This document shows positions 1-64,000 of a stretch of 64,000 nt of DNA, in pieces. The translations under genes were made by a program, and so were the position numbers. Source of the stretch: Sphingobacteriia bacterium (GTDB taxonomy: Bacteria > Bacteroidota > Bacteroidia > Chitinophagales > Chitinophagaceae); assembly GCA_947452295.1 (NCBI GenBank), contig CANGCK010000011.1, positions 1 through 64,000 of the forward strand, in the 5' to 3' direction. Within the stretch, counting starts at the first letter, position 1; each line of letters opens with the position of its first letter. Under the pieces are notes generated by a model. The model was not told the DNA's origin, did not search any database, and saw only the letters and a program-made list of their open reading frames with translations.

Positions 1-479
1 AGGACAAACAAATGCACCCAAAGGATTTGAGCATTGGTTGTTAAAGCTGGATGGAGTGAGTGATATTCAACTAGGATCTAGTGAAGGTTACGGCAGAGTT
101 GAAATGGCTTATTACAATATGGCCCTTACCTGTGGAATTAACATGATGCCATCGATTCTCTTGGAAGAAAATGGAAGAGCTCATTTTATGACCAAACGAT
201 TTGACCGAACCGATGGTGATATAAAACATCATATTCAAACCTTTTGTGCAATCAATGATTACGATTACAATGCAGTTACAAGTTTTAGTTACGAACAGCT
301 GTTTCAAACAATGCGTGAATTATCATTAACCTATGCCGAAGCAGAACAAATGTTTCGAAGAATGGGGTTTAATGTAGTGGCTAGAAACTGTGATGAACTG
401 GAAAAAATTTGCTGATGAAGTAGGTGTTTCAGTGAAACTTAAAGAAGCCATTTATAAAACAATCATAAATTGGAATTAA
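1..479 (+). pseudogene. HipA-like serine/threonine kinase, decayed C-terminal remnant (continues upstream of window)
   Basis: Frame from base 2 reads GQTNAPKGFEHWLLKLDGVSD...GRAHFMTKRFDRTDGDIKHHIQTFCAIN...MGFNVVARNCD, typical HipA. It then stops at 415. The shifted frame continues MNWKKFADEVGVSVKLKEAIYKTIINWN to a stop at 477-479, which looks like a HipA C-terminus. The intervening catalytic segment is missing. Confidence 0.75.
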
Positions 480-655
480 ACGCATTGCACATATACATCT
501 TAGCGGATTTCACCAAACATTTTTCAATGTTAAGAAAAAATAATTGATTAATTTTTTAAAATTACCGCATCCAAAAACTCATAATTGAATCTTAATTGAA
601 TTGCACCGTAATTGCTTTGAATATTTCCTTACTTAATATAAATAGTATAGAAGCA

Positions 656-2578
656 TCACCGTAAGAGCAACACGGTTCCTTTTAAACTAGCATACCCCTC
701 TCCTCGTTCAATTATATAATAATAAGCTCCAACAGGTAATTGGTTTGCTTTAAAACTGCCATCCCATCCTTTTGAATATGGTTTTTGGTAGAATACTTGT
801 TGCCCATATCTATTAAATACCAATACAGATGAATGGGGATAGGTTTCAAGTCCTGAAATAGTCCAAGTATCATTTATACCATCGCCATTAGGGGAAAAAG
901 CATTGGGTATATTTATTAATAATAATACATTAATCAATACACTATCTAACACTGAAGGACAGTTATTCAATCCATTAGCTGTTAAATAGTACATAGTGGT
1001 TTTATTGGGAAAAGCAGTAGTACTTAAATTATAAGGATTGGTAATACCCACAACTGGGTTCCAAAAACAATTGGCATAAATACCAGTAATATTACCTGAT
1101 AAAGATACTGCATTCCCTTGCATGATGGTTTGATTTGTTCCTGCATCAACAGTAGGATGCTTAATCCGAATTATGGTTGCGTAGGTAGAATCGGTACAGC
1201 CTGCATTATTTTTAATCACAACCCAATAAATAGAAGTATCTATAATTGGGGTAACCACTATATCGGGCAATGTAAAAGTGTTAATTCCCAATTGAGGGTA
1301 CCAATTAAATGAACTACCCCCAGTAGCCTTTAATTCGGCTGTTTCATTTTCACATACTACCGAAAATGTAGGATATATCATTGCTTTTACCCCTTCCACT
1401 ACCTTTAAATGGATGGTTTCGGTAGCTGTACAACCAATATTATTCGAGAGGAATACGTTATAAATACCAGAATCAGGAAATTGGATATTGGTTATAAGGG
1501 GATTACACGTATTTGCGGTAAAATTATTCGGACCACTCCATAAGTAATTTAAATCGCTGTTATAAGTTGAAGTCAATTCAGTTTTAGAACCGGTGCAGCC
1601 TTGTAAAAATACCACTTCATTTCTAGAAGGTATTTCAATGACATTGATACTAATTTTGTTAGAAGAAATCTGGCAATTTTTATTCGAGGAATTAGTCCTT
1701 TCACCCACTAACATTCTGTATAAATACAAGCCGCTTTTTAAGGAGGGCATTCTAGTATAAGATGTAGATATAGCACCTGAAATATCAGTCCAAATTTTAC
1801 CACTATCTACACTTAATTGCCATTGAAAAACAGGATCTAAGAATCCACTATCAACTGATGTTCTGAAAGAATATGGAATTTGTTGATCTATGCAAGTTGT
1901 AATTTCATCAGATCCACCTTGAACAGAGCCGGTGATGGTTGGGCCACATGGTCTAAATGTAATATCATCTATTGCTAAGTCATTGCCTATACCACCAGGT
2001 GCATTGTTGGTAATACGCAGTACAATTTTAGAAGTTGAGATAGCAGGTTTGAAAAAAAAACCATATTGTTTCCAAGTCAGTGAATTTTCTTCGTTGATGC
2101 TACCAGTATTGTATTTTCCTAATACTATACCAGTAATTGTTTCTATTTTAAATGTAAGATTGGGTTTTGAACCACCACTATTATTACTATTAACAACATT
2201 GGTTACCCATGCGCCAAATTCGTAGGTAGTATTTCCGCATAAACCGTTAACTGTATCAATATAAAAATCGTTGGGGTTATAAGATGCGTTTATCAACATA
2301 AATCTACCACCAATATCACCTGTATGATCTCGGTTAATATTGTACCAAGAAGAACCAAAACAATTATAAGAAGTGCTAGCAATTGTATAATAACCATCAT
2401 TGGGGCAACCGGAAGCGATATATTGAAGATTAGTAATTCCAGCTTTTAAAGGAGCAATGGTATTTTGTTTATTGCCAAAAGTAATATTTACTACCGGATC
2501 TCCTAAACTACCATTACACAGCTGTGCTTGAATGAGTTGGGAGATAAATAGAGATAAAATGAAAAAATATTTTTTCAT
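656..2578 (-). CDS. Secreted protein with T9SS type B (gliding-motility-associated) C-terminal sorting domain and Ig/PKD-like regions
   Basis: Signal peptide MKKYFFILSLFISQLIQA; C-terminus NIPNAFSPNGDGINDTWTISGLETYPHSSVLVFNRYGQQVF...GWDGSFKANQLPVGAYYYII is the CHU_C/T9SS type B signature. Confidence 0.88.
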   Translation of the reverse strand: MKKYFFILSLFISQLIQAQLCNGSLGDPVVNITFGNKQNTIAPLKAGITNLQYIASGCPNDGYYTIASTSYNCFGSSWYNINRDHTGDIGGRFMLINASYNPNDFYIDTVNGLCGNTTYEFGAWVTNVVNSNNSGGSKPNLTFKIETITGIVLGKYNTGSINEENSLTWKQYGFFFKPAISTSKIVLRITNNAPGGIGNDLAIDDITFRPCGPTITGSVQGGSDEITTCIDQQIPYSFRTSVDSGFLDPVFQWQLSVDSGKIWTDISGAISTSYTRMPSLKSGLYLYRMLVGERTNSSNKNCQISSNKISINVIEIPSRNEVVFLQGCTGSKTELTSTYNSDLNYLWSGPNNFTANTCNPLITNIQFPDSGIYNVFLSNNIGCTATETIHLKVVEGVKAMIYPTFSVVCENETAELKATGGSSFNWYPQLGINTFTLPDIVVTPIIDTSIYWVVIKNNAGCTDSTYATIIRIKHPTVDAGTNQTIMQGNAVSLSGNITGIYANCFWNPVVGITNPYNLSTTAFPNKTTMYYLTANGLNNCPSVLDSVLINVLLLINIPNAFSPNGDGINDTWTISGLETYPHSSVLVFNRYGQQVFYQKPYSKGWDGSFKANQLPVGAYYYIIERGEGYASLKGTVLLLR

Positions 2579-2637
2579 TGAGAAGAGTCACTTTGAAGGG
2601 CAAATTAACTATAAATAATATATATCTAAGTGTTAAT

Positions 2638-3090
2638 TTATACCCTCACTTTAATCACCATTTTTTTAATGTTACCTTCTCCTATCATCGGGGCATGTAC
2701 ATCATCGGGAAAGTAAATAGCAAATTGATTTTCTTTTAAAGTAAAAAACATGTCGGGTTTATCAGCAAAAAAAAGAACATCTTCCTCTGCATTGTATTTA
2801 TCTTTAGGTACATTGCATGAACTCCTTGATTTCCAACCAACTACTTCACTTCCACTTATACAAACCTGTATATCAATAAAAGTGTTATGACACTCAAAAC
2901 CATCGGTTGAAACTTCTTTACTAACCAGTTCACTTTCTATTATTATGGCCCTAATATCTTCTCCGTCAATTCTAATTTCTCCTGGTTCTAAAGAAAGTAA
3001 ATTGGTGGTATCAATAAATTCTATGGCTTTACTGAAGCGGTGATGAAGCGGAATATATCGGTCTGTGTTAGAAAGGGAGTCGATGATCAT
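2638..3090 (-). CDS. YhcH/YjgK/YiaL family protein
   Basis: MIIDSLSN...FIDIQVCISGSEVVGW...FFTLKENQFAIYFPDDVHAPMIGEG...KKMVIKVRV matches the family pattern; internal Met chosen as start (ORF extends to 3135). Confidence 0.82.
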   Translation of the reverse strand: MIIDSLSNTDRYIPLHHRFSKAIEFIDTTNLLSLEPGEIRIDGEDIRAIIIESELVSKEVSTDGFECHNTFIDIQVCISGSEVVGWKSRSSCNVPKDKYNAEEDVLFFADKPDMFFTLKENQFAIYFPDDVHAPMIGEGNIKKMVIKVRV

Positions 3091-3238
3091 TTTGAAATAA
3101 TTTAGATATGATAAAGTTAAGAGATTTGAATACAATGATTAGAATTAGAATAGCTAATTTGGGTAATAGCTCACATACTAATATTAATATTTTAATTTAT
3201 TTTCATTAATTTTACAAGATATATAATTAAATAAAATC

Positions 3239-3679
3239 ATGGCTGAAACTTTGGGAATGTTATGTGACAAATTAACTATTGTGAAATTAAAGCAATACCA
3301 TTCAGAAGACACAATTAGATTGCAATCACTTGATAATCAATGTGAACTACTTAAAAAAGAAATAAATGAATTTATAACCAATGCTGTATCAGGTCAAATA
3401 CCTGTTGAGAGATTAACTTTTGATAGCAATAAAGTATTCAAAAAAGAAGGTAATGATGTAAAAGAAGTGGTTGGGAATTTTGGGGAAGTTTTTTATCAAC
3501 TTGCAGATGTTAATTGCCAATTATGGCATGAACAAGAAAAAGTATATGAATTTGAACAAGTTCCTATGGAAGAAAAGGATTTAGTTGTTAAGCAATTGGC
3601 AATATTAAATCTACAAAGAAATAAATGCATAGATGCTATTAATATCATGTTTTTCAAGTTAATTACAGAATCAATTTAA
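3239..3679 (+). CDS. Small conserved protein of polysaccharide loci (DKLTI motif; possibly DUF4254/DUF6165-like)
   Basis: 146-aa ORF, MAETLGMLCDKLTIVKLKQYH..., immediately upstream of a C-methyltransferase; family assignment uncertain. Confidence 0.55.
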   Translation: MAETLGMLCDKLTIVKLKQYHSEDTIRLQSLDNQCELLKKEINEFITNAVSGQIPVERLTFDSNKVFKKEGNDVKEVVGNFGEVFYQLADVNCQLWHEQEKVYEFEQVPMEEKDLVVKQLAILNLQRNKCIDAINIMFFKLITESI

Positions 3680-3689
3680 ATTTTTATAA

Positions 3690-4949
3690 ATGCACGTAAG
3701 AAAAAGAACAACTTGCAGAGTTTGTGGATCTTCTTCATTAACTCCAGTTATCAGCTTAGGGCCTCAATTTCTTCAAGGCTCTTTTGTTAAACCAGGTAAG
3801 GAAGAACCCTCACACAGAAAAATAAATTGTTCATTAGTACGATGTAATCCACAAGTTGATGAAAATGCATGTGGCCTTCTGCAAATGGAGCATAGTGTAC
3901 CACCAGAGATATTATATGCTGCATATTGGTATAGGAGTGGAACCAATGCTACAATGAGAAATCATTTAAAAGAAATTGCAAATACTGCATTATCAATGGT
4001 CAATAAAAGTAGATGCAATGTTCTGGATATTGGCTGTAACGATGGCACTTTATTAGATGTATACCCTGCTGATTTTATAAAATTTGGATGTGATCCTAGC
4101 GATGTTGCGCAAGAAGTTAAAAATGCAACTGTAGTACAGGATATTTTTCCTTCTGCTGAACTATCATCTGCAATTGGTGAAAAGAAAATGGATATCATTA
4201 CTTCGATTGCAATGTTTTACGATTTAGAAAGTCCAGTAGATTTTGTGAAAAATATTAAAAAAATATTATCACCAGAAGGTATTTGGATTTTTGAAATGAG
4301 TTACATGCCTCATATGCTTGAATTAGATAGCTACGATACAATTTGTCATGAACATCTAGAGTTTTATAGTTTAGCTGTTTTAGAGAAAATTGCCGCTCTT
4401 GCTGGTATGAAAATCGTAAAAATTTCATTCAATGAAATCAATGGGGGTAGTATAAGATGTTATGCTACTCATAAAGAAAGTGGTAAGTATTACAATAAAG
4501 AAGATCATAAATTGATGAATGATATTCGTCAAAAAGAGTTTGATCTAGAACTTGATACCGATAAACCTTATGTAGCTTTTCAATACAGAATTGAAAAAGT
4601 TAAAAATGAGCTTACCGATTTATTGCAAAAATTAAAACAAGAAGGCAAAAAAGTTCATATTTACGGTGCTTCAACTAAGGGAAATACTATATTACAGTGG
4701 TGTAATATCAATAATATGTTGGTTGATTATGCCGCAGAAAGAAATCCTGATAAATATGGTGCACATACATTAGGTACAAATATCCCAATTATTAGTGAGG
4801 AAGAGAGTAGAGCAATGAATCCTGATTATTATCTTGTATTACCTTGGCACTTCAAAGCAGAATTCATAGAACGAGAAAAGGACGCACTAGAAAAAGGGAC
4901 AGGTTTTATTTTCCCTATCCCAATTATTGACATTTATAAGAAACATTAA
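3690..4949 (+). CDS. Class I SAM-dependent sugar C-methyltransferase (TylC3/NovU-like, Cys-containing N-terminal domain plus C-terminal C-methyltransferase domain)
   Basis: CRVCGSSSLTPVISLGPQFLQGSF, YWYRSGTNATMRNHL, VLDIGCNDGTLLDVYP, VHIYGASTKGNTILQWC. Confidence 0.85.
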   Translation: MHVRKRTTCRVCGSSSLTPVISLGPQFLQGSFVKPGKEEPSHRKINCSLVRCNPQVDENACGLLQMEHSVPPEILYAAYWYRSGTNATMRNHLKEIANTALSMVNKSRCNVLDIGCNDGTLLDVYPADFIKFGCDPSDVAQEVKNATVVQDIFPSAELSSAIGEKKMDIITSIAMFYDLESPVDFVKNIKKILSPEGIWIFEMSYMPHMLELDSYDTICHEHLEFYSLAVLEKIAALAGMKIVKISFNEINGGSIRCYATHKESGKYYNKEDHKLMNDIRQKEFDLELDTDKPYVAFQYRIEKVKNELTDLLQKLKQEGKKVHIYGASTKGNTILQWCNINNMLVDYAAERNPDKYGAHTLGTNIPIISEEESRAMNPDYYLVLPWHFKAEFIEREKDALEKGTGFIFPIPIIDIYKKH

Positions 4950-4972
4950 TTAACTTTTCAAGCTAGTTTTAC

Positions 4973-5680
4973 ATGCTGATCAAAAGAATAATTATTAAAA
5001 TAAAAAAAGCAATTGATACCATCTTTTTAATAGGGAAAGTTAGTTATGCTCAATGTGGTGAAGACTTAATTGCTGATTATTTTTTTGAACATATTGGTAT
5101 TACAAAACCATCATATATAGACATTGGTTCTAATCAGCCAATAAAAGGTAACAATACTTATTATTTTTATTTAAAAGGTGCTAATGGAATTTGCATAGAA
5201 CCAGATGTAACCATTATACCTATTTTAAAAAGTAAGAGACCCAGAGACATAGTATTAAATATTGGAATTTCTTTTGAAGATACTAAAGATGCAGATTTCT
5301 ATTATTTTGAGGGGCATTATAATGCTTGGAATACTTTTTCAAAAGCTGATGCTGAAATTAAAAAGAAAGAATCTGGAATCGAATATCATACTACTAAAGT
5401 TAATTTAGAAAATATTCAAAATGTAATAAACAATCATAATTTCAATAACGTTAATTTTATTTCTATTGATGTTGAGGGCTTAGATCTAGAAATTTTAAAA
5501 AGTATAAATTTTGAAATAGTTAGGCCAGAATTGATTTGTGTTGAAACCATATTATTTTCACTCGAAAATGGTATTAATAAAAATTATGAAATTACCAACT
5601 ATATGTTAAGTCAGAATTATATTGTTTATGCTGATACTAATCTTAATACTTTTTATTGTAGAAAAGATTTATTTCAATAA
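4973..5680 (+). CDS. FkbM family methyltransferase
   Basis: QCGEDLIADYFF...PSYIDIGSNQPIKGNNTYYFYLKGANGICIEPD...VNFISIDVEGLDLEILKSI. Confidence 0.85.
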   Translation: MLIKRIIIKIKKAIDTIFLIGKVSYAQCGEDLIADYFFEHIGITKPSYIDIGSNQPIKGNNTYYFYLKGANGICIEPDVTIIPILKSKRPRDIVLNIGISFEDTKDADFYYFEGHYNAWNTFSKADAEIKKKESGIEYHTTKVNLENIQNVINNHNFNNVNFISIDVEGLDLEILKSINFEIVRPELICVETILFSLENGINKNYEITNYMLSQNYIVYADTNLNTFYCRKDLFQ

Positions 5681-5683
5681 AAT

Positions 5684-6568
5684 ATGAAGAAGGCTATAAT
5701 TTTTGGTATAAATGGTCAAGATGGTTTTTATTTGAATAAATTATTAGTGACTAAAGGTATTAATGTAATTGGAATATCAAGAAATGGAGATTTTCTAAGA
5801 ACTAGTATTCATGATTTTGCAGAAGTTAAAAAGCTAATTGAATCTGAACAACCAGATTATATTTTTCATTTAGCAGCAAATTCAACAACAAATCACTCTG
5901 CACTATTTGAAAATCATCAAACTATTTCAACAGGAACTTTAAATATTTTAGAAGCAGTAAAAGAATACTCACCTAAAAGCAAAGTATTTATTTCTGGAAG
6001 TGGATTACAATTTATAAATCACAATATTCCAATAAAAGAAACCGATTTATTTGATGCAAGAGATGCATACTCTATAAGCAGAATTCAGTCTGTATATGCA
6101 GCAAGATATTTTAGAAATAAATTTGGATTAAAAGTTTACGTAGGATATTTTTTTAATCATGATAGTCCTAGAAGATCAGAACGACATATTGCTCAAAGAA
6201 TCATATCAACAGTTAAAAGGATTGCCAATGGAAGTAACGAAAAATTAATTATTGGCGATGTAAATACTGTCAAGGAATGGACTTTTGCTGGAGATGTTGT
6301 TGACGGGATTTGGTGTTTAATTAATAATGAAGATATTTTTGAAGCAAATATCGGTTCAGGTATTGGTTACTCAATTGAAAATTGGATTTCAATCTGTTTT
6401 GATTTTATTGGAAAAAATTGGAAAGATTCTGTTGAAATTCAAAGTGATTTTTTTGCTGAATATAAAATGCTTGTTTCAGACTCATCACTCATTCATTCAA
6501 TTGGATGGATTCCCAAAACCACTATTAATGAATTGGCTGAAATGATGTTAATTGAAAATAATGGATAA
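5684..6568 (+). CDS. NAD(P)-dependent SDR, GDP-mannose 4,6-dehydratase-like with non-canonical active site
   Basis: IFGINGQDGFYL (nucleotide-binding loop), YFFNHDSPRRSERHIAQRI (GMD-like FNHESPRR); YSISR instead of YxxxK. Confidence 0.8.
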   Translation: MKKAIIFGINGQDGFYLNKLLVTKGINVIGISRNGDFLRTSIHDFAEVKKLIESEQPDYIFHLAANSTTNHSALFENHQTISTGTLNILEAVKEYSPKSKVFISGSGLQFINHNIPIKETDLFDARDAYSISRIQSVYAARYFRNKFGLKVYVGYFFNHDSPRRSERHIAQRIISTVKRIANGSNEKLIIGDVNTVKEWTFAGDVVDGIWCLINNEDIFEANIGSGIGYSIENWISICFDFIGKNWKDSVEIQSDFFAEYKMLVSDSSLIHSIGWIPKTTINELAEMMLIENNG

Positions 6569-7673
6569 AGAAAAAATTTTATTAATTCAATTATTTTCCA
6601 ATGGCGATTGTTTATTTGCAACAACAATTGCATGTCAGATAAAACAAGATTTCCCAAATTGTAGTCTAATTTGGGCCATTTCTACAAAATGTAAAAACGT
6701 TCTGATAAACAACCCATTTGTTGATGAAATTTTGGAAATTAATATCCCAAACTCAAAACTAAATGAACACATATTTGAATCACTCGTTCATGAATCTTTA
6801 ATTAAAAAAAACAATAAAATTTATAAAGAAGTAATTGTGAGTCAATTACTCGGAGACAATTTAGCCTATTATGATAGTACAGTTTGTTCTTCTATATTTC
6901 GTTGTTTTAAATATCCAATTACTGTTGATACCAAACCAATAATTAATTTAACCAATCAAGAGGTTAAATCTGCAAGAGATTTTGCTTTAATTCATCAACT
7001 TAATAAATTTAAAAACATAGTATTATTTGAATGTGCTCCTCAATCTAATCAAATTAAATTGACAAATGAACTAATTTACGAATATTGCCTTAATATTATT
7101 AAACAAGATTCAACTTGTATTATTTTATCCGCTCCTAATGCTTATAATTTTAATAATTCCCATATCATTGATGGAAATACATTATCAATTAGAGAAACTA
7201 TAGCATTATCACAATTTTGCACCCATTTTTTAGGCTGTTCTAGTGGCATTTCATGGGCGTTAACAAGTAATTCTGCAAAAGAGTTACCAATGGTTCAATT
7301 ACTATCAACTAATGCATACTATTTCAATCCATTATCGTTAACCTTTAACAAACTTAATAGAAGTATTGATCATCTCATAGAATTAACGAAATATGATTCT
7401 GAAGTAATTGGAGAAATTTTTTATTCAATCTTTAATAATGGATTTTTAAAGACAAGAATTAAATATAATCAAAAAGTAAGTCCTCAATTTAAACTATATA
7501 GAGGTATTATTCATAAATTCATTAAACAAACAAAATTTTCATTAATATATAAATTCATTAGACTAAATCTTAAGGAAAATGGATTTAAACTTAATATGAT
7601 AAAGTTTATGTTACTAGGTTTCTTCTTATTTCCATTTGATTATATAAACTCAAAAATTACTAATAAAAGTTGA
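6561..7673 (+). CDS. Glycosyltransferase family 9-like (heptosyltransferase-like) protein
   Basis: KILLIQLFSNGDCLFATTIACQIKQDFPNCSLIW at the N-terminus and CSSGISWAL region; ATG at 6561 overlaps the previous stop. Confidence 0.6.
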   Translation: MDKEKILLIQLFSNGDCLFATTIACQIKQDFPNCSLIWAISTKCKNVLINNPFVDEILEINIPNSKLNEHIFESLVHESLIKKNNKIYKEVIVSQLLGDNLAYYDSTVCSSIFRCFKYPITVDTKPIINLTNQEVKSARDFALIHQLNKFKNIVLFECAPQSNQIKLTNELIYEYCLNIIKQDSTCIILSAPNAYNFNNSHIIDGNTLSIRETIALSQFCTHFLGCSSGISWALTSNSAKELPMVQLLSTNAYYFNPLSLTFNKLNRSIDHLIELTKYDSEVIGEIFYSIFNNGFLKTRIKYNQKVSPQFKLYRGIIHKFIKQTKFSLIYKFIRLNLKENGFKLNMIKFMLLGFFLFPFDYINSKITNKS

Positions 7674-8956
7674 ATGCCATATTTACCATAGTTGCAAAAA
7701 ATTATATTGGGCTTGCTCAAGTACTGGAACAATCAATTCGAAAAGTATCCAGTGTGCCTTTTTATATAATTGTTGCAGACGAAATTGAGGAAGAACTTTC
7801 TGCTGAATTTACATTGCCAAACAATGTCTTAATTGCAAAAAATACATTAACATCAATTGATGAAAAAAGATGGCAAGAAATCAGTTATAAGTATGATTTG
7901 GTTGAGTTCTGTACATCAATTAAACCTGCATGCTTCGATTATTTTTTTAATTCGAAAAATTTCGAAAATGTAATTTATTTTGATCCTGATATATTTGTAT
8001 TAAACACATTAGATACAATATTTGAATCTCTTAACCATAAGGATATAATTTTAACGCCACATATATTAAATCCACAAATAACATTCAATGGTAATTATCA
8101 GGATTATCAATTTTTATTGAATGGAACTTTTAATCTGGGATTTATTGCTTTAAAGAAAACGGAACAAAGCCAATTATTAATTAAATGGTGGCATAATAGA
8201 TTGATGAACCATTGTTTCTTTGACAAAGACAATGGTACTGCATCTGACCAAAAATGGATTAATTTATTACCTGCATTGTTTGATGATGATATTTTTTTAA
8301 TATCAAGACATCGAGGAATGAATCTTGCTCCTTGGAATTTTCATGAACGTAAAATAGAGCTGATAAATGATAAGTTTTTTGTTTATGACAGAGATAATAA
8401 GCATTCATTAAAAGAACCCCTACTTTTTGTTCATTTCTCAGGATACGATTATACAAATATTGGCGATGGTATTTCATCCCACAAAACAACCAATTTAAAT
8501 AAAGCTTTTACCGATTTAATGCCCTTATTTGATGCATATAGTTTAGCGCTTTCAAAAAGTAATTTTAAGCATTATGCTAATTTAAAATACTCCTACAATT
8601 TTTATAATGATGGTATAAGTGTATTAAGCTTACATAGGAGAATGTATAGAAGACTGATTGAATTGGATGATTTTAACTATTTTTTCCCTTTTAAAGTAGA
8701 GAATAACTCTTATTACAGTTTATTGAAAAATCATGGAATGCTTGATAAATCAGCAGTTTTGGCAGATAAAATCACCAATAAAACGATCAATAATTTTAAT
8801 AAAAAATTGCATTACGTAAATCTCCTATTTATACTTTTAAAAAATATTGTAGGAATAAGACGATATAGTATACTTATCCGTTTTCTTAAAAGGTATTGTG
8901 TAGAAGAAAATCAGGTATTTTTGATTACAAAAAAACAGGTGATGAAGCTGAAATAA
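7670..8956 (+). CDS. Glycosyltransferase (GT8-like/nucleotide-diphospho-sugar transferase fold)
   Basis: NAIFTIVAKNYIGLAQVLEQSIRK...ENVIYFDPDIFVLNTLDTIFE; TTG start overlaps upstream TGA. Confidence 0.7.
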   Translation: MNAIFTIVAKNYIGLAQVLEQSIRKVSSVPFYIIVADEIEEELSAEFTLPNNVLIAKNTLTSIDEKRWQEISYKYDLVEFCTSIKPACFDYFFNSKNFENVIYFDPDIFVLNTLDTIFESLNHKDIILTPHILNPQITFNGNYQDYQFLLNGTFNLGFIALKKTEQSQLLIKWWHNRLMNHCFFDKDNGTASDQKWINLLPALFDDDIFLISRHRGMNLAPWNFHERKIELINDKFFVYDRDNKHSLKEPLLFVHFSGYDYTNIGDGISSHKTTNLNKAFTDLMPLFDAYSLALSKSNFKHYANLKYSYNFYNDGISVLSLHRRMYRRLIELDDFNYFFPFKVENNSYYSLLKNHGMLDKSAVLADKITNKTINNFNKKLHYVNLLFILLKNIVGIRRYSILIRFLKRYCVEENQVFLITKKQVMKLK

Positions 8957-8963
8957 TTTGAAA

Positions 8964-9545
8964 ATGTATAAATTATACTATTATCTATTTAGATTTCCAT
9001 TTTATAAAATCAAACTCGGACAAATTGGTTTGGGCACTAAATTATTTAGTCCAATAATTACCGGAGGAAAGCAAATTTTTATAGGTAAAAACGTATACAT
9101 CCGGAAAAATACCTGGTTAGCCACCAATTCTATCATTCAAAACGCAGCTGCTACACTAATCATTGAAGATGGTACTTATATTGGTCATTATTGTCACATT
9201 TATGCTACCCAAAAAATTCATATTGGGAAAAAAGTATTAATCGCAGATCGTGTTTATCTTTCCGACAATGTACATTCTTATGAAAATATTAATCTTCCAA
9301 TTATTGATCAACCCGTAAAACAATTGAATCCAGTAATTTTAAAAGACGGTTGCTGGTTAGGCGAAAATGTTTGCGTGATTGGAGCTGTAATAGGCAAAAA
9401 CACTGTTGTTGGTGCAAATTCAGTCGTTACAAAAGATATTCCTGATTTTTGTATTGCAGTAGGTGCACCTGCCAAAATCATTAAACGTTTTAACTTTGAC
9501 ACAAATAAATGGGAAAAAACTAATTCAAATGGAGTATTCATATAA
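8964..9545 (+). CDS. Left-handed beta-helix acyltransferase (WbbJ/LacA-like)
   Basis: Hexapeptide repeats; GCWLGENVCVIGAVIGKNTVVGANSVVTKDIPDFCIAVGAPAKIIKRF. A TTG at 8958 is an alternative start. Confidence 0.88.
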   Translation: MYKLYYYLFRFPFYKIKLGQIGLGTKLFSPIITGGKQIFIGKNVYIRKNTWLATNSIIQNAAATLIIEDGTYIGHYCHIYATQKIHIGKKVLIADRVYLSDNVHSYENINLPIIDQPVKQLNPVILKDGCWLGENVCVIGAVIGKNTVVGANSVVTKDIPDFCIAVGAPAKIIKRFNFDTNKWEKTNSNGVFI

Positions 9546-9549
9546 AAAA

Positions 9550-10683
9550 ATGAACATATTAATAACTGGTGGTGCTGGATTTATTGGCTCATCACTTGCG
9601 ATGGCACTCACAGCAAAAAATCATACTGTTACGGTATTAGACAATTTATCAGAACAGATTCATGGTATAAATGCAGAAGTTACTTCTGAACTATATAATA
9701 AAATTAAGGATAAAGTTCACTTTGTTAAAGGTGACGTTAGGAATGAAGCAGATTGGCTGAAAGTGTTGCCTGGTCAAGATGTTGTTGTTCATTTAGCTGC
9801 TGAAACAGGTACAGGTCAATCAATGTACCAAATCAAGCATTATACCGATGTTAATATTAATGGAACCTCTATCCTACTGGATTTATTAGCCAACAATAAT
9901 TTTTCGGTTAAAAAGGTGGTAGTTGCCTCTTCAAGAGCTATTTATGGAGAAGGTAAATACTATTCTAAAAGCAATGGATTTGTTTTTCCTAATGGAAGGA
10001 AAAGGGATAACCTTACGAATGGATTATTTGAAATTTATTCTGAAGATAGTAGCGAACTATTAAAACCAGTTGCTACTGATGAGGATTCAACCATACATCC
10101 AACTTCTGTATACGGTATCACCAAACAAGTACAGGAAGAACTGATTATGACAGTTTGCCCGTCTATCAATATAGCAGCGGTCTCATTTAGGTATCAAAAT
10201 GTTTATGGCCCGGGCCAATCACTAAAAAATCCATACACAGGTATTTTGTCAATATTTTCAAATTTAATAAAACATAATCAATCAATTAATATTTTTGAGG
10301 ATGGTCTTGAAAGCAGGGATTTTGTATATATTGATGATGTAGTAAATGCTACGGTAGCTGGCATTGAACTAGAAAATGCCAATAATCAGGTTTTTAATGT
10401 TGGAATGGGAATTCCAACAACAGTAATTGATGTAGCTACTTCATTAATGATTGGATATAATAAGAAAGTTCCTCTAAACATTTCTGGAGATTTTAGAATT
10501 GGGGATATAAGACATAATTATGCAGATATCAGTAAATTAAAAAAATTACTTGATTTTACTCCATCAGTTACTTTTGATGAAGGGATAAAAAAATTTACAG
10601 ACTGGGTAAATGTGCAAGAATTTGAAATGATTAATTATGATCGTTCATTAATGGAAATGAAATCTAAAGGATTAATGAAATAA
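9550..10683 (+). CDS. NAD-dependent epimerase/dehydratase (dTDP-rhamnose 4-epimerase/WbiB-like group)
   Basis: MNILITGGAGFIGSSLA, SSRAIYGEGKYY, SVYGITKQVQEE (YxxxK), RYQNVYGPGQS. ORF track start at 9463 corrected. Confidence 0.82.
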   Translation: MNILITGGAGFIGSSLAMALTAKNHTVTVLDNLSEQIHGINAEVTSELYNKIKDKVHFVKGDVRNEADWLKVLPGQDVVVHLAAETGTGQSMYQIKHYTDVNINGTSILLDLLANNNFSVKKVVVASSRAIYGEGKYYSKSNGFVFPNGRKRDNLTNGLFEIYSEDSSELLKPVATDEDSTIHPTSVYGITKQVQEELIMTVCPSINIAAVSFRYQNVYGPGQSLKNPYTGILSIFSNLIKHNQSINIFEDGLESRDFVYIDDVVNATVAGIELENANNQVFNVGMGIPTTVIDVATSLMIGYNKKVPLNISGDFRIGDIRHNYADISKLKKLLDFTPSVTFDEGIKKFTDWVNVQEFEMINYDRSLMEMKSKGLMK

Positions 10684-10690
10684 CTTAATT

Positions 10691-11572
10691 ATGGCATCTT
10701 TAGCATTAATAACTGTACTTTATCATTCAGATGTTGTATTAGAAGATTTTTTTTCAAGTATTGCAATTCAAACTCATAAAGATTATACGCTTTACTTAAT
10801 TGACAATTCATTTAATACTAAAACAGAACAATTAATTATTGATTTAACATTAAAGTATTCAATTAACGCTTATAAGCACATTAATACGGGTGGGAATATT
10901 GGGGTGGCCGCTGGAAATAATATTGGAATCAAAAGAGCCCTGAATGATGGCTTTAATGATTTTATTTTGCTAAACAATGATATTGTTTTTAATCAGCATT
11001 TTCTTTTTTCAGAAATATTGCATTTAAGTAACACATACAAATTAATTACACCAAATATTTTGTATTTCGGTACCAATAAAATATGGATGGCTGGCGGTCA
11101 CATGGATTATTATAGAGCTCTGGGGGTTCATAATGGAATGGGAAATGATAATGAATTAGCTCCTTCTTCTGGATTAGTAACTTATGCACCAACATGCTTT
11201 TTATACATTCATTCAGCTGTTATAGAATCAATTGGGTTGATGGATGAGAAGTACTTTGCATATTATGACGATACCGATTTTATATTGCGTTGTTTAAGAA
11301 AATCTTATTTAATTTGGTATGAAAAATCATTAATCGTTTATCATAAAGTATCTACGTCAAGCGGTGGAGAAAATTCTCCATTTTATGCATATTATGGTTC
11401 AAGAAATAAAATATACTTTATTCGAAAAAATTTTAAAGGAATACACAAATACTTTTTACTTTTTTATACATTCATTACTAGAATTGGATTTTATATAAAA
11501 TACAATGCGCTTTGTAAAAAGAAGCTGTTACAGGGATTAAGAGATGGTATGATGATTGAGCTAACTAATTAG
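10691..11572 (+). CDS. Glycosyltransferase family 2 (rhamnosyltransferase-like)
   Basis: LITVLYHSDVVLEDFFSSI...NTGGNIGVAAGNNIGIKRAL...FILLNNDIVF...DEKYFAYYDDTDFILR. Confidence 0.87.
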   Translation: MASLALITVLYHSDVVLEDFFSSIAIQTHKDYTLYLIDNSFNTKTEQLIIDLTLKYSINAYKHINTGGNIGVAAGNNIGIKRALNDGFNDFILLNNDIVFNQHFLFSEILHLSNTYKLITPNILYFGTNKIWMAGGHMDYYRALGVHNGMGNDNELAPSSGLVTYAPTCFLYIHSAVIESIGLMDEKYFAYYDDTDFILRCLRKSYLIWYEKSLIVYHKVSTSSGGENSPFYAYYGSRNKIYFIRKNFKGIHKYFLLFYTFITRIGFYIKYNALCKKKLLQGLRDGMMIELTN

Positions 11573-12668
11573 TCAACAATTTATTTACAATATTTGACCA
11601 ATGATAGGTAGAATAATATTGAAGAGGGATTGATTCTTCATTGGTTGCTGCTTGGATTACAGCTTCCGCAAAACCTTCCCAATCATCATTACCTACAATT
11701 TTCAATTTGTCACCACACACTGATTTATCTACTCCCATTGCCCCATTGATTGTTGAAATTACGGTGGTATTCATCCCCAATGCCTCAATCATTTTTGTTT
11801 TTACCCCACCCCCTGAATTTACAGGATTTAAAAATACATCAGCAGCTTGTGTATACAAATCAATATCCTCCACATATCCTGCATAATATATATGCTCGTT
11901 ATTGTAAGATTTTAAATGGTTAAATTCATCGGGTAAATTTTTTCCCGCAACCAAAATAGTATAGTCAAACCCTCTATGCAGTAACAATGGATTGATTTTA
12001 AAAATAATGTCTTTTAATGCGTCGGTATTGGGTGCATAGTTCAACATGCCGTTAAAAAATAACAATGTAGATGAAGGATCAAATCCATGCAATGCACAAA
12101 CTTTTTCTTTACATTGCTGCTTATTTACTGGCACTCTATCTTGTATTATGCCGTAAGGGATGGTAATACATTTCCTTGCAGATATCCCCATTTTATTAAT
12201 CATCCAATCCCGATCTTCATCAGAAATACTAAAAACCATATCTGCATTGCGCAATACCCAAGTTTCATAGATTTTAAGCAAATACCACCAGGGTTTTCCC
12301 ATCGTTTTAAATCGAATATATTCAATGTTATGTGATCGAATAATCAATTTTACCCCTGATAGAAATTTCAACACAACACCCAACCAACCCATAAAAGGTT
12401 GTTCCATCATTACTACCTCTATTTGATGACTTTTTATAAAAGCCTTCAGCCTAAAAATTGCCGATAGGTCGGCATACTTCAATACCCCCTTTTTTAAGAG
12501 GGGATAAAGTGTATAGTTATTGGCTAATTGAACATCATTTTCATCAGTACCTACTACGCACAATCTCGTTTGCTTTCCTAAATACGCTAATAAAAGGGCA
12601 ATACATTTTTGTCCTCCTGATGTATAAGGTAGATACTTGTATGAAACTATATCAAGTACATTTTTCAC
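11565..12668 (-). CDS. Glycosyltransferase family 4
   Basis: YLPYTSGGQKCIALLLAYL...IIRSHNIEYIRFK...TIPYGI...ADVFLNPVNSGGGVKTKMIEALGMNTTVIST. Confidence 0.87.
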   Translation of the reverse strand: MKNVLDIVSYKYLPYTSGGQKCIALLLAYLGKQTRLCVVGTDENDVQLANNYTLYPLLKKGVLKYADLSAIFRLKAFIKSHQIEVVMMEQPFMGWLGVVLKFLSGVKLIIRSHNIEYIRFKTMGKPWWYLLKIYETWVLRNADMVFSISDEDRDWMINKMGISARKCITIPYGIIQDRVPVNKQQCKEKVCALHGFDPSSTLLFFNGMLNYAPNTDALKDIIFKINPLLLHRGFDYTILVAGKNLPDEFNHLKSYNNEHIYYAGYVEDIDLYTQAADVFLNPVNSGGGVKTKMIEALGMNTTVISTINGAMGVDKSVCGDKLKIVGNDDWEGFAEAVIQAATNEESIPLQYYSTYHWSNIVNKLLTN

Positions 12669-12673
12669 TTTAG

Positions 12674-15172
12674 CTATTGAGCTTTTTTTCTCAAGAAATA
12701 TTTTTTTCCAAAGGGTATTAAATTAGCTATTAACAATAACCAAATAACTGCATTTGCACCTGATGCTAATGGCACAGTTTTATAAAACGAATCTGGTTTA
12801 AACTCAAATTTAATATCGTGCTTTCCTGCTGGTATTTCAAGCCCTCTCAACACATAGTTGGTTTTATGTATAGTTGTTTCTTTACCATCAATATATGCCT
12901 TCCAACCCTTCTTATAATACACTTCACTAAATACAGCAAAATTATTGGCAGTGCTATTAGATTGATAAAATACTCTATCGTGATCATTTTTTACCAACCA
13001 TACAGAATCTCCCGAATTTCTTGCTATTTTTATGGTGAGATCTGCTTCTACTATGGCTGTATCCTTAATTTTCAAATTATCTAATCCCGACATTACTTTC
13101 GCAGGATTTTTTTCTGTTCTAACCGCTCCAACTATCCAACAAGGCCCCGCTGCATCATTATTTACCTGATAGGTTGGTTGGCCTGTTTGCTGATTGGTGA
13201 AAATAAAATACTTAGTATTCAACATATTGATCACTGGCATACAATTCGGGAATTTATACAACTGTTTTTCTATCAAATCTTGATAGATACTTAATTTAGC
13301 AGCATGGTACCCTCCTATTGATTGATGGAATGCCGAACTTAAATTGTTGCCATTAAATGCGCTTTGTACACCCTGTGTTAAATCAAATACCCTATAATTA
13401 CTGGTATCTTTGTTTATTTCAATATTGTGTGGGGCAGGTACGAATGTTTGATCATTTTCTTCTTTATCCTGAAAGTTTTTTTCACTTAAATATTTAGTAT
13501 CAATTGCAAATAAATCAATTAAAGAGAATAATCCAATTATAGCCAATGCAATACTTGATTTGATGTATTTCTTAATAAATAACCAAATAGCTGCGGCTGC
13601 TATAGAAACATAAAATAAACTGCGTAAAAAATCAGATAATAATAAACCTTTTCTATCTTCTTGTAATGCATTAACAAAACTCTTTACTTGAGGTAAAATA
13701 GCATCTCTTTGTTGGGCATTTTGAATTTGACTAACCTGACTAATTAAATTTTTATCATTTTCAGTCGAAAAATCAGCAGTCAAATAAATCAATATAGCCA
13801 AAATAAAGACTCCGGCAACAACATAGAGTCCTTTTTTATATTTATTTAATGAAGCTTTCAATGCATCTTCAAATAATATTTGTTGGGCAGCAATTACGGC
13901 ACTCATTGCAAAAATGAAAGTAGGAACTACCATAATCATACTAGGTGCCCTGAACTTGTTATAGTAAGGCAAATGATCTAACAAGAAAACACTGAATTGT
14001 TCAAAATAAGAACCCCAACTCATCATAAATGTCAAAATAGTAGCACTAATCATCCACCATTTGTGCTTATTAGGTACTATGCTGAATCCAAGAATAGCTA
14101 AAAAGCAAATAATTGCACCAGAATAAGGTGGACCTGAAGTTCCAGAAGTTATACCGCCCCAATAAAATTGTAAATAACCTTGAATTTGTTTAGATAAATC
14201 CGGAGGCATTTGTTGCAATACTTCAATTGCTTTCGATTTATCTTGCGGAACTTCTAGATTAGCAGAACTCCCACCATAAATCATTGGAAACATCATTACC
14301 AGCGGTTCTGTTTTATAAAAACTATAACTCAAGGCATAGTCTTTACTTAATCCAGTCTTTGTATTTTTGCTTGTTGAATCAGCTAACACACTTCCTCCCC
14401 TAATGGTTTCCTTTGAGTATTCCATTGTTGTAGCTAATATTACAACGCAAGTAGTTAAACCTATTAGTATCCCAACGATAGCCAGACCAAAAGATGTTAT
14501 AAGGTGCTTGTATCTTTTTTCTTTTATAAATGTAATTAAATATGCCAATGACATAAAACCAACAATTATAAACGCATAATAGGTTATTTGTAAGTGATTC
14601 ACAGAAACCATTAATCCAGTAAATAATGCTGTTAACCCTAGACCAAGTATAAATTTTCTTTCATATAATAATATCAAAGAACCCACAAATGCAGGCATAT
14701 AGGCAAGAGCGAGCATTTTAGTTTCGTGACCAACAGCTACTAAAATCGGATTATATGTTGCAAATGCATATGTTAATGATCCAATTATACCTAAGTATGG
14801 GTTAATTGTTAAAACTTGAGTAAGAATATAAAAACAAATACAAGCTAAAATAAAAAATGAAAAAGGTTTAGGTAAACCAAAAATCAATGAATCTGCAATA
14901 ATACCAACTGAAAAAGGGCTAGGAATATACATTCCAATCTGATAACCCGGCATCCCACTGAACATTCCATTTGACCACAAAGGTGTGTTTTCGATACCAT
15001 GTTGATCTGCATATTTACGTTGGTCTTCATACATTGCTTTCCACTGGGTAATATCAGTCTGTTGTAAAACTTTACCATCTAAAGCTGGTTTGCAATAAAT
15101 TATAGCAACTAAAATAAATGTTACAATTGCAATTAAATGCGGATAAATCTTTTTGAAGTCTAGCTTAATCAT
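12674..15172 (-). CDS. YfhO-family multi-pass membrane protein
   Basis: 832 aa, multiple TM segments, N-terminal QQTDITQWKAMYEDQRKY and C-terminal FSEVYYKKGWKAYIDGKETTIHKTNYVLRGLEIPAGKHDIKFEF. Confidence 0.85.
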   Translation of the reverse strand: MIKLDFKKIYPHLIAIVTFILVAIIYCKPALDGKVLQQTDITQWKAMYEDQRKYADQHGIENTPLWSNGMFSGMPGYQIGMYIPSPFSVGIIADSLIFGLPKPFSFFILACICFYILTQVLTINPYLGIIGSLTYAFATYNPILVAVGHETKMLALAYMPAFVGSLILLYERKFILGLGLTALFTGLMVSVNHLQITYYAFIIVGFMSLAYLITFIKEKRYKHLITSFGLAIVGILIGLTTCVVILATTMEYSKETIRGGSVLADSTSKNTKTGLSKDYALSYSFYKTEPLVMMFPMIYGGSSANLEVPQDKSKAIEVLQQMPPDLSKQIQGYLQFYWGGITSGTSGPPYSGAIICFLAILGFSIVPNKHKWWMISATILTFMMSWGSYFEQFSVFLLDHLPYYNKFRAPSMIMVVPTFIFAMSAVIAAQQILFEDALKASLNKYKKGLYVVAGVFILAILIYLTADFSTENDKNLISQVSQIQNAQQRDAILPQVKSFVNALQEDRKGLLLSDFLRSLFYVSIAAAAIWLFIKKYIKSSIALAIIGLFSLIDLFAIDTKYLSEKNFQDKEENDQTFVPAPHNIEINKDTSNYRVFDLTQGVQSAFNGNNLSSAFHQSIGGYHAAKLSIYQDLIEKQLYKFPNCMPVINMLNTKYFIFTNQQTGQPTYQVNNDAAGPCWIVGAVRTEKNPAKVMSGLDNLKIKDTAIVEADLTIKIARNSGDSVWLVKNDHDRVFYQSNSTANNFAVFSEVYYKKGWKAYIDGKETTIHKTNYVLRGLEIPAGKHDIKFEFKPDSFYKTVPLASGANAVIWLLLIANLIPFGKKYFLRKKAQ

Positions 15173-15235
15173 TTATTATAAATTATTAATTCAAATATAT
15201 TAAAATTACTGTCTATCAAGTGGGTTATTTAGTAT

Positions 15236-16657
15236 TTATTGTATCAATACATCCTTAATTTTACCTTCTTCCTGGTATTCAATATCTGTATTAATTTCCC
15301 ATAAATCTATTTTAGTACCATTTATTATTTTATCGGCAGCTAATAAACCCATTAATATAGAATGATCTTGATTATTGTATTTAAATGAACCATATCTACC
15401 AATTGGATATAAATTTTCAATCGTATCTAAATGTTTTTCAACCATAGATAAATGTTTTTGGTAACCTGTTTCATAAACCGGATAACAACGAGGAACACGC
15501 ATTACAAAATCATTGATTATATTGGCTTCTTGGGGTAATAATTTTAATAAATTAATTTCTTTTTTAGCCAAATCAGCAAGAAATTGGTCAGAAGCACTCC
15601 ATATTGCATCTTGATCAAAAGACCAGAATTCTAAACAAATAATGGTTGTTTGCTTCTCTCCATATAATTCCTTACTCCAGTTTCTAAAATTTGTAATTCT
15701 ACCATGTTTAACCTCAGGTGAATGAACATAAATCCAGTTGTCTTCAAATAAATTAATCGCATCCACCTCTAAATAAACCAAAAGCGTATTTCTAAAATAT
15801 AATTTTTTGGCAGCTTCAATTATTGGTAGTGGGGTATTAACCAATCCTTCTACCAATATGGTTAAAGGCATAGTGGAAACTACCATATCCGCAAGTTGAT
15901 GCGTTCCATCCATCAGTTCAATACCAATAACTTTGTTGTTGGCATCCTGTATCACTTTCTTTACGGGTTTATTCAAATATACTTGCCCCCCATTTTGCTG
16001 AATAAATTCAGCTGCTCGCTCATAAATTACTCCAGTTCCATGATTAGGGTATGCAAATTGATCAACCAATGTTTTGTGTTTATTACCAATATTGCCAATT
16101 AATGCACTTTTTACTGCTTCCCACAATGAAAGTGATTTAATTCTTTGTGCCGCCCAATCGGCATCAATTTTAGAACAAGGAATACCCCACAATTTTTCAG
16201 AATAATTTTTGAAAAATATTTCGAATAATTTTTTCCCGAATTTATTAGTAACCCATTCTTCAAATGTGGTAGGATTTTTAATGGGAGATAGTTGAACTTT
16301 AATGTATTCCCAAAGAATTTGAAAAATCGTTAGAAATGGAAGATTAGTAAGTACGTTAAATAATTTAATGGGATAATTAAAAAATGTATTCAAATAATAA
16401 ATACGTGTTAACCTGTTAACCAATGTAAAATCATCCTTAATTAAATGCGTAAAAAAAGCATTTATTTTTTTTTCTTTCGAAAAAAAACGATGTGGACCAA
16501 CATCTACCTTTTGCCCCCATAACTCAAAGCTACGAGCCATCCCCCCAATGTAAGGAGATGATTCAAACACTTCTACAGCATAACCAGCTTTACTCAATTC
16601 ATAACCACAACTAACACCTGCTGGCCCTGCGCCTATTATTATAACTTTTTTATTCAT
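15236..16657 (-). CDS. FAD-dependent NAD(P)-binding oxidoreductase (protoporphyrinogen oxidase/UDP-galactopyranose mutase-like)
   Basis: KKVIIIGAGPAGVSCGYELSKAGYAVEVFESSPYIGGMARSF...VGPHRFFSK...YPIGRYGSFKYNNQDHSILMGL. Confidence 0.85.
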   Translation of the reverse strand: MNKKVIIIGAGPAGVSCGYELSKAGYAVEVFESSPYIGGMARSFELWGQKVDVGPHRFFSKEKKINAFFTHLIKDDFTLVNRLTRIYYLNTFFNYPIKLFNVLTNLPFLTIFQILWEYIKVQLSPIKNPTTFEEWVTNKFGKKLFEIFFKNYSEKLWGIPCSKIDADWAAQRIKSLSLWEAVKSALIGNIGNKHKTLVDQFAYPNHGTGVIYERAAEFIQQNGGQVYLNKPVKKVIQDANNKVIGIELMDGTHQLADMVVSTMPLTILVEGLVNTPLPIIEAAKKLYFRNTLLVYLEVDAINLFEDNWIYVHSPEVKHGRITNFRNWSKELYGEKQTTIICLEFWSFDQDAIWSASDQFLADLAKKEINLLKLLPQEANIINDFVMRVPRCYPVYETGYQKHLSMVEKHLDTIENLYPIGRYGSFKYNNQDHSILMGLLAADKIINGTKIDLWEINTDIEYQEEGKIKDVLIQ

Positions 16658-16673
16658 AAATTTCTTGGCTATT

Positions 16674-16964
16674 TCATGTAAATAATGAACATTTTATTTT
16701 TTGATTTCTAAATAGTGTTGAATTTCCAGTTAACTTATTTAGAAAATTACTAAAATGAAATGTCAACATCTGCATTAATATAAATACTGTAAATAAATTG
16801 AGAAAAGGTAATCGTAAATATTGAATGAAATTATATATAATGCTTATCGCTAAACTCAGCAATAGCCACATTTTATTTTCTATAACAAAGAAAGAAAACA
16901 AATATTGACATGGTTTTAACATGAGGAATTGGTTGAGATAGCCTATAATTAAATAAGCGAGCAA
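16674..16964 (-). CDS. Small hydrophobic membrane protein of unknown function
   Basis: 96-aa ORF with several predicted hydrophobic helices, co-directional with and 16 bp upstream of the FAD oxidoreductase gene. Confidence 0.3.
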   Translation of the reverse strand: MLAYLIIGYLNQFLMLKPCQYLFSFFVIENKMWLLLSLAISIIYNFIQYLRLPFLNLFTVFILMQMLTFHFSNFLNKLTGNSTLFRNQKIKCSLFT

Positions 16965-17060
16965 TATTACATAATATTTTACATATTATTTTTTCTAAAA
17001 TTTCAATGCAATGAAAGTAGATTTATTGTATTCTAATTTTAAATCCCTTTAATACAAATA

Positions 17061-17091
17061 AAAAAGGCAACCTATTACAAGATTGCCTTTT
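17061..17091 (-). terminator. Intrinsic terminator of tRNA-Pro
   Basis: Inverted repeat AAAAGGCAA...TTGCCTTTT followed on the minus strand by a T-run. Confidence 0.7.
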
Positions 17092-17102
17092 GGTATTTAT
17101 TG

Positions 17103-17176
17103 TCGGGACGACAAGATTTGAACTTGCGACCCCACGCCCCCCAGACGTGTGCGCTACCGGGCTGCGCTACGTCCCG
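17103..17176 (-). tRNA. tRNA-Pro (anticodon GGG)
   Basis: Minus strand CGGGACGTAGCGCAGCCCGGTAGCGCACACGTCTGGGGGGCGTGGGGTCGCAAGTTCAAATCTTGTCGTCCCGA; cloverleaf with anticodon loop CTGGGGG; CCA not encoded. Confidence 0.95.
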
Positions 17177-17355
17177 AAAATAAACACATTTTAAATGTGG
17201 GTTGCAAATATACGATTAAAACAAATTTTCACGGTATATTGCATTAAATTTTCAATTATTGCATGAATTAAGCCTTAATATAATATTGTGAATTTATTTC
17301 CTGCAATTATTTAAGGCCTATTACTTGTGAAATAAAATATAATAGATATAAACAG

Positions 17356-18618
17356 ATGAATATTCTATTAAAGCATGTACTCATTGCCGATGTAAACTCC
17401 CCATTTAATGGGAAAAATGTTGATTTGTTGGTACAAAACAACCTAATTACTAAAATTGAGGACAATATTGTTGCTATTGCCGATGTGATAATTGATGAGC
17501 TTAATTTAACTGTTTCCCCAGGTTGGGTGGATGTTTTTTCTCACTTTTGCGATCCAGGTTTTGAATTCAAAGAAACACTTGAAACAGGTGCTGCAGCAGC
17601 TGCTGCAGGGGGGTTTACCCGTGTTTTTACCTTACCTAATACCAGCCCAATTGCCGATAACAAATCAACAATAGAATATATTGCCTTAAAATCACATCAA
17701 CTGCCAATATATATTCACCCTATTGGAGCCATAACTAAAAAAACAGAAGGTAAAGAATTGGCGGAAATGTATGATATGAGAAGTAGTGGTTCGATTGGAT
17801 TTTCAGATGGTCTGCTTCCTGTTCAATCGCCCGGTTTATTTATAAAAGCCCTGCAGTATGTTAAAGCGTTTGATGGCGTTTTAATTCAGGTACCCATCGA
17901 TAAAAGTATTGGTGCTTCCGGATTAATGAATGAAGGAATTATTTCTACTCAACTTGGCTTGCCTGGCATACCATCTATTGCAGAAGAAAGCATAATCAAA
18001 AGAGATATTGAACTTGCTCATTATGCAGGTTCGAAAATACATTTTACAGGAATTACTACCTATCAATCACTTCAATTAATCAAAACTGCTAAAAATGCAG
18101 GTATAGCTGTAACTTGCAGTGTTACCCCTTATCATTTGTTTTTTAGCGAGGAAGATTTACAAGAATACAACACCTATTTAAAAGTAAATCCGCCCCTTCG
18201 TAAACATACGGATATGATGGCTCTTAGAGAAGGAATAATTGATGGAACCATCGATTGTATTGCATCTCATCACTTACCACAAGATACCGATCATAAAATT
18301 TGTGAATTTGAATATGCCGATTTTGGCATGACTGGTTTAGAAACTTCATTTGCGGTTATTAATCATTTATTTCCTCAAATAGCTACTAATCGATTAATTG
18401 AATTGTATAGTAATAATGCCAGATCAATTTTTGGATTACCCAACAATTGCATAAATGTTGGAAATATTGCAGAATTAACTATTTTTAATAGAAATGGACT
18501 TACAGCATTGAATCAACACAATAAAAAAAGCAAATCCATAAATAGTGCATTTAATAATATTGCTTTAAATGGTTCAGTAAAGGGCATAATTAATAAAGGT
18601 AATTTCATCAGCAGTTAA
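17356..18618 (+). CDS. Dihydroorotase-like amidohydrolase, probably non-catalytic
   Basis: Class I DHOase architecture (DPGFEFKETLETGAAAAAAGGFTRVFTLPNTSP, CSVTPYHLFF, LKVNPPLR) but metal-ligand motif DxHxH replaced by DVFSH. Confidence 0.85.
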   Translation: MNILLKHVLIADVNSPFNGKNVDLLVQNNLITKIEDNIVAIADVIIDELNLTVSPGWVDVFSHFCDPGFEFKETLETGAAAAAAGGFTRVFTLPNTSPIADNKSTIEYIALKSHQLPIYIHPIGAITKKTEGKELAEMYDMRSSGSIGFSDGLLPVQSPGLFIKALQYVKAFDGVLIQVPIDKSIGASGLMNEGIISTQLGLPGIPSIAEESIIKRDIELAHYAGSKIHFTGITTYQSLQLIKTAKNAGIAVTCSVTPYHLFFSEEDLQEYNTYLKVNPPLRKHTDMMALREGIIDGTIDCIASHHLPQDTDHKICEFEYADFGMTGLETSFAVINHLFPQIATNRLIELYSNNARSIFGLPNNCINVGNIAELTIFNRNGLTALNQHNKKSKSINSAFNNIALNGSVKGIINKGNFISS

Positions 18619-18714
18619 TCAAAATGTTAATAGAATTAAGCCAAATAGTAAGCATACAATAAACAATATTTATTGGCAATTAATAGGTAGATTTTTAACT
18701 ATAAAAACAAACAC

Positions 18715-19248
18715 ATGAAATCAAACATCATCAATGAAGGAATTAAATTTGGATTAATATGCGGCTTATCTGCTGTATTAATTATGTTTGGCAGCTGGAC
18801 ATTAGGTATTAAAACCTATATTAATGTTCAATTTTATAGCACTTTCATACCATACATGATTGTAATACTTTTAATTGGTGGTTTTCAATTGAGAAAACAA
18901 AACAATGAATTATTAACTTTTGCCGATGCACTTAAATTTAATTTTTTATCGTACGTTATTGCAGCAGTAATCGTTGCGATATCAACCTATATTTTATATA
19001 ATATCATCGATAAAGGTCTAACCCAACAATCAGCAGAAATTGCTTTAGAAAAATCAAGGGCTATCATGGAAAAAATGGGATCTAGTGAAGAAGACATTGA
19101 AAAAGCCCTTAAAAGTTCAAAAGAAAGCATGCAGGACACTGGTTTTAAGAAAATTTTATTAGGAACTGGATTAGGTCTTATTTGGGATTTTGTAAAATCA
19201 TTATTGCTGTCTCTTGTTATTAGAAAAGAAGAAAAATTTGAAGCTTAA
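18715..19248 (+). CDS. DUF4199 domain-containing membrane protein
   Basis: INEGIKFGLICGLSAVLIMFGSW...YMIVILLIGGFQLRKQNNELLTFADALKFNFLSYVIAA, plus position between DHOase-like and GT2 genes. Confidence 0.75.
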   Translation: MKSNIINEGIKFGLICGLSAVLIMFGSWTLGIKTYINVQFYSTFIPYMIVILLIGGFQLRKQNNELLTFADALKFNFLSYVIAAVIVAISTYILYNIIDKGLTQQSAEIALEKSRAIMEKMGSSEEDIEKALKSSKESMQDTGFKKILLGTGLGLIWDFVKSLLLSLVIRKEEKFEA

Positions 19249-19257
19249 ATTTTACCA

Positions 19258-20199
19258 ATGAACTTATCTATAGTTGTACCACTTTTTAATGAAGATGAAT
19301 CGCTTCCTGAACTTTGTGCTTGGATAGCGCGTGTTGTGAATTTGCAAGGTTTGAGTTATGAAGTACTTTTAGTGGATGATGGAAGTACTGATGATAGTTG
19401 GAATGTAATTCAACAATTATCATCACAAAACAGTTCAATAAAAGGTATCAAATTTCAACGAAATTATGGTAAGTCGGCCGCGCTGAACGAAGGTTTCAAA
19501 GCAGCTTCAGGGGATGTTATCATTACCATGGATGCCGACATGCAAGATTCTCCTGATGAAATTCCGGAACTCTATAATATGATCATTAATAGTGGCTTTG
19601 ATATGGTAAGTGGTTGGAAGAAAAAAAGATACGATAATACCCTTACTAAAAACATACCTTCCAAATTATTTAATGCTGTAGCTAGAATGAGTTCTGGCAT
19701 CCAATTAAATGATTTTAATTGTGGTTTAAAAGCGTACAAAAAAAAGGTGGTAAAAAGTATTGAAGTATTTGGTGAAATGCATAGATACATACCTATATTA
19801 GCAAAATGGAGTGGGTTCAGAAAAATTGGTGAAAAAGTAGTAGAACATCGCCCTAGAAAATATGGAACCACTAAATTTGGTTGGTCGAGATTTGTAAATG
19901 GTTTTTTAGACCTCGGAACCATTATGTTTTTGGGGAAATTTGGTAAAAAACCCATGCAATTTTTCGGTTTATATGGTACTTTGTTTTTTATGGCTGGGTT
20001 TGGATCAATAGCATACTTAATTCTATCTAAAATAATCTGTCCTGAAAACGCCATCACATCAAAACCATTGTTTTATATTTCAATGGCAACAATGGTTATA
20101 GGCATGCAATTGTTCTTATCTGGTTTCATTGCAGAGTTGGTAGTAAGAAATGCAGCTGAACGAAATATGTATTTAATAGAAGAAAAATTGGGGCTGTAA
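19258..20199 (+). CDS. Glycosyltransferase family 2 (dolichol-phosphate mannosyltransferase/ArnC-like)
   Basis: LSIVVPLFNEDESLPELCAWI...LLVDDGSTDDSWNVI...GDVIITMDADMQDSPDEIPEL, two C-terminal TM helices. Confidence 0.92.
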   Translation: MNLSIVVPLFNEDESLPELCAWIARVVNLQGLSYEVLLVDDGSTDDSWNVIQQLSSQNSSIKGIKFQRNYGKSAALNEGFKAASGDVIITMDADMQDSPDEIPELYNMIINSGFDMVSGWKKKRYDNTLTKNIPSKLFNAVARMSSGIQLNDFNCGLKAYKKKVVKSIEVFGEMHRYIPILAKWSGFRKIGEKVVEHRPRKYGTTKFGWSRFVNGFLDLGTIMFLGKFGKKPMQFFGLYGTLFFMAGFGSIAYLILSKIICPENAITSKPLFYISMATMVIGMQLFLSGFIAELVVRNAAERNMYLIEEKLGL

Positions 20200-20219
20200 T
20201 TAAATTCAGTACCGATTGA

Positions 20220-21359
20220 GTGTATTTTATGAAAAAAAAAGTAATTATAATTGGTCCTGCTTGGCCCCTCAGGGGCGGATTAGCATCATTTGATGAAAGA
20301 TTAGCTAAAGAATTTATCGATCAATTATTTGATACAACCATTTATACTTTTTCTTTACAATATCCAGCTTTTTTATTTCCAGGAACCACTCAATTTTCAT
20401 CAGAGCCTGCACCCGATTTATTGAACATTAAAGTTTGTATTAATTCTGTAAATCCAATTAACTGGTTTAAAATTGGTAATCAATTAAGAAAATTAAAACC
20501 AGATTTAATTATAGTTCGTTATTGGCTTCCTTTTATGGGACCTTGTTTAGGAACTATTTTACGAATTGCTAAGCTAAATCAATTTACAAAAATTGTATGC
20601 ATTGCCGATAATGTTATTCCGCATGAAAAAAGACCGGGTGATACGCTCTTTACAAAATATTTTTTGCAACCTATTGATGCTTTTGTAACAATGAGTGAAA
20701 AGGTAATGAAGGATTTGAAAAAATTTACCCAAAAGCCTGCCGAACAAATAGTACACCCATTATACGATAATTTTGGTACTGCAATTTCCAAAAATGAAGC
20801 TCGCCAACACTTAAACTTACCTTTAAACCAAAAAATCATTTTGTTTTTTGGCTTTATTAGAAAATACAAAGGGCTTGATATATTACTTGAAGCAATGAAT
20901 AATGAAGGAATTCGAAAAGAAAACATTAAACTATTGATTGCAGGTGAATTTTATGAAAACAGAAATGAATACGATAGGATGATTGAATCAAATCAACTGA
21001 ATGATCAATTGATTTTAAGAACAGATTTTATTCAGGATTCTGAAGTAAAATACTATTTAAGTGCAGCTGATTTTGTTATTCAACCCTATCGAAATGCTAC
21101 ACAAAGTGGTGTAACACCTCTTGCCTATCATTTTGAAAAGCCCATGTTGGTTACCAATGTAGGCGGACTTCCCGATTTAGTACCCAACGGTAAAGTGGGT
21201 ATTGTAACAGAACCAAATGCAACAGATATTGCTACCGGTATTTTACAACTGTATGAATTAGGTGAAAATAGTTTTTTACCCCATCTTCGTGAAGAAAAAA
21301 AGAAATACAGTTGGCAAATACTTACCAATAAAATATTGAAATTGGTAGCTTTAAATTAA
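20220..21359 (+). CDS. Glycosyltransferase family 4
   Basis: IIGPAWPLRGGLASFDERLA...IILFFGFIRKYKGLDILLEAM...ADFVIQPYRNATQSGVTPLAYHFEKPMLVTNVGGLPDLV. Confidence 0.88.
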   Translation: MYFMKKKVIIIGPAWPLRGGLASFDERLAKEFIDQLFDTTIYTFSLQYPAFLFPGTTQFSSEPAPDLLNIKVCINSVNPINWFKIGNQLRKLKPDLIIVRYWLPFMGPCLGTILRIAKLNQFTKIVCIADNVIPHEKRPGDTLFTKYFLQPIDAFVTMSEKVMKDLKKFTQKPAEQIVHPLYDNFGTAISKNEARQHLNLPLNQKIILFFGFIRKYKGLDILLEAMNNEGIRKENIKLLIAGEFYENRNEYDRMIESNQLNDQLILRTDFIQDSEVKYYLSAADFVIQPYRNATQSGVTPLAYHFEKPMLVTNVGGLPDLVPNGKVGIVTEPNATDIATGILQLYELGENSFLPHLREEKKKYSWQILTNKILKLVALN

Positions 21360-21394
21360 TCAAGAATTTACTGTTTATTTTAATTATTTAAATC

Positions 21395-22420
21395 ATGATA
21401 TATCGTTGCAAAGCTCCTTTAAGAATAGGTTTAGCAGGCGGTGGAACCGATGTTAGTCCGTATTGCGATGAGTTTGGTGGAGCTATTTTAAATGCTACTC
21501 TTTCTTTATATGCTTATGCTTCTATAGCGTTAACTGATAAACCTGGTATCATTATTGAATCAATAGATCAACAACAATGTCAAACATTTGACTGGACTAA
21601 TCATTTACCCATAAATGGCGAATTAGATCTGCTAAAAGCCGTTTTTAATAGAGTACAAAAAGACTATCCATTTACCGTTAAAGGATTACACCTTACCACA
21701 TTTGTAGATGCCCCAGCAGGTAGCGGATTAGGTACTTCTTCAACCCTAGTGGTGGCTATTTTAGGGGCATTTGTAGAAATGCTTAATATACCTTTTGGAG
21801 ATTATGATCTGGCACATTATGCCTATGAAATTGAACGAATTGACTTGCAATTAGCAGGTGGCAGACAAGACCAATATGCTGCTACATTTGGCGGATTTAA
21901 TTACATGGAATTTTATGAAAACGACAAAGTAATTGTAAATCCCCTACGAATTAGAAAAGAGTACCTTAATGAATTAGAAAATAATTTGGTTTTGTATTTT
22001 ACCGCAACAACAAGAGCCTCAGCGGCAATAATTACCGAACAACAAAAAAATGTAAAAGAAAAAAACAGCAAAAGTATTGATGCAATGCATCAACTTAAAG
22101 AGCAAGCTAAAATGATGAAAGAAGCCCTCCTTGTTGGAAAATTGCATCAAATTGGGGAAATACTGGACTATGGATTTCAACAGAAAAAACAAATGGCCGC
22201 TAATATTTCAAACAATAGCATTGACGCAATTTATCATGCAGCCCAACAAGCTGGAGCTACGGGTGGTAAAATAAGTGGAGCTGGTGGTGGTGGATTTATG
22301 ATTTTTTATTGTCCCAATAATACACGTTTTAATGTTATTAAAACATTGAATACCTTTGGTGGCAAAATCAATCCATTTCAGTTCACCAAAGAAGGTGTAA
22401 GAAGTTGGACAATATCTTAA
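21395..22420 (+). CDS. hddA: GHMP kinase, D-glycero-alpha-D-manno-heptose-7-phosphate kinase
   Basis: CKAPLRIGLAGGGTDVSPYCDEFGGAILNATLSLYAY, DAPAGSGLGTSSTLVVAIL, ISGAGGGGFMIFY; next to gmhA/hddC/gmhB. Confidence 0.88.
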   Translation: MIYRCKAPLRIGLAGGGTDVSPYCDEFGGAILNATLSLYAYASIALTDKPGIIIESIDQQQCQTFDWTNHLPINGELDLLKAVFNRVQKDYPFTVKGLHLTTFVDAPAGSGLGTSSTLVVAILGAFVEMLNIPFGDYDLAHYAYEIERIDLQLAGGRQDQYAATFGGFNYMEFYENDKVIVNPLRIRKEYLNELENNLVLYFTATTRASAAIITEQQKNVKEKNSKSIDAMHQLKEQAKMMKEALLVGKLHQIGEILDYGFQQKKQMAANISNNSIDAIYHAAQQAGATGGKISGAGGGGFMIFYCPNNTRFNVIKTLNTFGGKINPFQFTKEGVRSWTIS

Positions 22421-22431
22421 TGAATGTATAA

Positions 22432-23013
22432 TTGATGATTATGAATAACAAAATTAGTAGTATCATAAATGAAACGATAGAAGTTAAACAAGCTATATTA
22501 CAGGATACAGCTTTTCAGGCAATAATTGCAGAAGTAGTCACTACATGTACCCACGCTTTTAAAAATGGTAATCAGGTTTTATTCTGTGGTAATGGAGGCA
22601 GTGCTGCCGATGCCCAACATTTGGCTGCAGAATTTTCTGGTAGGTTTTATAAAGATAGAAAAGCCCTGCCTTCTGAAGCCCTTCATTGCAATACGTCCTA
22701 TTTAACAGCAGTTGCCAACGACTATAGTTATGATGTTATTTATTCTAGATTAATAGAGGGCATTTGTAAAAAAGGAGATGTATTAATTGGATTAAGTACT
22801 TCGGGTAATTCTAAAAATATTATTAATGCATTTGCAGTTGCAAAAGATTTAGGAGTAACAACCGTAGGTTTAACAGGTGCTTCCGGTGGTAAAATGAAAG
22901 AAAGTTCCGATTTCTTGTTAAACGTACCCTCTAACAATACACCCAGAATTCAAGAAAGCCATATTTTAATTGGTCATATTATTTGTGAATTGGTTGAAGC
23001 CAACTTATTTTAA
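22432..23013 (+). CDS. gmhA: D-sedoheptulose 7-phosphate isomerase (SIS domain)
   Basis: VLFCGNGGSAADAQHLAAEFSGRFYKDRKALPSEAL...IGLSTSGNSKNIINAF. Confidence 0.9.
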   Translation: MMIMNNKISSIINETIEVKQAILQDTAFQAIIAEVVTTCTHAFKNGNQVLFCGNGGSAADAQHLAAEFSGRFYKDRKALPSEALHCNTSYLTAVANDYSYDVIYSRLIEGICKKGDVLIGLSTSGNSKNIINAFAVAKDLGVTTVGLTGASGGKMKESSDFLLNVPSNNTPRIQESHILIGHIICELVEANLF

Positions 23014-23711
23014 TGAAACAAATCAAAGAAGCCATTATATTGGCCGGTGGTTTGGGAACCCGATTAAGAGATGCAGTTCCCGAATTACCCAAATGTATGG
23101 CCCCCATCAATGGAAAGCCTTTTATTTCAATAGTTATTAACTATTTACAAAATCAGGGTATTGAGCATTTCATTTTTTCTTTGGGTTACAAATCAGAAGC
23201 TTTTACCAATTATCTTGCAGAAATACTTCCTGAAGGTACTTATTCAATTGTTGTAGAAAATGAGCCATTGGGAACTGGAGGCGCTATTCGTTTTGCTTGT
23301 AGTGCTGTTACTACATCTGATGTATTAGTTGTTAATGGAGATAGTATATTCAAAAATAAATTATCAGAGCAATCCAAATTGCATTTTGAAAAAAATGCTC
23401 ATTGCACATTGGCCTTGAAACCAATGGAAAATTTTGATCGATATGGAGCTGTTGAATTAAATGAAGATCATCACATCGCATTATTTAATGAAAAACAATT
23501 TGTAGCTAAAGGATTAATCAATGGTGGCGTATATTTATTAAATGTACAGGCTTATTTAGATGAAAATCTACCTGAAAAATTTTCTTTTGAAACCGACTAT
23601 TTACAACAATTTTTCAGGACACGAAATATAATTGGTATTGAACAAAATGGTTATTTTATAGACATTGGAATCCCAGAAGATTATTTAAGGGCTCAAACAG
23701 AACTAAAGTAA
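23013..23711 (+). CDS. hddC: Sugar nucleotidyltransferase, D-glycero-alpha-D-manno-heptose 1-phosphate guanylyltransferase
   Basis: EAIILAGGLGTRLRDAVPELPKCMAPINGKPFI...NGGVYLLN...YFIDIGIPEDYLRAQ. Confidence 0.87.
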   Translation: MKQIKEAIILAGGLGTRLRDAVPELPKCMAPINGKPFISIVINYLQNQGIEHFIFSLGYKSEAFTNYLAEILPEGTYSIVVENEPLGTGGAIRFACSAVTTSDVLVVNGDSIFKNKLSEQSKLHFEKNAHCTLALKPMENFDRYGAVELNEDHHIALFNEKQFVAKGLINGGVYLLNVQAYLDENLPEKFSFETDYLQQFFRTRNIIGIEQNGYFIDIGIPEDYLRAQTELK

Positions 23712-23716
23712 AATAC

Positions 23717-24289
23717 ATGCTCGATTTACAAAAAATAACAAATGATTGGACATTGTTTTTAGATCGTGATGGAGTTTTAAATCACGAAAAAGAAAACGAC
23801 TATGTATTAAATACCCTTGAGTTTGTAATGTATGAAAATAGTATAACAGCAATTCCAATATTAAATCAATTATTTAATAGAATTATTGTCACTACTAATC
23901 AAAAGGGAATTGGTAAACAATTAATGACCGAAGATGATTTGTCTGAAATACACGCCTTGATGTTGAATAAAATTGCTGAAGTGGGTGGTAAATTAGACCA
24001 TATATATTATTGTACGGATTTAGATGATAACTCACCAAACCGTAAACCACAGCCCGGGATGGCATTTAAAGCAAAACAAGCATTTCCTGATATTGATTTA
24101 TCAAAAAGCATTATGGTAGGCAACCGAATAAGCGATATGAAATTTGGAAGAAACGCAGGTATGTACACTGTTTTTGTTGCAACTACTCATCCAGAAACCC
24201 CATTCCCTGATCCTCACATCGATTTAAGATTTCCAGACCTACACAGTTTTGCATTGGCATGTGCTACTGTAAAAAAATCAACTAAATAG
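23717..24289 (+). CDS. gmhB: HAD-family D-glycero-D-manno-heptose 1,7-bisphosphate phosphatase
   Basis: TLFLDRDGVLNHEKENDYV...IIVTTNQKGIGKQLMTEDDL...RKPQPGMAFKAK...KSIMVGNRISDMKFGRNAGM. Confidence 0.87.
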   Translation: MLDLQKITNDWTLFLDRDGVLNHEKENDYVLNTLEFVMYENSITAIPILNQLFNRIIVTTNQKGIGKQLMTEDDLSEIHALMLNKIAEVGGKLDHIYYCTDLDDNSPNRKPQPGMAFKAKQAFPDIDLSKSIMVGNRISDMKFGRNAGMYTVFVATTHPETPFPDPHIDLRFPDLHSFALACATVKKSTK

Positions 24290-24398
24290 TTTAACAATTT
24301 ATTTAATTCTAATCAACAATTTTATCAATTCACTAACATACAATAGCTTTATTTTGATTTAATGTGATTGATACAAATGGATTATTAATTGTTACACT

Positions 24399-25235
24399 AT
24401 GAAACATCTCCTCCTAATCATTCTAACAATTCTTGTAGCTGCAAAACAGGTTAATGCACAATCAAATGCTGATTTAAATTCGTTGAAATCAATTGAGCTT
24501 CAATTAAGTAAACAAGCACAAAGTATTATGAATGAAGATGAATTGATAGATCGGTTAAGGGCAGATAGTTTTTTTACCCGTACATTGGTAAAAGCACTGC
24601 AAACCCCATATTCATTCAATTATGCGTTTGATTCATTGCAAACTATTTCAAGAAAATACGCTCCAGATAGTAGTTTTAGAATTATTACCTGGCAAGTAAT
24701 GAAAGACCCTACCTATTTCAGGTATAAAGGCGCTATTCAAATGAAAACAACGGATGGATCTTTACAATTAATCCCTTTATTTGATGGAACACATTTTACC
24801 GAAAACCCGGTTGATTCTATAAGGAATGCCAAAAACTGGATCGGCGCTATTTATTACAATATCATCCTTAAAACACACAACAATAAAAAATACTATACGT
24901 TATTGGGATTTGATGAACATGATGAAAGCAGTAGTAGAAAATGGATTGAAGTATTAACATTCGACAATAATCGACAACCTGTTTTTGGTGGAAAATATTT
25001 TTTTTATCCCAAAGACCCTATTAAACCCAAACAACCAGCGTATAGATTTTATATTGAATATAAGAAGGATGCTGCAGCCAAACTCAATTACGAACAGGAT
25101 ATGGACATGATTATTTTTGCCAAACTAATCAGTGAATCGAATGAGCCGGAAAAAAAATATACCCTCGTACCTTATGGAACCATTGAAGGTTTTAAATGGC
25201 AGGAGGGTAAATGGGTATATGTACCAGAACAATAA
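24399..25235 (+). CDS. Hypothetical secreted protein
   Basis: Signal peptide MKHLLLIILTILVAAKQVNAQ; no domain recognised. Confidence 0.6.
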   Translation: MKHLLLIILTILVAAKQVNAQSNADLNSLKSIELQLSKQAQSIMNEDELIDRLRADSFFTRTLVKALQTPYSFNYAFDSLQTISRKYAPDSSFRIITWQVMKDPTYFRYKGAIQMKTTDGSLQLIPLFDGTHFTENPVDSIRNAKNWIGAIYYNIILKTHNNKKYYTLLGFDEHDESSSRKWIEVLTFDNNRQPVFGGKYFFYPKDPIKPKQPAYRFYIEYKKDAAAKLNYEQDMDMIIFAKLISESNEPEKKYTLVPYGTIEGFKWQEGKWVYVPEQ

Positions 25236-25241
25236 ATTAAA

Positions 25242-27026
25242 TTAATCTAATTTTAGCACTGCTAAAAATGCTTCTTGCGGAATTTCTACATTACCAATTT
25301 GGCGCATACGTTTTTTACCTTCTTTTTGCTTTTCCAATAATTTACGTTTTCGGCTAATATCACCCCCGTAACATTTAGCGGTAACATCTTTACGCATTGC
25401 GCTGATGTTTTCACGGGCAATTACTTTAGCACCAATAGCTGCCTGAATAGCAATCTGAAACTGTTGTTTAGGTAATAATTCTTTTAATTTCTCACATAAT
25501 TTGCGGCCAAAATCAGCAGCTCTACTGCGATGTATTAACGCACTTAATGCATCTACTTTTTCGTTGTTTAATAAAATATCCATTTTAACAATATCAGCAT
25601 TACGATGGTCAATTGGGCTATAATCAAAAGAGGCATACCCTCTTGTAGAACTTTTTAGTTTATCGTAAAAATCAAATACAATTTCAGTCAAAGGCATTTC
25701 AAAAATCAATTCAACCCTTGTAGGGGTTAAGTAACTTTGGTTAATTAAAATACCTCTTTTACCTAAGCAAAGCGTCATAATATTACCAATATAATCAGGC
25801 AGGGTAATTATTTGTGCTTTAATAAAAGGTTCTTCTATCCGATCAACTTTAACAGGATCGGGCATTTCTACTGGGTTATTTACCAATATTTTTTCTCCCC
25901 TTGTAGTATAAGCGTTAAAACTTACGTTAGGAACTGTTGTGATTACTGTTTGATTAAATTCTCGTTCTAAACGCTCCTGAATGATTTCCATGTGCAGCAA
26001 CCCAAGGAATCCACATCTAAAACCAAAACCTAAAGCTTGGGAAGTTTCTAACTCAAAAGTAAGAGATGCATCATTTAACTGGAGTTTATCCATACACTCA
26101 CGCAATTCCTCAAATTCATCGGTATTTACCGGGAAAATACCCGCAAATACCATTGGTTTAACTTCTTCAAAACCATGAATCATTTCACCCGGATTATTGG
26201 CTAGAGTAATGGTATCACCAACTTTTACTTCTTTCGCATTTTTAATGCCGGTTATGATATATCCAACATCACCTGCTTTTACTTCATTTTTTGGGGTCAT
26301 ATTAAGTTTAAGTACCCCCACTTCATCTGCAAAATAATCATTTCCAGAAGCTACAAACCTAATTTTGTCGCCCTTTTTCAGCGTACCATTTAAAATTCGG
26401 TAATACACAATAATACCGCGAAAACTATTGAACACACTATCAAATATCAATGCTTGTAGAGGGGCATCAACACTGCCTTCTGGAGCTGGAATACGCTCTA
26501 CTATAGCTTGTAAAATCTCCTCAATACCAATACCAGATTTTCCACTTGCCAATAAAATATCTTCCTGTTTACATCCAATTAGGTCAATAATTTGATCAGT
26601 TACTTCAGGTATTTTAGCACCTTCCATGTCAATTTTATTGATTACCGGTATAATTTCCAAATCGTTATCAATGGCCAAATAAAGATTGCTAATTGTTTGA
26701 GCCTGAATACCTTGTGAGGCATCAACTAATAATAATGCACCCTCACAAGCAGCTAAAGCTCGGCTAACTTCATAGCTAAAATCTACATGCCCGGGTGTAT
26801 CAATTAGGTTGAGTACATATTCTACTCCATTGTGTTTGTAGTTTATTTGAATGGCATGGCTCTTAATGGTTATGCCTTTTTCACGTTCCAGGTCCATATC
26901 ATCTAGTACCTGATTCATCATATCTCGTTCACCAATGGTTTTAGTATGTTCCAACAGTCTGTCGGCTAAAGTACTTTTTCCATGATCAATGTGCGCAATA
27001 ATACAAAAGTTCCTAATCTGCTTCAT
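25242..27026 (-). CDS. lepA: Elongation factor 4 (translation GTPase LepA)
   Basis: [28 protein letters not shown]...[36 protein letters not shown]; start corrected from 27182 to the Met before KQIRNF. Confidence 0.96.
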
Positions 27027-27075
27027 AAGTTTGCAAAGATAGGCTTGTATAGTATATGGCGTTAAATTTGCTGTT

Positions 27076-28044
27076 ATGATGTTTACTGAAATTGGAAGGA
27101 ATATTGAAAAAGCGGCAAGATTGCTACAAAATGGTGAAGTTGTAGCCATTCCCACCGAAACAGTGTATGGCTTGGCAGGCAATGCATTAAGTGAGGCTGC
27201 AGTAACAAAAATTTATGCTGCCAAAAAAAGGCCTTCCTTCAATCCATTAATCTTACACATAGCCAATATTGATCAAATTATATGCTATGCAACCCCAAAT
27301 GCAATCAGTTTAAAACTAGCTAATGCATTTATGCCTGGCCCCTTAACACTTTTATTGCCTAAAAAAAATAACGTACCGGATATTACCACTGCCGGAAGCA
27401 ATAAAGTAGCCATAAGAGTACCTAATCATCCTTTAGCGTTAGAATTGCTCTATCAAATAAACTTCCCCCTGGCAGCTCCAAGCGCTAATCAATCTGGGTA
27501 TATTAGTCCTACTACCGCCCAGCATGTTTACGAAGGGCTCAATCACAAAATCTCCTATATATTAGATGGTGGAACTTCAATTGTTGGATTAGAATCTACC
27601 ATTTGCGAAGTAATGAATGATCATATTCTTTTACATAGAACCGGAGGAATTAGTGCAAATATGCTGCAAGATGCCACTGGTTTACCAGTTATAGATGGAG
27701 CAAGTCATGAGCGCCTTCAAACTCCCGGGCAATTAAAAAGTCATTATGCACCTAATACACCTTTGTATAGAGGAAATATCGAAACATTAATTGACCAGCA
27801 TAGGGGTAAAAAAATGGCTGTGATTAGTTTTTACAAAAAATTCGCACTGTCAGATAATATAGACTATTATATTTTATCTGAAACAGCTAATTTAAGTGAG
27901 GCTGCCAATAAATTATTTTCAACACTCAGAGAAATTGATGCCCAAGAAAATTATGAAGTGATTATAACAGAAATATTTCCGGAAGAAGGAATTGGGCCTG
28001 CCATCAATGATCGATTAAACAGGGCCCAATTCATCCATAAATAA
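27076..28044 (+). CDS. L-threonylcarbamoyladenylate synthase (Sua5/YciO/YrdC)
   Basis: [47 protein letters not shown]...[17 protein letters not shown]. Confidence 0.93.
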
Positions 28045-28045
28045 C

Positions 28046-28810
28046 TTATTGTAATGCGTTGATAATAGCTACAAACTCATCAGCTATTAATGAGGCACCC
28101 CCTACTAACCCACCATCCACATCAGGTTGTGAAAATATTTCAACAGCATTTGCGGCTTTAACACTTCCTCCATATAAAATAGAAATACTATTAGCTATAT
28201 CATTACCATATACATTGGCTAAATCTTTTCTGATAAAAGCATGCATTTCTTGTGCTTGATCGCTAGTAGCTGTTTTTCCGGTACCAATTGCCCAAATTGG
28301 TTCATATGCTATTACAACTTTTAAAAGTTGATCAGCTGATAAATGATACAACGACTCTTTTAATTGTTTGGCCACATATTCATTTTGTGTATTTGATTCG
28401 CGAACAGATAATGGTTCGCCGCAACAAAAAATAGGTTGAATATTGTTTTCCAAACAAATATTTATTTTTTCTGCCAAAAATGAATTGCTCTCATTAAAAT
28501 ATTCTCTTCGTTCTGAATGTCCTAATACAACAAATTGAATGCCTAATGAATTCAACATTTCAACAGATATTTCGCCAGTGTAAGCACCGTTTTTTTTGTT
28601 AAAACAATTTTGCGCTGCTATAAATACCCCTTTTTTATCTGCAATTTTTTGTTGAGCCATTTGCAAATAGGGCGCTGGTACAGAAAATATAACTAATTGA
28701 TTTTCACTTATTTCGTGTGGTTTATTTATAATTTCATTTAATAACTGCTCCCCTTGTTGAAGGGTTAGATTCATTTTCCAGTTTGCTGCTGCAATTTGTT
28801 TTCTACTCAT
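28046..28810 (-). CDS. tpiA: Triose-phosphate isomerase
   Basis: AANWKMNL...VLGHSERREYF...VIAYEPIWAIGTGKTAT...SILYGGSVKAANA. Confidence 0.97.
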   Translation of the reverse strand: MSRKQIAAANWKMNLTLQQGEQLLNEIINKPHEISENQLVIFSVPAPYLQMAQQKIADKKGVFIAAQNCFNKKNGAYTGEISVEMLNSLGIQFVVLGHSERREYFNESNSFLAEKINICLENNIQPIFCCGEPLSVRESNTQNEYVAKQLKESLYHLSADQLLKVVIAYEPIWAIGTGKTATSDQAQEMHAFIRKDLANVYGNDIANSISILYGGSVKAANAVEIFSQPDVDGGLVGGASLIADEFVAIINALQ

Positions 28811-29981
28811 TGTTGTTTTCTTTTATTTGATATAAATAATTAATAATATTTACTTCTTGTTCAGTTAATTGTTTGCCTTTCATTGATTTCCAATTGTTGA
28901 TATCAGCAATTGCATCAGGGAGATTATATTTTTTACCTTCTACCCCAAAACTAAAATTAGGCAGTTTTTGAGGTAATAATCCCTTTCCAAAAACAGAACA
29001 ACAAATGCCTATAACTGAACCTGTATTAATGGAAGAATTTATTGCAACCCTCGAATAATCACCCATCATTACTCCACATTTTTGTCCAACAGGCACTTGT
29101 TCATTAGTTGCCATAACCCACATAAATATTTCGTCGGCCGAATTTTTTAAGTTACTATTTGAGGTGCCGGCACCAAAATTGCACCATTCTCCTACTACGG
29201 CATCCCCTAAATAGCCGTCATGGGCTTTGTTAGAATAGCCCATCATAATTGCATTTTTTATTTCGCCTCCTCCCATACAATAAGGACCTAATGTAGTAGC
29301 ACCATAAATTCTACTATTCATTTTCAATACGGAGTTTTCTCCCAATACAAACGGGCCTCTAACCGTACTGCCTTCCATTATTTCAGCATCTTTACCTATA
29401 TAAATTGGGCCGGTTGTAGAATTAAGGAGGCAAAACTCAACTTTAGCACCTTCTTCAATAAAAATATCTGCTGTTTGTATTACCTGAACAGTTGGAGAAA
29501 TAGGTTGCGACTTTTTACCTTTAGTAATCAATTTAAAATCCCAGTTAATAGCAGCTGCATTTAATTTGATAAGATCCCAAGGATAATGAAATCTTATTAC
29601 ATTATTTATTTCAATCAATTGATCAAAAAAATCATTGGCGAAATTTGGGTTGAATTGATCGAATTGATGATTACTTTTTCCAACCACCACACCAAAATCA
29701 TCTACTAAAGCCTGACCGGGTTTTAATTCGCTTATCTTTTCTAATAACTCATCGGAAGGCATAATAGCAGCATCCATCCAAGTGCAGGTTTCGGCAATTA
29801 ATGGCTGATTGTATAAGGGTTGTAATAATGTAGACGTATGTATAAATACTTCGGTTTTTAATAAATAACTCCAACGTTCTTTTACTGTTAAAATTCCCAA
29901 ACGAAGGTCTGCAACGGCTTTATTCAATGAAAGCGGTGCTAAATTTTGTCTATTTTTATTATCGAATAAAACAAATGCCAT
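28803..29981 (-). CDS. GlmU-like putative sugar nucleotidyltransferase/acetyltransferase (alternative Bacteroidota GlmU family)
   Basis: LFDNKNRQNLAPLSLNKAVADLRLGILTVKERW N-terminus; hexapeptide-repeat C-terminus with GEWCNFGAGTSNSNLK. Confidence 0.85.
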   Translation of the reverse strand: MAFVLFDNKNRQNLAPLSLNKAVADLRLGILTVKERWSYLLKTEVFIHTSTLLQPLYNQPLIAETCTWMDAAIMPSDELLEKISELKPGQALVDDFGVVVGKSNHQFDQFNPNFANDFFDQLIEINNVIRFHYPWDLIKLNAAAINWDFKLITKGKKSQPISPTVQVIQTADIFIEEGAKVEFCLLNSTTGPIYIGKDAEIMEGSTVRGPFVLGENSVLKMNSRIYGATTLGPYCMGGGEIKNAIMMGYSNKAHDGYLGDAVVGEWCNFGAGTSNSNLKNSADEIFMWVMATNEQVPVGQKCGVMMGDYSRVAINSSINTGSVIGICCSVFGKGLLPQKLPNFSFGVEGKKYNLPDAIADINNWKSMKGKQLTEQEVNIINYLYQIKENNNE

Positions 29982-30054
29982 ATTACAAATGTATTGCTTA
30001 TTTGTAATAATGAATTCTTCTTAACTTGCGGCTTCTAACATAAAAACATCTAAA

Positions 30055-31686
30055 ATGAGTTTAGGAACTTTTTCATACCCAATACCCGTAAATGATCCTG
30101 TTGTAGCGTATGCTCCGGGCACACCAGAAAAAGCTGCTTTAAAAAAAGCATTGGCAACCCTCAAGAAAAAGGAATTAGACATTCCTATGTATATTGGATC
30201 GAGAGCTATCCGTACAGAAAACAAGGTAGCCATCCATCCTCCACATGAATTAGCCCATACATTGGGTTATTTTAATGCAGGTGATAAAAAACATGTAGAA
30301 ATGGCTATAGCTGCTGCTTTACAAGCAAAAGAGTCTTGGGCTACTATGAGCTGGGAAAGTCGCGCTCATATATTCTTAAAGGCTGCAGACTTATTAGCCA
30401 CTAAATACCGCTATCAAATGGTAGCTTCTACAATGCTTGGTCAAAGTAAAAATGCATACCAAGCAGAAATTGATAGCACTTGCGAATTAATTGATTTCTT
30501 AAGGTTTAACGTTCATTTTTTGAGCGATATCTACAAACAACAGCCCATTTCGGCACCGGGTATGCACAATAGAATGGAATGGCGCCCATTAGAAGGATTT
30601 GTTTTAGCAGTAACTCCATTTAATTTTACCGCTATTGGCGGGAATTTACCCACTTCGGCTGCAATGTGTGGAAATGTGGTAGTTTGGAAACCGGCAAATA
30701 CACAAATTTATTCTGCACAACTATTTATGCGCATTTTAAAAGAAGCTGGGTTACCAGATGGCGTTATTAATTTGGTTTATGTGGATGGCCCTACAATTGG
30801 AGAAGTTTGTTTTTCTCACCGCGATTTTGCAGGAGTCCATTTTACAGGATCTACTGGTGTTTTTAACCATATGTGGAAAGTTATTGGAGAAAATATGGGT
30901 ATTTATAAGTCATACCCGAGAATTGTAGGAGAAACAGGTGGAAAAGATTTTGTCATAGCGCATAAATCGGCCGATATAGATACCGTTGTAACGGCATTAG
31001 CCAGAGGAGCTTTTGAATTTCAAGGCCAGAAATGTTCAGCTGCATCAAGAGCATATATACCTAGCAATATTGCAGATGAAGTAAAAAGAAAACTAATTGC
31101 TGCCGTTGATTCAATGAAAATGGGTACTGTAGAAGATTTTACCAATTTTGTGAATGCTGTAATAGATGAAAAATCGTACAATAGTATTACACGATATATT
31201 ACCAATGCCAAGAAAAACAAAAAAGTAAAGATTATTGCGGGTGGTAATTTCAGTAAATCAAAGGGATATTTTATCGAACCAACCATTATTGAAACAAAGG
31301 ATCCAAAATCTACTACAATGTGTGAAGAAATATTTGGACCAGTTTTAACGATATATGTATACAAAGCAGATCAGTTTGAAAAAACCTTGGAATTGGTAGA
31401 TGGTACATCAAACTATGCATTAACCGGTGCAATAATTGCTCAAGATAGAGCTGCTATCGAATTGGCTACCAACAAGTTAAGAAACGCTGCCGGAAATTTT
31501 TATATAAATGATAAGCCTACAGGTGCTGTGGTTGGTCAACAACCATTTGGAGGTGCAAGAGCATCTGGCACAAACGACAAAGCAGGAAGTATGCTCAATT
31601 TATATAGATGGTTAAGTGCCAGAACAATTAAAGAAACATACAATCCTCCTACAGAATATGGTTATCCATTTTTACAAGAGGCTTAA
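30055..31686 (+). CDS. pruA: L-glutamate gamma-semialdehyde dehydrogenase
   Basis: AVTPFNFTAIGGNLPTSAAMCGNVVVWKPA...VGETGGKDFVIAHKSAD...GQKCSAASRAYIP. Confidence 0.94.
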   Translation: MSLGTFSYPIPVNDPVVAYAPGTPEKAALKKALATLKKKELDIPMYIGSRAIRTENKVAIHPPHELAHTLGYFNAGDKKHVEMAIAAALQAKESWATMSWESRAHIFLKAADLLATKYRYQMVASTMLGQSKNAYQAEIDSTCELIDFLRFNVHFLSDIYKQQPISAPGMHNRMEWRPLEGFVLAVTPFNFTAIGGNLPTSAAMCGNVVVWKPANTQIYSAQLFMRILKEAGLPDGVINLVYVDGPTIGEVCFSHRDFAGVHFTGSTGVFNHMWKVIGENMGIYKSYPRIVGETGGKDFVIAHKSADIDTVVTALARGAFEFQGQKCSAASRAYIPSNIADEVKRKLIAAVDSMKMGTVEDFTNFVNAVIDEKSYNSITRYITNAKKNKKVKIIAGGNFSKSKGYFIEPTIIETKDPKSTTMCEEIFGPVLTIYVYKADQFEKTLELVDGTSNYALTGAIIAQDRAAIELATNKLRNAAGNFYINDKPTGAVVGQQPFGGARASGTNDKAGSMLNLYRWLSARTIKETYNPPTEYGYPFLQEA

Positions 31687-31711
31687 ACAATAAACTATCG
31701 ACTTTAACCCT

Positions 31712-31719
31712 TATATTTG
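31712..31719 (+). promoter_or_regulatory. Bacteroidota -7 element (TATATTTG) upstream of pdhA
   Basis: TAnnTTTG match 19 bp before the GTG start; no clear -33 TTTG at the ideal spacing. Confidence 0.35.
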
Positions 31720-31737
31720 CCCTCAAATTTTTGAACA

Positions 31738-32733
31738 GTGCCAACAAAATTTTCTAAAGAAACTTATCTCTATTGGTATGAGCTCATGCAGCTTATTCGT
31801 CAGTTTGAATTAAAATCCGAAGAGATGTATAAAATGGCTGGGAAAATCCGTGGATTTTTTCATGCGTATATTGGACAAGAGGCTATTGCTGCCGGATGTT
31901 TATCTGCAACCAATCCCGATGATCCTTTTATTACTTCATATCGAGATCATGGTTTAGCATTGGCTAAAGGCATTTCAGCCAATGCTTGTATGGCCGAGTT
32001 ATATGGCAAAGCAACTGGTTGTGCTAAAGGTAAGGGAGGCAGTATGCACTTCTTTAGTGCCGAGCATAAATTTTTTGGTGGCCATGGTATTGTAGGTGCT
32101 CAAATAGGTACAGGTGCTGGATTAGCTTTTGCTGAAAAATACAAAGGCACTAAAAATGTAACGCTTTGTTTTTTTGGTGATGGAGCCGCACGCCAGGGTT
32201 TATTGCATGAAAGTTTTAACTTGGCAATGCTATGGAAATTACCAGTAATTTTTATTTGTGAAAACAACAACTATGCGATGGGTACTTCGGTATCTAGAAC
32301 AAGTAATGTAAATGATATTTTTAAACTAGCCGATGCGTATGATATGCCTGCTGATAAGGTCGATGGAATGTCGCCTGAAGCAGTTCATGAAGCAGTTGCT
32401 CGTGCTTCTAAAAGAGCCAAGGATGGCGAAGGTCCTACCCTTTTAGAAATGAAAACATATCGTTACAAAGGACACTCTGTTTCTGATCCTCAAAAATACA
32501 GAAGTAAGGAAGAAGTTGATGAATATAGAGAACAAGATCCTTTGATGAAAATTGCAAAATCTATCATAGAAAATGGTTTTGGTAAACAAGAAGATTTACA
32601 AGCAATCGATAAAAGAATCAATGATATTATTGAAGAATCAGTAAGATTCGCAGAAGAAAGTCCATGGCCTTCTGATGATGAGTTATTAAAAGACGTATAT
32701 ATGGATCAAGCATATCCATTTATTATTGATTAA
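31738..32733 (+). CDS. pdhA: Pyruvate dehydrogenase E1 component alpha subunit
   Basis: QEAIAAGCLSA...ITSYRDHGLALAKG...GKGGSMHFFSAEHKFFGGHGIVGAQ...CFFGDGAARQG; GTG start. Confidence 0.95.
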   Translation: MPTKFSKETYLYWYELMQLIRQFELKSEEMYKMAGKIRGFFHAYIGQEAIAAGCLSATNPDDPFITSYRDHGLALAKGISANACMAELYGKATGCAKGKGGSMHFFSAEHKFFGGHGIVGAQIGTGAGLAFAEKYKGTKNVTLCFFGDGAARQGLLHESFNLAMLWKLPVIFICENNNYAMGTSVSRTSNVNDIFKLADAYDMPADKVDGMSPEAVHEAVARASKRAKDGEGPTLLEMKTYRYKGHSVSDPQKYRSKEEVDEYREQDPLMKIAKSIIENGFGKQEDLQAIDKRINDIIEESVRFAEESPWPSDDELLKDVYMDQAYPFIID

Positions 32734-32803
32734 TTCTTTATTGAATGATTCATTAGTAGTAAAACGAAAACAAATATTAACAACCTAACGAATAAAAAAT
32801 AAA

Positions 32804-33496
32804 ATGAGCAAAGTACACGAAGATGGAATAGAAGTTAACGAGGTTTTAGTAAATGCACAGAATACTTGGAATAAGTTTAAAAAACCTGTTTTAACTGTAA
32901 TTGCTGCAGTAATTATTATTGGTGGTGGCTGGTATGTTTACCAAGAATATATTATGAAACCTAAAGAAGAAAAAGCAGCGGAAGCATTGTTTAAAGCGGA
33001 ACAATACTTTGCGATGGATTCTTCAAAATTGGTATTAAATGGAGATGGTTTAAGCAAAGGGGTTTTATATGTAATAAGCAACTATGGTGGTACCAAAGCC
33101 GCTAATTTAGCCCATTATTATGCTGGAATAAGCTATTTGAAACTAGGCGAATTTGACAATGCGGTAAAGCATTTAAAGGATTTTTCTACTGATGCTAAAC
33201 AGATTCAATTATTAGCATATGGTTGTTTAGGAGATGCTTATTCTGAATTAAAGAAAAACGATGATGCGGTATCTGCCTACAAAAAAGCAGCTGCAACATT
33301 TGAAAAAGATGAAAACAACTCTTCTGAATATTTATTCCGTGCTGCTTTATTGTTAGAAACTACTGGTAAAACACAGGACGCTTTGGAATTGTATAAAGAA
33401 TTAAAAGCTAAATTCCCTAAAACTGATAAAGGATTTCAAGCTGATAAATACATATACAGAATAAGTATTGAAAAAAATGACCTAAGCGTTCAATAA
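32804..33496 (+). CDS. Membrane-anchored tetratricopeptide repeat protein
   Basis: N-terminal TM VLTVIAAVIIIGGGWYVYQEY and TPR-like YYAGISYLKLGEFDNAVKHL / GDAYSELKKNDDAVSAYKKA. Confidence 0.85.
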   Translation: MSKVHEDGIEVNEVLVNAQNTWNKFKKPVLTVIAAVIIIGGGWYVYQEYIMKPKEEKAAEALFKAEQYFAMDSSKLVLNGDGLSKGVLYVISNYGGTKAANLAHYYAGISYLKLGEFDNAVKHLKDFSTDAKQIQLLAYGCLGDAYSELKKNDDAVSAYKKAAATFEKDENNSSEYLFRAALLLETTGKTQDALELYKELKAKFPKTDKGFQADKYIYRISIEKNDLSVQ

Positions 33497-33975
33497 TGGC
33501 ATCAATTGGAAATATCGCATTAAATGAAGGCATCCCTACAATAAAGGATGCCTTTGTAGTTATCGTTAAAACAGAATGGAATAACCATATCATTAACGAG
33601 TTAGAAAAAGGCGCTAAAAAGGTTTTAAAAGCAAAAGATATAAAGTTCAAGGTATTAACTGTTCCTGGTGCTTTTGAATTGCCATTTGCTGTAAAGAACC
33701 ATTATAATTTATCTGCAAAAAAAGCCGATGCCTATATTACATTAGGCACAATCATTCAAGGAGATACGCCCCATTTCGATTATGTTTGTAAAGCAGTAAC
33801 AGATGGCGTTTTACAGTTGAACCTCACTATACATGTTCCGGTAATATTTGGCGTATTAACAGTTTTAAATGAGCAACAAGCTAAGGAACGTATTGGTGGT
33901 AAACATGGACATAAAGGTGCTGAAGCCGCCATAACTGCCATAAAAATGATTGTCTTAAATCGTTCATTTAAATAA
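33496..33975 (+). CDS. ribH: 6,7-dimethyl-8-ribityllumazine synthase
   Basis: VPGAFELPFAVK...ADAYITLGTIIQGDTPHFDYVCKAV...PVIFGVLTVLNEQQAKER. Confidence 0.95.
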   Translation: MASIGNIALNEGIPTIKDAFVVIVKTEWNNHIINELEKGAKKVLKAKDIKFKVLTVPGAFELPFAVKNHYNLSAKKADAYITLGTIIQGDTPHFDYVCKAVTDGVLQLNLTIHVPVIFGVLTVLNEQQAKERIGGKHGHKGAEAAITAIKMIVLNRSFK

Positions 33976-33987
33976 ACAGAGTAAATT

Positions 33988-34707
33988 ATGACAGTACACA
34001 TATTCGTTCCGTGTTTTATAGATCAACTTTATCCTGATGTAGCATTTAACATGGTAAAAGTGTTGAAAAAAGCAGGTTGTACTGTTGTTTACAATAAAAA
34101 TCAAACTTGTTGTGGCCAACCTGCATTCAATGCTGGATTTCATACTGAGTCGAAAGAAGTTTGCACTAAATTTTTACATGATTTTGAAGGTGCGGAATAC
34201 GTAGTAACCCCAAGTGCCAGTTGCACAGGTTTTGTTAAAAACAATTACGGTAAACTTTTTGAAAATTCATTACATAAAGTGCAAGTTGAAAAAACAATTG
34301 CAAAAATGTTTGAATTTTCTGATTTTTTAATCAATATATTGAAGATTGATGATTTTGGTGCTGTATTAAATGGAAAAGCAACTTATCACGACAGCTGTGC
34401 CGCCTTAAGAGAATGTTCAATAAAAAATGAGCCCCGCCAATTATTGAGTAAAGTGACAGGTTTAGAATTAATTGAGATGAATGATGTTGAAACTTGTTGT
34501 GGTTTTGGCGGCACTTTCGCAGTTAAATTTGAGCCAATAAGTATTGCAATGGGAGATCAAAAAGTAACCAATGCACAAGAAACAGGTGCTAATTATTTAA
34601 TTAGTACCGATATGAGCTGCTTAATGCATATAGATGGGTGTTCTAAACATAAGGGAGCCAATTTAAAAGCAATGCATCTTGCAGATGTATTAGCAAGTGG
34701 GTGGTAA
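33988..34707 (+). CDS. (Fe-S)-binding CCG-domain protein, LutA/YkgE family
   Basis: VHIFVPCFIDQLYPDVAFNMVKVLKKAGC...TCCGQPAFNAGF...VETCCGFGGTFAVKFEPISIAMGDQK. Confidence 0.9.
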   Translation: MTVHIFVPCFIDQLYPDVAFNMVKVLKKAGCTVVYNKNQTCCGQPAFNAGFHTESKEVCTKFLHDFEGAEYVVTPSASCTGFVKNNYGKLFENSLHKVQVEKTIAKMFEFSDFLINILKIDDFGAVLNGKATYHDSCAALRECSIKNEPRQLLSKVTGLELIEMNDVETCCGFGGTFAVKFEPISIAMGDQKVTNAQETGANYLISTDMSCLMHIDGCSKHKGANLKAMHLADVLASGW

Positions 34708-34717
34708 TATTCACCCA

Positions 34718-36703
34718 CTATTCGCCTATAACCCATTCATAATCTAATTGACGTTTTTCTAAATTCGCGGCAATTACACGTATTGATAATTTATCACCCA
34801 TTTTAAACGTTCTTCCACTTCTTCTTCCCACTAAACTATATTCACTTTCAATTAATCTAAAATCATCGAATTCACTTAAGCTTATTATACTTACTAATCC
34901 TTCGCACTTGTGTGCTACAGTTTCTACAAAAAAGCCAAAACTGGCAACACCACTTACCACTCCTTCAAAAACTTCTCCTACATGTGCTTTTAAAAATTCA
35001 ACCTGTTTGTATTTATTACCAGCCCTTTCACATTCCATTGCAGCACGTTCTCTTTCACTGCTGTGCTTACTCTTTTCTTCCATTTTTTTGTCGATTATTG
35101 GTTGACCTGCTAATACAGTTTCAAGTACACGGTGAACCAACACATCTGGATAACGACGTATAGGGGAAGTAAAATGGCAATAATGCTCAAAAGCCAAGCC
35201 GTAATGTCCTATATTTTCTGTTGTATAAACAGCTTTTGCCATTGTTCTAATACCTAGTTGTTCTAATACATGTTGTTCGGGTTTTCCATGTACATCAGCC
35301 AACATTGTATTGAAACTTTTTGCGATAGCTTGTGGAGTAGAAACATCAAAAACATGGCCATATTTCTTGGCATATTGAATAAATGGAGCAAGTTTCTCTT
35401 TATCGGGTTGATCATGTACCCTGTATGGAAATGGAATAGTTTTTTTATTAATATGAATTTTTGCTACATTTTCTGCTACTGTTCTATTTGCCAATAGCAT
35501 CAGCTCTTCAATTAATTGATGCGATTCTTTGCTTTCTTTAACAACAATGCCTATAGGTGTACCTTTTTCATCTAATTTAAACCTTACTTCTTGAGATGAA
35601 AAATTAATTGCACCTTTATTAAACCTGTTTTTTCTAAGTTTCTGTGAAATACTATTTAATAATAGGATGGCATCATCGTGTATTCCTTTTTTGGTTTCAA
35701 TAATTTCTTGAACATCTTCATAGGTAAATCGATGATCAGAATGAATGACTGTTTTACCTAACCAATACTGTTTTACCTCGCCATTGCCATTCATTTGAAA
35801 AATAGCAGAGAAGGTGAATTTATCTTCATGTGGTCTTAAAGAACATAATTCGTTCGATATTTTTTCAGGCAACATAGGGTTTACTCTATCAGGTAGATAC
35901 ACAGAAGTAGCTCTTTTATATGCTTCCTCATCCAATTCGGTATCAGGCAAAACATAATGGCTTACATCGGCAATATGTACACCAATTTCATATTTATCTT
36001 CCCCTAATTTTCTCAATGAAATAGCATCATCAAAATCCTTTGCGTCTACAGGGTCAATTGTAAAAGTAAGTATATCCCTGCAATCTCTACGTTTACTAAT
36101 TTCTTCAATAGACAATACTTCAGAAATATTATTCGCTTCTGCTAAAACAGCAGAAGGAAAACTTAATGGAAAACCAGCTTCTGCAAGAATTTCTTTCATT
36201 GCTGCATCATTCTCATTCTCTGCCAACAAGACACTTACTACCTTTCCTACTGGTTTTTTATCTTCCTTATCCCATTTAACCAATTGAACAACCACCCTAT
36301 CTTTATGTTTTGCGCCATTAATATCGGTTAATGGTATGTATAAATCGGGCATTGGTTTTTCGGTATCAGGTACAAAAAATGCATGGTGTGCCGACAATTG
36401 AATATGACCAACAAATTCTGTTTGTTTTCTCGAAACCACTTCTACAATTTTCCCTTCTTTCTTACCTGTGCGCTGGCTTTCTTTAATCACTTTTACCCGT
36501 ACAACGTCTCCATGTAATGCAGTACTAAAATCGTTTGGTCTAACCAGGATATCACCCGATTCATCGTTTACAATTACATAACCCATACCTGATCTAGTAA
36601 CATCCAGCGATCCTTTTATTGTTTGAACGGCTATTGTTTTGGCCTTTTGTTTTTGTTTTGATTTTTGTTTAGGCTGTGTTTTAGACTTATCTTTTTTCTT
36701 CAT
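34718..36703 (-). CDS. rnr: Ribonuclease R
   Basis: TFTIDPVDAKDFDDAISLRKL...YGLAFEHYCHFTSPIRRYPDVLVHR; C-terminal S1 domain. Confidence 0.95.
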   Translation of the reverse strand: MKKKDKSKTQPKQKSKQKQKAKTIAVQTIKGSLDVTRSGMGYVIVNDESGDILVRPNDFSTALHGDVVRVKVIKESQRTGKKEGKIVEVVSRKQTEFVGHIQLSAHHAFFVPDTEKPMPDLYIPLTDINGAKHKDRVVVQLVKWDKEDKKPVGKVVSVLLAENENDAAMKEILAEAGFPLSFPSAVLAEANNISEVLSIEEISKRRDCRDILTFTIDPVDAKDFDDAISLRKLGEDKYEIGVHIADVSHYVLPDTELDEEAYKRATSVYLPDRVNPMLPEKISNELCSLRPHEDKFTFSAIFQMNGNGEVKQYWLGKTVIHSDHRFTYEDVQEIIETKKGIHDDAILLLNSISQKLRKNRFNKGAINFSSQEVRFKLDEKGTPIGIVVKESKESHQLIEELMLLANRTVAENVAKIHINKKTIPFPYRVHDQPDKEKLAPFIQYAKKYGHVFDVSTPQAIAKSFNTMLADVHGKPEQHVLEQLGIRTMAKAVYTTENIGHYGLAFEHYCHFTSPIRRYPDVLVHRVLETVLAGQPIIDKKMEEKSKHSSERERAAMECERAGNKYKQVEFLKAHVGEVFEGVVSGVASFGFFVETVAHKCEGLVSIISLSEFDDFRLIESEYSLVGRRSGRTFKMGDKLSIRVIAANLEKRQLDYEWVIGE

Positions 36704-37785
36704 GATTCTGGATTAAAGGTGAAATTGCGTACAAAGTTCACCAGCATTTTGTCGAATTGAGGGCCTTCATTAAATAAAAACAGAGGGCTTATTGGGATTA
36801 CAAATAAAGGGATATTGGCTAATTCATCTTTAAATTTAATTAACCTAACTGCATCCTTTTCTGTAGTTAAAATAATTTTATTGGGTTCCTGTATTGTTTC
36901 GAAATATTGAACAATTTCTTTTAAGTCATCAATAGTAAATATATGATGATCCGAAAAATCAAGTTGATAATAAGTTTGAGTATTTTTTAATAAAAAATCT
37001 TTTAAAGGTTTAGGATTGGCAATACCACATACCAATAAAACTTCATCTTCCTGCGTAATTTTATGTGTAACAGCATGATCGTAAATATGATATGGTATGC
37101 CATATTTTATGGTTGTAAAAAATACTTTCTGGTGAGGAAGGGCTTTTAATTCTGTTAAAACGGTTTCTTTTTTATTTAAACTAAGATCAGCGGGACACTT
37201 AGTAACTACAATAACATCGGCTTTATTGGCAGATACTTTTTCATCTCTAAGATCGCCAGTAGGTAAAAAGAAATCATGCACATATAAATTTCTGTAATCA
37301 GAAAGCAGAATATTAAATCCAGCATTTACTGTTCTGTGTTGATATGCGTCATCTAAAATAATGGCTTGTAAATCCGGGCAATCTTGTAACAAATAAGGTA
37401 TTGCCACAATTCGTTCCTCGCCCACTGCAACAGAAATATTGGGATGTTTTAAATAAAATTGCATCGGCTCATCCCCTATTTCAACAGCTGTAGTATATTC
37501 ATTAGCGAGTGCATATCCTTTTGTTTTTCGTTTATACCCTCTACTTAAAGTAGCAATTTTGAAATCAGGTTCCAACAAATTAATCAGGTATTCTACCATA
37601 GGCGATTTACCTGTTCCACCAACAGCTAAATTTCCTACACAAATGATGGGGAAATTAAAATGTGATGAAGCAAACCATTTTTTATCGAAACATTTGTTTC
37701 TAAATTTTACAATTAAACCATAAAGTACAGCAAATGGCAGTAATAAAACACGAAATGATTTTAAAAAAATTGACCTAGAATTCAT
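36700..37785 (-). CDS. lpxK: Tetraacyldisaccharide 4'-kinase
   Basis: VGNLAVGGTGKSPMVEYLI...ATLSRGYKRKTKGY...GDEPMQFYLKHP...ILDDAYQHR. Confidence 0.94.
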   Translation of the reverse strand: MNSRSIFLKSFRVLLLPFAVLYGLIVKFRNKCFDKKWFASSHFNFPIICVGNLAVGGTGKSPMVEYLINLLEPDFKIATLSRGYKRKTKGYALANEYTTAVEIGDEPMQFYLKHPNISVAVGEERIVAIPYLLQDCPDLQAIILDDAYQHRTVNAGFNILLSDYRNLYVHDFFLPTGDLRDEKVSANKADVIVVTKCPADLSLNKKETVLTELKALPHQKVFFTTIKYGIPYHIYDHAVTHKITQEDEVLLVCGIANPKPLKDFLLKNTQTYYQLDFSDHHIFTIDDLKEIVQYFETIQEPNKIILTTEKDAVRLIKFKDELANIPLFVIPISPLFLFNEGPQFDKMLVNFVRNFTFNPES

Positions 37786-38341
37786 AAATATTATTCGGAG
37801 TAATTCCTATTGTTAAAGGTATATCAAATTCATGGGTATCTGTAATCTTATCAACCGGTTCGAAATAAGAAAATCCTATTAAAGACACATTATCCCTGCA
37901 TTGGGTTAAAAATCTGTCGTAATACCCTTTACCATAACCAACTCTATAACCAATTTTGTCGAAAATTAAGAGTGGTACCAATACCAGGTCTATTTCAATA
38001 GGGTCAATAATTTTGCCCTCAATTGGTTCTGTAATGCCCAAAGAATTGGTAGTAAATATTGTATCACTGTTGGTACAAATCCCTTCCATGTTATTTTGAT
38101 CTACAATTTTGGGGTATACCAATGATAAATTTGGGAGCATATGATTTAAATACCGGGTAAAAAGATGCGTATTGGGCTCAATTTGATGGGCAATTGGCCA
38201 ATATGACATAACAGTATTAATGGCTGAAAAGTTAAATTGCTGAAATTGTATTAATAATAAATCATCATTAATTAGTTGTTCTTTATCTGTAAGAGCATTA
38301 CGTCTGTTTTTGTAATCGGAACGTAAAGAAACTTTATCCAT
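37775..38341 (-). CDS. 5-formyltetrahydrofolate cyclo-ligase
   Basis: IEIDLVLVPLLIFDKIGYRVGYGKGYYDRFL; start set to MDKVSLRSDYKNRR. Confidence 0.9.
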   Translation of the reverse strand: MDKVSLRSDYKNRRNALTDKEQLINDDLLLIQFQQFNFSAINTVMSYWPIAHQIEPNTHLFTRYLNHMLPNLSLVYPKIVDQNNMEGICTNSDTIFTTNSLGITEPIEGKIIDPIEIDLVLVPLLIFDKIGYRVGYGKGYYDRFLTQCRDNVSLIGFSYFEPVDKITDTHEFDIPLTIGITPNNIYEF

Positions 38342-38422
38342 GAATGTTGGCTGAAAATTTATACTGCAAAATACCAAAAAGAGTTATGAAACAATAAAAA
38401 CCATTCATAATATTGAATAAAT

Positions 38423-38445
38423 AAAAAAAGCCCTTACGGGCTTTT
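38423..38445 (-). terminator. Intrinsic terminator
   Basis: Minus strand GAAAAGCCCGTAAGGGCTTTTTTTATT hairpin plus T-run, just after the 70-aa ORF stop. Confidence 0.85.
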
Positions 38446-38449
38446 CATA

Positions 38450-38662
38450 TTAGAAGTTCGATTTAAATTGCAAATTTGCCGATTTCATGGATTTATGTAT
38501 TTTCCATAAATCTACTACTTTAATTGATTTTTGTTGAATTGCAGCAGTTCTTTTGAACACATCTGTAGCCAATGTTTCCTTTACTTCATTTGTTAACTCT
38601 TTCAATAATGCACTGTCGATTTGTACAATACCGGGCATAATTTCACCTTTCATATTATTCAC
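38450..38662 (-). CDS. Hypothetical 70-aa protein
   Basis: ORF MNNMKGEIMPGIVQIDSALLKELTNEVKETLATDVFKRTAAIQQKSIKVVDLWKIHKSMKSANLQFKSNF with its own promoter and terminator. Confidence 0.65.
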   Translation of the reverse strand: MNNMKGEIMPGIVQIDSALLKELTNEVKETLATDVFKRTAAIQQKSIKVVDLWKIHKSMKSANLQFKSNF

Positions 38663-38774
38663 TTTTAAAATTTACTAAATTCTGGAGCAGGTAGTTGTAA
38701 TTTGTGCAATCGTTGGTGGGGTATGGCTTTTCTATCTACCTAGATTTTAAAATCTTTTTTTGCTCTTGAAGTTG

Positions 38775-38805
38775 CAAAGGTAATACAATATTAAATCTCC
38801 TCAAA
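38775..38805 (-). promoter_or_regulatory. Bacteroidota sigma-ABfr-type promoter (TTTG-N19-TACCTTTG)
   Basis: On minus strand TTTG AGGAGATTTAATATTGTAT TACCTTTG, exact -33/-7 consensus and 19-nt spacing. Confidence 0.75.
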
Positions 38806-38873
38806 ATGTATTTAAATAAAATTTGATAAAGAAAAGTTAAGGCTTGATTTATAGAGATTGCTTACTTTCGAAG

Positions 38874-39569
38874 ATGATTACTACACTAACCATTGTAAGG
38901 TATCCCAAATTTTTTGGCTGGGCTGGTTTTTTATCAATGGCCATATTTAGATTACCACTTTGGTTGAATAAAGAGATAAATTTTTGGAAATTAATGGGCT
39001 GTGGGAAAAATGGCACATTCGATAAAATACCCGACTTGCAACAATGGGCTGTATTAACTATTCATAATACTAACCAATTAGATGATACAGCTTTGCCCTT
39101 ATTGATTAACAAATGGTGGGATATTTGGAAATGTGAAAAATGGACCATTAAAATGGAAGCCATAGAAGGGCACGGCACGTGGGACGGAAAAAAATGTTTT
39201 GGCAACTTAGCTAAACACACTGATTACGATGGCCCAATTGGTATTTTAACGAGGGCTACTATTCGATTGAATAAATTAAATAGATTTTGGGGTAATGTAG
39301 ATCATGTTGCAAAAAAAATGTTGCAAGCAGATGGTTTTATCACTTCTGTTGGTATTGGCGAAATCCCTTGGATAAAGCAAGCCACTTTTAGTATTTGGAC
39401 TGATAAAAAAACCATGAAAAACTTTGCATATCAAATGAAAGAACATGCCAGTGTAATACAACAAACGAGAAAAGAGAATTGGTACAGTGAAGATATGTTT
39501 GTTCGATTTAAAATAATTCAATCTATCGGTACATTAAACGGAATTTCATTATATCCAATAAATGCTTAA
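38874..39569 (+). CDS. Spheroidene monooxygenase (CrtA)-like protein
   Basis: GFLSMAIFRLPLWLNKEINFWKLMGCGKNGTFDKIPDLQQWAVLTIH...GPIGILTRATIRLNKLNRFWGNVDHVA...FITSVGIGEIPWIKQATFSIW...WYSEDMFVRFKI. Confidence 0.8.
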   Translation: MITTLTIVRYPKFFGWAGFLSMAIFRLPLWLNKEINFWKLMGCGKNGTFDKIPDLQQWAVLTIHNTNQLDDTALPLLINKWWDIWKCEKWTIKMEAIEGHGTWDGKKCFGNLAKHTDYDGPIGILTRATIRLNKLNRFWGNVDHVAKKMLQADGFITSVGIGEIPWIKQATFSIWTDKKTMKNFAYQMKEHASVIQQTRKENWYSEDMFVRFKIIQSIGTLNGISLYPINA

Positions 39570-39857
39570 ATTGCTGCATTATTATGCATCATTGCTCTAC
39601 TATATCTTTTTTAACAGCGCATTTAGCTTGGATTTACCGAGGATTAAATTCAATGCCCGATCATTAAGTACCTAATTCGTTTGGTTTTTTTCTTATCTCA
39701 TTCCATTACCCATAATTATTCTTACTCTATGAGCATAAATAATTATTGAATGTATTGATTGTGAAGATTTACATATTATTAATAAATATTGTCATCACTT
39801 AAATCATAATAATTTAATGATTGTGTATTAAGAAGTTGATTAAAAAAAGTAAAACAA

Positions 39858-41285
39858 ATGAAAATTTTTGTAAGCTCAGAAATAGGCAGATTGAAAAGAC
39901 TGCTGGTGCATAGTCCTGATAGTGGTTTGGGAAAAGTAGTGCCCTCAAAAGCACAAGATTGGTTGTTTGAAGACATAGTTCATTTAGATACGATTCGAAA
40001 AAAAGAGTACGATTACTACACTAAAGTTTTACTTTATTTTTTAGACCCTGAAAAAATAAAAGGCAAACAAAAAGAAATAGATGCAACAACTTCGAACAGA
40101 TGTTTTTACAAACCCAATAATCCAAATTTTTTTCAATCTGATAAAGTAATTGAATTAGAATGGTTATTAGCAGAAGTTTTAAAAGACCATGAAATACGTT
40201 TAAAGTTAGTAGCATCGGTTTGTGCTATTGAAGGAAGTACCTATGAAGCACAAAAGGAATTAATGAATTATGAACCATCCGAATTGGCTAAAACATTTAT
40301 TTCAGGCACGTCAATCAATAAAGAATTAATATTTGCACCTATACCCAATTTTATATTTACTAGAGATATTGGCATCACTATTAAAGACCATATTTTACTG
40401 AATAAGCCTGCTAAGAAAGCAAGAACACGGGAAGCATTATTGGCTAGATATATCTTTTTTAATCACCCCTACTTTAATGAATACAAAGATAAAATCATAG
40501 AATTATCTGAAAGCAGTTTACATTTTTTATTACCGAAAGAAGAAGAAGAACAAAAAATAACTTTAGAAGGTGGTGATATTATGGTAGTTAGTGACAACCA
40601 TTTATTGGTTGGGATAAGTGAAAGAACTACATCCGAAGCAGCAGTTAAAATTACCAATACAATGTTTGAAATGGGATTAATGGATAAAGTTACCATTATT
40701 AAGATTCCAAAGAAAAGAGATTACATGCATATTGATACGGTATTTACTCAAGTAAAAAGAAATGTATGGGTTATGCTAGGGAATTTTTCGAGAAAATCAA
40801 TTAAACATGAAGATGAAAATATAATTGAGAAAATATTAGAAATAAAGAAAGAAGAAAAAATAAAGATCCTACAATTTCATAAGCACAATCCTGATAATCC
40901 AATTTCTTTTGAAAGCTTAGAAGATTTATTAATTGACATTAGTAAAATCGATTTGAAATGTACAGATGAAGTACAATTTATATTTTCTGGTAATAATGAA
41001 TTTCCATATAATGCAAGAGAACAATGGACAGATTCTTGTAATTTATTAGCACTAAAAGAAGGCGTTGTATTAGGGTATGATAGAAATGATAAAACAACAG
41101 AAGCATTTAAAAATGCAGGTTTCACTATTATTCATGTAAAAGACTTATTAACTCAATTAGAAGAAGGAATTATCACAACAGATTCGATAAAAGATACTTT
41201 TATTTTAATGCCTTCAGCAGAATTATCGCGTGCAAGAGGTGGTTTTCATTGTATGAGCATGCCTCTATGCAGAGAGTCAATCTAA
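39858..41285 (+). CDS. Arginine deiminase-family amidinohydrolase
   Basis: FTRDIGITI, LEGGDIMVVSDNHLLVGISERTT, DYMHIDTVFT, ELSRARGGFHCMSMPLCRE. Confidence 0.87.
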   Translation: MKIFVSSEIGRLKRLLVHSPDSGLGKVVPSKAQDWLFEDIVHLDTIRKKEYDYYTKVLLYFLDPEKIKGKQKEIDATTSNRCFYKPNNPNFFQSDKVIELEWLLAEVLKDHEIRLKLVASVCAIEGSTYEAQKELMNYEPSELAKTFISGTSINKELIFAPIPNFIFTRDIGITIKDHILLNKPAKKARTREALLARYIFFNHPYFNEYKDKIIELSESSLHFLLPKEEEEQKITLEGGDIMVVSDNHLLVGISERTTSEAAVKITNTMFEMGLMDKVTIIKIPKKRDYMHIDTVFTQVKRNVWVMLGNFSRKSIKHEDENIIEKILEIKKEEKIKILQFHKHNPDNPISFESLEDLLIDISKIDLKCTDEVQFIFSGNNEFPYNAREQWTDSCNLLALKEGVVLGYDRNDKTTEAFKNAGFTIIHVKDLLTQLEEGIITTDSIKDTFILMPSAELSRARGGFHCMSMPLCRESI

Positions 41286-41295
41286 AATATTAATT

Positions 41296-42210
41296 ATGCA
41301 ACATTGTTCAAATATATTAATGATACAACCAGTTCAATTTGGATTTAACCCAGAAACTGCTGTAAACAATAGCTTTCAACAACATTCTATTGAAAAAAAC
41401 ATACAAGAAAAAGCGTTAATGGAGTTCAATTCATTGGTGTCTATACTTACCGAACATCAAATAGATGTAACTGTAATAAAAGACACAGTTTTACCCCATA
41501 CTCCCGATTCGATTTTTCCCAACAACTGGATATCTTTTCATGAAGATGGAACAATATGTTTATTCCCAATGTTTGCAAAAAACAGAAGACAAGAACGGAA
41601 ACCATCCATCATACAAACAATTGATCGAAAATTTCTCATTCGTCAAACACTTGATTTTACTCATTACGAAAACGAGGAGCTATTTTTAGAAGGCACTGGT
41701 AGTATGGTATTAGACAGAGAAAATCGAATTGCCTATGCCTGTTTATCGAACAGAACACACCAAAAAGTATTTGATGATTTTTGTGAACAATTAAAATACC
41801 GCCCATTATCTTTTACTGCGAATGATGACCAACATATGCCCATCTATCATACCAATGTAATGATGTGTGTGGCCGATGAATACACTGTTATTTGCTTGGA
41901 TTCAATATCAAAAGAGGCGGAAAGAAATATGGTTAAAGAAAGTTTAGCAGCACACAATAAAAAAATAATTGAAATCAGCTACGCACAAATGAATTGTTTT
42001 GCAGGAAATATGTTGCAAGTTCATAATAAAGATGGTCAGCGATATTTAGTGATGTCATCGCAAGCATACCACTCCTTAAATAATGCACAAATTCAAGCAA
42101 TAGAACAATTTAATCCAATTTTACATGCCAATATAAACAATATAGAAATGAATGGAGGAGGAAGTGCAAGATGTATGATGGCAGAAATATTTTTGCCGTT
42201 AAAATCATAA
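41296..42210 (+). CDS. ctlX: Citrulline-utilization hydrolase CtlX-like amidinotransferase-superfamily protein
   Basis: ILMIQPVQFGFNPETAVNNSFQQ, DSIFPNNWISFHEDG, LEGTGSMVLDRENRIAYACLSNRT, NNIEMNGGGSARCMMAEIFLP. Confidence 0.85.
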   Translation: MQHCSNILMIQPVQFGFNPETAVNNSFQQHSIEKNIQEKALMEFNSLVSILTEHQIDVTVIKDTVLPHTPDSIFPNNWISFHEDGTICLFPMFAKNRRQERKPSIIQTIDRKFLIRQTLDFTHYENEELFLEGTGSMVLDRENRIAYACLSNRTHQKVFDDFCEQLKYRPLSFTANDDQHMPIYHTNVMMCVADEYTVICLDSISKEAERNMVKESLAAHNKKIIEISYAQMNCFAGNMLQVHNKDGQRYLVMSSQAYHSLNNAQIQAIEQFNPILHANINNIEMNGGGSARCMMAEIFLPLKS

Positions 42211-43089
42211 TCCGAAACTTTTTCTCACCCCTTCTTCAAACGAGTGCGGTTGATAATTTAATTCGTGAACCGCTTTTTGAATGGTCAAACCAGATTGTTT
42301 GGCTCTTCTTACTGGCTCTGGGAAACTAGTACTATCTACTTCGATAATTAATTGGCTATCTAGGTTTAATACTTTAGCTACTGTAAGCGCCATGGAATAA
42401 GGAGTACAGATGTCTTTACCCGCTAAATGATAAATTCCATATTTTTTCAAAACAATGATTTGGTAAATGCCCGCACAGATATCTTCAGCCCATGTAGGTG
42501 TTCTTTGTTGATCATTTACCACTTTAATGGCTTGGCCATTTTGCAGATTTTGTTGCACCCATTGTATAAAACTCATTCTTAGCCCCTCCCAAACAGCACC
42601 ATAGATAAATACGGGTCTTACAATTGTAAAATCTGTTAATACTTTTTTGATGATATTTTCTGCCATTAATTTAGATTCCCCATAAAAATTTAATGGATCT
42701 GGCAGCTGGTCCTCGTGATGAGGGCCATTTTCTCCAAAAATAAAGTCAGTTGAAATATGAATAAAGTGAATTGCATATTTTTTTACTAAATAAACTAGAT
42801 TTTCAGTTACGGTTACATTTTGTAGAATACATTTTTCCTGGTTATTATTACATTCGTCTGGTTTACTCATTGCTGCTGCATGAATTAATACATCTGGTTG
42901 GTGATTATGTATAAAATCAGCTACGGAACTAACGTTCGTTAGTTCTAAATCGTAATAAAAAATATTATTACTAAGGGGTATTTTTCGTGGGCCCCTAGAT
43001 ACAGCAATTGTTTGAAAACCTTTATCAGAAAGGAATACACATAAATGTTGGGCTAAAAATCCATTTGCTCCTGTCACCATTATTTTCAT
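42205..43089 (-). CDS. SDR family oxidoreductase, dTDP-4-dehydrorhamnose reductase (RmlD)-like
   Basis: KIMVTGANGFLAQHLCVFLSDKG...VLIHAAAMSKPDECNNN...FIHISTDFIFGENGPHHEDQLPDPLNFYGESKL. Confidence 0.85.
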   Translation of the reverse strand: MKIMVTGANGFLAQHLCVFLSDKGFQTIAVSRGPRKIPLSNNIFYYDLELTNVSSVADFIHNHQPDVLIHAAAMSKPDECNNNQEKCILQNVTVTENLVYLVKKYAIHFIHISTDFIFGENGPHHEDQLPDPLNFYGESKLMAENIIKKVLTDFTIVRPVFIYGAVWEGLRMSFIQWVQQNLQNGQAIKVVNDQQRTPTWAEDICAGIYQIIVLKKYGIYHLAGKDICTPYSMALTVAKVLNLDSQLIIEVDSTSFPEPVRRAKQSGLTIQKAVHELNYQPHSFEEGVRKSFGL

Positions 43090-43126
43090 GATACAATGCT
43101 ACAAAAAAACTTGTCAGTAATTACAA

Positions 43127-43157
43127 ATTGAAATTAATTTTCAAATGCTTACTTTTG
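43127..43157 (+). promoter_or_regulatory. Bacteroidota promoter for pfkA (ATTG-N19-TACTTTTG)
   Basis: -7 TACTTTTG at 43150-43157 and -33 TTG ending at 43130, 19-nt spacer. Confidence 0.6.
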
Positions 43158-43230
43158 AGACTCCGTGTAGGCATTACACAATTTGTAAGTAATGAATACA
43201 TAAGAATTATAGACGAATTGAAATTATACA

Positions 43231-44217
43231 ATGGCAACGAAAAAAGTAACAAAAATTGGTGTATTAACTTCCGGTGGAGATGCACCTGGCATGAATGCTG
43301 CAATTAGAGCGGTAGTAAGAACAGGTTTATACCATGGGCTAGAAATGTATGGTGTAGTAAGGGGCTATAATGGCATGATAGATGATGACATTATGCCAAT
43401 GGATTCACGTTCAGTGGCCAATATCATTCAGCGTGGAGGTACAATTTTAAAAACTGCTAGAAGCACAGAGTTTTTTGAACCTGAAGGTCGTAAAAAAGCA
43501 TATGACAATCTGAAGAAAAGAGGGATAAATGGATTAGTAGTTATAGGCGGCGATGGAAGTTTTAAAGGCGCACAAAAATTCAGCAATGAATTTGATATTC
43601 CTTGTATAGGATTACCTGGTACCATTGACAAAGATATAGCTGGTACTGATTTTACCATTGGATTTGACACAGCGGTTAATACAGCTGTTGAAGCGATAGA
43701 CAAAATTCGCGATACTGCAGACGCCCACGACCGTTTATTTGTTGTTGAAGTAATGGGTAGAGATGCAGGTTATATTGCGTTGCACAGCGGTATAGCCACA
43801 GGCGCGGAAAACATACTTATACCTGAAACCAAAACAGATATTGATGCAATGATTGCTGCTCTTTCTGAAAAAGAAAAAAGAAAAAAACTGGTCAACATTT
43901 TGGTAGTAGCAGAAGGAGAAAAATTTGGAGGTGCCAATGAAATTGGGGCTGTTGTAAAAGAAAGACTACCCAATGCAGATGTTAGAGTATGTATTTTAGG
44001 TCATATACAGAGAGGAGGTTCTCCATCGTGTTTAGATAGATTAATTGCCAGCAGAATGGGCTATTCGGCAGTAGAATGTTTATTAAACGGTACACATAAT
44101 GTGATGGTGGGTATTTTAAACAACAAAATGCATTATACACCTTTGGATAATGCCATTAAAGCCAAACAAAAAATATCAAACGAATGGTTGAACATCGTTA
44201 AAATATTGGCCAGCTAA
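43231..44217 (+). CDS. pfkA: ATP-dependent 6-phosphofructokinase
   Basis: IGVLTSGGDAPGMNAAIRAVVR...VVIGGDGSFKGA...GTIDKDIAGTDFTIGFDTAVNTA. Confidence 0.97.
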   Translation: MATKKVTKIGVLTSGGDAPGMNAAIRAVVRTGLYHGLEMYGVVRGYNGMIDDDIMPMDSRSVANIIQRGGTILKTARSTEFFEPEGRKKAYDNLKKRGINGLVVIGGDGSFKGAQKFSNEFDIPCIGLPGTIDKDIAGTDFTIGFDTAVNTAVEAIDKIRDTADAHDRLFVVEVMGRDAGYIALHSGIATGAENILIPETKTDIDAMIAALSEKEKRKKLVNILVVAEGEKFGGANEIGAVVKERLPNADVRVCILGHIQRGGSPSCLDRLIASRMGYSAVECLLNGTHNVMVGILNNKMHYTPLDNAIKAKQKISNEWLNIVKILAS

Positions 44218-44244
44218 TTTTAAATAACTATTAATAGATAAACA

Positions 44245-45735
44245 ATGTCAAAAAATTTAGACAAATACCTCCATAAGAATATGGACAAGGAAGCAGGAGT
44301 AAACCATGTTGCACATAGAACGAAGATCGTTGCAACTGTTGGGCCCGCATGTGACACATATGACAAATTGCTTGATTTAGTTAAGGCAGGTGTAAATGTT
44401 TTCAGATTAAATTTTTCTCATGGTTCACATGCAGATAAATTATCCATCATAGAACATATAAGAAATATCAATAGTACCGAACCCTATAACATAGCTATTT
44501 TAGCCGATTTACAGGGACCTAAATTAAGAGTGGGTGAAATTGCCAATAATGCATTGGAAGTGAAGGAAGGCGATATATTAACATTTACCAATGAAAAATG
44601 TGTTGGCACCTTAGAAAAAATATATGTCTCCTACCCTAACCTAGCTGGTGATGTTGTACTGGGTAATGTGATTATGATTGATGATGGTAAATTAGAAGTA
44701 AAAGTTGTAAGTATCGAAAAAAATGGGGATGTTAAAGTACAAGTAACATTAGGCGGTATTTTATCTTCAAAAAAAGGAATTAATCTACCTGATACTAAAA
44801 TTTCATTACCAGCACTAACCGAAAAAGATCTTGAAGATTTAGCTTTTATCATTGAACAAAAATGTGATTGGGTTGCACTAAGCTTTGTAAGAAGTGTAAA
44901 CGATATCGTTATTCTTCGTGAAAAATTAAACGAGAAAAATAGTAAGACTAAAATTATCGCTAAAATAGAGAAGCCAGAGGCGCTAGTTAATATTAGAGAT
45001 ATTATTTTAGAAAGTGATGGTATTATGGTTGCTCGTGGTGACTTGGGAGTTGAATTACCTGTAGAACAAATCCCATTAATACAAAAAGAATTAATTCGTA
45101 AGTGTATTCATAGAGCGAAACCTGTAATTGTTGCAACTCAAATGATGGAAAGCATGATGGAAAGGGTGAAACCTAACCGTAGCGAAATTACCGACGTAGC
45201 CAATGCCGTTTTAGAAGGCGCTGATGCGGTAATGTTGAGTGGAGAAACAGCTGCTGGTAATTACCCAACTTTAGTGGTACAAACCATGCGTAAAATTATT
45301 GCTGAAGTTGAACGCAAAGAATATAGATATAATAGAGAAGCAGATTTAAAACCACAACCCCACTCTCCATCATTTCATAGTGATGCAATTTGCTATAATG
45401 CTTGTAAGATAGCTGATGATGTAGAAGCGAGCGCTTTAATAGGCATGACACAGAGCGGATATACTGCATTTATGTTGAGTAGTTACAGACCTTATTCACC
45501 ATTGTATATTTTCACCAAAGAAAAATCTCTCGTAAATCAATTAAGTTTAAGCTGGGGTGTACGTGCTTTTCATTATACAGAAGAAGAAAGTGTTGATGAG
45601 ATTGTACAAGACCAAATAGATATTTTAAAAGAAAGAGGTTTTATTAAATCGGGGGATGTTGTAGTAAATACAGGCAGTACACCAGTTTCATTACATTTGC
45701 CGACTAATTTAATTAAACTAACTAAGGTTAACTAA
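44245..45735 (+). CDS. pyk: Pyruvate kinase
   Basis: TKIVATVGPACDTYDKLLDLVKAGVNVFRLNFSHG...DGIMVARGDLGVELP...PVIVATQMMESMM. Confidence 0.97.
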   Translation: MSKNLDKYLHKNMDKEAGVNHVAHRTKIVATVGPACDTYDKLLDLVKAGVNVFRLNFSHGSHADKLSIIEHIRNINSTEPYNIAILADLQGPKLRVGEIANNALEVKEGDILTFTNEKCVGTLEKIYVSYPNLAGDVVLGNVIMIDDGKLEVKVVSIEKNGDVKVQVTLGGILSSKKGINLPDTKISLPALTEKDLEDLAFIIEQKCDWVALSFVRSVNDIVILREKLNEKNSKTKIIAKIEKPEALVNIRDIILESDGIMVARGDLGVELPVEQIPLIQKELIRKCIHRAKPVIVATQMMESMMERVKPNRSEITDVANAVLEGADAVMLSGETAAGNYPTLVVQTMRKIIAEVERKEYRYNREADLKPQPHSPSFHSDAICYNACKIADDVEASALIGMTQSGYTAFMLSSYRPYSPLYIFTKEKSLVNQLSLSWGVRAFHYTEEESVDEIVQDQIDILKERGFIKSGDVVVNTGSTPVSLHLPTNLIKLTKVN

Positions 45736-45760
45736 CATATATAATAGATGATGTTTATAA

Positions 45761-45791
45761 AAAAGATTCTTCACTTGAAGAATCTTTTTTA
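45761..45791 (+). terminator. Intrinsic terminator after pyk
   Basis: AAAAGATTCTT-cacttg-AAGAATCTTTTTT. Confidence 0.85.
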
Positions 45792-45824
45792 ATTTCAAGC
45801 ATTGCTTAAACCAGATTATTAAAT

Positions 45825-47444
45825 ATGAAAAAGATTTTAATTTTATTATTTATTTTCGGAGTATCTCAATTAAGAGCTCAAGAAATATCAATCATTCCTA
45901 AACCAACTTCTTTACAATTAAAAGAGGGAAATTTTTCTATTACCCCCAAAACTAAAATAGCGTTAGCTGGTAGTAATTTAGATAAAATAGCTGCGCTCTT
46001 ACAATCATTTATAGAAAACAAATATGGTTTTAAATTACCTATCGTTAAAAATGGGGCTATTAAAGGAAATATTGTTTTAAATTTTGATAGACTTGATCAT
46101 CCATTTCAAGGAGCATACCATTTAGAGGTTAATAGTGACCATATTTATATTGGGGGCGATAATGAGGCAGGTGTTTTTTATGCGGTACAGTCGCTCTTTC
46201 AATTATTACCAATTTCAAAAACCTCGCCAATTACCATTCAACAAATGGTGATTGATGATAGCCCTCGATTTGAATATCGTGGATTAATGTTGGATGTTAG
46301 TCGCCACTTTTTTAGTGTATCGTTTATTAAAAAATTCATTGATTTCATTGCTTATCACAAAATGAATAAATTTCATTGGCATTTAACCGATGACCAAGGA
46401 TGGAGAATTGAAATAAAAAAATACCCTAAATTAACTTCTGTAGGAGCATTTAGAAATGGTACGCTCATTGGAAGATACCCTGGTACTGGTAATACGGATA
46501 AAGTGTATGGAGGGTTTTATACACAAGAAGAAATAAAAGAAATAGTTAAATATGCTGCAGATAGATACGTGGAAGTTATTCCAGAGATTGAGCTACCTGG
46601 TCATTCATCTGCTGCAATAGCGGCTTACCCTGAATTAAGCTGTTTCCCATTAGCATCTACTACATATCCGGCAAAGACTACCTGGAGCGGATCTACTGTA
46701 GGAAAGCAAGTGCAACAAATTTGGGGGGTACATGAAGATGTATTTGCGCCAACTGAATACACATTTACATTTCTTGAAAATGTATTGAATGAAGTAACCA
46801 AACTATTTCCTTCTAAATACATACATATTGGAGGCGATGAATGTCCGAAAGAGTCTTGGAAAAAGTCGGCATTTTGCCAACAACTTATTAAAGATAAAAA
46901 CCTAAAAGATGAACATGCTTTACAAAGCTATTTTATCCAAAGAATTGAAAAGTTCATCAACAGCAAAGGGAAAAAATTAATCGGTTGGGATGAGATTTTG
47001 GAAGGTGGATTAGCCCCCAATGCTACGGTGATGAGTTGGCGCGGAGAAAAAGGTGGCATTGAAGCTGCCAAACAAAAACACAACGTGATAATGACTCCGG
47101 GTGAATGGGTTTATTTTGATCACGCACAAAATAATCCTGAAGATTCAATTACAATTGGTGGATATACTAATTTACAAAAAGTATATAGTTATGAGCCAAT
47201 ACCAAAAGATTTAACCAAGGAAGAGGAAAAGTATGTATTAGGTGCGCAAGCTAATTTATGGACTGAATACATTAATAATCCAAGTAAAGCAGAATACATG
47301 CTGTTTCCTCGATTAAGCGCACTATGCGAAATACTTTGGAGTACAAAAGAAAGTCGTGACTGGTTGAATTTTCAACAAAGAATGCAAGTTCAATACAAAC
47401 GGTACGAATGGTTAAATTTTAATTATAATAAACCCGCAAAATAA
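45825..47444 (+). CDS. Beta-N-acetylhexosaminidase (GH20)
   Basis: Signal peptide; RGLMLDVSRHFFSVSFIKKFIDFIAYHKMNKFHWHLTDDQGWRIEIKKYP...YIHIGGDECPKESWK. Confidence 0.94.
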   Translation: MKKILILLFIFGVSQLRAQEISIIPKPTSLQLKEGNFSITPKTKIALAGSNLDKIAALLQSFIENKYGFKLPIVKNGAIKGNIVLNFDRLDHPFQGAYHLEVNSDHIYIGGDNEAGVFYAVQSLFQLLPISKTSPITIQQMVIDDSPRFEYRGLMLDVSRHFFSVSFIKKFIDFIAYHKMNKFHWHLTDDQGWRIEIKKYPKLTSVGAFRNGTLIGRYPGTGNTDKVYGGFYTQEEIKEIVKYAADRYVEVIPEIELPGHSSAAIAAYPELSCFPLASTTYPAKTTWSGSTVGKQVQQIWGVHEDVFAPTEYTFTFLENVLNEVTKLFPSKYIHIGGDECPKESWKKSAFCQQLIKDKNLKDEHALQSYFIQRIEKFINSKGKKLIGWDEILEGGLAPNATVMSWRGEKGGIEAAKQKHNVIMTPGEWVYFDHAQNNPEDSITIGGYTNLQKVYSYEPIPKDLTKEEEKYVLGAQANLWTEYINNPSKAEYMLFPRLSALCEILWSTKESRDWLNFQQRMQVQYKRYEWLNFNYNKPAK

Positions 47445-47537
47445 TTGCGTTTTTTTGCTTTTTTTCTTCATTTTATTGAAAATAAAGTCAAAACATAGCT
47501 AAATTTGTTCATACTCTCCAAACTTAAATGATTAATA

Positions 47538-49436
47538 ATGGTTGATTCATTTGAAAAAATTGATGTAAAGATTTACAAAAACAGTAAAGATGGGGCCGCT
47601 TTTGTTGCCAAACAAATTGCAGACTTAATTAGAGATAAGGCTTCTAAAGGAGAAAAATGTGTGTTAGGTTTAGCAACAGGATCCACTCCTATTAGTCTTT
47701 ATGCTGCATTAGTTAAGTTGCACCAAACAGAAGGGTTGAGTTTTAAAAATGTAATATCATTTAATTTAGATGAATATTATCCAATTGATAAAGATGCCTA
47801 TCAAAGCTATTGGAGTTTTATGCATCGACATTTATTTAGTCATGTAGATATTGATCCAGCTAATATTCATTTGCCAAATGGAAATGTTCCAAAGGAGGAA
47901 ATGAAAAAATATTGTGCATCATATGAACAAGCAATTGAAGACGCAGGTGGTATAGATTTACAAATTTTAGGTATTGGCTTGAATGGTCATATTGGATTCA
48001 ATGAACCTGGCTCAAGTATACTTTCAAAAACCAGATTGGTTAACTTAGACAATACTACCCGAATAGCCAATTCTTATGAGTTTGCTAACATTTCTAAAGT
48101 GCCCCGTTTAGCTGTAACCATGGGTATTGGGACGATACTGAAAGCTAAGAAAATCATACTAATGGCTTGGGGTAATAAAGCATCAATTGTTGCAAAAGCA
48201 GTTGAAGAGCATGTTACCGAATCGATCCCTGCAAGTATTTTACAACAACACAACGACTGTACATTTGTTGTAGATGAACCAGCTTCAACTGAACTCACCA
48301 GAATTAAATCGCCTTGGTTAACAGGTGAATGTATTTGGACGGAGGCTATGATAAAGAGAGCCGTTGTTCATTTATCGCTTAAATTAAATAAATCGGTTTT
48401 AAGTTTAACCTCACTGGATTATACTGAAAATGGACTTTCAGATTTATTAGTAGAAAAAGGAGATGCTTACGAAATTAATTTGCAGGTTTATTACCTATTA
48501 CGCGACAGTATTACTGGTTGGCCGGGCGGCAAGCCAAATGCTGTAATTCCTGCGCATCCTGAACGTAGTGAACCACATCCAAAAAGATGCTTAATTTTTT
48601 CGCCACATCCCGATGATGATATTATCAGTATGGGGGGTACATTTATGCGATTACATGATCAAGGCCATGAAGTACATGTAGCCTATCAAACCAGCGGCAA
48701 TATTGCAGTAACAGATGAATTTGTCACTCGTTTTATTGACTTTGCAGTAGGTTTTGAGGAAATGTTTGGCATAGACAATAGTAAAAGCCGAGCACAATTA
48801 CAAGCTGCTCGTGAATTTATTGCAGGCAAGAAAAAAGAACAAATCGATACGAGTGATATTAGAGCTATAAAAGGTTTAATTAGAAGAGGAGAAGCCAAAG
48901 CTACTTGTAGATACGTTGGTTTGTCGGAAGACCGCTGCCACTTTATGAATTTACCTTTTTATGAAACAGGTGCTATTGAGAAAAAGCCGTTAGGTGAAGA
49001 AGACATTCTATTAACGATGGAATTGTTGCGAAAAATCAAACCACACCAGGTTTATTGTGCTGGGGATTTAGCAGACCCACATGGCACACATAAAGTTTGT
49101 TTAGAAGCCATTTTTGAGGCGATGAAAAGATTAAAAGCGGCGGGTGATCCTTGGGTTAAAGATTGTTGGGTTTGGTTATACAAAGGAGCATGGCAAGAAT
49201 GGGATATTGCCGAAATAGAAATGGCCATTCCTATGAGCCCCGATCAGGTGAAGAAAAAGAGATTTGGTATTTTTATTCATCAATCACAAAAAGACTCGGT
49301 TCCATTTCAAGGGGCAGATAGTAGAGAGTTTTGGCAACGCGCAGAAGAAAGAAATGCCAATACAGCCAATTTATATGCAGACCTTGGATTAACAAAATAC
49401 GCTGCTATGGAGGCTTTTGTCCGTTGGCATTATTAA
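47538..49436 (+). CDS. nagB: Glucosamine-6-phosphate deaminase fused to C-terminal PIG-L/LmbE-type deacetylase domain
   Basis: N-term LGLATGSTPISLYAALV, FNLDEYYPI, LGIGLNGHIGFNEPGS; C-term LIFSPHPDDDIISMGGTFMRL and DPHGTHKVC. Confidence 0.93.
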   Translation: MVDSFEKIDVKIYKNSKDGAAFVAKQIADLIRDKASKGEKCVLGLATGSTPISLYAALVKLHQTEGLSFKNVISFNLDEYYPIDKDAYQSYWSFMHRHLFSHVDIDPANIHLPNGNVPKEEMKKYCASYEQAIEDAGGIDLQILGIGLNGHIGFNEPGSSILSKTRLVNLDNTTRIANSYEFANISKVPRLAVTMGIGTILKAKKIILMAWGNKASIVAKAVEEHVTESIPASILQQHNDCTFVVDEPASTELTRIKSPWLTGECIWTEAMIKRAVVHLSLKLNKSVLSLTSLDYTENGLSDLLVEKGDAYEINLQVYYLLRDSITGWPGGKPNAVIPAHPERSEPHPKRCLIFSPHPDDDIISMGGTFMRLHDQGHEVHVAYQTSGNIAVTDEFVTRFIDFAVGFEEMFGIDNSKSRAQLQAAREFIAGKKKEQIDTSDIRAIKGLIRRGEAKATCRYVGLSEDRCHFMNLPFYETGAIEKKPLGEEDILLTMELLRKIKPHQVYCAGDLADPHGTHKVCLEAIFEAMKRLKAAGDPWVKDCWVWLYKGAWQEWDIAEIEMAIPMSPDQVKKKRFGIFIHQSQKDSVPFQGADSREFWQRAEERNANTANLYADLGLTKYAAMEAFVRWHY

Positions 49437-49454
49437 TAAACAATTAATTCCGAT

Positions 49455-49489
49455 AAAACGCCTGCATAATTCACAGGCGTTTTATTTTT
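49455..49489 (+). terminator. Intrinsic terminator after nagB fusion
   Basis: AAAACGCCTG-cataattca-CAGGCGTTTTATTTTTT. Confidence 0.85.
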
Positions 49490-49490
49490 T

Positions 49491-50138
49491 ATGATGGATC
49501 GACAAGAAATAAATAAAACCTTAGCGCTGTCTTGGAAAACAGCATGGGCGAAACCTGCATTTAGACAAAAAACAATTGTTGGATCAGCATTATTACTATG
49601 CATATTAACCTCTTTTCCTAAATTTTTTGCATTCATTGAATTAAGATCAGGCATTGTATTAAATGATTGGGTACTAGCCAGAATTCCTGCTATAGATTTA
49701 TCGATACCTATATTTGTAATAATCTGGTCAACCGCACTCTTATTGATCTATCATTTATTGAAAAGTCCGCTACTATTTTTACAATTTTTACTGTCCTTTT
49801 TACTGCTTTGCATATCCAGGATCATTAGTATTTCCGTTTTTCCATTAGATCCACCAATTGGATTAATAGAATTAAAAGATCCGATAAGTAGTATTTTTTA
49901 TGGGGGGACAAATGTTTTTATTAAAAAAGATCTTTTTTATTCAGGGCATACAGCTACACAATTTTTAATGTTTTTAACCTTAATAGGGAAAAAAGAAAAA
50001 ATAATTACTGGAATAACAACCCTATTCATTTCAATATTGGTACTAATACAACACATTCATTATACGATAGATGTTATTGCAGCCTATTTTTTTACTTATG
50101 CTATTTATTTAGCAGGCAAAAAAATAGCAGCGGGCTAG
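49491..50138 (+). CDS. PAP2/sphingomyelin-synthase-like membrane phosphatase
   Basis: FYSGHTATQFLMFLTLIGK...LIQHIHYTIDVIAAYFFTYAIYL. Confidence 0.75.
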   Translation: MMDRQEINKTLALSWKTAWAKPAFRQKTIVGSALLLCILTSFPKFFAFIELRSGIVLNDWVLARIPAIDLSIPIFVIIWSTALLLIYHLLKSPLLFLQFLLSFLLLCISRIISISVFPLDPPIGLIELKDPISSIFYGGTNVFIKKDLFYSGHTATQFLMFLTLIGKKEKIITGITTLFISILVLIQHIHYTIDVIAAYFFTYAIYLAGKKIAAG

Positions 50139-51220
50139 AACGCCTCTCCTATTTGAAGATAAAATCCTCGTGTATTTTCATTGCCTATTCCATAATCAAC
50201 TCTAATATTTAATTTTTCAGTTTTATTAATTGCGTATCTAGCCCCTATTCCATAAGAGAGTTTAAGATCATTTAAAGAATATTGCCGTAATTGGTTGGCA
50301 ACTGCCCCCATTCCACCGAATGTTACCATAGAAAATCTTTTATAAACAGGAAATCTTGTTTCTGCTTGAAAAGTAAAGCATTGTTTATCACTGTAACGAC
50401 CTTCATAATACCCACGCATTCTATTAGCACCACCTAAAGACGCCATACTTCTTAATGGAATATTGGTGCCTATATTGTTAAAACTATACAGTTGGAGGGC
50501 TAGTACATTATTTTTTGTGATTGGGATGTATTTCCTGCAATCTAGAACCACTGAGGTGAAATTTTCATCAGATCCAATTATCGAATTAAAATGATTGAAA
50601 TACAATTGAGCATACAATCCTTTATTGGATGAAAACGCGTTATTTCTGGAATCAAACGTTACACTGGCGCCCATACCAGCTACTTTATAGCCATTCCGGC
50701 CAATTATGCTTTCTTGGTCAAAAAGTCCACCTTTCAAATAATTGATATTCCATAATTGTTGAAATTCAAATAATCCACCAACAAAGAAGTTAGGGGCAAT
50801 TTTTCGCATTAAATGTAAATAGGTATAATATTGCTTATACGTATAGGATTCTTCATTTTTATCGAGTGAATGGTTGCCCATTCCCCAGAATTTATCATAA
50901 AATGAACTGAAGGATATTTGTTCTGCTAAAATGTACTTTTCATTTTTAAAGTACTGAGTGCCATTTATAGCAGCAACAAATTGTTTATATTGAGAATACA
51001 ATGCTAAGATTTGAGCACTAGATGTTCGTGAAATTGTATCTAATTTATGCGGTTTTAATGTAATAGAAGCTACTAATCCTACATCCCAACCAGTTTCTAT
51101 AGAACGAGCTAAAATAGGGAAAACAACATGAGTAGATTTTCTACTTGAATCAGATTGAGAAACAGCTTGTAAAAACAAGCCTCCAGAACATATGAATATT
51201 ACTAAAAATTTGATTTTCAT
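50135..51220 (-). CDS. BamA/TamA-family (Omp85) outer membrane surface antigen protein
   Basis: Signal peptide; GMGASVTFDSRNNAFSSNKGLYAQLYFNHF, LGGANRMRGYYEGRYSDKQCFTFQAETRFPVYKRF. Confidence 0.85.
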   Translation of the reverse strand: MKIKFLVIFICSGGLFLQAVSQSDSSRKSTHVVFPILARSIETGWDVGLVASITLKPHKLDTISRTSSAQILALYSQYKQFVAAINGTQYFKNEKYILAEQISFSSFYDKFWGMGNHSLDKNEESYTYKQYYTYLHLMRKIAPNFFVGGLFEFQQLWNINYLKGGLFDQESIIGRNGYKVAGMGASVTFDSRNNAFSSNKGLYAQLYFNHFNSIIGSDENFTSVVLDCRKYIPITKNNVLALQLYSFNNIGTNIPLRSMASLGGANRMRGYYEGRYSDKQCFTFQAETRFPVYKRFSMVTFGGMGAVANQLRQYSLNDLKLSYGIGARYAINKTEKLNIRVDYGIGNENTRGFYLQIGEAF

Positions 51221-51371
51221 GAAGTTGTAAATTAATATGTATTGTCAATATAAATATATTATTTCAGATAAAACAAGTGGGTATTTGCAGTATTTTGTAC
51301 ATTTGTAAGTATATTTTTACCAAAACAAAAATATAGTATTAACTAATTGTTATTTTAAAGTTAATGGAAGG

Positions 51372-52184
51372 ATGAAAAAATGGGAATGTGATTTTAAACT
51401 AGGAGAAAAAATTACCGACGAGCAACTCAATTTTTTTAATGAGCATGGTGTTATCATCTTCAGGAATTTTTTAACAAAAGAGAAAGTTGATGAATGTATT
51501 AGCGAATTGAAAAGAATTGAAGAAAATTGGCTGAATGAAGGTAGAGATAAAGTTAACGGTATTCCATTGAAATTTGGGAAAAATGAAGATGGCTCTCCTA
51601 CTATACAACGCTTATGTTTTAGTTCATTGTTCAGTGAACCATTGCATCAACTGCTTGGAGATATGCGTTTAAGTGCATTAACTTCCCTCTTAAAACCTTA
51701 TGAAGGTAGGGTTGGTGAAAATGAAAAAGATGGTTTAGTTATTAATAATTATATTAATACCCCTAATAGTACATTTACACAAATGGGATGGCATACAGAT
51801 AGTCCCAGAGATTTGTTCTTAGGCCAAAAAATTATGCCAATGCTAAATGTTGGTATACATTTAGATACCTGTTTATTTGACAATGGCGGATTAAGGGTAT
51901 TACCAGGAACACATAAACAAAGTGTACTTAAATTATTATTTGGCAAAAAGTATTTCATAGACAATTCTGATGATGAGCGTGAAGTAGGTTTTGATATACA
52001 ATCGGGGGATTTAACCGTGCATGATGGCAGAACTTGGCATCGTGTTAAACAATCACCACTAATAGGAGAAGCATCTAGAAGAAGAGTAATGTATGTGCCA
52101 ATTATTACTGGAAAATATATGCCTAAAGATGAAAATAGTAAAACCCCATTTTATCATAAATTGTCGGCAAAAGTTCCTAGATAA
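51372..52184 (+). CDS. Phytanoyl-CoA dioxygenase family protein
   Basis: FFNEHGVIIFRNFLTKEKVDECI...MGWHTDSPRDLF...DNGGLRVLPGTHKQSV...LTVHDGRTWHRVKQSP. Confidence 0.87.
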   Translation: MKKWECDFKLGEKITDEQLNFFNEHGVIIFRNFLTKEKVDECISELKRIEENWLNEGRDKVNGIPLKFGKNEDGSPTIQRLCFSSLFSEPLHQLLGDMRLSALTSLLKPYEGRVGENEKDGLVINNYINTPNSTFTQMGWHTDSPRDLFLGQKIMPMLNVGIHLDTCLFDNGGLRVLPGTHKQSVLKLLFGKKYFIDNSDDEREVGFDIQSGDLTVHDGRTWHRVKQSPLIGEASRRRVMYVPIITGKYMPKDENSKTPFYHKLSAKVPR

Positions 52185-52203
52185 AAAGTACACGAACGTA
52201 TTT

Positions 52204-52231
52204 AAAAGTCAACCCCGGTTGACTTTTTTAA
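52204..52231 (+). terminator. Intrinsic terminator
   Basis: AAAAGTCAACCCCGGTTGACTTTTTTA hairpin. Confidence 0.8.
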
Positions 52232-52260
52232 TGATGTATAATCAATTAAAATAGTAGATT

Positions 52261-53046
52261 ATGGATAAGCACTATGCATTAATTACTGGAGCAAGTAAGG
52301 GAATAGGCAAGGCCATTGCTGCCGAATTAGCTCAAAAAGGTTATGGAATTTTATTAGTAGCCCGCAGCGCCGAATTACTAGAAGAATATGCAACTCAATT
52401 AGCTGCAAAGTATAACGTACCTACAGCTTATTTAGCTATTGATTTGGCAAAACCAACATCAGCCAATGAGATATTTAATTGGAGTACTTCTAATGGCTTT
52501 AAAATAAGTATATTAATCAATAATGCAGGTTACGGTTTAAATGGTTTAATAGACGACTACACATTGGAGGAGCATTTACAAATGATGCAAGTAAATATGA
52601 ATAGTTTGGTGAGCCTAACTTATTTATTTTTACCATTGTTGAAAAAAATGGAGCGAGCATATATAGGAAATATAGCCAGTGGTGCTGCTTATCAATCCGT
52701 TCCAGGCCTAAATATTTATGCAGCTAGTAAAGCTTTTGTATTGAGTTTTAGCCGAGGATTAGCGTATGAATTAAGAAAAACCAACGTACGTGTAACTTGT
52801 GTTTGTCCGGGAGCTACGGACACCCAGTTTGCTATTAGAGCCAATGTAACAAATGAGAAAGCGGTAAAAATGGCTAAAAAGTTCAATATGAATCCGGTTT
52901 CGGTAGCTAAAATAAGTATTAAGGGTATTTTGGCTGGTAAGGCGGAAGTTGTGCCCGGTTTTATTAATAAAATGGCTCGATTTTTTGCGAATATATTACC
53001 AGATAAAATCTTAGAAAAATCTGCGGCAGATATTTATGGACTATAA
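52261..53046 (+). CDS. Short-chain dehydrogenase/reductase
   Basis: ALITGASKGIGKAIAAELAQKGYGILLVARS...ILINNAGYGLNG...YAASKAFVLSFSRGLAYELRKTNVRVTCVCPGATDTQF. Confidence 0.92.
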   Translation: MDKHYALITGASKGIGKAIAAELAQKGYGILLVARSAELLEEYATQLAAKYNVPTAYLAIDLAKPTSANEIFNWSTSNGFKISILINNAGYGLNGLIDDYTLEEHLQMMQVNMNSLVSLTYLFLPLLKKMERAYIGNIASGAAYQSVPGLNIYAASKAFVLSFSRGLAYELRKTNVRVTCVCPGATDTQFAIRANVTNEKAVKMAKKFNMNPVSVAKISIKGILAGKAEVVPGFINKMARFFANILPDKILEKSAADIYGL

Positions 53047-53060
53047 AATTGCCTACATAT

Positions 53061-53091
53061 TTTGATAATAATAATTATTGTTTTATATTTG
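53061..53091 (+). promoter_or_regulatory. Bacteroidota promoter for tRNA-Arg (TTTG-N19-TATATTTG)
   Basis: Exact -33 TTTG (53061-53064), 19-nt spacer, -7 TATATTTG (53084-53091), 20 bp before the tRNA. Confidence 0.8.
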
Positions 53092-53110
53092 CAGCCCCTT
53101 AGGGGATTAA

Positions 53111-53184
53111 GGCTGCGTAGCTCAACTGAATAGAGCATCTGACTACGGATCAGAAGGTTTTAGGTTTGAATCCTAACGCGGTCA
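53111..53184 (+). tRNA. tRNA-Arg (anticodon ACG)
   Basis: GGCTGCGTAGCTCAACTGAATAGAGCATCTGACTACGGATCAGAAGGTTTTAGGTTTGAATCCTAACGCGGTCA; anticodon loop CTACGGA. Confidence 0.95.
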
Positions 53185-53188
53185 CACT

Positions 53189-53222
53189 AAAAAAGAGTTA
53201 CATAATTGTAACTCTTTTTTTA
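53189..53222 (+). terminator. Intrinsic terminator after tRNA-Arg
   Basis: AAAAAGAGTTAC-ataatt-GTAACTCTTTTTTT. Confidence 0.85.
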
Positions 53223-53298
53223 TTTATAATTGGTTGGAATGTTATTGATAAAATATTTACTGAACAATACCAATAATAGTTTTTTAACCGAATCAAAA

Positions 53299-53335
53299 TA
53301 AAAAAACCAACTGCCATTAACAGTTGGTTTTTTTA
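53299..53335 (-). terminator. Intrinsic terminator (likely of the SusC/SusD/DUF4397 unit; symmetrical)
   Basis: AAAAAACCAACTG-ccattaa-CAGTTGGTTTTTTT. Confidence 0.8.
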
Positions 53336-53363
53336 TTTAAGTTAAATCAGTTATTAACTTGTA

Positions 53364-54152
53364 TTAGTGAATATAGGTAGCTAATGAACGGGCTTTTGTT
53401 CCGGAAGTTAACTTACCATCACCTCTATAAATCATTGTATAAACACGCTGATCAGTAAATGATGCACCATTTAGAGTAGATAGTACATTTAATGTACCTG
53501 CTCTTCTAACAAATAGTGTATCACTTGCAGTTGATTCAAGTGGAATATTTTGGAAATCAACCACTTGGCCAGGTTTAATATTTGAAACAATATTAGCTCC
53601 TCTTCTCTTAGAATAAACATCAATATTTTTGCCAGCTGTATCGTTTAATACTGCATGAACAAAACGCATGCTGTAATTACTTTTGTTTGGAGTGGTAAAC
53701 TTATCTTCTAATATCATCTTTACAGAATCAACATTCGAATAATAGTTATCAGTTATTATGATTGAGTAATAACTACCTTTTGCATATGATCTGTCAGACA
53801 AAGAAAAAGGAATAGAATCTCCATTTTCCTTAAGTTTTCCACCGAAAGAGAAAGTAAGATTATTAACACCAGGATTAACGCCAAAATATCCATTTTGAGT
53901 AGTACCTGAAACGGGGAATTGACCTCCGAATGATATAAAGGTATTACTTACTCTATTGAAATTAACATAGATATTAAGTGAATCGGGTGCATTATAAAAT
54001 GTTCTGAAACTAGGTGCTACATGTATCACTCTAACGAAAGCTTTATCACTTCCTAATGTGTAATTAGCAACAAGATCAGTCTGTTTTGTACAAGCTGTTA
54101 ACAACATCATACCTGATGCTATTAATAATGTATATGTTATAATTTTTTTCAT
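53364..54152 (-). CDS. DUF4397 domain-containing lipoprotein
   Basis: Lipobox LLTAC; AFVRVIHVAPSFRTFYNAPDSLNIYVNFNRVSNTFISFGGQFP, MRFVHAVLNDTAGKNIDVYSKR. Confidence 0.85.
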   Translation of the reverse strand: MKKIITYTLLIASGMMLLTACTKQTDLVANYTLGSDKAFVRVIHVAPSFRTFYNAPDSLNIYVNFNRVSNTFISFGGQFPVSGTTQNGYFGVNPGVNNLTFSFGGKLKENGDSIPFSLSDRSYAKGSYYSIIITDNYYSNVDSVKMILEDKFTTPNKSNYSMRFVHAVLNDTAGKNIDVYSKRRGANIVSNIKPGQVVDFQNIPLESTASDTLFVRRAGTLNVLSTLNGASFTDQRVYTMIYRGDGKLTSGTKARSLATYIH

Positions 54153-54172
54153 TGTATAAGTTTATTGTGTAT

Positions 54173-55795
54173 TTACTTTTGCGAGAACCAACCTTCCTTA
54201 GTATGATAGTTTGCTTTATCAGCACCAATACGGATTAATTCTGCCATATTCCATACATATTCTGAGTTATATCTTGGACGTACTCTGTAAACAGGTAAAC
54301 CACCATTATCAACATATAAATTTGATCCAGTAGGAATGGTAAAATCAGCATAAACAGGTGTTCCAGTTACAGGATCTTTATCAACGTTATAATGGTATCT
54401 TCTCATATCTACCCAAGTTTCTAAAATACCATGACCCCATAATGAAATATACTTTTGCAACATAATGTGCGATAAAGTTAACTGAGCAGGAACAACAACT
54501 GGATTGGCTATATAAGCGTCTCTGGTTGCTGTAGTTATTAATTTAGCGGAAGGAATACCATCGCTATATTTACTACTTAACATATCGAAATTTAATCGAA
54601 TACCATCTTTATAAGCAGATGCAGCCAATGCAGGATCTCCTTTTCTTAAAGCAGCTTCAGCTATCATAAATTTAACTTCGCTGGCAGTTAAAATGGGTGA
54701 TTCGGCATAATTCTTAAAAATATAAGTACATCCAGTATCTAACCCACCAGCTGGTGCAGCTGTTGTAGTGTTGGTACTACCATAAAAATTATTAGGTCTG
54801 TCATTAACGTTGGTAATTGCAGTAACACCTTTATTGGGCTGAACACCAATTAATGTTCCGTTAGGATTTGGTTTTAACATATACCATCTTCTTGGATCTT
54901 GTACACCAGGAAAAGCAGAATTTGCACCAGTCATTAATTTTACACTGTATTCGCTCTGACGGAAGGAACCAATTCCATTATTACTAAAAGGGCCATTGTA
55001 ATTAGCACTTCTATTGCTACCTGTAGCAATGTATTTTAAACTCGCATTATCATCATTGGTTAGAATTGATAAGTTAGCGTAATAAATTACAGAATCAGGC
55101 TTGTAAGATGTTTTGTTACTCAAGTGATTGTATGATCTGGCTAGAATTCCATTTACAAATTTCTTCCATTTATTTACATCACCATTGTATAAATATTGGT
55201 CACCTTTAGCAAGATTTGCTGAGCTAACACCGTCACCAGTCTTATTTAAATTATCTAAGGCTTTGAAGCATAATTGACGAACATAGTCATAAACTTCAGG
55301 CTCAGTATCATATTTAAATGTAAGTTGACTGGTATTAAATGCTTCTTTTAAAATAATTTCACCATAGTAATCGCTCATGGTTAACCAGCTCCAAGCAAAA
55401 ATAGCTTGACCAACACCTACATAATCCCATTTCTTTTCTTCTTCAGCCCACTTAATCATATTCATTAAGTTTTGGCCTAAATCGTAATAGTGTGTACGCC
55501 AAGTTGAAGCAGCATTATCTGATGCAGCTGTGTAACCCATTTGATCGTAAACATCTCCAGAAGTAGACATTTGCCAGTTTTGAATATAGCGACCAATAAA
55601 TCTCATATCATTAGCAGGACCATGGTATGCAGTATTACCAACCATACTGGCAACTATAGGAGCGAGTAAAGTTTCAACTGGAACTTTAACATCGGCATTG
55701 GGATTTTGGTATGCTTCGTCAATTTTCTTACTGCAAGATAACATTGAAGCAATCGTTGCAATTAGAAAGAAGGTTTTAAAAAATTTATATTTCAT
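54173..55795 (-). CDS. SusD/RagB family nutrient-binding outer membrane lipoprotein
   Basis: Lipobox SMLSC; GQAIFAWSWLTMSDYYGEIILKEAF; directly downstream of SusC-like gene. Confidence 0.92.
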   Translation of the reverse strand: MKYKFFKTFFLIATIASMLSCSKKIDEAYQNPNADVKVPVETLLAPIVASMVGNTAYHGPANDMRFIGRYIQNWQMSTSGDVYDQMGYTAASDNAASTWRTHYYDLGQNLMNMIKWAEEEKKWDYVGVGQAIFAWSWLTMSDYYGEIILKEAFNTSQLTFKYDTEPEVYDYVRQLCFKALDNLNKTGDGVSSANLAKGDQYLYNGDVNKWKKFVNGILARSYNHLSNKTSYKPDSVIYYANLSILTNDDNASLKYIATGSNRSANYNGPFSNNGIGSFRQSEYSVKLMTGANSAFPGVQDPRRWYMLKPNPNGTLIGVQPNKGVTAITNVNDRPNNFYGSTNTTTAAPAGGLDTGCTYIFKNYAESPILTASEVKFMIAEAALRKGDPALAASAYKDGIRLNFDMLSSKYSDGIPSAKLITTATRDAYIANPVVVPAQLTLSHIMLQKYISLWGHGILETWVDMRRYHYNVDKDPVTGTPVYADFTIPTGSNLYVDNGGLPVYRVRPRYNSEYVWNMAELIRIGADKANYHTKEGWFSQK

Positions 55796-55834
55796 AAAAT
55801 ATACTTTATTCGTTTTAAGTTAATTGGTGTAAAA

Positions 55835-58800
55835 TTAAAATCCAGCTTTTAAACCAAGGTTTACACTAATAGGTGTACCAATATTTCCATAATCAAAGCC
55901 AAAACCACCTACACCACGTGTTCCAGAAGTATTTCCGTTAACAGCAGGATCTGCACCTAAATAATTGGTAATTAAAATCAAGTCATTACCAGTTACGAAG
56001 AAGCCCAATGATTTTAAGAACGATAAGTTTTTAATACTTTTCGGATTAACTGCATAATTTAAGGTAAGGTCTCTTAATCTTAACCAGTTTACATTTTTTT
56101 GGATGAATTCTTCTTCAGGCATTCTTGAAGTATAATAAGCCTGTAAGTCATAAGGTCTAACAACAATAGTGTTCTTAGTAGGGTTAGCCGTATTTTGAAG
56201 ACCATCATTCAATACGCCGTTAACAATTCTACTAACAGTTCTATCATCATTTCTGGTACTCTTACCTCTTATAGTTAAGAACATATCAGTAGCATTAAAT
56301 ATGTCTCCGCCAACTTTTAAATCCCAAAGCATACTTAACGTCCAATTTTTGTACCTGAAGTTATTGAGAATACCTAAAGTGAAATTAGGGTTTCTATCTC
56401 CTCTAACTTTAAAGTTTTGATCAACTAATGGTAAACCATTGGCCGGATCAATTAATATATCTCCATTAAGATTTCTTTGGTAACCCCAAGCAGTGATACT
56501 TGTACTTGGACCACCTTGTATTAAACCACCTCTTGCGCTACCATATAACCAGGTATCAGAAATATAAAATTCCGGAACGTTAGCAGGTAGAGACAATACT
56601 TCATTTCTCATTCTGTTGAAATTCAAACGGAAATTCCATCCAAAATTTTTATGTTGAATAGGGCTCGCATCTAAACTAATTTCAATACCAGTATTTCTAG
56701 TTGAACCAACATTTAACGTATTTAATACATATCCTGTTGCATAACTTGCTCTAAAGTTTTCAGCAATTTGCTTTTCATTCAACGTATTGTAATACGTTAC
56801 ATCCAAGCCAATTTTATTGTTGAATAATTTAAATTCAGTACCAATTTCATACGTTTTCTGGCGTTCTGGTTCTAGATAATAGTTGTTGTTGTTAAATGCA
56901 TACGTATTACCACCACCACTAGATAAAGCAAAGTTGAATACTGATTGGTTGGCATACGGTGAACTAGATCTAGCTGTTTGTGCCAATGATCCTCTTAATT
57001 TAAAGTAATTGATTATATTACCTTTTTTAATTTGAGGGAAGATATCAGACATGATAAAGCTGATACTACCTGCAGGATAATTGTAGTTTCTATAATCGGC
57101 AGGGAAAATAGAAGAATTTTCAAAACGATGAGAATAAGAGAAGAATGCTAAGTTTTTATAGCTTAATGCTGCTTCCCCAAAATATGCATTTTGACGGCTA
57201 ATGCTTAAGTTATATCCACCAGTTCTGATCGCATTACTCAATCTGGTTCTTCCTGTATTTCCAATATTATTACTATCACTTGCAAAACGGTAATCACCTT
57301 TTACAAAAAATCCTGATACAGCATACATTTGTGTCTCATAATCTTGCCACATATTACCTACCATTACTCTGGCACTAAAATCACCAATTGTTTTTTTAGC
57401 TGTAGCAGTAATAGTATGGTTATATCCATAATAATTACGGTAATAATTATCTTGAGAACCTTTAGTGGTTAATGCTAAAGATGATAAAGAATCAATGATT
57501 GTATAACCTGTAGATCTGTAATAATCATATCCAAAACGACCTGAAATAGACAACCAAGATGTTGGGTTAATATTAATACCTAAAGTAGTAAGTACCCTAT
57601 CTGTTTTATCGTAACTCCTGTTATTGTTTGCACTAAATAAAGGGTTATCAAATTCATTATTACCTAACTTAATTTTTTGCGCATTTGAATCAACAAAATT
57701 GTTGATGTTGTTATCCATTGGCCATAACATCAAATTCAACAAATAACCACCTGCACCTCTCAAAGGTTTTTGGTTATTGCTGTTGATGTAAGAAATTGCA
57801 GGAGATACATCAATGTATTTACCAATTTTAGTGGTATTAGATAAACGGAAATTGTATCTATTATAAGTATTGTTAGGAACAACACCTAATTGATTGAATG
57901 CAGATCCAGATAATCTCCAAGAAGTATTTTTCTTACCATATTCTAAACTGATATTATGTGTTTGAGATTTACCAGTTTGGAAGAATGTTTTAACGTTATC
58001 GTATATAGTATTATCAGCAGTAGTTGCTGGTCCGAAATAAGAAAAAACTGCTTTGTCAGTTAGCCCAAAATTTCCTTGACCGTACATGTTAGAATAACTT
58101 GGGAAACGATTGATTTTTTGCATCCTAAAACTGTTGTCGTAATTAACAACAATTTTGCCAGTAGCTTTTGCTTTTTTAGTAGTAATAACAATTGCACCTG
58201 AACTTGCCTGGCTACCATACAATGCAGTGGCTTCTGGTCCTTTTAATACAGTTACGTTTTCAATATCATTCGGATTCACATCGGCAATACGATTGGTATA
58301 GTCGTTAGATCTATTTGGTTTATCAGACGCTAAACCCAATTGAGAACCACCGTTGCTGGTTTCGTTCACAGTTTGGTTATCAACAATTACCCCATCAATT
58401 ACAAATAATGGTTGGTTACTTAAAGCCATTGAGTTAAAACCTCTTAATACGATATTTGAAGAAGCACCAGCCTGACCACCAGTTGAAGTGATAGAAGCAC
58501 CTGCTACCCTACCTTGTAAGCTGTTCACAAAGTTCTCACGTTGGCTCTCAGCAATATCTTTACCTGTAACTTTTTGTACAGAATAACCCAATTCTCTTGG
58601 TTTTCTTTTTATATCCATTGCCACAACTACCTCTTCCAATTCATTCACTGAACTTTTTAAAGAAATAGACAAATTGCCATCACGTAAAGCAACACGCTGA
58701 CTTTCATAACCAATATAACTAACTAATACAGTTTGTCCCTTGTTGGCTTTAATTGAAAAAGAACCATTGTCTTTTGTTTGTTCTGTTGTATTTGTTCCTA

Positions 58801-58948
58801 CAACCTTAATGGTAACACCAGATAAAGGTGTTTTTTTGTCAGCATCCAGTACTGTACCGGAAATTGTTTGACTTTGCCCATAAATAGGTAGCGAGAACAA
58901 AAACAGTAAAACCATTACTGACTTTGTCAAGCTTAGCATTTTTTTCAT
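55835..58948 (-). CDS. SusC/RagA family TonB-linked outer membrane protein
   Basis: ISGTVLDADKKTPLSGVTIKVVGTNT, VVAMDIKRKPRELGYSVQKVTGKDI, NPNDIENVTVLKGPEATALYGSQASSGAIVITTKK. Confidence 0.96.
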   Translation of the reverse strand: MKKMLSLTKSVMVLLFLFSLPIYGQSQTISGTVLDADKKTPLSGVTIKVVGTNTTEQTKDNGSFSIKANKGQTVLVSYIGYESQRVALRDGNLSISLKSSVNELEEVVVAMDIKRKPRELGYSVQKVTGKDIAESQRENFVNSLQGRVAGASITSTGGQAGASSNIVLRGFNSMALSNQPLFVIDGVIVDNQTVNETSNGGSQLGLASDKPNRSNDYTNRIADVNPNDIENVTVLKGPEATALYGSQASSGAIVITTKKAKATGKIVVNYDNSFRMQKINRFPSYSNMYGQGNFGLTDKAVFSYFGPATTADNTIYDNVKTFFQTGKSQTHNISLEYGKKNTSWRLSGSAFNQLGVVPNNTYNRYNFRLSNTTKIGKYIDVSPAISYINSNNQKPLRGAGGYLLNLMLWPMDNNINNFVDSNAQKIKLGNNEFDNPLFSANNNRSYDKTDRVLTTLGININPTSWLSISGRFGYDYYRSTGYTIIDSLSSLALTTKGSQDNYYRNYYGYNHTITATAKKTIGDFSARVMVGNMWQDYETQMYAVSGFFVKGDYRFASDSNNIGNTGRTRLSNAIRTGGYNLSISRQNAYFGEAALSYKNLAFFSYSHRFENSSIFPADYRNYNYPAGSISFIMSDIFPQIKKGNIINYFKLRGSLAQTARSSSPYANQSVFNFALSSGGGNTYAFNNNNYYLEPERQKTYEIGTEFKLFNNKIGLDVTYYNTLNEKQIAENFRASYATGYVLNTLNVGSTRNTGIEISLDASPIQHKNFGWNFRLNFNRMRNEVLSLPANVPEFYISDTWLYGSARGGLIQGGPSTSITAWGYQRNLNGDILIDPANGLPLVDQNFKVRGDRNPNFTLGILNNFRYKNWTLSMLWDLKVGGDIFNATDMFLTIRGKSTRNDDRTVSRIVNGVLNDGLQNTANPTKNTIVVRPYDLQAYYTSRMPEEEFIQKNVNWLRLRDLTLNYAVNPKSIKNLSFLKSLGFFVTGNDLILITNYLGADPAVNGNTSGTRGVGGFGFDYGNIGTPISVNLGLKAGF

Positions 58949-59106
58949 AAATATTGTTGTTTAGTTCTGGTTACTCGGAAACTTGCATAATCACGCAAAT
59001 AACCGCTTTAAAATTCTTTAATTAAAAGTTAAATATATTAAAATAATGGTAAAACAAATTTTATTGGGGATAAAAATGCAATTAAAAGCATTTACATATA
59101 ATATTT

Positions 59107-59853
59107 TTATAATACATCTAGACCTTTATCAATAAAGGGTTGTAATAATGGATCATCTGGCATTAATTCGGTGACCAATAAGTCTAATTTATCGAGGGTA
59201 CATACCTGTAAACGTTTGGTACTATTTAGTTTTTCGGCAATAGACAATGAAATAACTTTATCGGCACAATTGATCATTGCTTTTTTAACTTCAATAATTT
59301 CCCACTCCAAATCGGTGATACCAAAATCTGGATCAATACTATTGGTGCCTAATAAGCAAATATCTGCCCGTATTTGGCTCAATCTATTGACTACTTCGGC
59401 TCCTACGGCCATTTGGGCACTTTTTAATAATTTGTTACCTAAAAATATAACTTCGGCATTGGGATGATCTAATAATTCGAGTGCAATGGGCACATTGGCA
59501 GTAACAAAAGTGGCAGATAAATCGGGAGGCAATAGTTTAACCAATTCTCGCATAGTTGTACCACCAGATATTACAATTAACATCCCATTTTTAAGTAATG
59601 GAATTGTTTTTTTAGCAATGATTTGTTTTTCTGGCAATGCATACACATTATTTCTTTCAATCGTTACATGAAAAGACTTAGACAAAGCACCACCATGAAC
59701 TTTAATTAGTTTGCCCTCTTCTGTAAGCTCTTGTAAATCTCTTCTTACTGTATCTTCTGAAACATTTAATTGGATACATAAATCTGCAGAAAGCACTTTG
59801 TTATGGATATTAATTTGTTGCATTATAAATGCGTGTCTTTCTTTCTTAAGCAT
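59107..59853 (-). CDS. DeoR/GlpR family transcriptional regulator
   Basis: LKKERHAFIMQQINIHNKVLSADLCIQLNVSEDTVRRDLQELTEEGKLIKVHGGAL. Confidence 0.93.
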   Translation of the reverse strand: MLKKERHAFIMQQINIHNKVLSADLCIQLNVSEDTVRRDLQELTEEGKLIKVHGGALSKSFHVTIERNNVYALPEKQIIAKKTIPLLKNGMLIVISGGTTMRELVKLLPPDLSATFVTANVPIALELLDHPNAEVIFLGNKLLKSAQMAVGAEVVNRLSQIRADICLLGTNSIDPDFGITDLEWEIIEVKKAMINCADKVISLSIAEKLNSTKRLQVCTLDKLDLLVTELMPDDPLLQPFIDKGLDVL

Positions 59854-59951
59854 GCTTAAAAATAATTACTTTGCCTAAATTTTCAATAATATTTATTTAT
59901 TTGATCACCAAGTCCTAACTCTACCTATTTTTACAGTACGATCTATACAAT

Positions 59952-61880
59952 ATGATTTCTCCTAATACGATACAGCAAATTACCAATAGAATAGATATTA
60001 TAGATATCATTGGTGAATTCATCAAACTAAAAAAAAGAGGTACTAATTACTTAGGCCTTTGTCCGTTTCATGGAGAAAAATCGCCCTCGTTTACAGTATC
60101 TCCTGCTAAAGAAATATATAAATGTTTTGGTTGTGGAAAGAGTGGCAATAGTATTACTTTTTTAATGGAACATGAAAAGTATAGCTATGTGGAGGCGTTG
60201 AGGTGGTTGGCAGAAAGGTATAATATTGAAATAGAAGAAACGCAGAAAACACCAGAACAGATTCAGCAATTTCAAGTTGCAGATAGTTTACATGCGATTA
60301 ATCATTTTGCTCAAAAGTTTTTTTCCAACGTTTTATTTAATACAGAAGAAGGTGAACAGATTGCGCTTTCTTATTTAAAAGAAAGAGGATTTAGAGAAGA
60401 TGTATTGACCAAATTTCAAATTGGGTATAACCCTGAAGGCAGAGATCATCTTACCAAAGAATTACTGGCCAATCAATTCAATCCGGAATTATTAGTAAAA
60501 ACCGGATTGGTGGCCAATCGGAATAATGAATTAGCCGATAATTATCGTGGAAGAATTATTTTTCCTATACATAATAATAGTGGAAAAATTATTGGTTTTG
60601 GCGCTAGGATTATTGCAAAAAATGATAGAGCACCCAAATACATTAATACCCCTGAAAATGAAATTTATGTAAAAAGTAAAATTTTATACGGCTCCTATTT
60701 TGCAAGAACAGCAATTGATAAAGCAGATGAATGTTTATTAGTAGAAGGCTATACCGATGTGGTGAGTTTGCATCAAGCAGGTATAGAAAATGTAGTTGCC
60801 AGTGGCGGTACATCATTAACTATTGATCAATTAAGATTGATTAAAAAATACACCAACAATTTAACCATTATATATGATGGCGATGGCGCTGGAATTAAGG
60901 CTGCATTGCGTGGATTAGATTTAGCCCTAGAAGAAAGTTTAAATGTAAAATTGGTTTTAATACCAGATAATGAGGATCCGGACAGTTATGTAAACAAAGT
61001 TGGGGCTACTGCATTTAACGAATTTATTGCAGCATCTAAAAAAGATTTTATACTTTTTCAATTAGGTGTTTTATTAAAAGAGGCAGGTAACGATGTAAAT
61101 AAAAAAAGTGACATCGTTAATCAAATTGCAGAAACCATCAGTAAAATTAGTCGCGCAGAAGATTTTACCAAACAACAAGAATATATTAAACAATGTTCTT
61201 CATTGTTAAAAATTGACGAAACGGGATTTACCAATTTAGTTAATAAATATAAACGCGATAAATTAGTAAAAGAAGAAAAGAAACTTCCATATGAAGAAGC
61301 TGCTTTTTTACAACAAGAAGCACATCAGCAATCATCCGATTTTGACGATTCTGTTTTATTACTTCAACAAGATGATGTTTTTGAAAAAAATGTGTTGAAA
61401 GTATTGTTAGAATATGGATTAAAACCTTTTGACGAAGAGAAAACGATTGCTGCTTTTATATTTGAAGAATTAGCACAATTTCATTTTGAGAATCCATTGT
61501 ACGAAAAAATTTTAGATATCTATAAAGAGTGGTACAATAATGGATTAGAGCCCTCTGGTAATACCATGTTGTATCATGAAGATGAGGGTGTACGAAATGT
61601 AATAGTGAATTTATCGTTGCATCCGTTTGAATTGAGTCAACGCTGGGATGAAAAAATGGAAGGCATGAAAATTCTTACCAGAGATGTATCGGTAACAGAT
61701 TCTGTAGCCAGTTTAAATTATTTTAAACTACGAAAAATAAAAAGAATGTTTGAACAAAATCAACGTGATATGGAGCATGCCGAATTTGAAGAACAGTTGA
61801 AATTAATTGAAATTCATAAACAACTCAAAGAATTTGAACGCCAGATTACGCAACAAATGGGAACAGTTATATTAAAGTAA
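59952..61880 (+). CDS. dnaG: DNA primase
   Basis: INRIDIIDIIGEFIKLKKRGTNYLGLCPFHGEKSPSFTVSPAKEIYKCFGCGKSGN-like zinc domain; LLVEGYTDVVSLHQAGIENVVASGGTSLT Toprim. Confidence 0.96.
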   Translation: MISPNTIQQITNRIDIIDIIGEFIKLKKRGTNYLGLCPFHGEKSPSFTVSPAKEIYKCFGCGKSGNSITFLMEHEKYSYVEALRWLAERYNIEIEETQKTPEQIQQFQVADSLHAINHFAQKFFSNVLFNTEEGEQIALSYLKERGFREDVLTKFQIGYNPEGRDHLTKELLANQFNPELLVKTGLVANRNNELADNYRGRIIFPIHNNSGKIIGFGARIIAKNDRAPKYINTPENEIYVKSKILYGSYFARTAIDKADECLLVEGYTDVVSLHQAGIENVVASGGTSLTIDQLRLIKKYTNNLTIIYDGDGAGIKAALRGLDLALEESLNVKLVLIPDNEDPDSYVNKVGATAFNEFIAASKKDFILFQLGVLLKEAGNDVNKKSDIVNQIAETISKISRAEDFTKQQEYIKQCSSLLKIDETGFTNLVNKYKRDKLVKEEKKLPYEEAAFLQQEAHQQSSDFDDSVLLLQQDDVFEKNVLKVLLEYGLKPFDEEKTIAAFIFEELAQFHFENPLYEKILDIYKEWYNNGLEPSGNTMLYHEDEGVRNVIVNLSLHPFELSQRWDEKMEGMKILTRDVSVTDSVASLNYFKLRKIKRMFEQNQRDMEHAEFEEQLKLIEIHKQLKEFERQITQQMGTVILK

Positions 61881-61923
61881 AAAATCAAAAGGCAAAATTC
61901 AAAAAACTAGTAAACTAAAAACT

Positions 61924-61966
61924 AAAAAGTCCGCTCTAATTACATGAAGAGCGGACTTTTTTTTTA
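61924..61966. terminator. Bidirectional intrinsic terminator between convergent dnaG and dnaK
   Basis: AAAAAGTCCGCTCT...AGAGCGGACTTTTTTTTT. Confidence 0.85.
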
Positions 61967-61986
61967 GCACTATACAGTGTGTATAC

Positions 61987-63894
61987 TTATTTTACTTCTT
62001 CAAACTGTGCATCTTCTACCGTATCGCTAGAAGCCTGTGCACCATTGTGATTTGCGCCAGGTTGCTCCGCACCCGGTTGCGCACCTCCCTCTTGCTGTGC
62101 TTTGTAAATATCTTCACTTGCAGCAGTCCATGCAGTATTCATTTCTGCCATTGCAGCATCAATAGCAGCAATGTCTTGATTTTTATGTGCGTCTTTTAAT
62201 TTTGCCAATGCTGTTTCAATTGCGCCTTTTTTATCAGCAGGAATTTTATCGCCAAACTCAGTAAATTGTTTTTCTGTTTGGAAAATCATGCTGTCGGCCT
62301 GATTAATTTTCTCTACCTTTTCTCTGGCTTCTTTATCAGCTGATTCATTGGCTTTGGCTTCGGCTTTCATTTTCTCTACTTCTTCTTTGCTTAAACCGCT
62401 ACCTGCTTCGATTCTAATTTTTTGCTCTTTGCCAGTACCTTTGTCTTTTGCACTAACGTGTAACATACCGTTGGCATCAATATCAAAAGTTACTTCAATT
62501 TGAGGTACGCCTCTTGGAGCCGGTGGAATTCCATCTAAATTGAACATACCTAAGCTCTTATTTTGATTGGCCATGGGACGTTCACCTTGTAATACATGAA
62601 TTTGTACACCGGGTTGATTATCACTAGCGGTAGAATATACTTCTGTTTTCTTGGTAGGAATGGTGGTATTAGAAGCGATCATGGTTGTCATCACACCGCC
62701 CATGGTTTCAATACCTAAGCTTAAAGGTGTAACATCTAACAACAATACATCTTTTACTTCACCGGTTAACACCGCACCTTGAATAGCAGCACCTACGGCC
62801 ACCACTTCATCTGGGTTAACCCCTTTATTGGGTTTTTTACCAAAGAATTTCTCTACAATCTCTTGTACTTTAGGAATACGGCTTGAACCACCTACTAAAA
62901 TAATTTCATCTATTTCAGAAGTAGCATAACCTGCATCTTTTAAAGCAGCTTCACAAGGCTTTAAACAACGCACAAATAAGTTATCGGCTAATTGCTCAAA
63001 CTTTGCACGAGTTAATTTTAATACCAAGTGCTTAGGAACGCCATCTACAGCAGTAACATATGGCAAGTTGATTTCTGTTTCAGAAGAAGAGCTTAACTCT
63101 ACTTTTGCTTTTTCGGCAGCTTCTTTCAAACGCTGTAAAGCCATCGGGTCTTTACGTAAATCAATGGCTTCCTGACTTTTAAATTCATCAGCCAACCAAT
63201 CCATGATTACTTTATCAAAATCATCACCACCTAAATGCGTATCTCCGTTGGTAGATTTTACTTCAAATACACCATCCCCTAATTCAAGGATAGAAATATC
63301 GAACGTACCACCCCCTAAATCGAATACGGCAATTTTTTGATCGGCATGTTTTTTATCTAATCCGTAAGCCAACGCCGCAGCGGTAGGCTCATTTACAATT
63401 CTTTTTACGGTTAATCCCGCAATTTCACCGGCTTCTTTAGTAGCCTGGCGTTGTGCATCATTAAAATAGGCAGGAACGGTAATTACCGCTTCGGTTACTT
63501 CATGTCCTAAATAGTCTTCTGCCGTTTTTTTCATTTTCTGCAACACCATTGCAGAGATTTCCTGCGGTGTATATAAACGATCATCGATCGCTACACGAAC
63601 GGTATTATTGTCACCTTTGGCAACTTTATAACTCCAATGGCTGATTTCTTCCGTCACTTCGTCGTATTTACGACCCATAAAGCGCTTCACACTAGAAATA
63701 GTGTTTTGAGGATTTGTAATTGCCTGACGTTTTGCAGGATCACCTACTTTTCGCTCTCCATTCTTTAAAAATGCCACTACTGAAGGAGTAGTTCTACGGC
63801 CTTCGTCGTTAGCTATAACAACTGGCTCATTTCCTTCCATTACAGAAACACAACTATTGGTGGTTCCAAGGTCAATCCCAATTATCTTTCCCAT
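61987..63894 (-). CDS. dnaK: Molecular chaperone DnaK (Hsp70)
   Basis: [41 protein letters not shown]...[23 protein letters not shown]. Confidence 0.98.
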
Positions 63895-64000
63895 ATTTTA
63901 TATTTTACTTGATTCATAAAATCAATCATTATGCCATGCATAAAAAGGTGAAATATTGGCAGCGTTTTGACTAAAAGACGCTTACAATGAGACAATTTGT

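Follow-up and report, generated by a model that had tools for sequence, protein, structure and literature searches.

What reaction, if any, is catalysed by a protein that has the fold of GDP-mannose 4,6-dehydratase (GMD) but differs from it at the active site? The question is raised by an extended short-chain dehydrogenase (SDR) encoded in a 64,000-nucleotide stretch of Sphingobacteriia bacterium DNA (contig CANGCK010000011.1), the whole of which we call the window. A first-pass annotation had described the protein as GMD-like with three catalytic residues replaced, and offered as readings a pseudoenzyme, a binding or regulatory partner, or an enzyme with different chemistry. The features that bear on the answer are listed below; clade counts refer to 58 sequences, namely the window SDR and 57 relatives, or to the 56 in which the relevant alignment end is present.

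3239-3679, plus strand: DUF4254 protein, which opens the gene run (found in 27 of 58 loci)
3690-4949, plus strand: sugar C-methyltransferase of the TylC3/MtmC/TcaB9 type by its domain matches (PF08421, PF13489 and PF08484), the conserved partner
4973-5680, plus strand: FkbM family methyltransferase (profile matches to PF05050 and TIGR01444), ending 3 bp upstream of the SDR gene
5684-6568, plus strand: GMD-like extended SDR gene (294 aa), with Ser106-Tyr129-Arg133 and without the dehydratase Glu
5705-5725, plus strand: Rossmann glycine loop GINGQDG (aa 8-14); Arg33 lies downstream, in 55 of 56 clade rows
5999-6007, plus strand: codons Ser106-Gly107-Leu108, at the GMD Thr-Ser-Glu positions in alignments to solved GMDs
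6068-6082, plus strand: Y129-SIS-R133, YxxxR replacing YxxxK
6185-6187, plus strand: His168, aligned with the catalytic His179 of GDP-fucose synthase (Phe in GMD and RMD)
6272-6277, plus strand: Lys197-Glu198, aligned with the Arg-Asp motif of GMD and RMD
6561-7673, plus strand: GT9-like glycosyltransferase with a heptosyltransferase-like N-terminus (weak matches, below cut-off)

The SDR gene begins with an ATG, its reading frame is whole and it lies in a tight same-strand run with the DUF4254, C-methyltransferase, FkbM and GT9-like genes, the last of which has its ATG at 6561 and so shares 8 bases with the end of the SDR gene. More glycosyltransferase-like, acetyltransferase and epimerase genes follow downstream. 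A pseudogene was considered and rejected, since the frame is intact, close relatives exist and the gene run is tight. The first-pass annotation placed the gene between an FkbM methyltransferase and a GT9-like gene: the upstream neighbour is confirmed, but the GT9-like call is weak, at 22 bits. A homologue of this downstream gene occupies the +1 position in most Chitinophagaceae loci of the SDR clade. Beside the polysaccharide gene run, at 656-2578, the window also encodes a large secreted-looking protein with what appears by eye to be a gliding-motility/CHU-type C-terminal end.

By fold and homology the SDR belongs firmly in the extended nucleotide-sugar SDR superfamily, with the glycine motif, Ser/Thr and Tyr hallmarks present and Arg at the Lys position. 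It matches PF16363 (GDP_Man_Dehyd) at 164.8 bits (E 4.8e-48; cut-off 27 bits), and an AlphaFold2 model built on a 36-row alignment (pLDDT 94.9, pTM 0.92) finds its closest solved fold in 1n7h, the plant GMD with NADPH and GDP (Foldseek E 2e-27), followed by 1rpn and 2z1m, with the RMD structure 2pk3 ranking 30th. The protein shares with GMDs (PF16363, TIGR01472; 1n7g/1n7h, 1rpn, 2z1m, 1db3) 25-30% identity, the GxxGQDG loop, the FNH[DE]SPxR motif and the catalytic Ser/Thr and Tyr. It is, however, shorter (about 290 against 320-370 residues) and scores 133.3 bits against the gmd equivalog TIGR01472, below the 415-bit cut-off, whereas the two true GMDs of the same genome score 603 and 587 bits.

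Where the active site is concerned, the earlier view that the catalytic Thr and Glu of the STSE motif are both Gly reflects a one-residue slip in register. Alignments of the SDR with 1n7g (phmmer and hmmsearch) and with 1rpn and 2z1m (phmmer) are ungapped through the motif and pair KVFISGSGLQF of the SDR with KYYQAGSSEMF of the plant GMD 1n7g and RFYQASTSEMF of 1rpn. Read in this way, the catalytic Thr of GMD corresponds to Ser106, the next Ser to Gly107, the catalytic Glu to Leu108 and the Lys to Arg133; the supposed loss at the Thr position disappears, while those of Glu and Lys stand. Ser at the Thr position is ordinary among GMDs, occurring in the plant enzyme 1n7g and in 5/18 GMD rows. 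The other residue assignments of the annotation were sound: the catalytic Tyr is kept, Arg replaces the Lys of YxxxK, and both the GINGQDG loop and the FNHDSPRR motif are present.

These features are fixed in the clade. Ser106, Tyr129 and Arg133 are each found in 58/58 members, so that YxxxR stands where all 18 GMD rows have the Yx3K signature. Position 108 is Leu, Met or Val in 58/58 (Glu in 18/18 GMD rows) and position 107 is Gly, or Ala in 16/56. Gln109 and Phe110 never vary, nor does the GxxGQDG loop in the 56 sequences having that end. In GMD dehydration, Glu is the single extra catalytic residue beside the triad, [ST]SE..Yx3K (PMC8987622), so its loss makes 4,6-dehydration by the SDR unlikely. 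Arg33 suggests a preference for NADP.

The relatives were found by scanning 84,980 species genomes, which yielded 72 loci, 57 of them holding close relatives (49-70% identity, about 290 residues, two shortened by contig ends) and the remainder distant GMD-like proteins of at most 35% identity. The clade is found in Bacteroidota (mostly Chitinophagaceae), Acidobacteriota, Nitrospirota, Ignavibacteriota, Bdellovibrionota and the archaeon Methanolobus profundi. A profile search of 150 genomes of the family identified 14 at 382-509 bits, after which scores drop to 206 bits, and in a phylum-wide sample of 297 genomes only three carry the clade, all of them Chitinophagaceae; within this sample it is thus rare beyond the family. 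A 76-row tree (a quick search with SH-aLRT only, the few motif columns included) splits the clade from all other rows at a branch of SH-aLRT 100, with the GMD group adjoining it and RMD separate; the RMD rows 2pk3 and 6x3b fall outside it, 6x3b as a long branch. The expectation that the motif would define a clade is borne out in that there is one clade, but the pattern that marks it is S-[GA]-[LM] with YxxxR and not G-x-G with YxxxR. Such a conserved, monophyletic group speaks for a new function under selection and not for decay, and as judged from sequence the clade is a branch, not marked out before, of a known family of sugar-modifying enzymes, and of predicted non-dehydratase type. The scan also brought up a GMD-like family of about 320 residues with NAGSSECFG and YxVAK motifs (L003, from the window's own genome at C54:4907-5851, L096, L097 and L098), which lies under the gmd cut-off, at 332 bits for the own-genome copy, scores nearer the clade profile than GMD does and in L096 adjoins a true GMD.

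Changes elsewhere in the protein are equally fixed. The Arg-Asp of GMD and RMD (197-198) is Lys-Glu in 56/56 clade rows, the Arg of the C-terminal RPxE motif is deleted, and Phe168, present in 18/18 GMD and 15/15 RMD rows, is His in 56/56; the clade also has two new residues that never vary, His71 and Asn77. Both the Asn-His of FNH and Arg33 persist. In hhalign, His168 falls opposite His179 (1bsv numbering) of GDP-fucose synthase, which is an epimerisation residue (PMC3539893). In GDP-mannose 3,5-epimerase, binding of the diphosphate falls to R243, and R306 makes the Cys more acidic (PMC8787198); we take these to be the Arg-Asp and RPxE positions, a match made by motif and not by structure. 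The conserved Arg-Asp and RPxE Arg, which bind the NDP diphosphate in relatives, are changed or deleted here, so the carrier or its mode of binding may differ from that of GDP-mannose. The proposal that ligand binding is preserved was thus too strong: the Asn-His and Arg33 support it, but the changes at Arg-Asp, RPxE and position 168 suggest that substrate binding has been remodelled.

In classical SDRs, replacement of the catalytic Lys by Arg usually lowers activity strongly. Every class tabulated in a review of nucleotide-sugar SDRs has x3K (PMC8987622), and our literature search returned no paper on YxxxR in a short-chain dehydrogenase and nothing relevant on the Lys-to-Arg change. YxxxR nevertheless extends beyond the clade: the RMD/RMD-like set of 15 rows, partly drawn from the same loci, has Arg in 10, Lys in 4 and Ser in 1. 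The tree separates these YxxxR proteins from the SDR clade, so that the change probably arose at least twice; a single shared origin was considered but has no support in the tree. Because the second YxxxR group consists of relatives of a 4-ketoreductase, it lends indirect support to ketoreduction by the clade SDR. Like the SDR, RMD (2pk3, 6x3b) has a Ser-Tyr pair, and YxxxR occurs independently in RMD-like proteins of Bacteroidota; the 4-keto reduction of a GDP-6-deoxy sugar would be a further likeness. Unlike the SDR, RMD occupies a separate branch, keeps Glu/Asp after the Ser as well as Arg-Asp, and lacks the clade His. Since Glu/Asp is kept in 15/15 RMD rows, loss of the Glu is no mark of reductases as such. 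The Bacteroidota RMD-like proteins at L060 (+4), L061 (+3), L019 (-1), L022 (-1), L033 (+6) and L102-L107 carry GSSEEYG or variants together with Y[AG][VL]AR, and that of L108 reads YAVSS at the YxxxK site.

A further clue comes from the partner gene. A C-methyltransferase of the PF08421/PF08484 type is encoded upstream, in the same orientation, in 48/58 loci, or 48/51 with enough flank, including 7/7 loci with flank outside Bacteroidota, and in several distant members it is immediately adjacent to the SDR (-13 to 58 bp). Seven of the ten loci without it have less than 2 kb of upstream sequence; in L025, L046 and L062 it is truly absent in view. Among the 150 family genomes, the methyltransferase is present in 13/14 clade carriers against 26/136 others (p=5e-8). 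L046, the one locus with full flank that lacks the methyltransferase, has genes resembling a 2-oxoacid dehydrogenase acyltransferase and a phosphopantetheinyl transferase before its SDR, and at L047:5155-5859 a short protein of 234 aa with a weak Epimerase-domain match lies directly 5' of the clade SDR.

The solved relatives of this partner, MtmC, TcaB9 and KijD1, are sugar C3-methyltransferases. With the TylC3/MtmC/TcaB9/KijD1 enzymes (4rv9, 3ndi, 5t64) it shares a three-domain layout, a Cys-rich N-terminus and the Glu-His pair of the active-site stretch (E221, H222), but whereas they belong to antibiotic clusters the partner is found in polysaccharide clusters. Its residues 219-222 (window 4344-4355) read C-H-E-H; Cys219, present in 41/44 sequences, replaces the Tyr of MtmC and TcaB9 and may mark a distinct methyltransferase subfamily. 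C3-methyltransferase chemistry requires a 4-keto sugar and, afterwards, a 4-ketoreductase. The same pathway logic, in which the 4-keto group is needed and later reduced, is set out in PMC3539893. The 4-ketone of the methylated sugar must be reduced, and this is the step that the SDR would fill.

A 4-keto sugar could be supplied by GMD. A GMD-class match is present in 14/14 clade-carrier genomes against 97/136 others (p=0.02; 150 family genomes), and in 6/14 carriers the match is no more than 7 kb from the SDR, against 1/26 for C-methyltransferases where the clade is absent (p=0.004), a comparison in which the distances are taken from different genes and which becomes much weaker, at 3/14 against 1/26, when both are taken from the methyltransferase. 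At the level of loci, GMD is found in 15/58, including those of Methanolobus and an Acidobacterium, and none was seen within about 6 kb in the other 43. Co-occurrence with GMD favours a GDP-6-deoxy substrate but falls short of proof.

Taken together, these results point to an NADP-type non-dehydratase SDR, which we propose, with a probability of roughly 50%, to be the 4-ketoreductase of a pathway to C-methyl-branched GDP-6-deoxy sugars, the most likely of the readings considered. A true GMD encoded elsewhere in the genome would produce GDP-4-keto-6-deoxy-mannose; the C-methyltransferase (3690-4949) would remove the C3 proton beside the 4-ketone and add the methyl group of SAM; and the SDR, acting second in what would be a two-gene module, would bind the C-methylated 4-keto sugar and direct hydride from NADPH to C4. 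In this scheme Tyr129 would serve as proton donor and Ser106 would polarise the ketone, while Arg133 would take the role of Lys, binding the nicotinamide ribose and bringing down the pKa of the Tyr; Leu or Met in place of Glu would block C5/C6 elimination. The product, a GDP-6-deoxy-3-C-methyl-hexose, would pass to a surface polysaccharide made by the neighbouring glycosyltransferases. Against this, GMD could be supplying a fucose pathway instead, and in the window genome one GMD adjoins a GDP-fucose synthase gene. Of the readings offered at first pass, different chemistry, whether as reductase or epimerase, is the best supported, given the invariant Ser106-Tyr129 pair and NADP loop, the missing Glu, the new invariant residues and the linkage to a C-methyltransferase.

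It is also conceivable, if rather unlikely, that the SDR is a self-contained C4 oxidoreductase that oxidises GDP-mannose or GDP-heptose at C4 without dehydration, with C3 then methylated and C4 reduced by the same or another SDR to give a 3-C-methyl sugar whose 6-OH is retained. A C4-dehydrogenase would need just what is seen here, Ser and Tyr kept and Glu lost; a dedicated GDP-heptose C4-dehydrogenase, Cj1427, exists (PMC10680097), 3-C-methyl-D-mannose is a natural O-antigen sugar (PMC12961483) and most loci have no GMD nearby. The GMD-class match in every one of the carrier genomes, within 7 kb in six, argues the other way, and a free 4-keto intermediate passed to a separate methyltransferase would call for cofactor recycling. 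A slightly more doubtful proposal is a bifunctional C5-epimerase/4-reductase that would yield an L-configured branched sugar in the manner of GDP-L-fucose synthase (GFS/GMER; 1bsv, 1e6u), an enzyme that shares the Ser-Tyr pair and the epimerisation His. The invariant His168, at a position that is Phe throughout the GMD and RMD rows, and the likewise new and invariant His71 fit this. The resemblance is limited, however, by 22% identity (hhalign), by the Lys-to-Arg change and by the partner Cys109 of the synthase, which is Leu/Met108 here and makes ordinary two-residue epimerisation impossible; C-methylation, moreover, would leave C3 quaternary.

A catalytically dead SDR serving as a binding or regulatory subunit of the C-methyltransferase would account for the tight linkage of the two genes, for the replaced Lys and for the lost Glu, and a non-catalytic SDR partner exists elsewhere in MAT2B, which works with methionine adenosyltransferase. 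We consider this improbable, and the pseudoenzyme reading disfavoured with it: dead partners usually lose such residues, and a decayed site would not be expected to have kept the Ser106/Tyr129/Arg133 set, together with the glycine loop and Arg33, almost throughout six phyla, bacterial and archaeal. Least probable by far is an ordinary GMD with tolerated substitutions. The top sequence and fold matches are indeed GMDs, but no clade member has the catalytic Glu, the score is far under the gmd cut-off, and true GMDs are encoded in the same genome and sometimes at the same locus.

Automatic annotation will tend to label members of the clade GDP-mannose dehydratases, a label that is very probably wrong. 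The Ser-Tyr-Arg subfamily and the RMD-like case are natural exceptions to the Lys rule and offer a direct test of the role of Lys. For the C-methyl sugar virenose, whose pathway was modelled in PMC3539893, the 4-ketoreductase of the TDP route could not be confidently predicted; the C-methyltransferase link described here suggests which enzyme may carry out the reduction for C-branched GDP-sugars. More broadly, and more tentatively than for the 4-ketoreductase itself, we suggest that the clade may constitute a new enzyme class, a Ser-Tyr-Arg nucleotide-sugar SDR, of GMD-side origin independent of RMD, dedicated to reducing, and perhaps epimerising via His168, C-methyl-branched 4-keto sugars. 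If this is true, the SDR and its C-methyltransferase would form a mobile two-gene cassette that places branched sugars on bacterial and archaeal surfaces.
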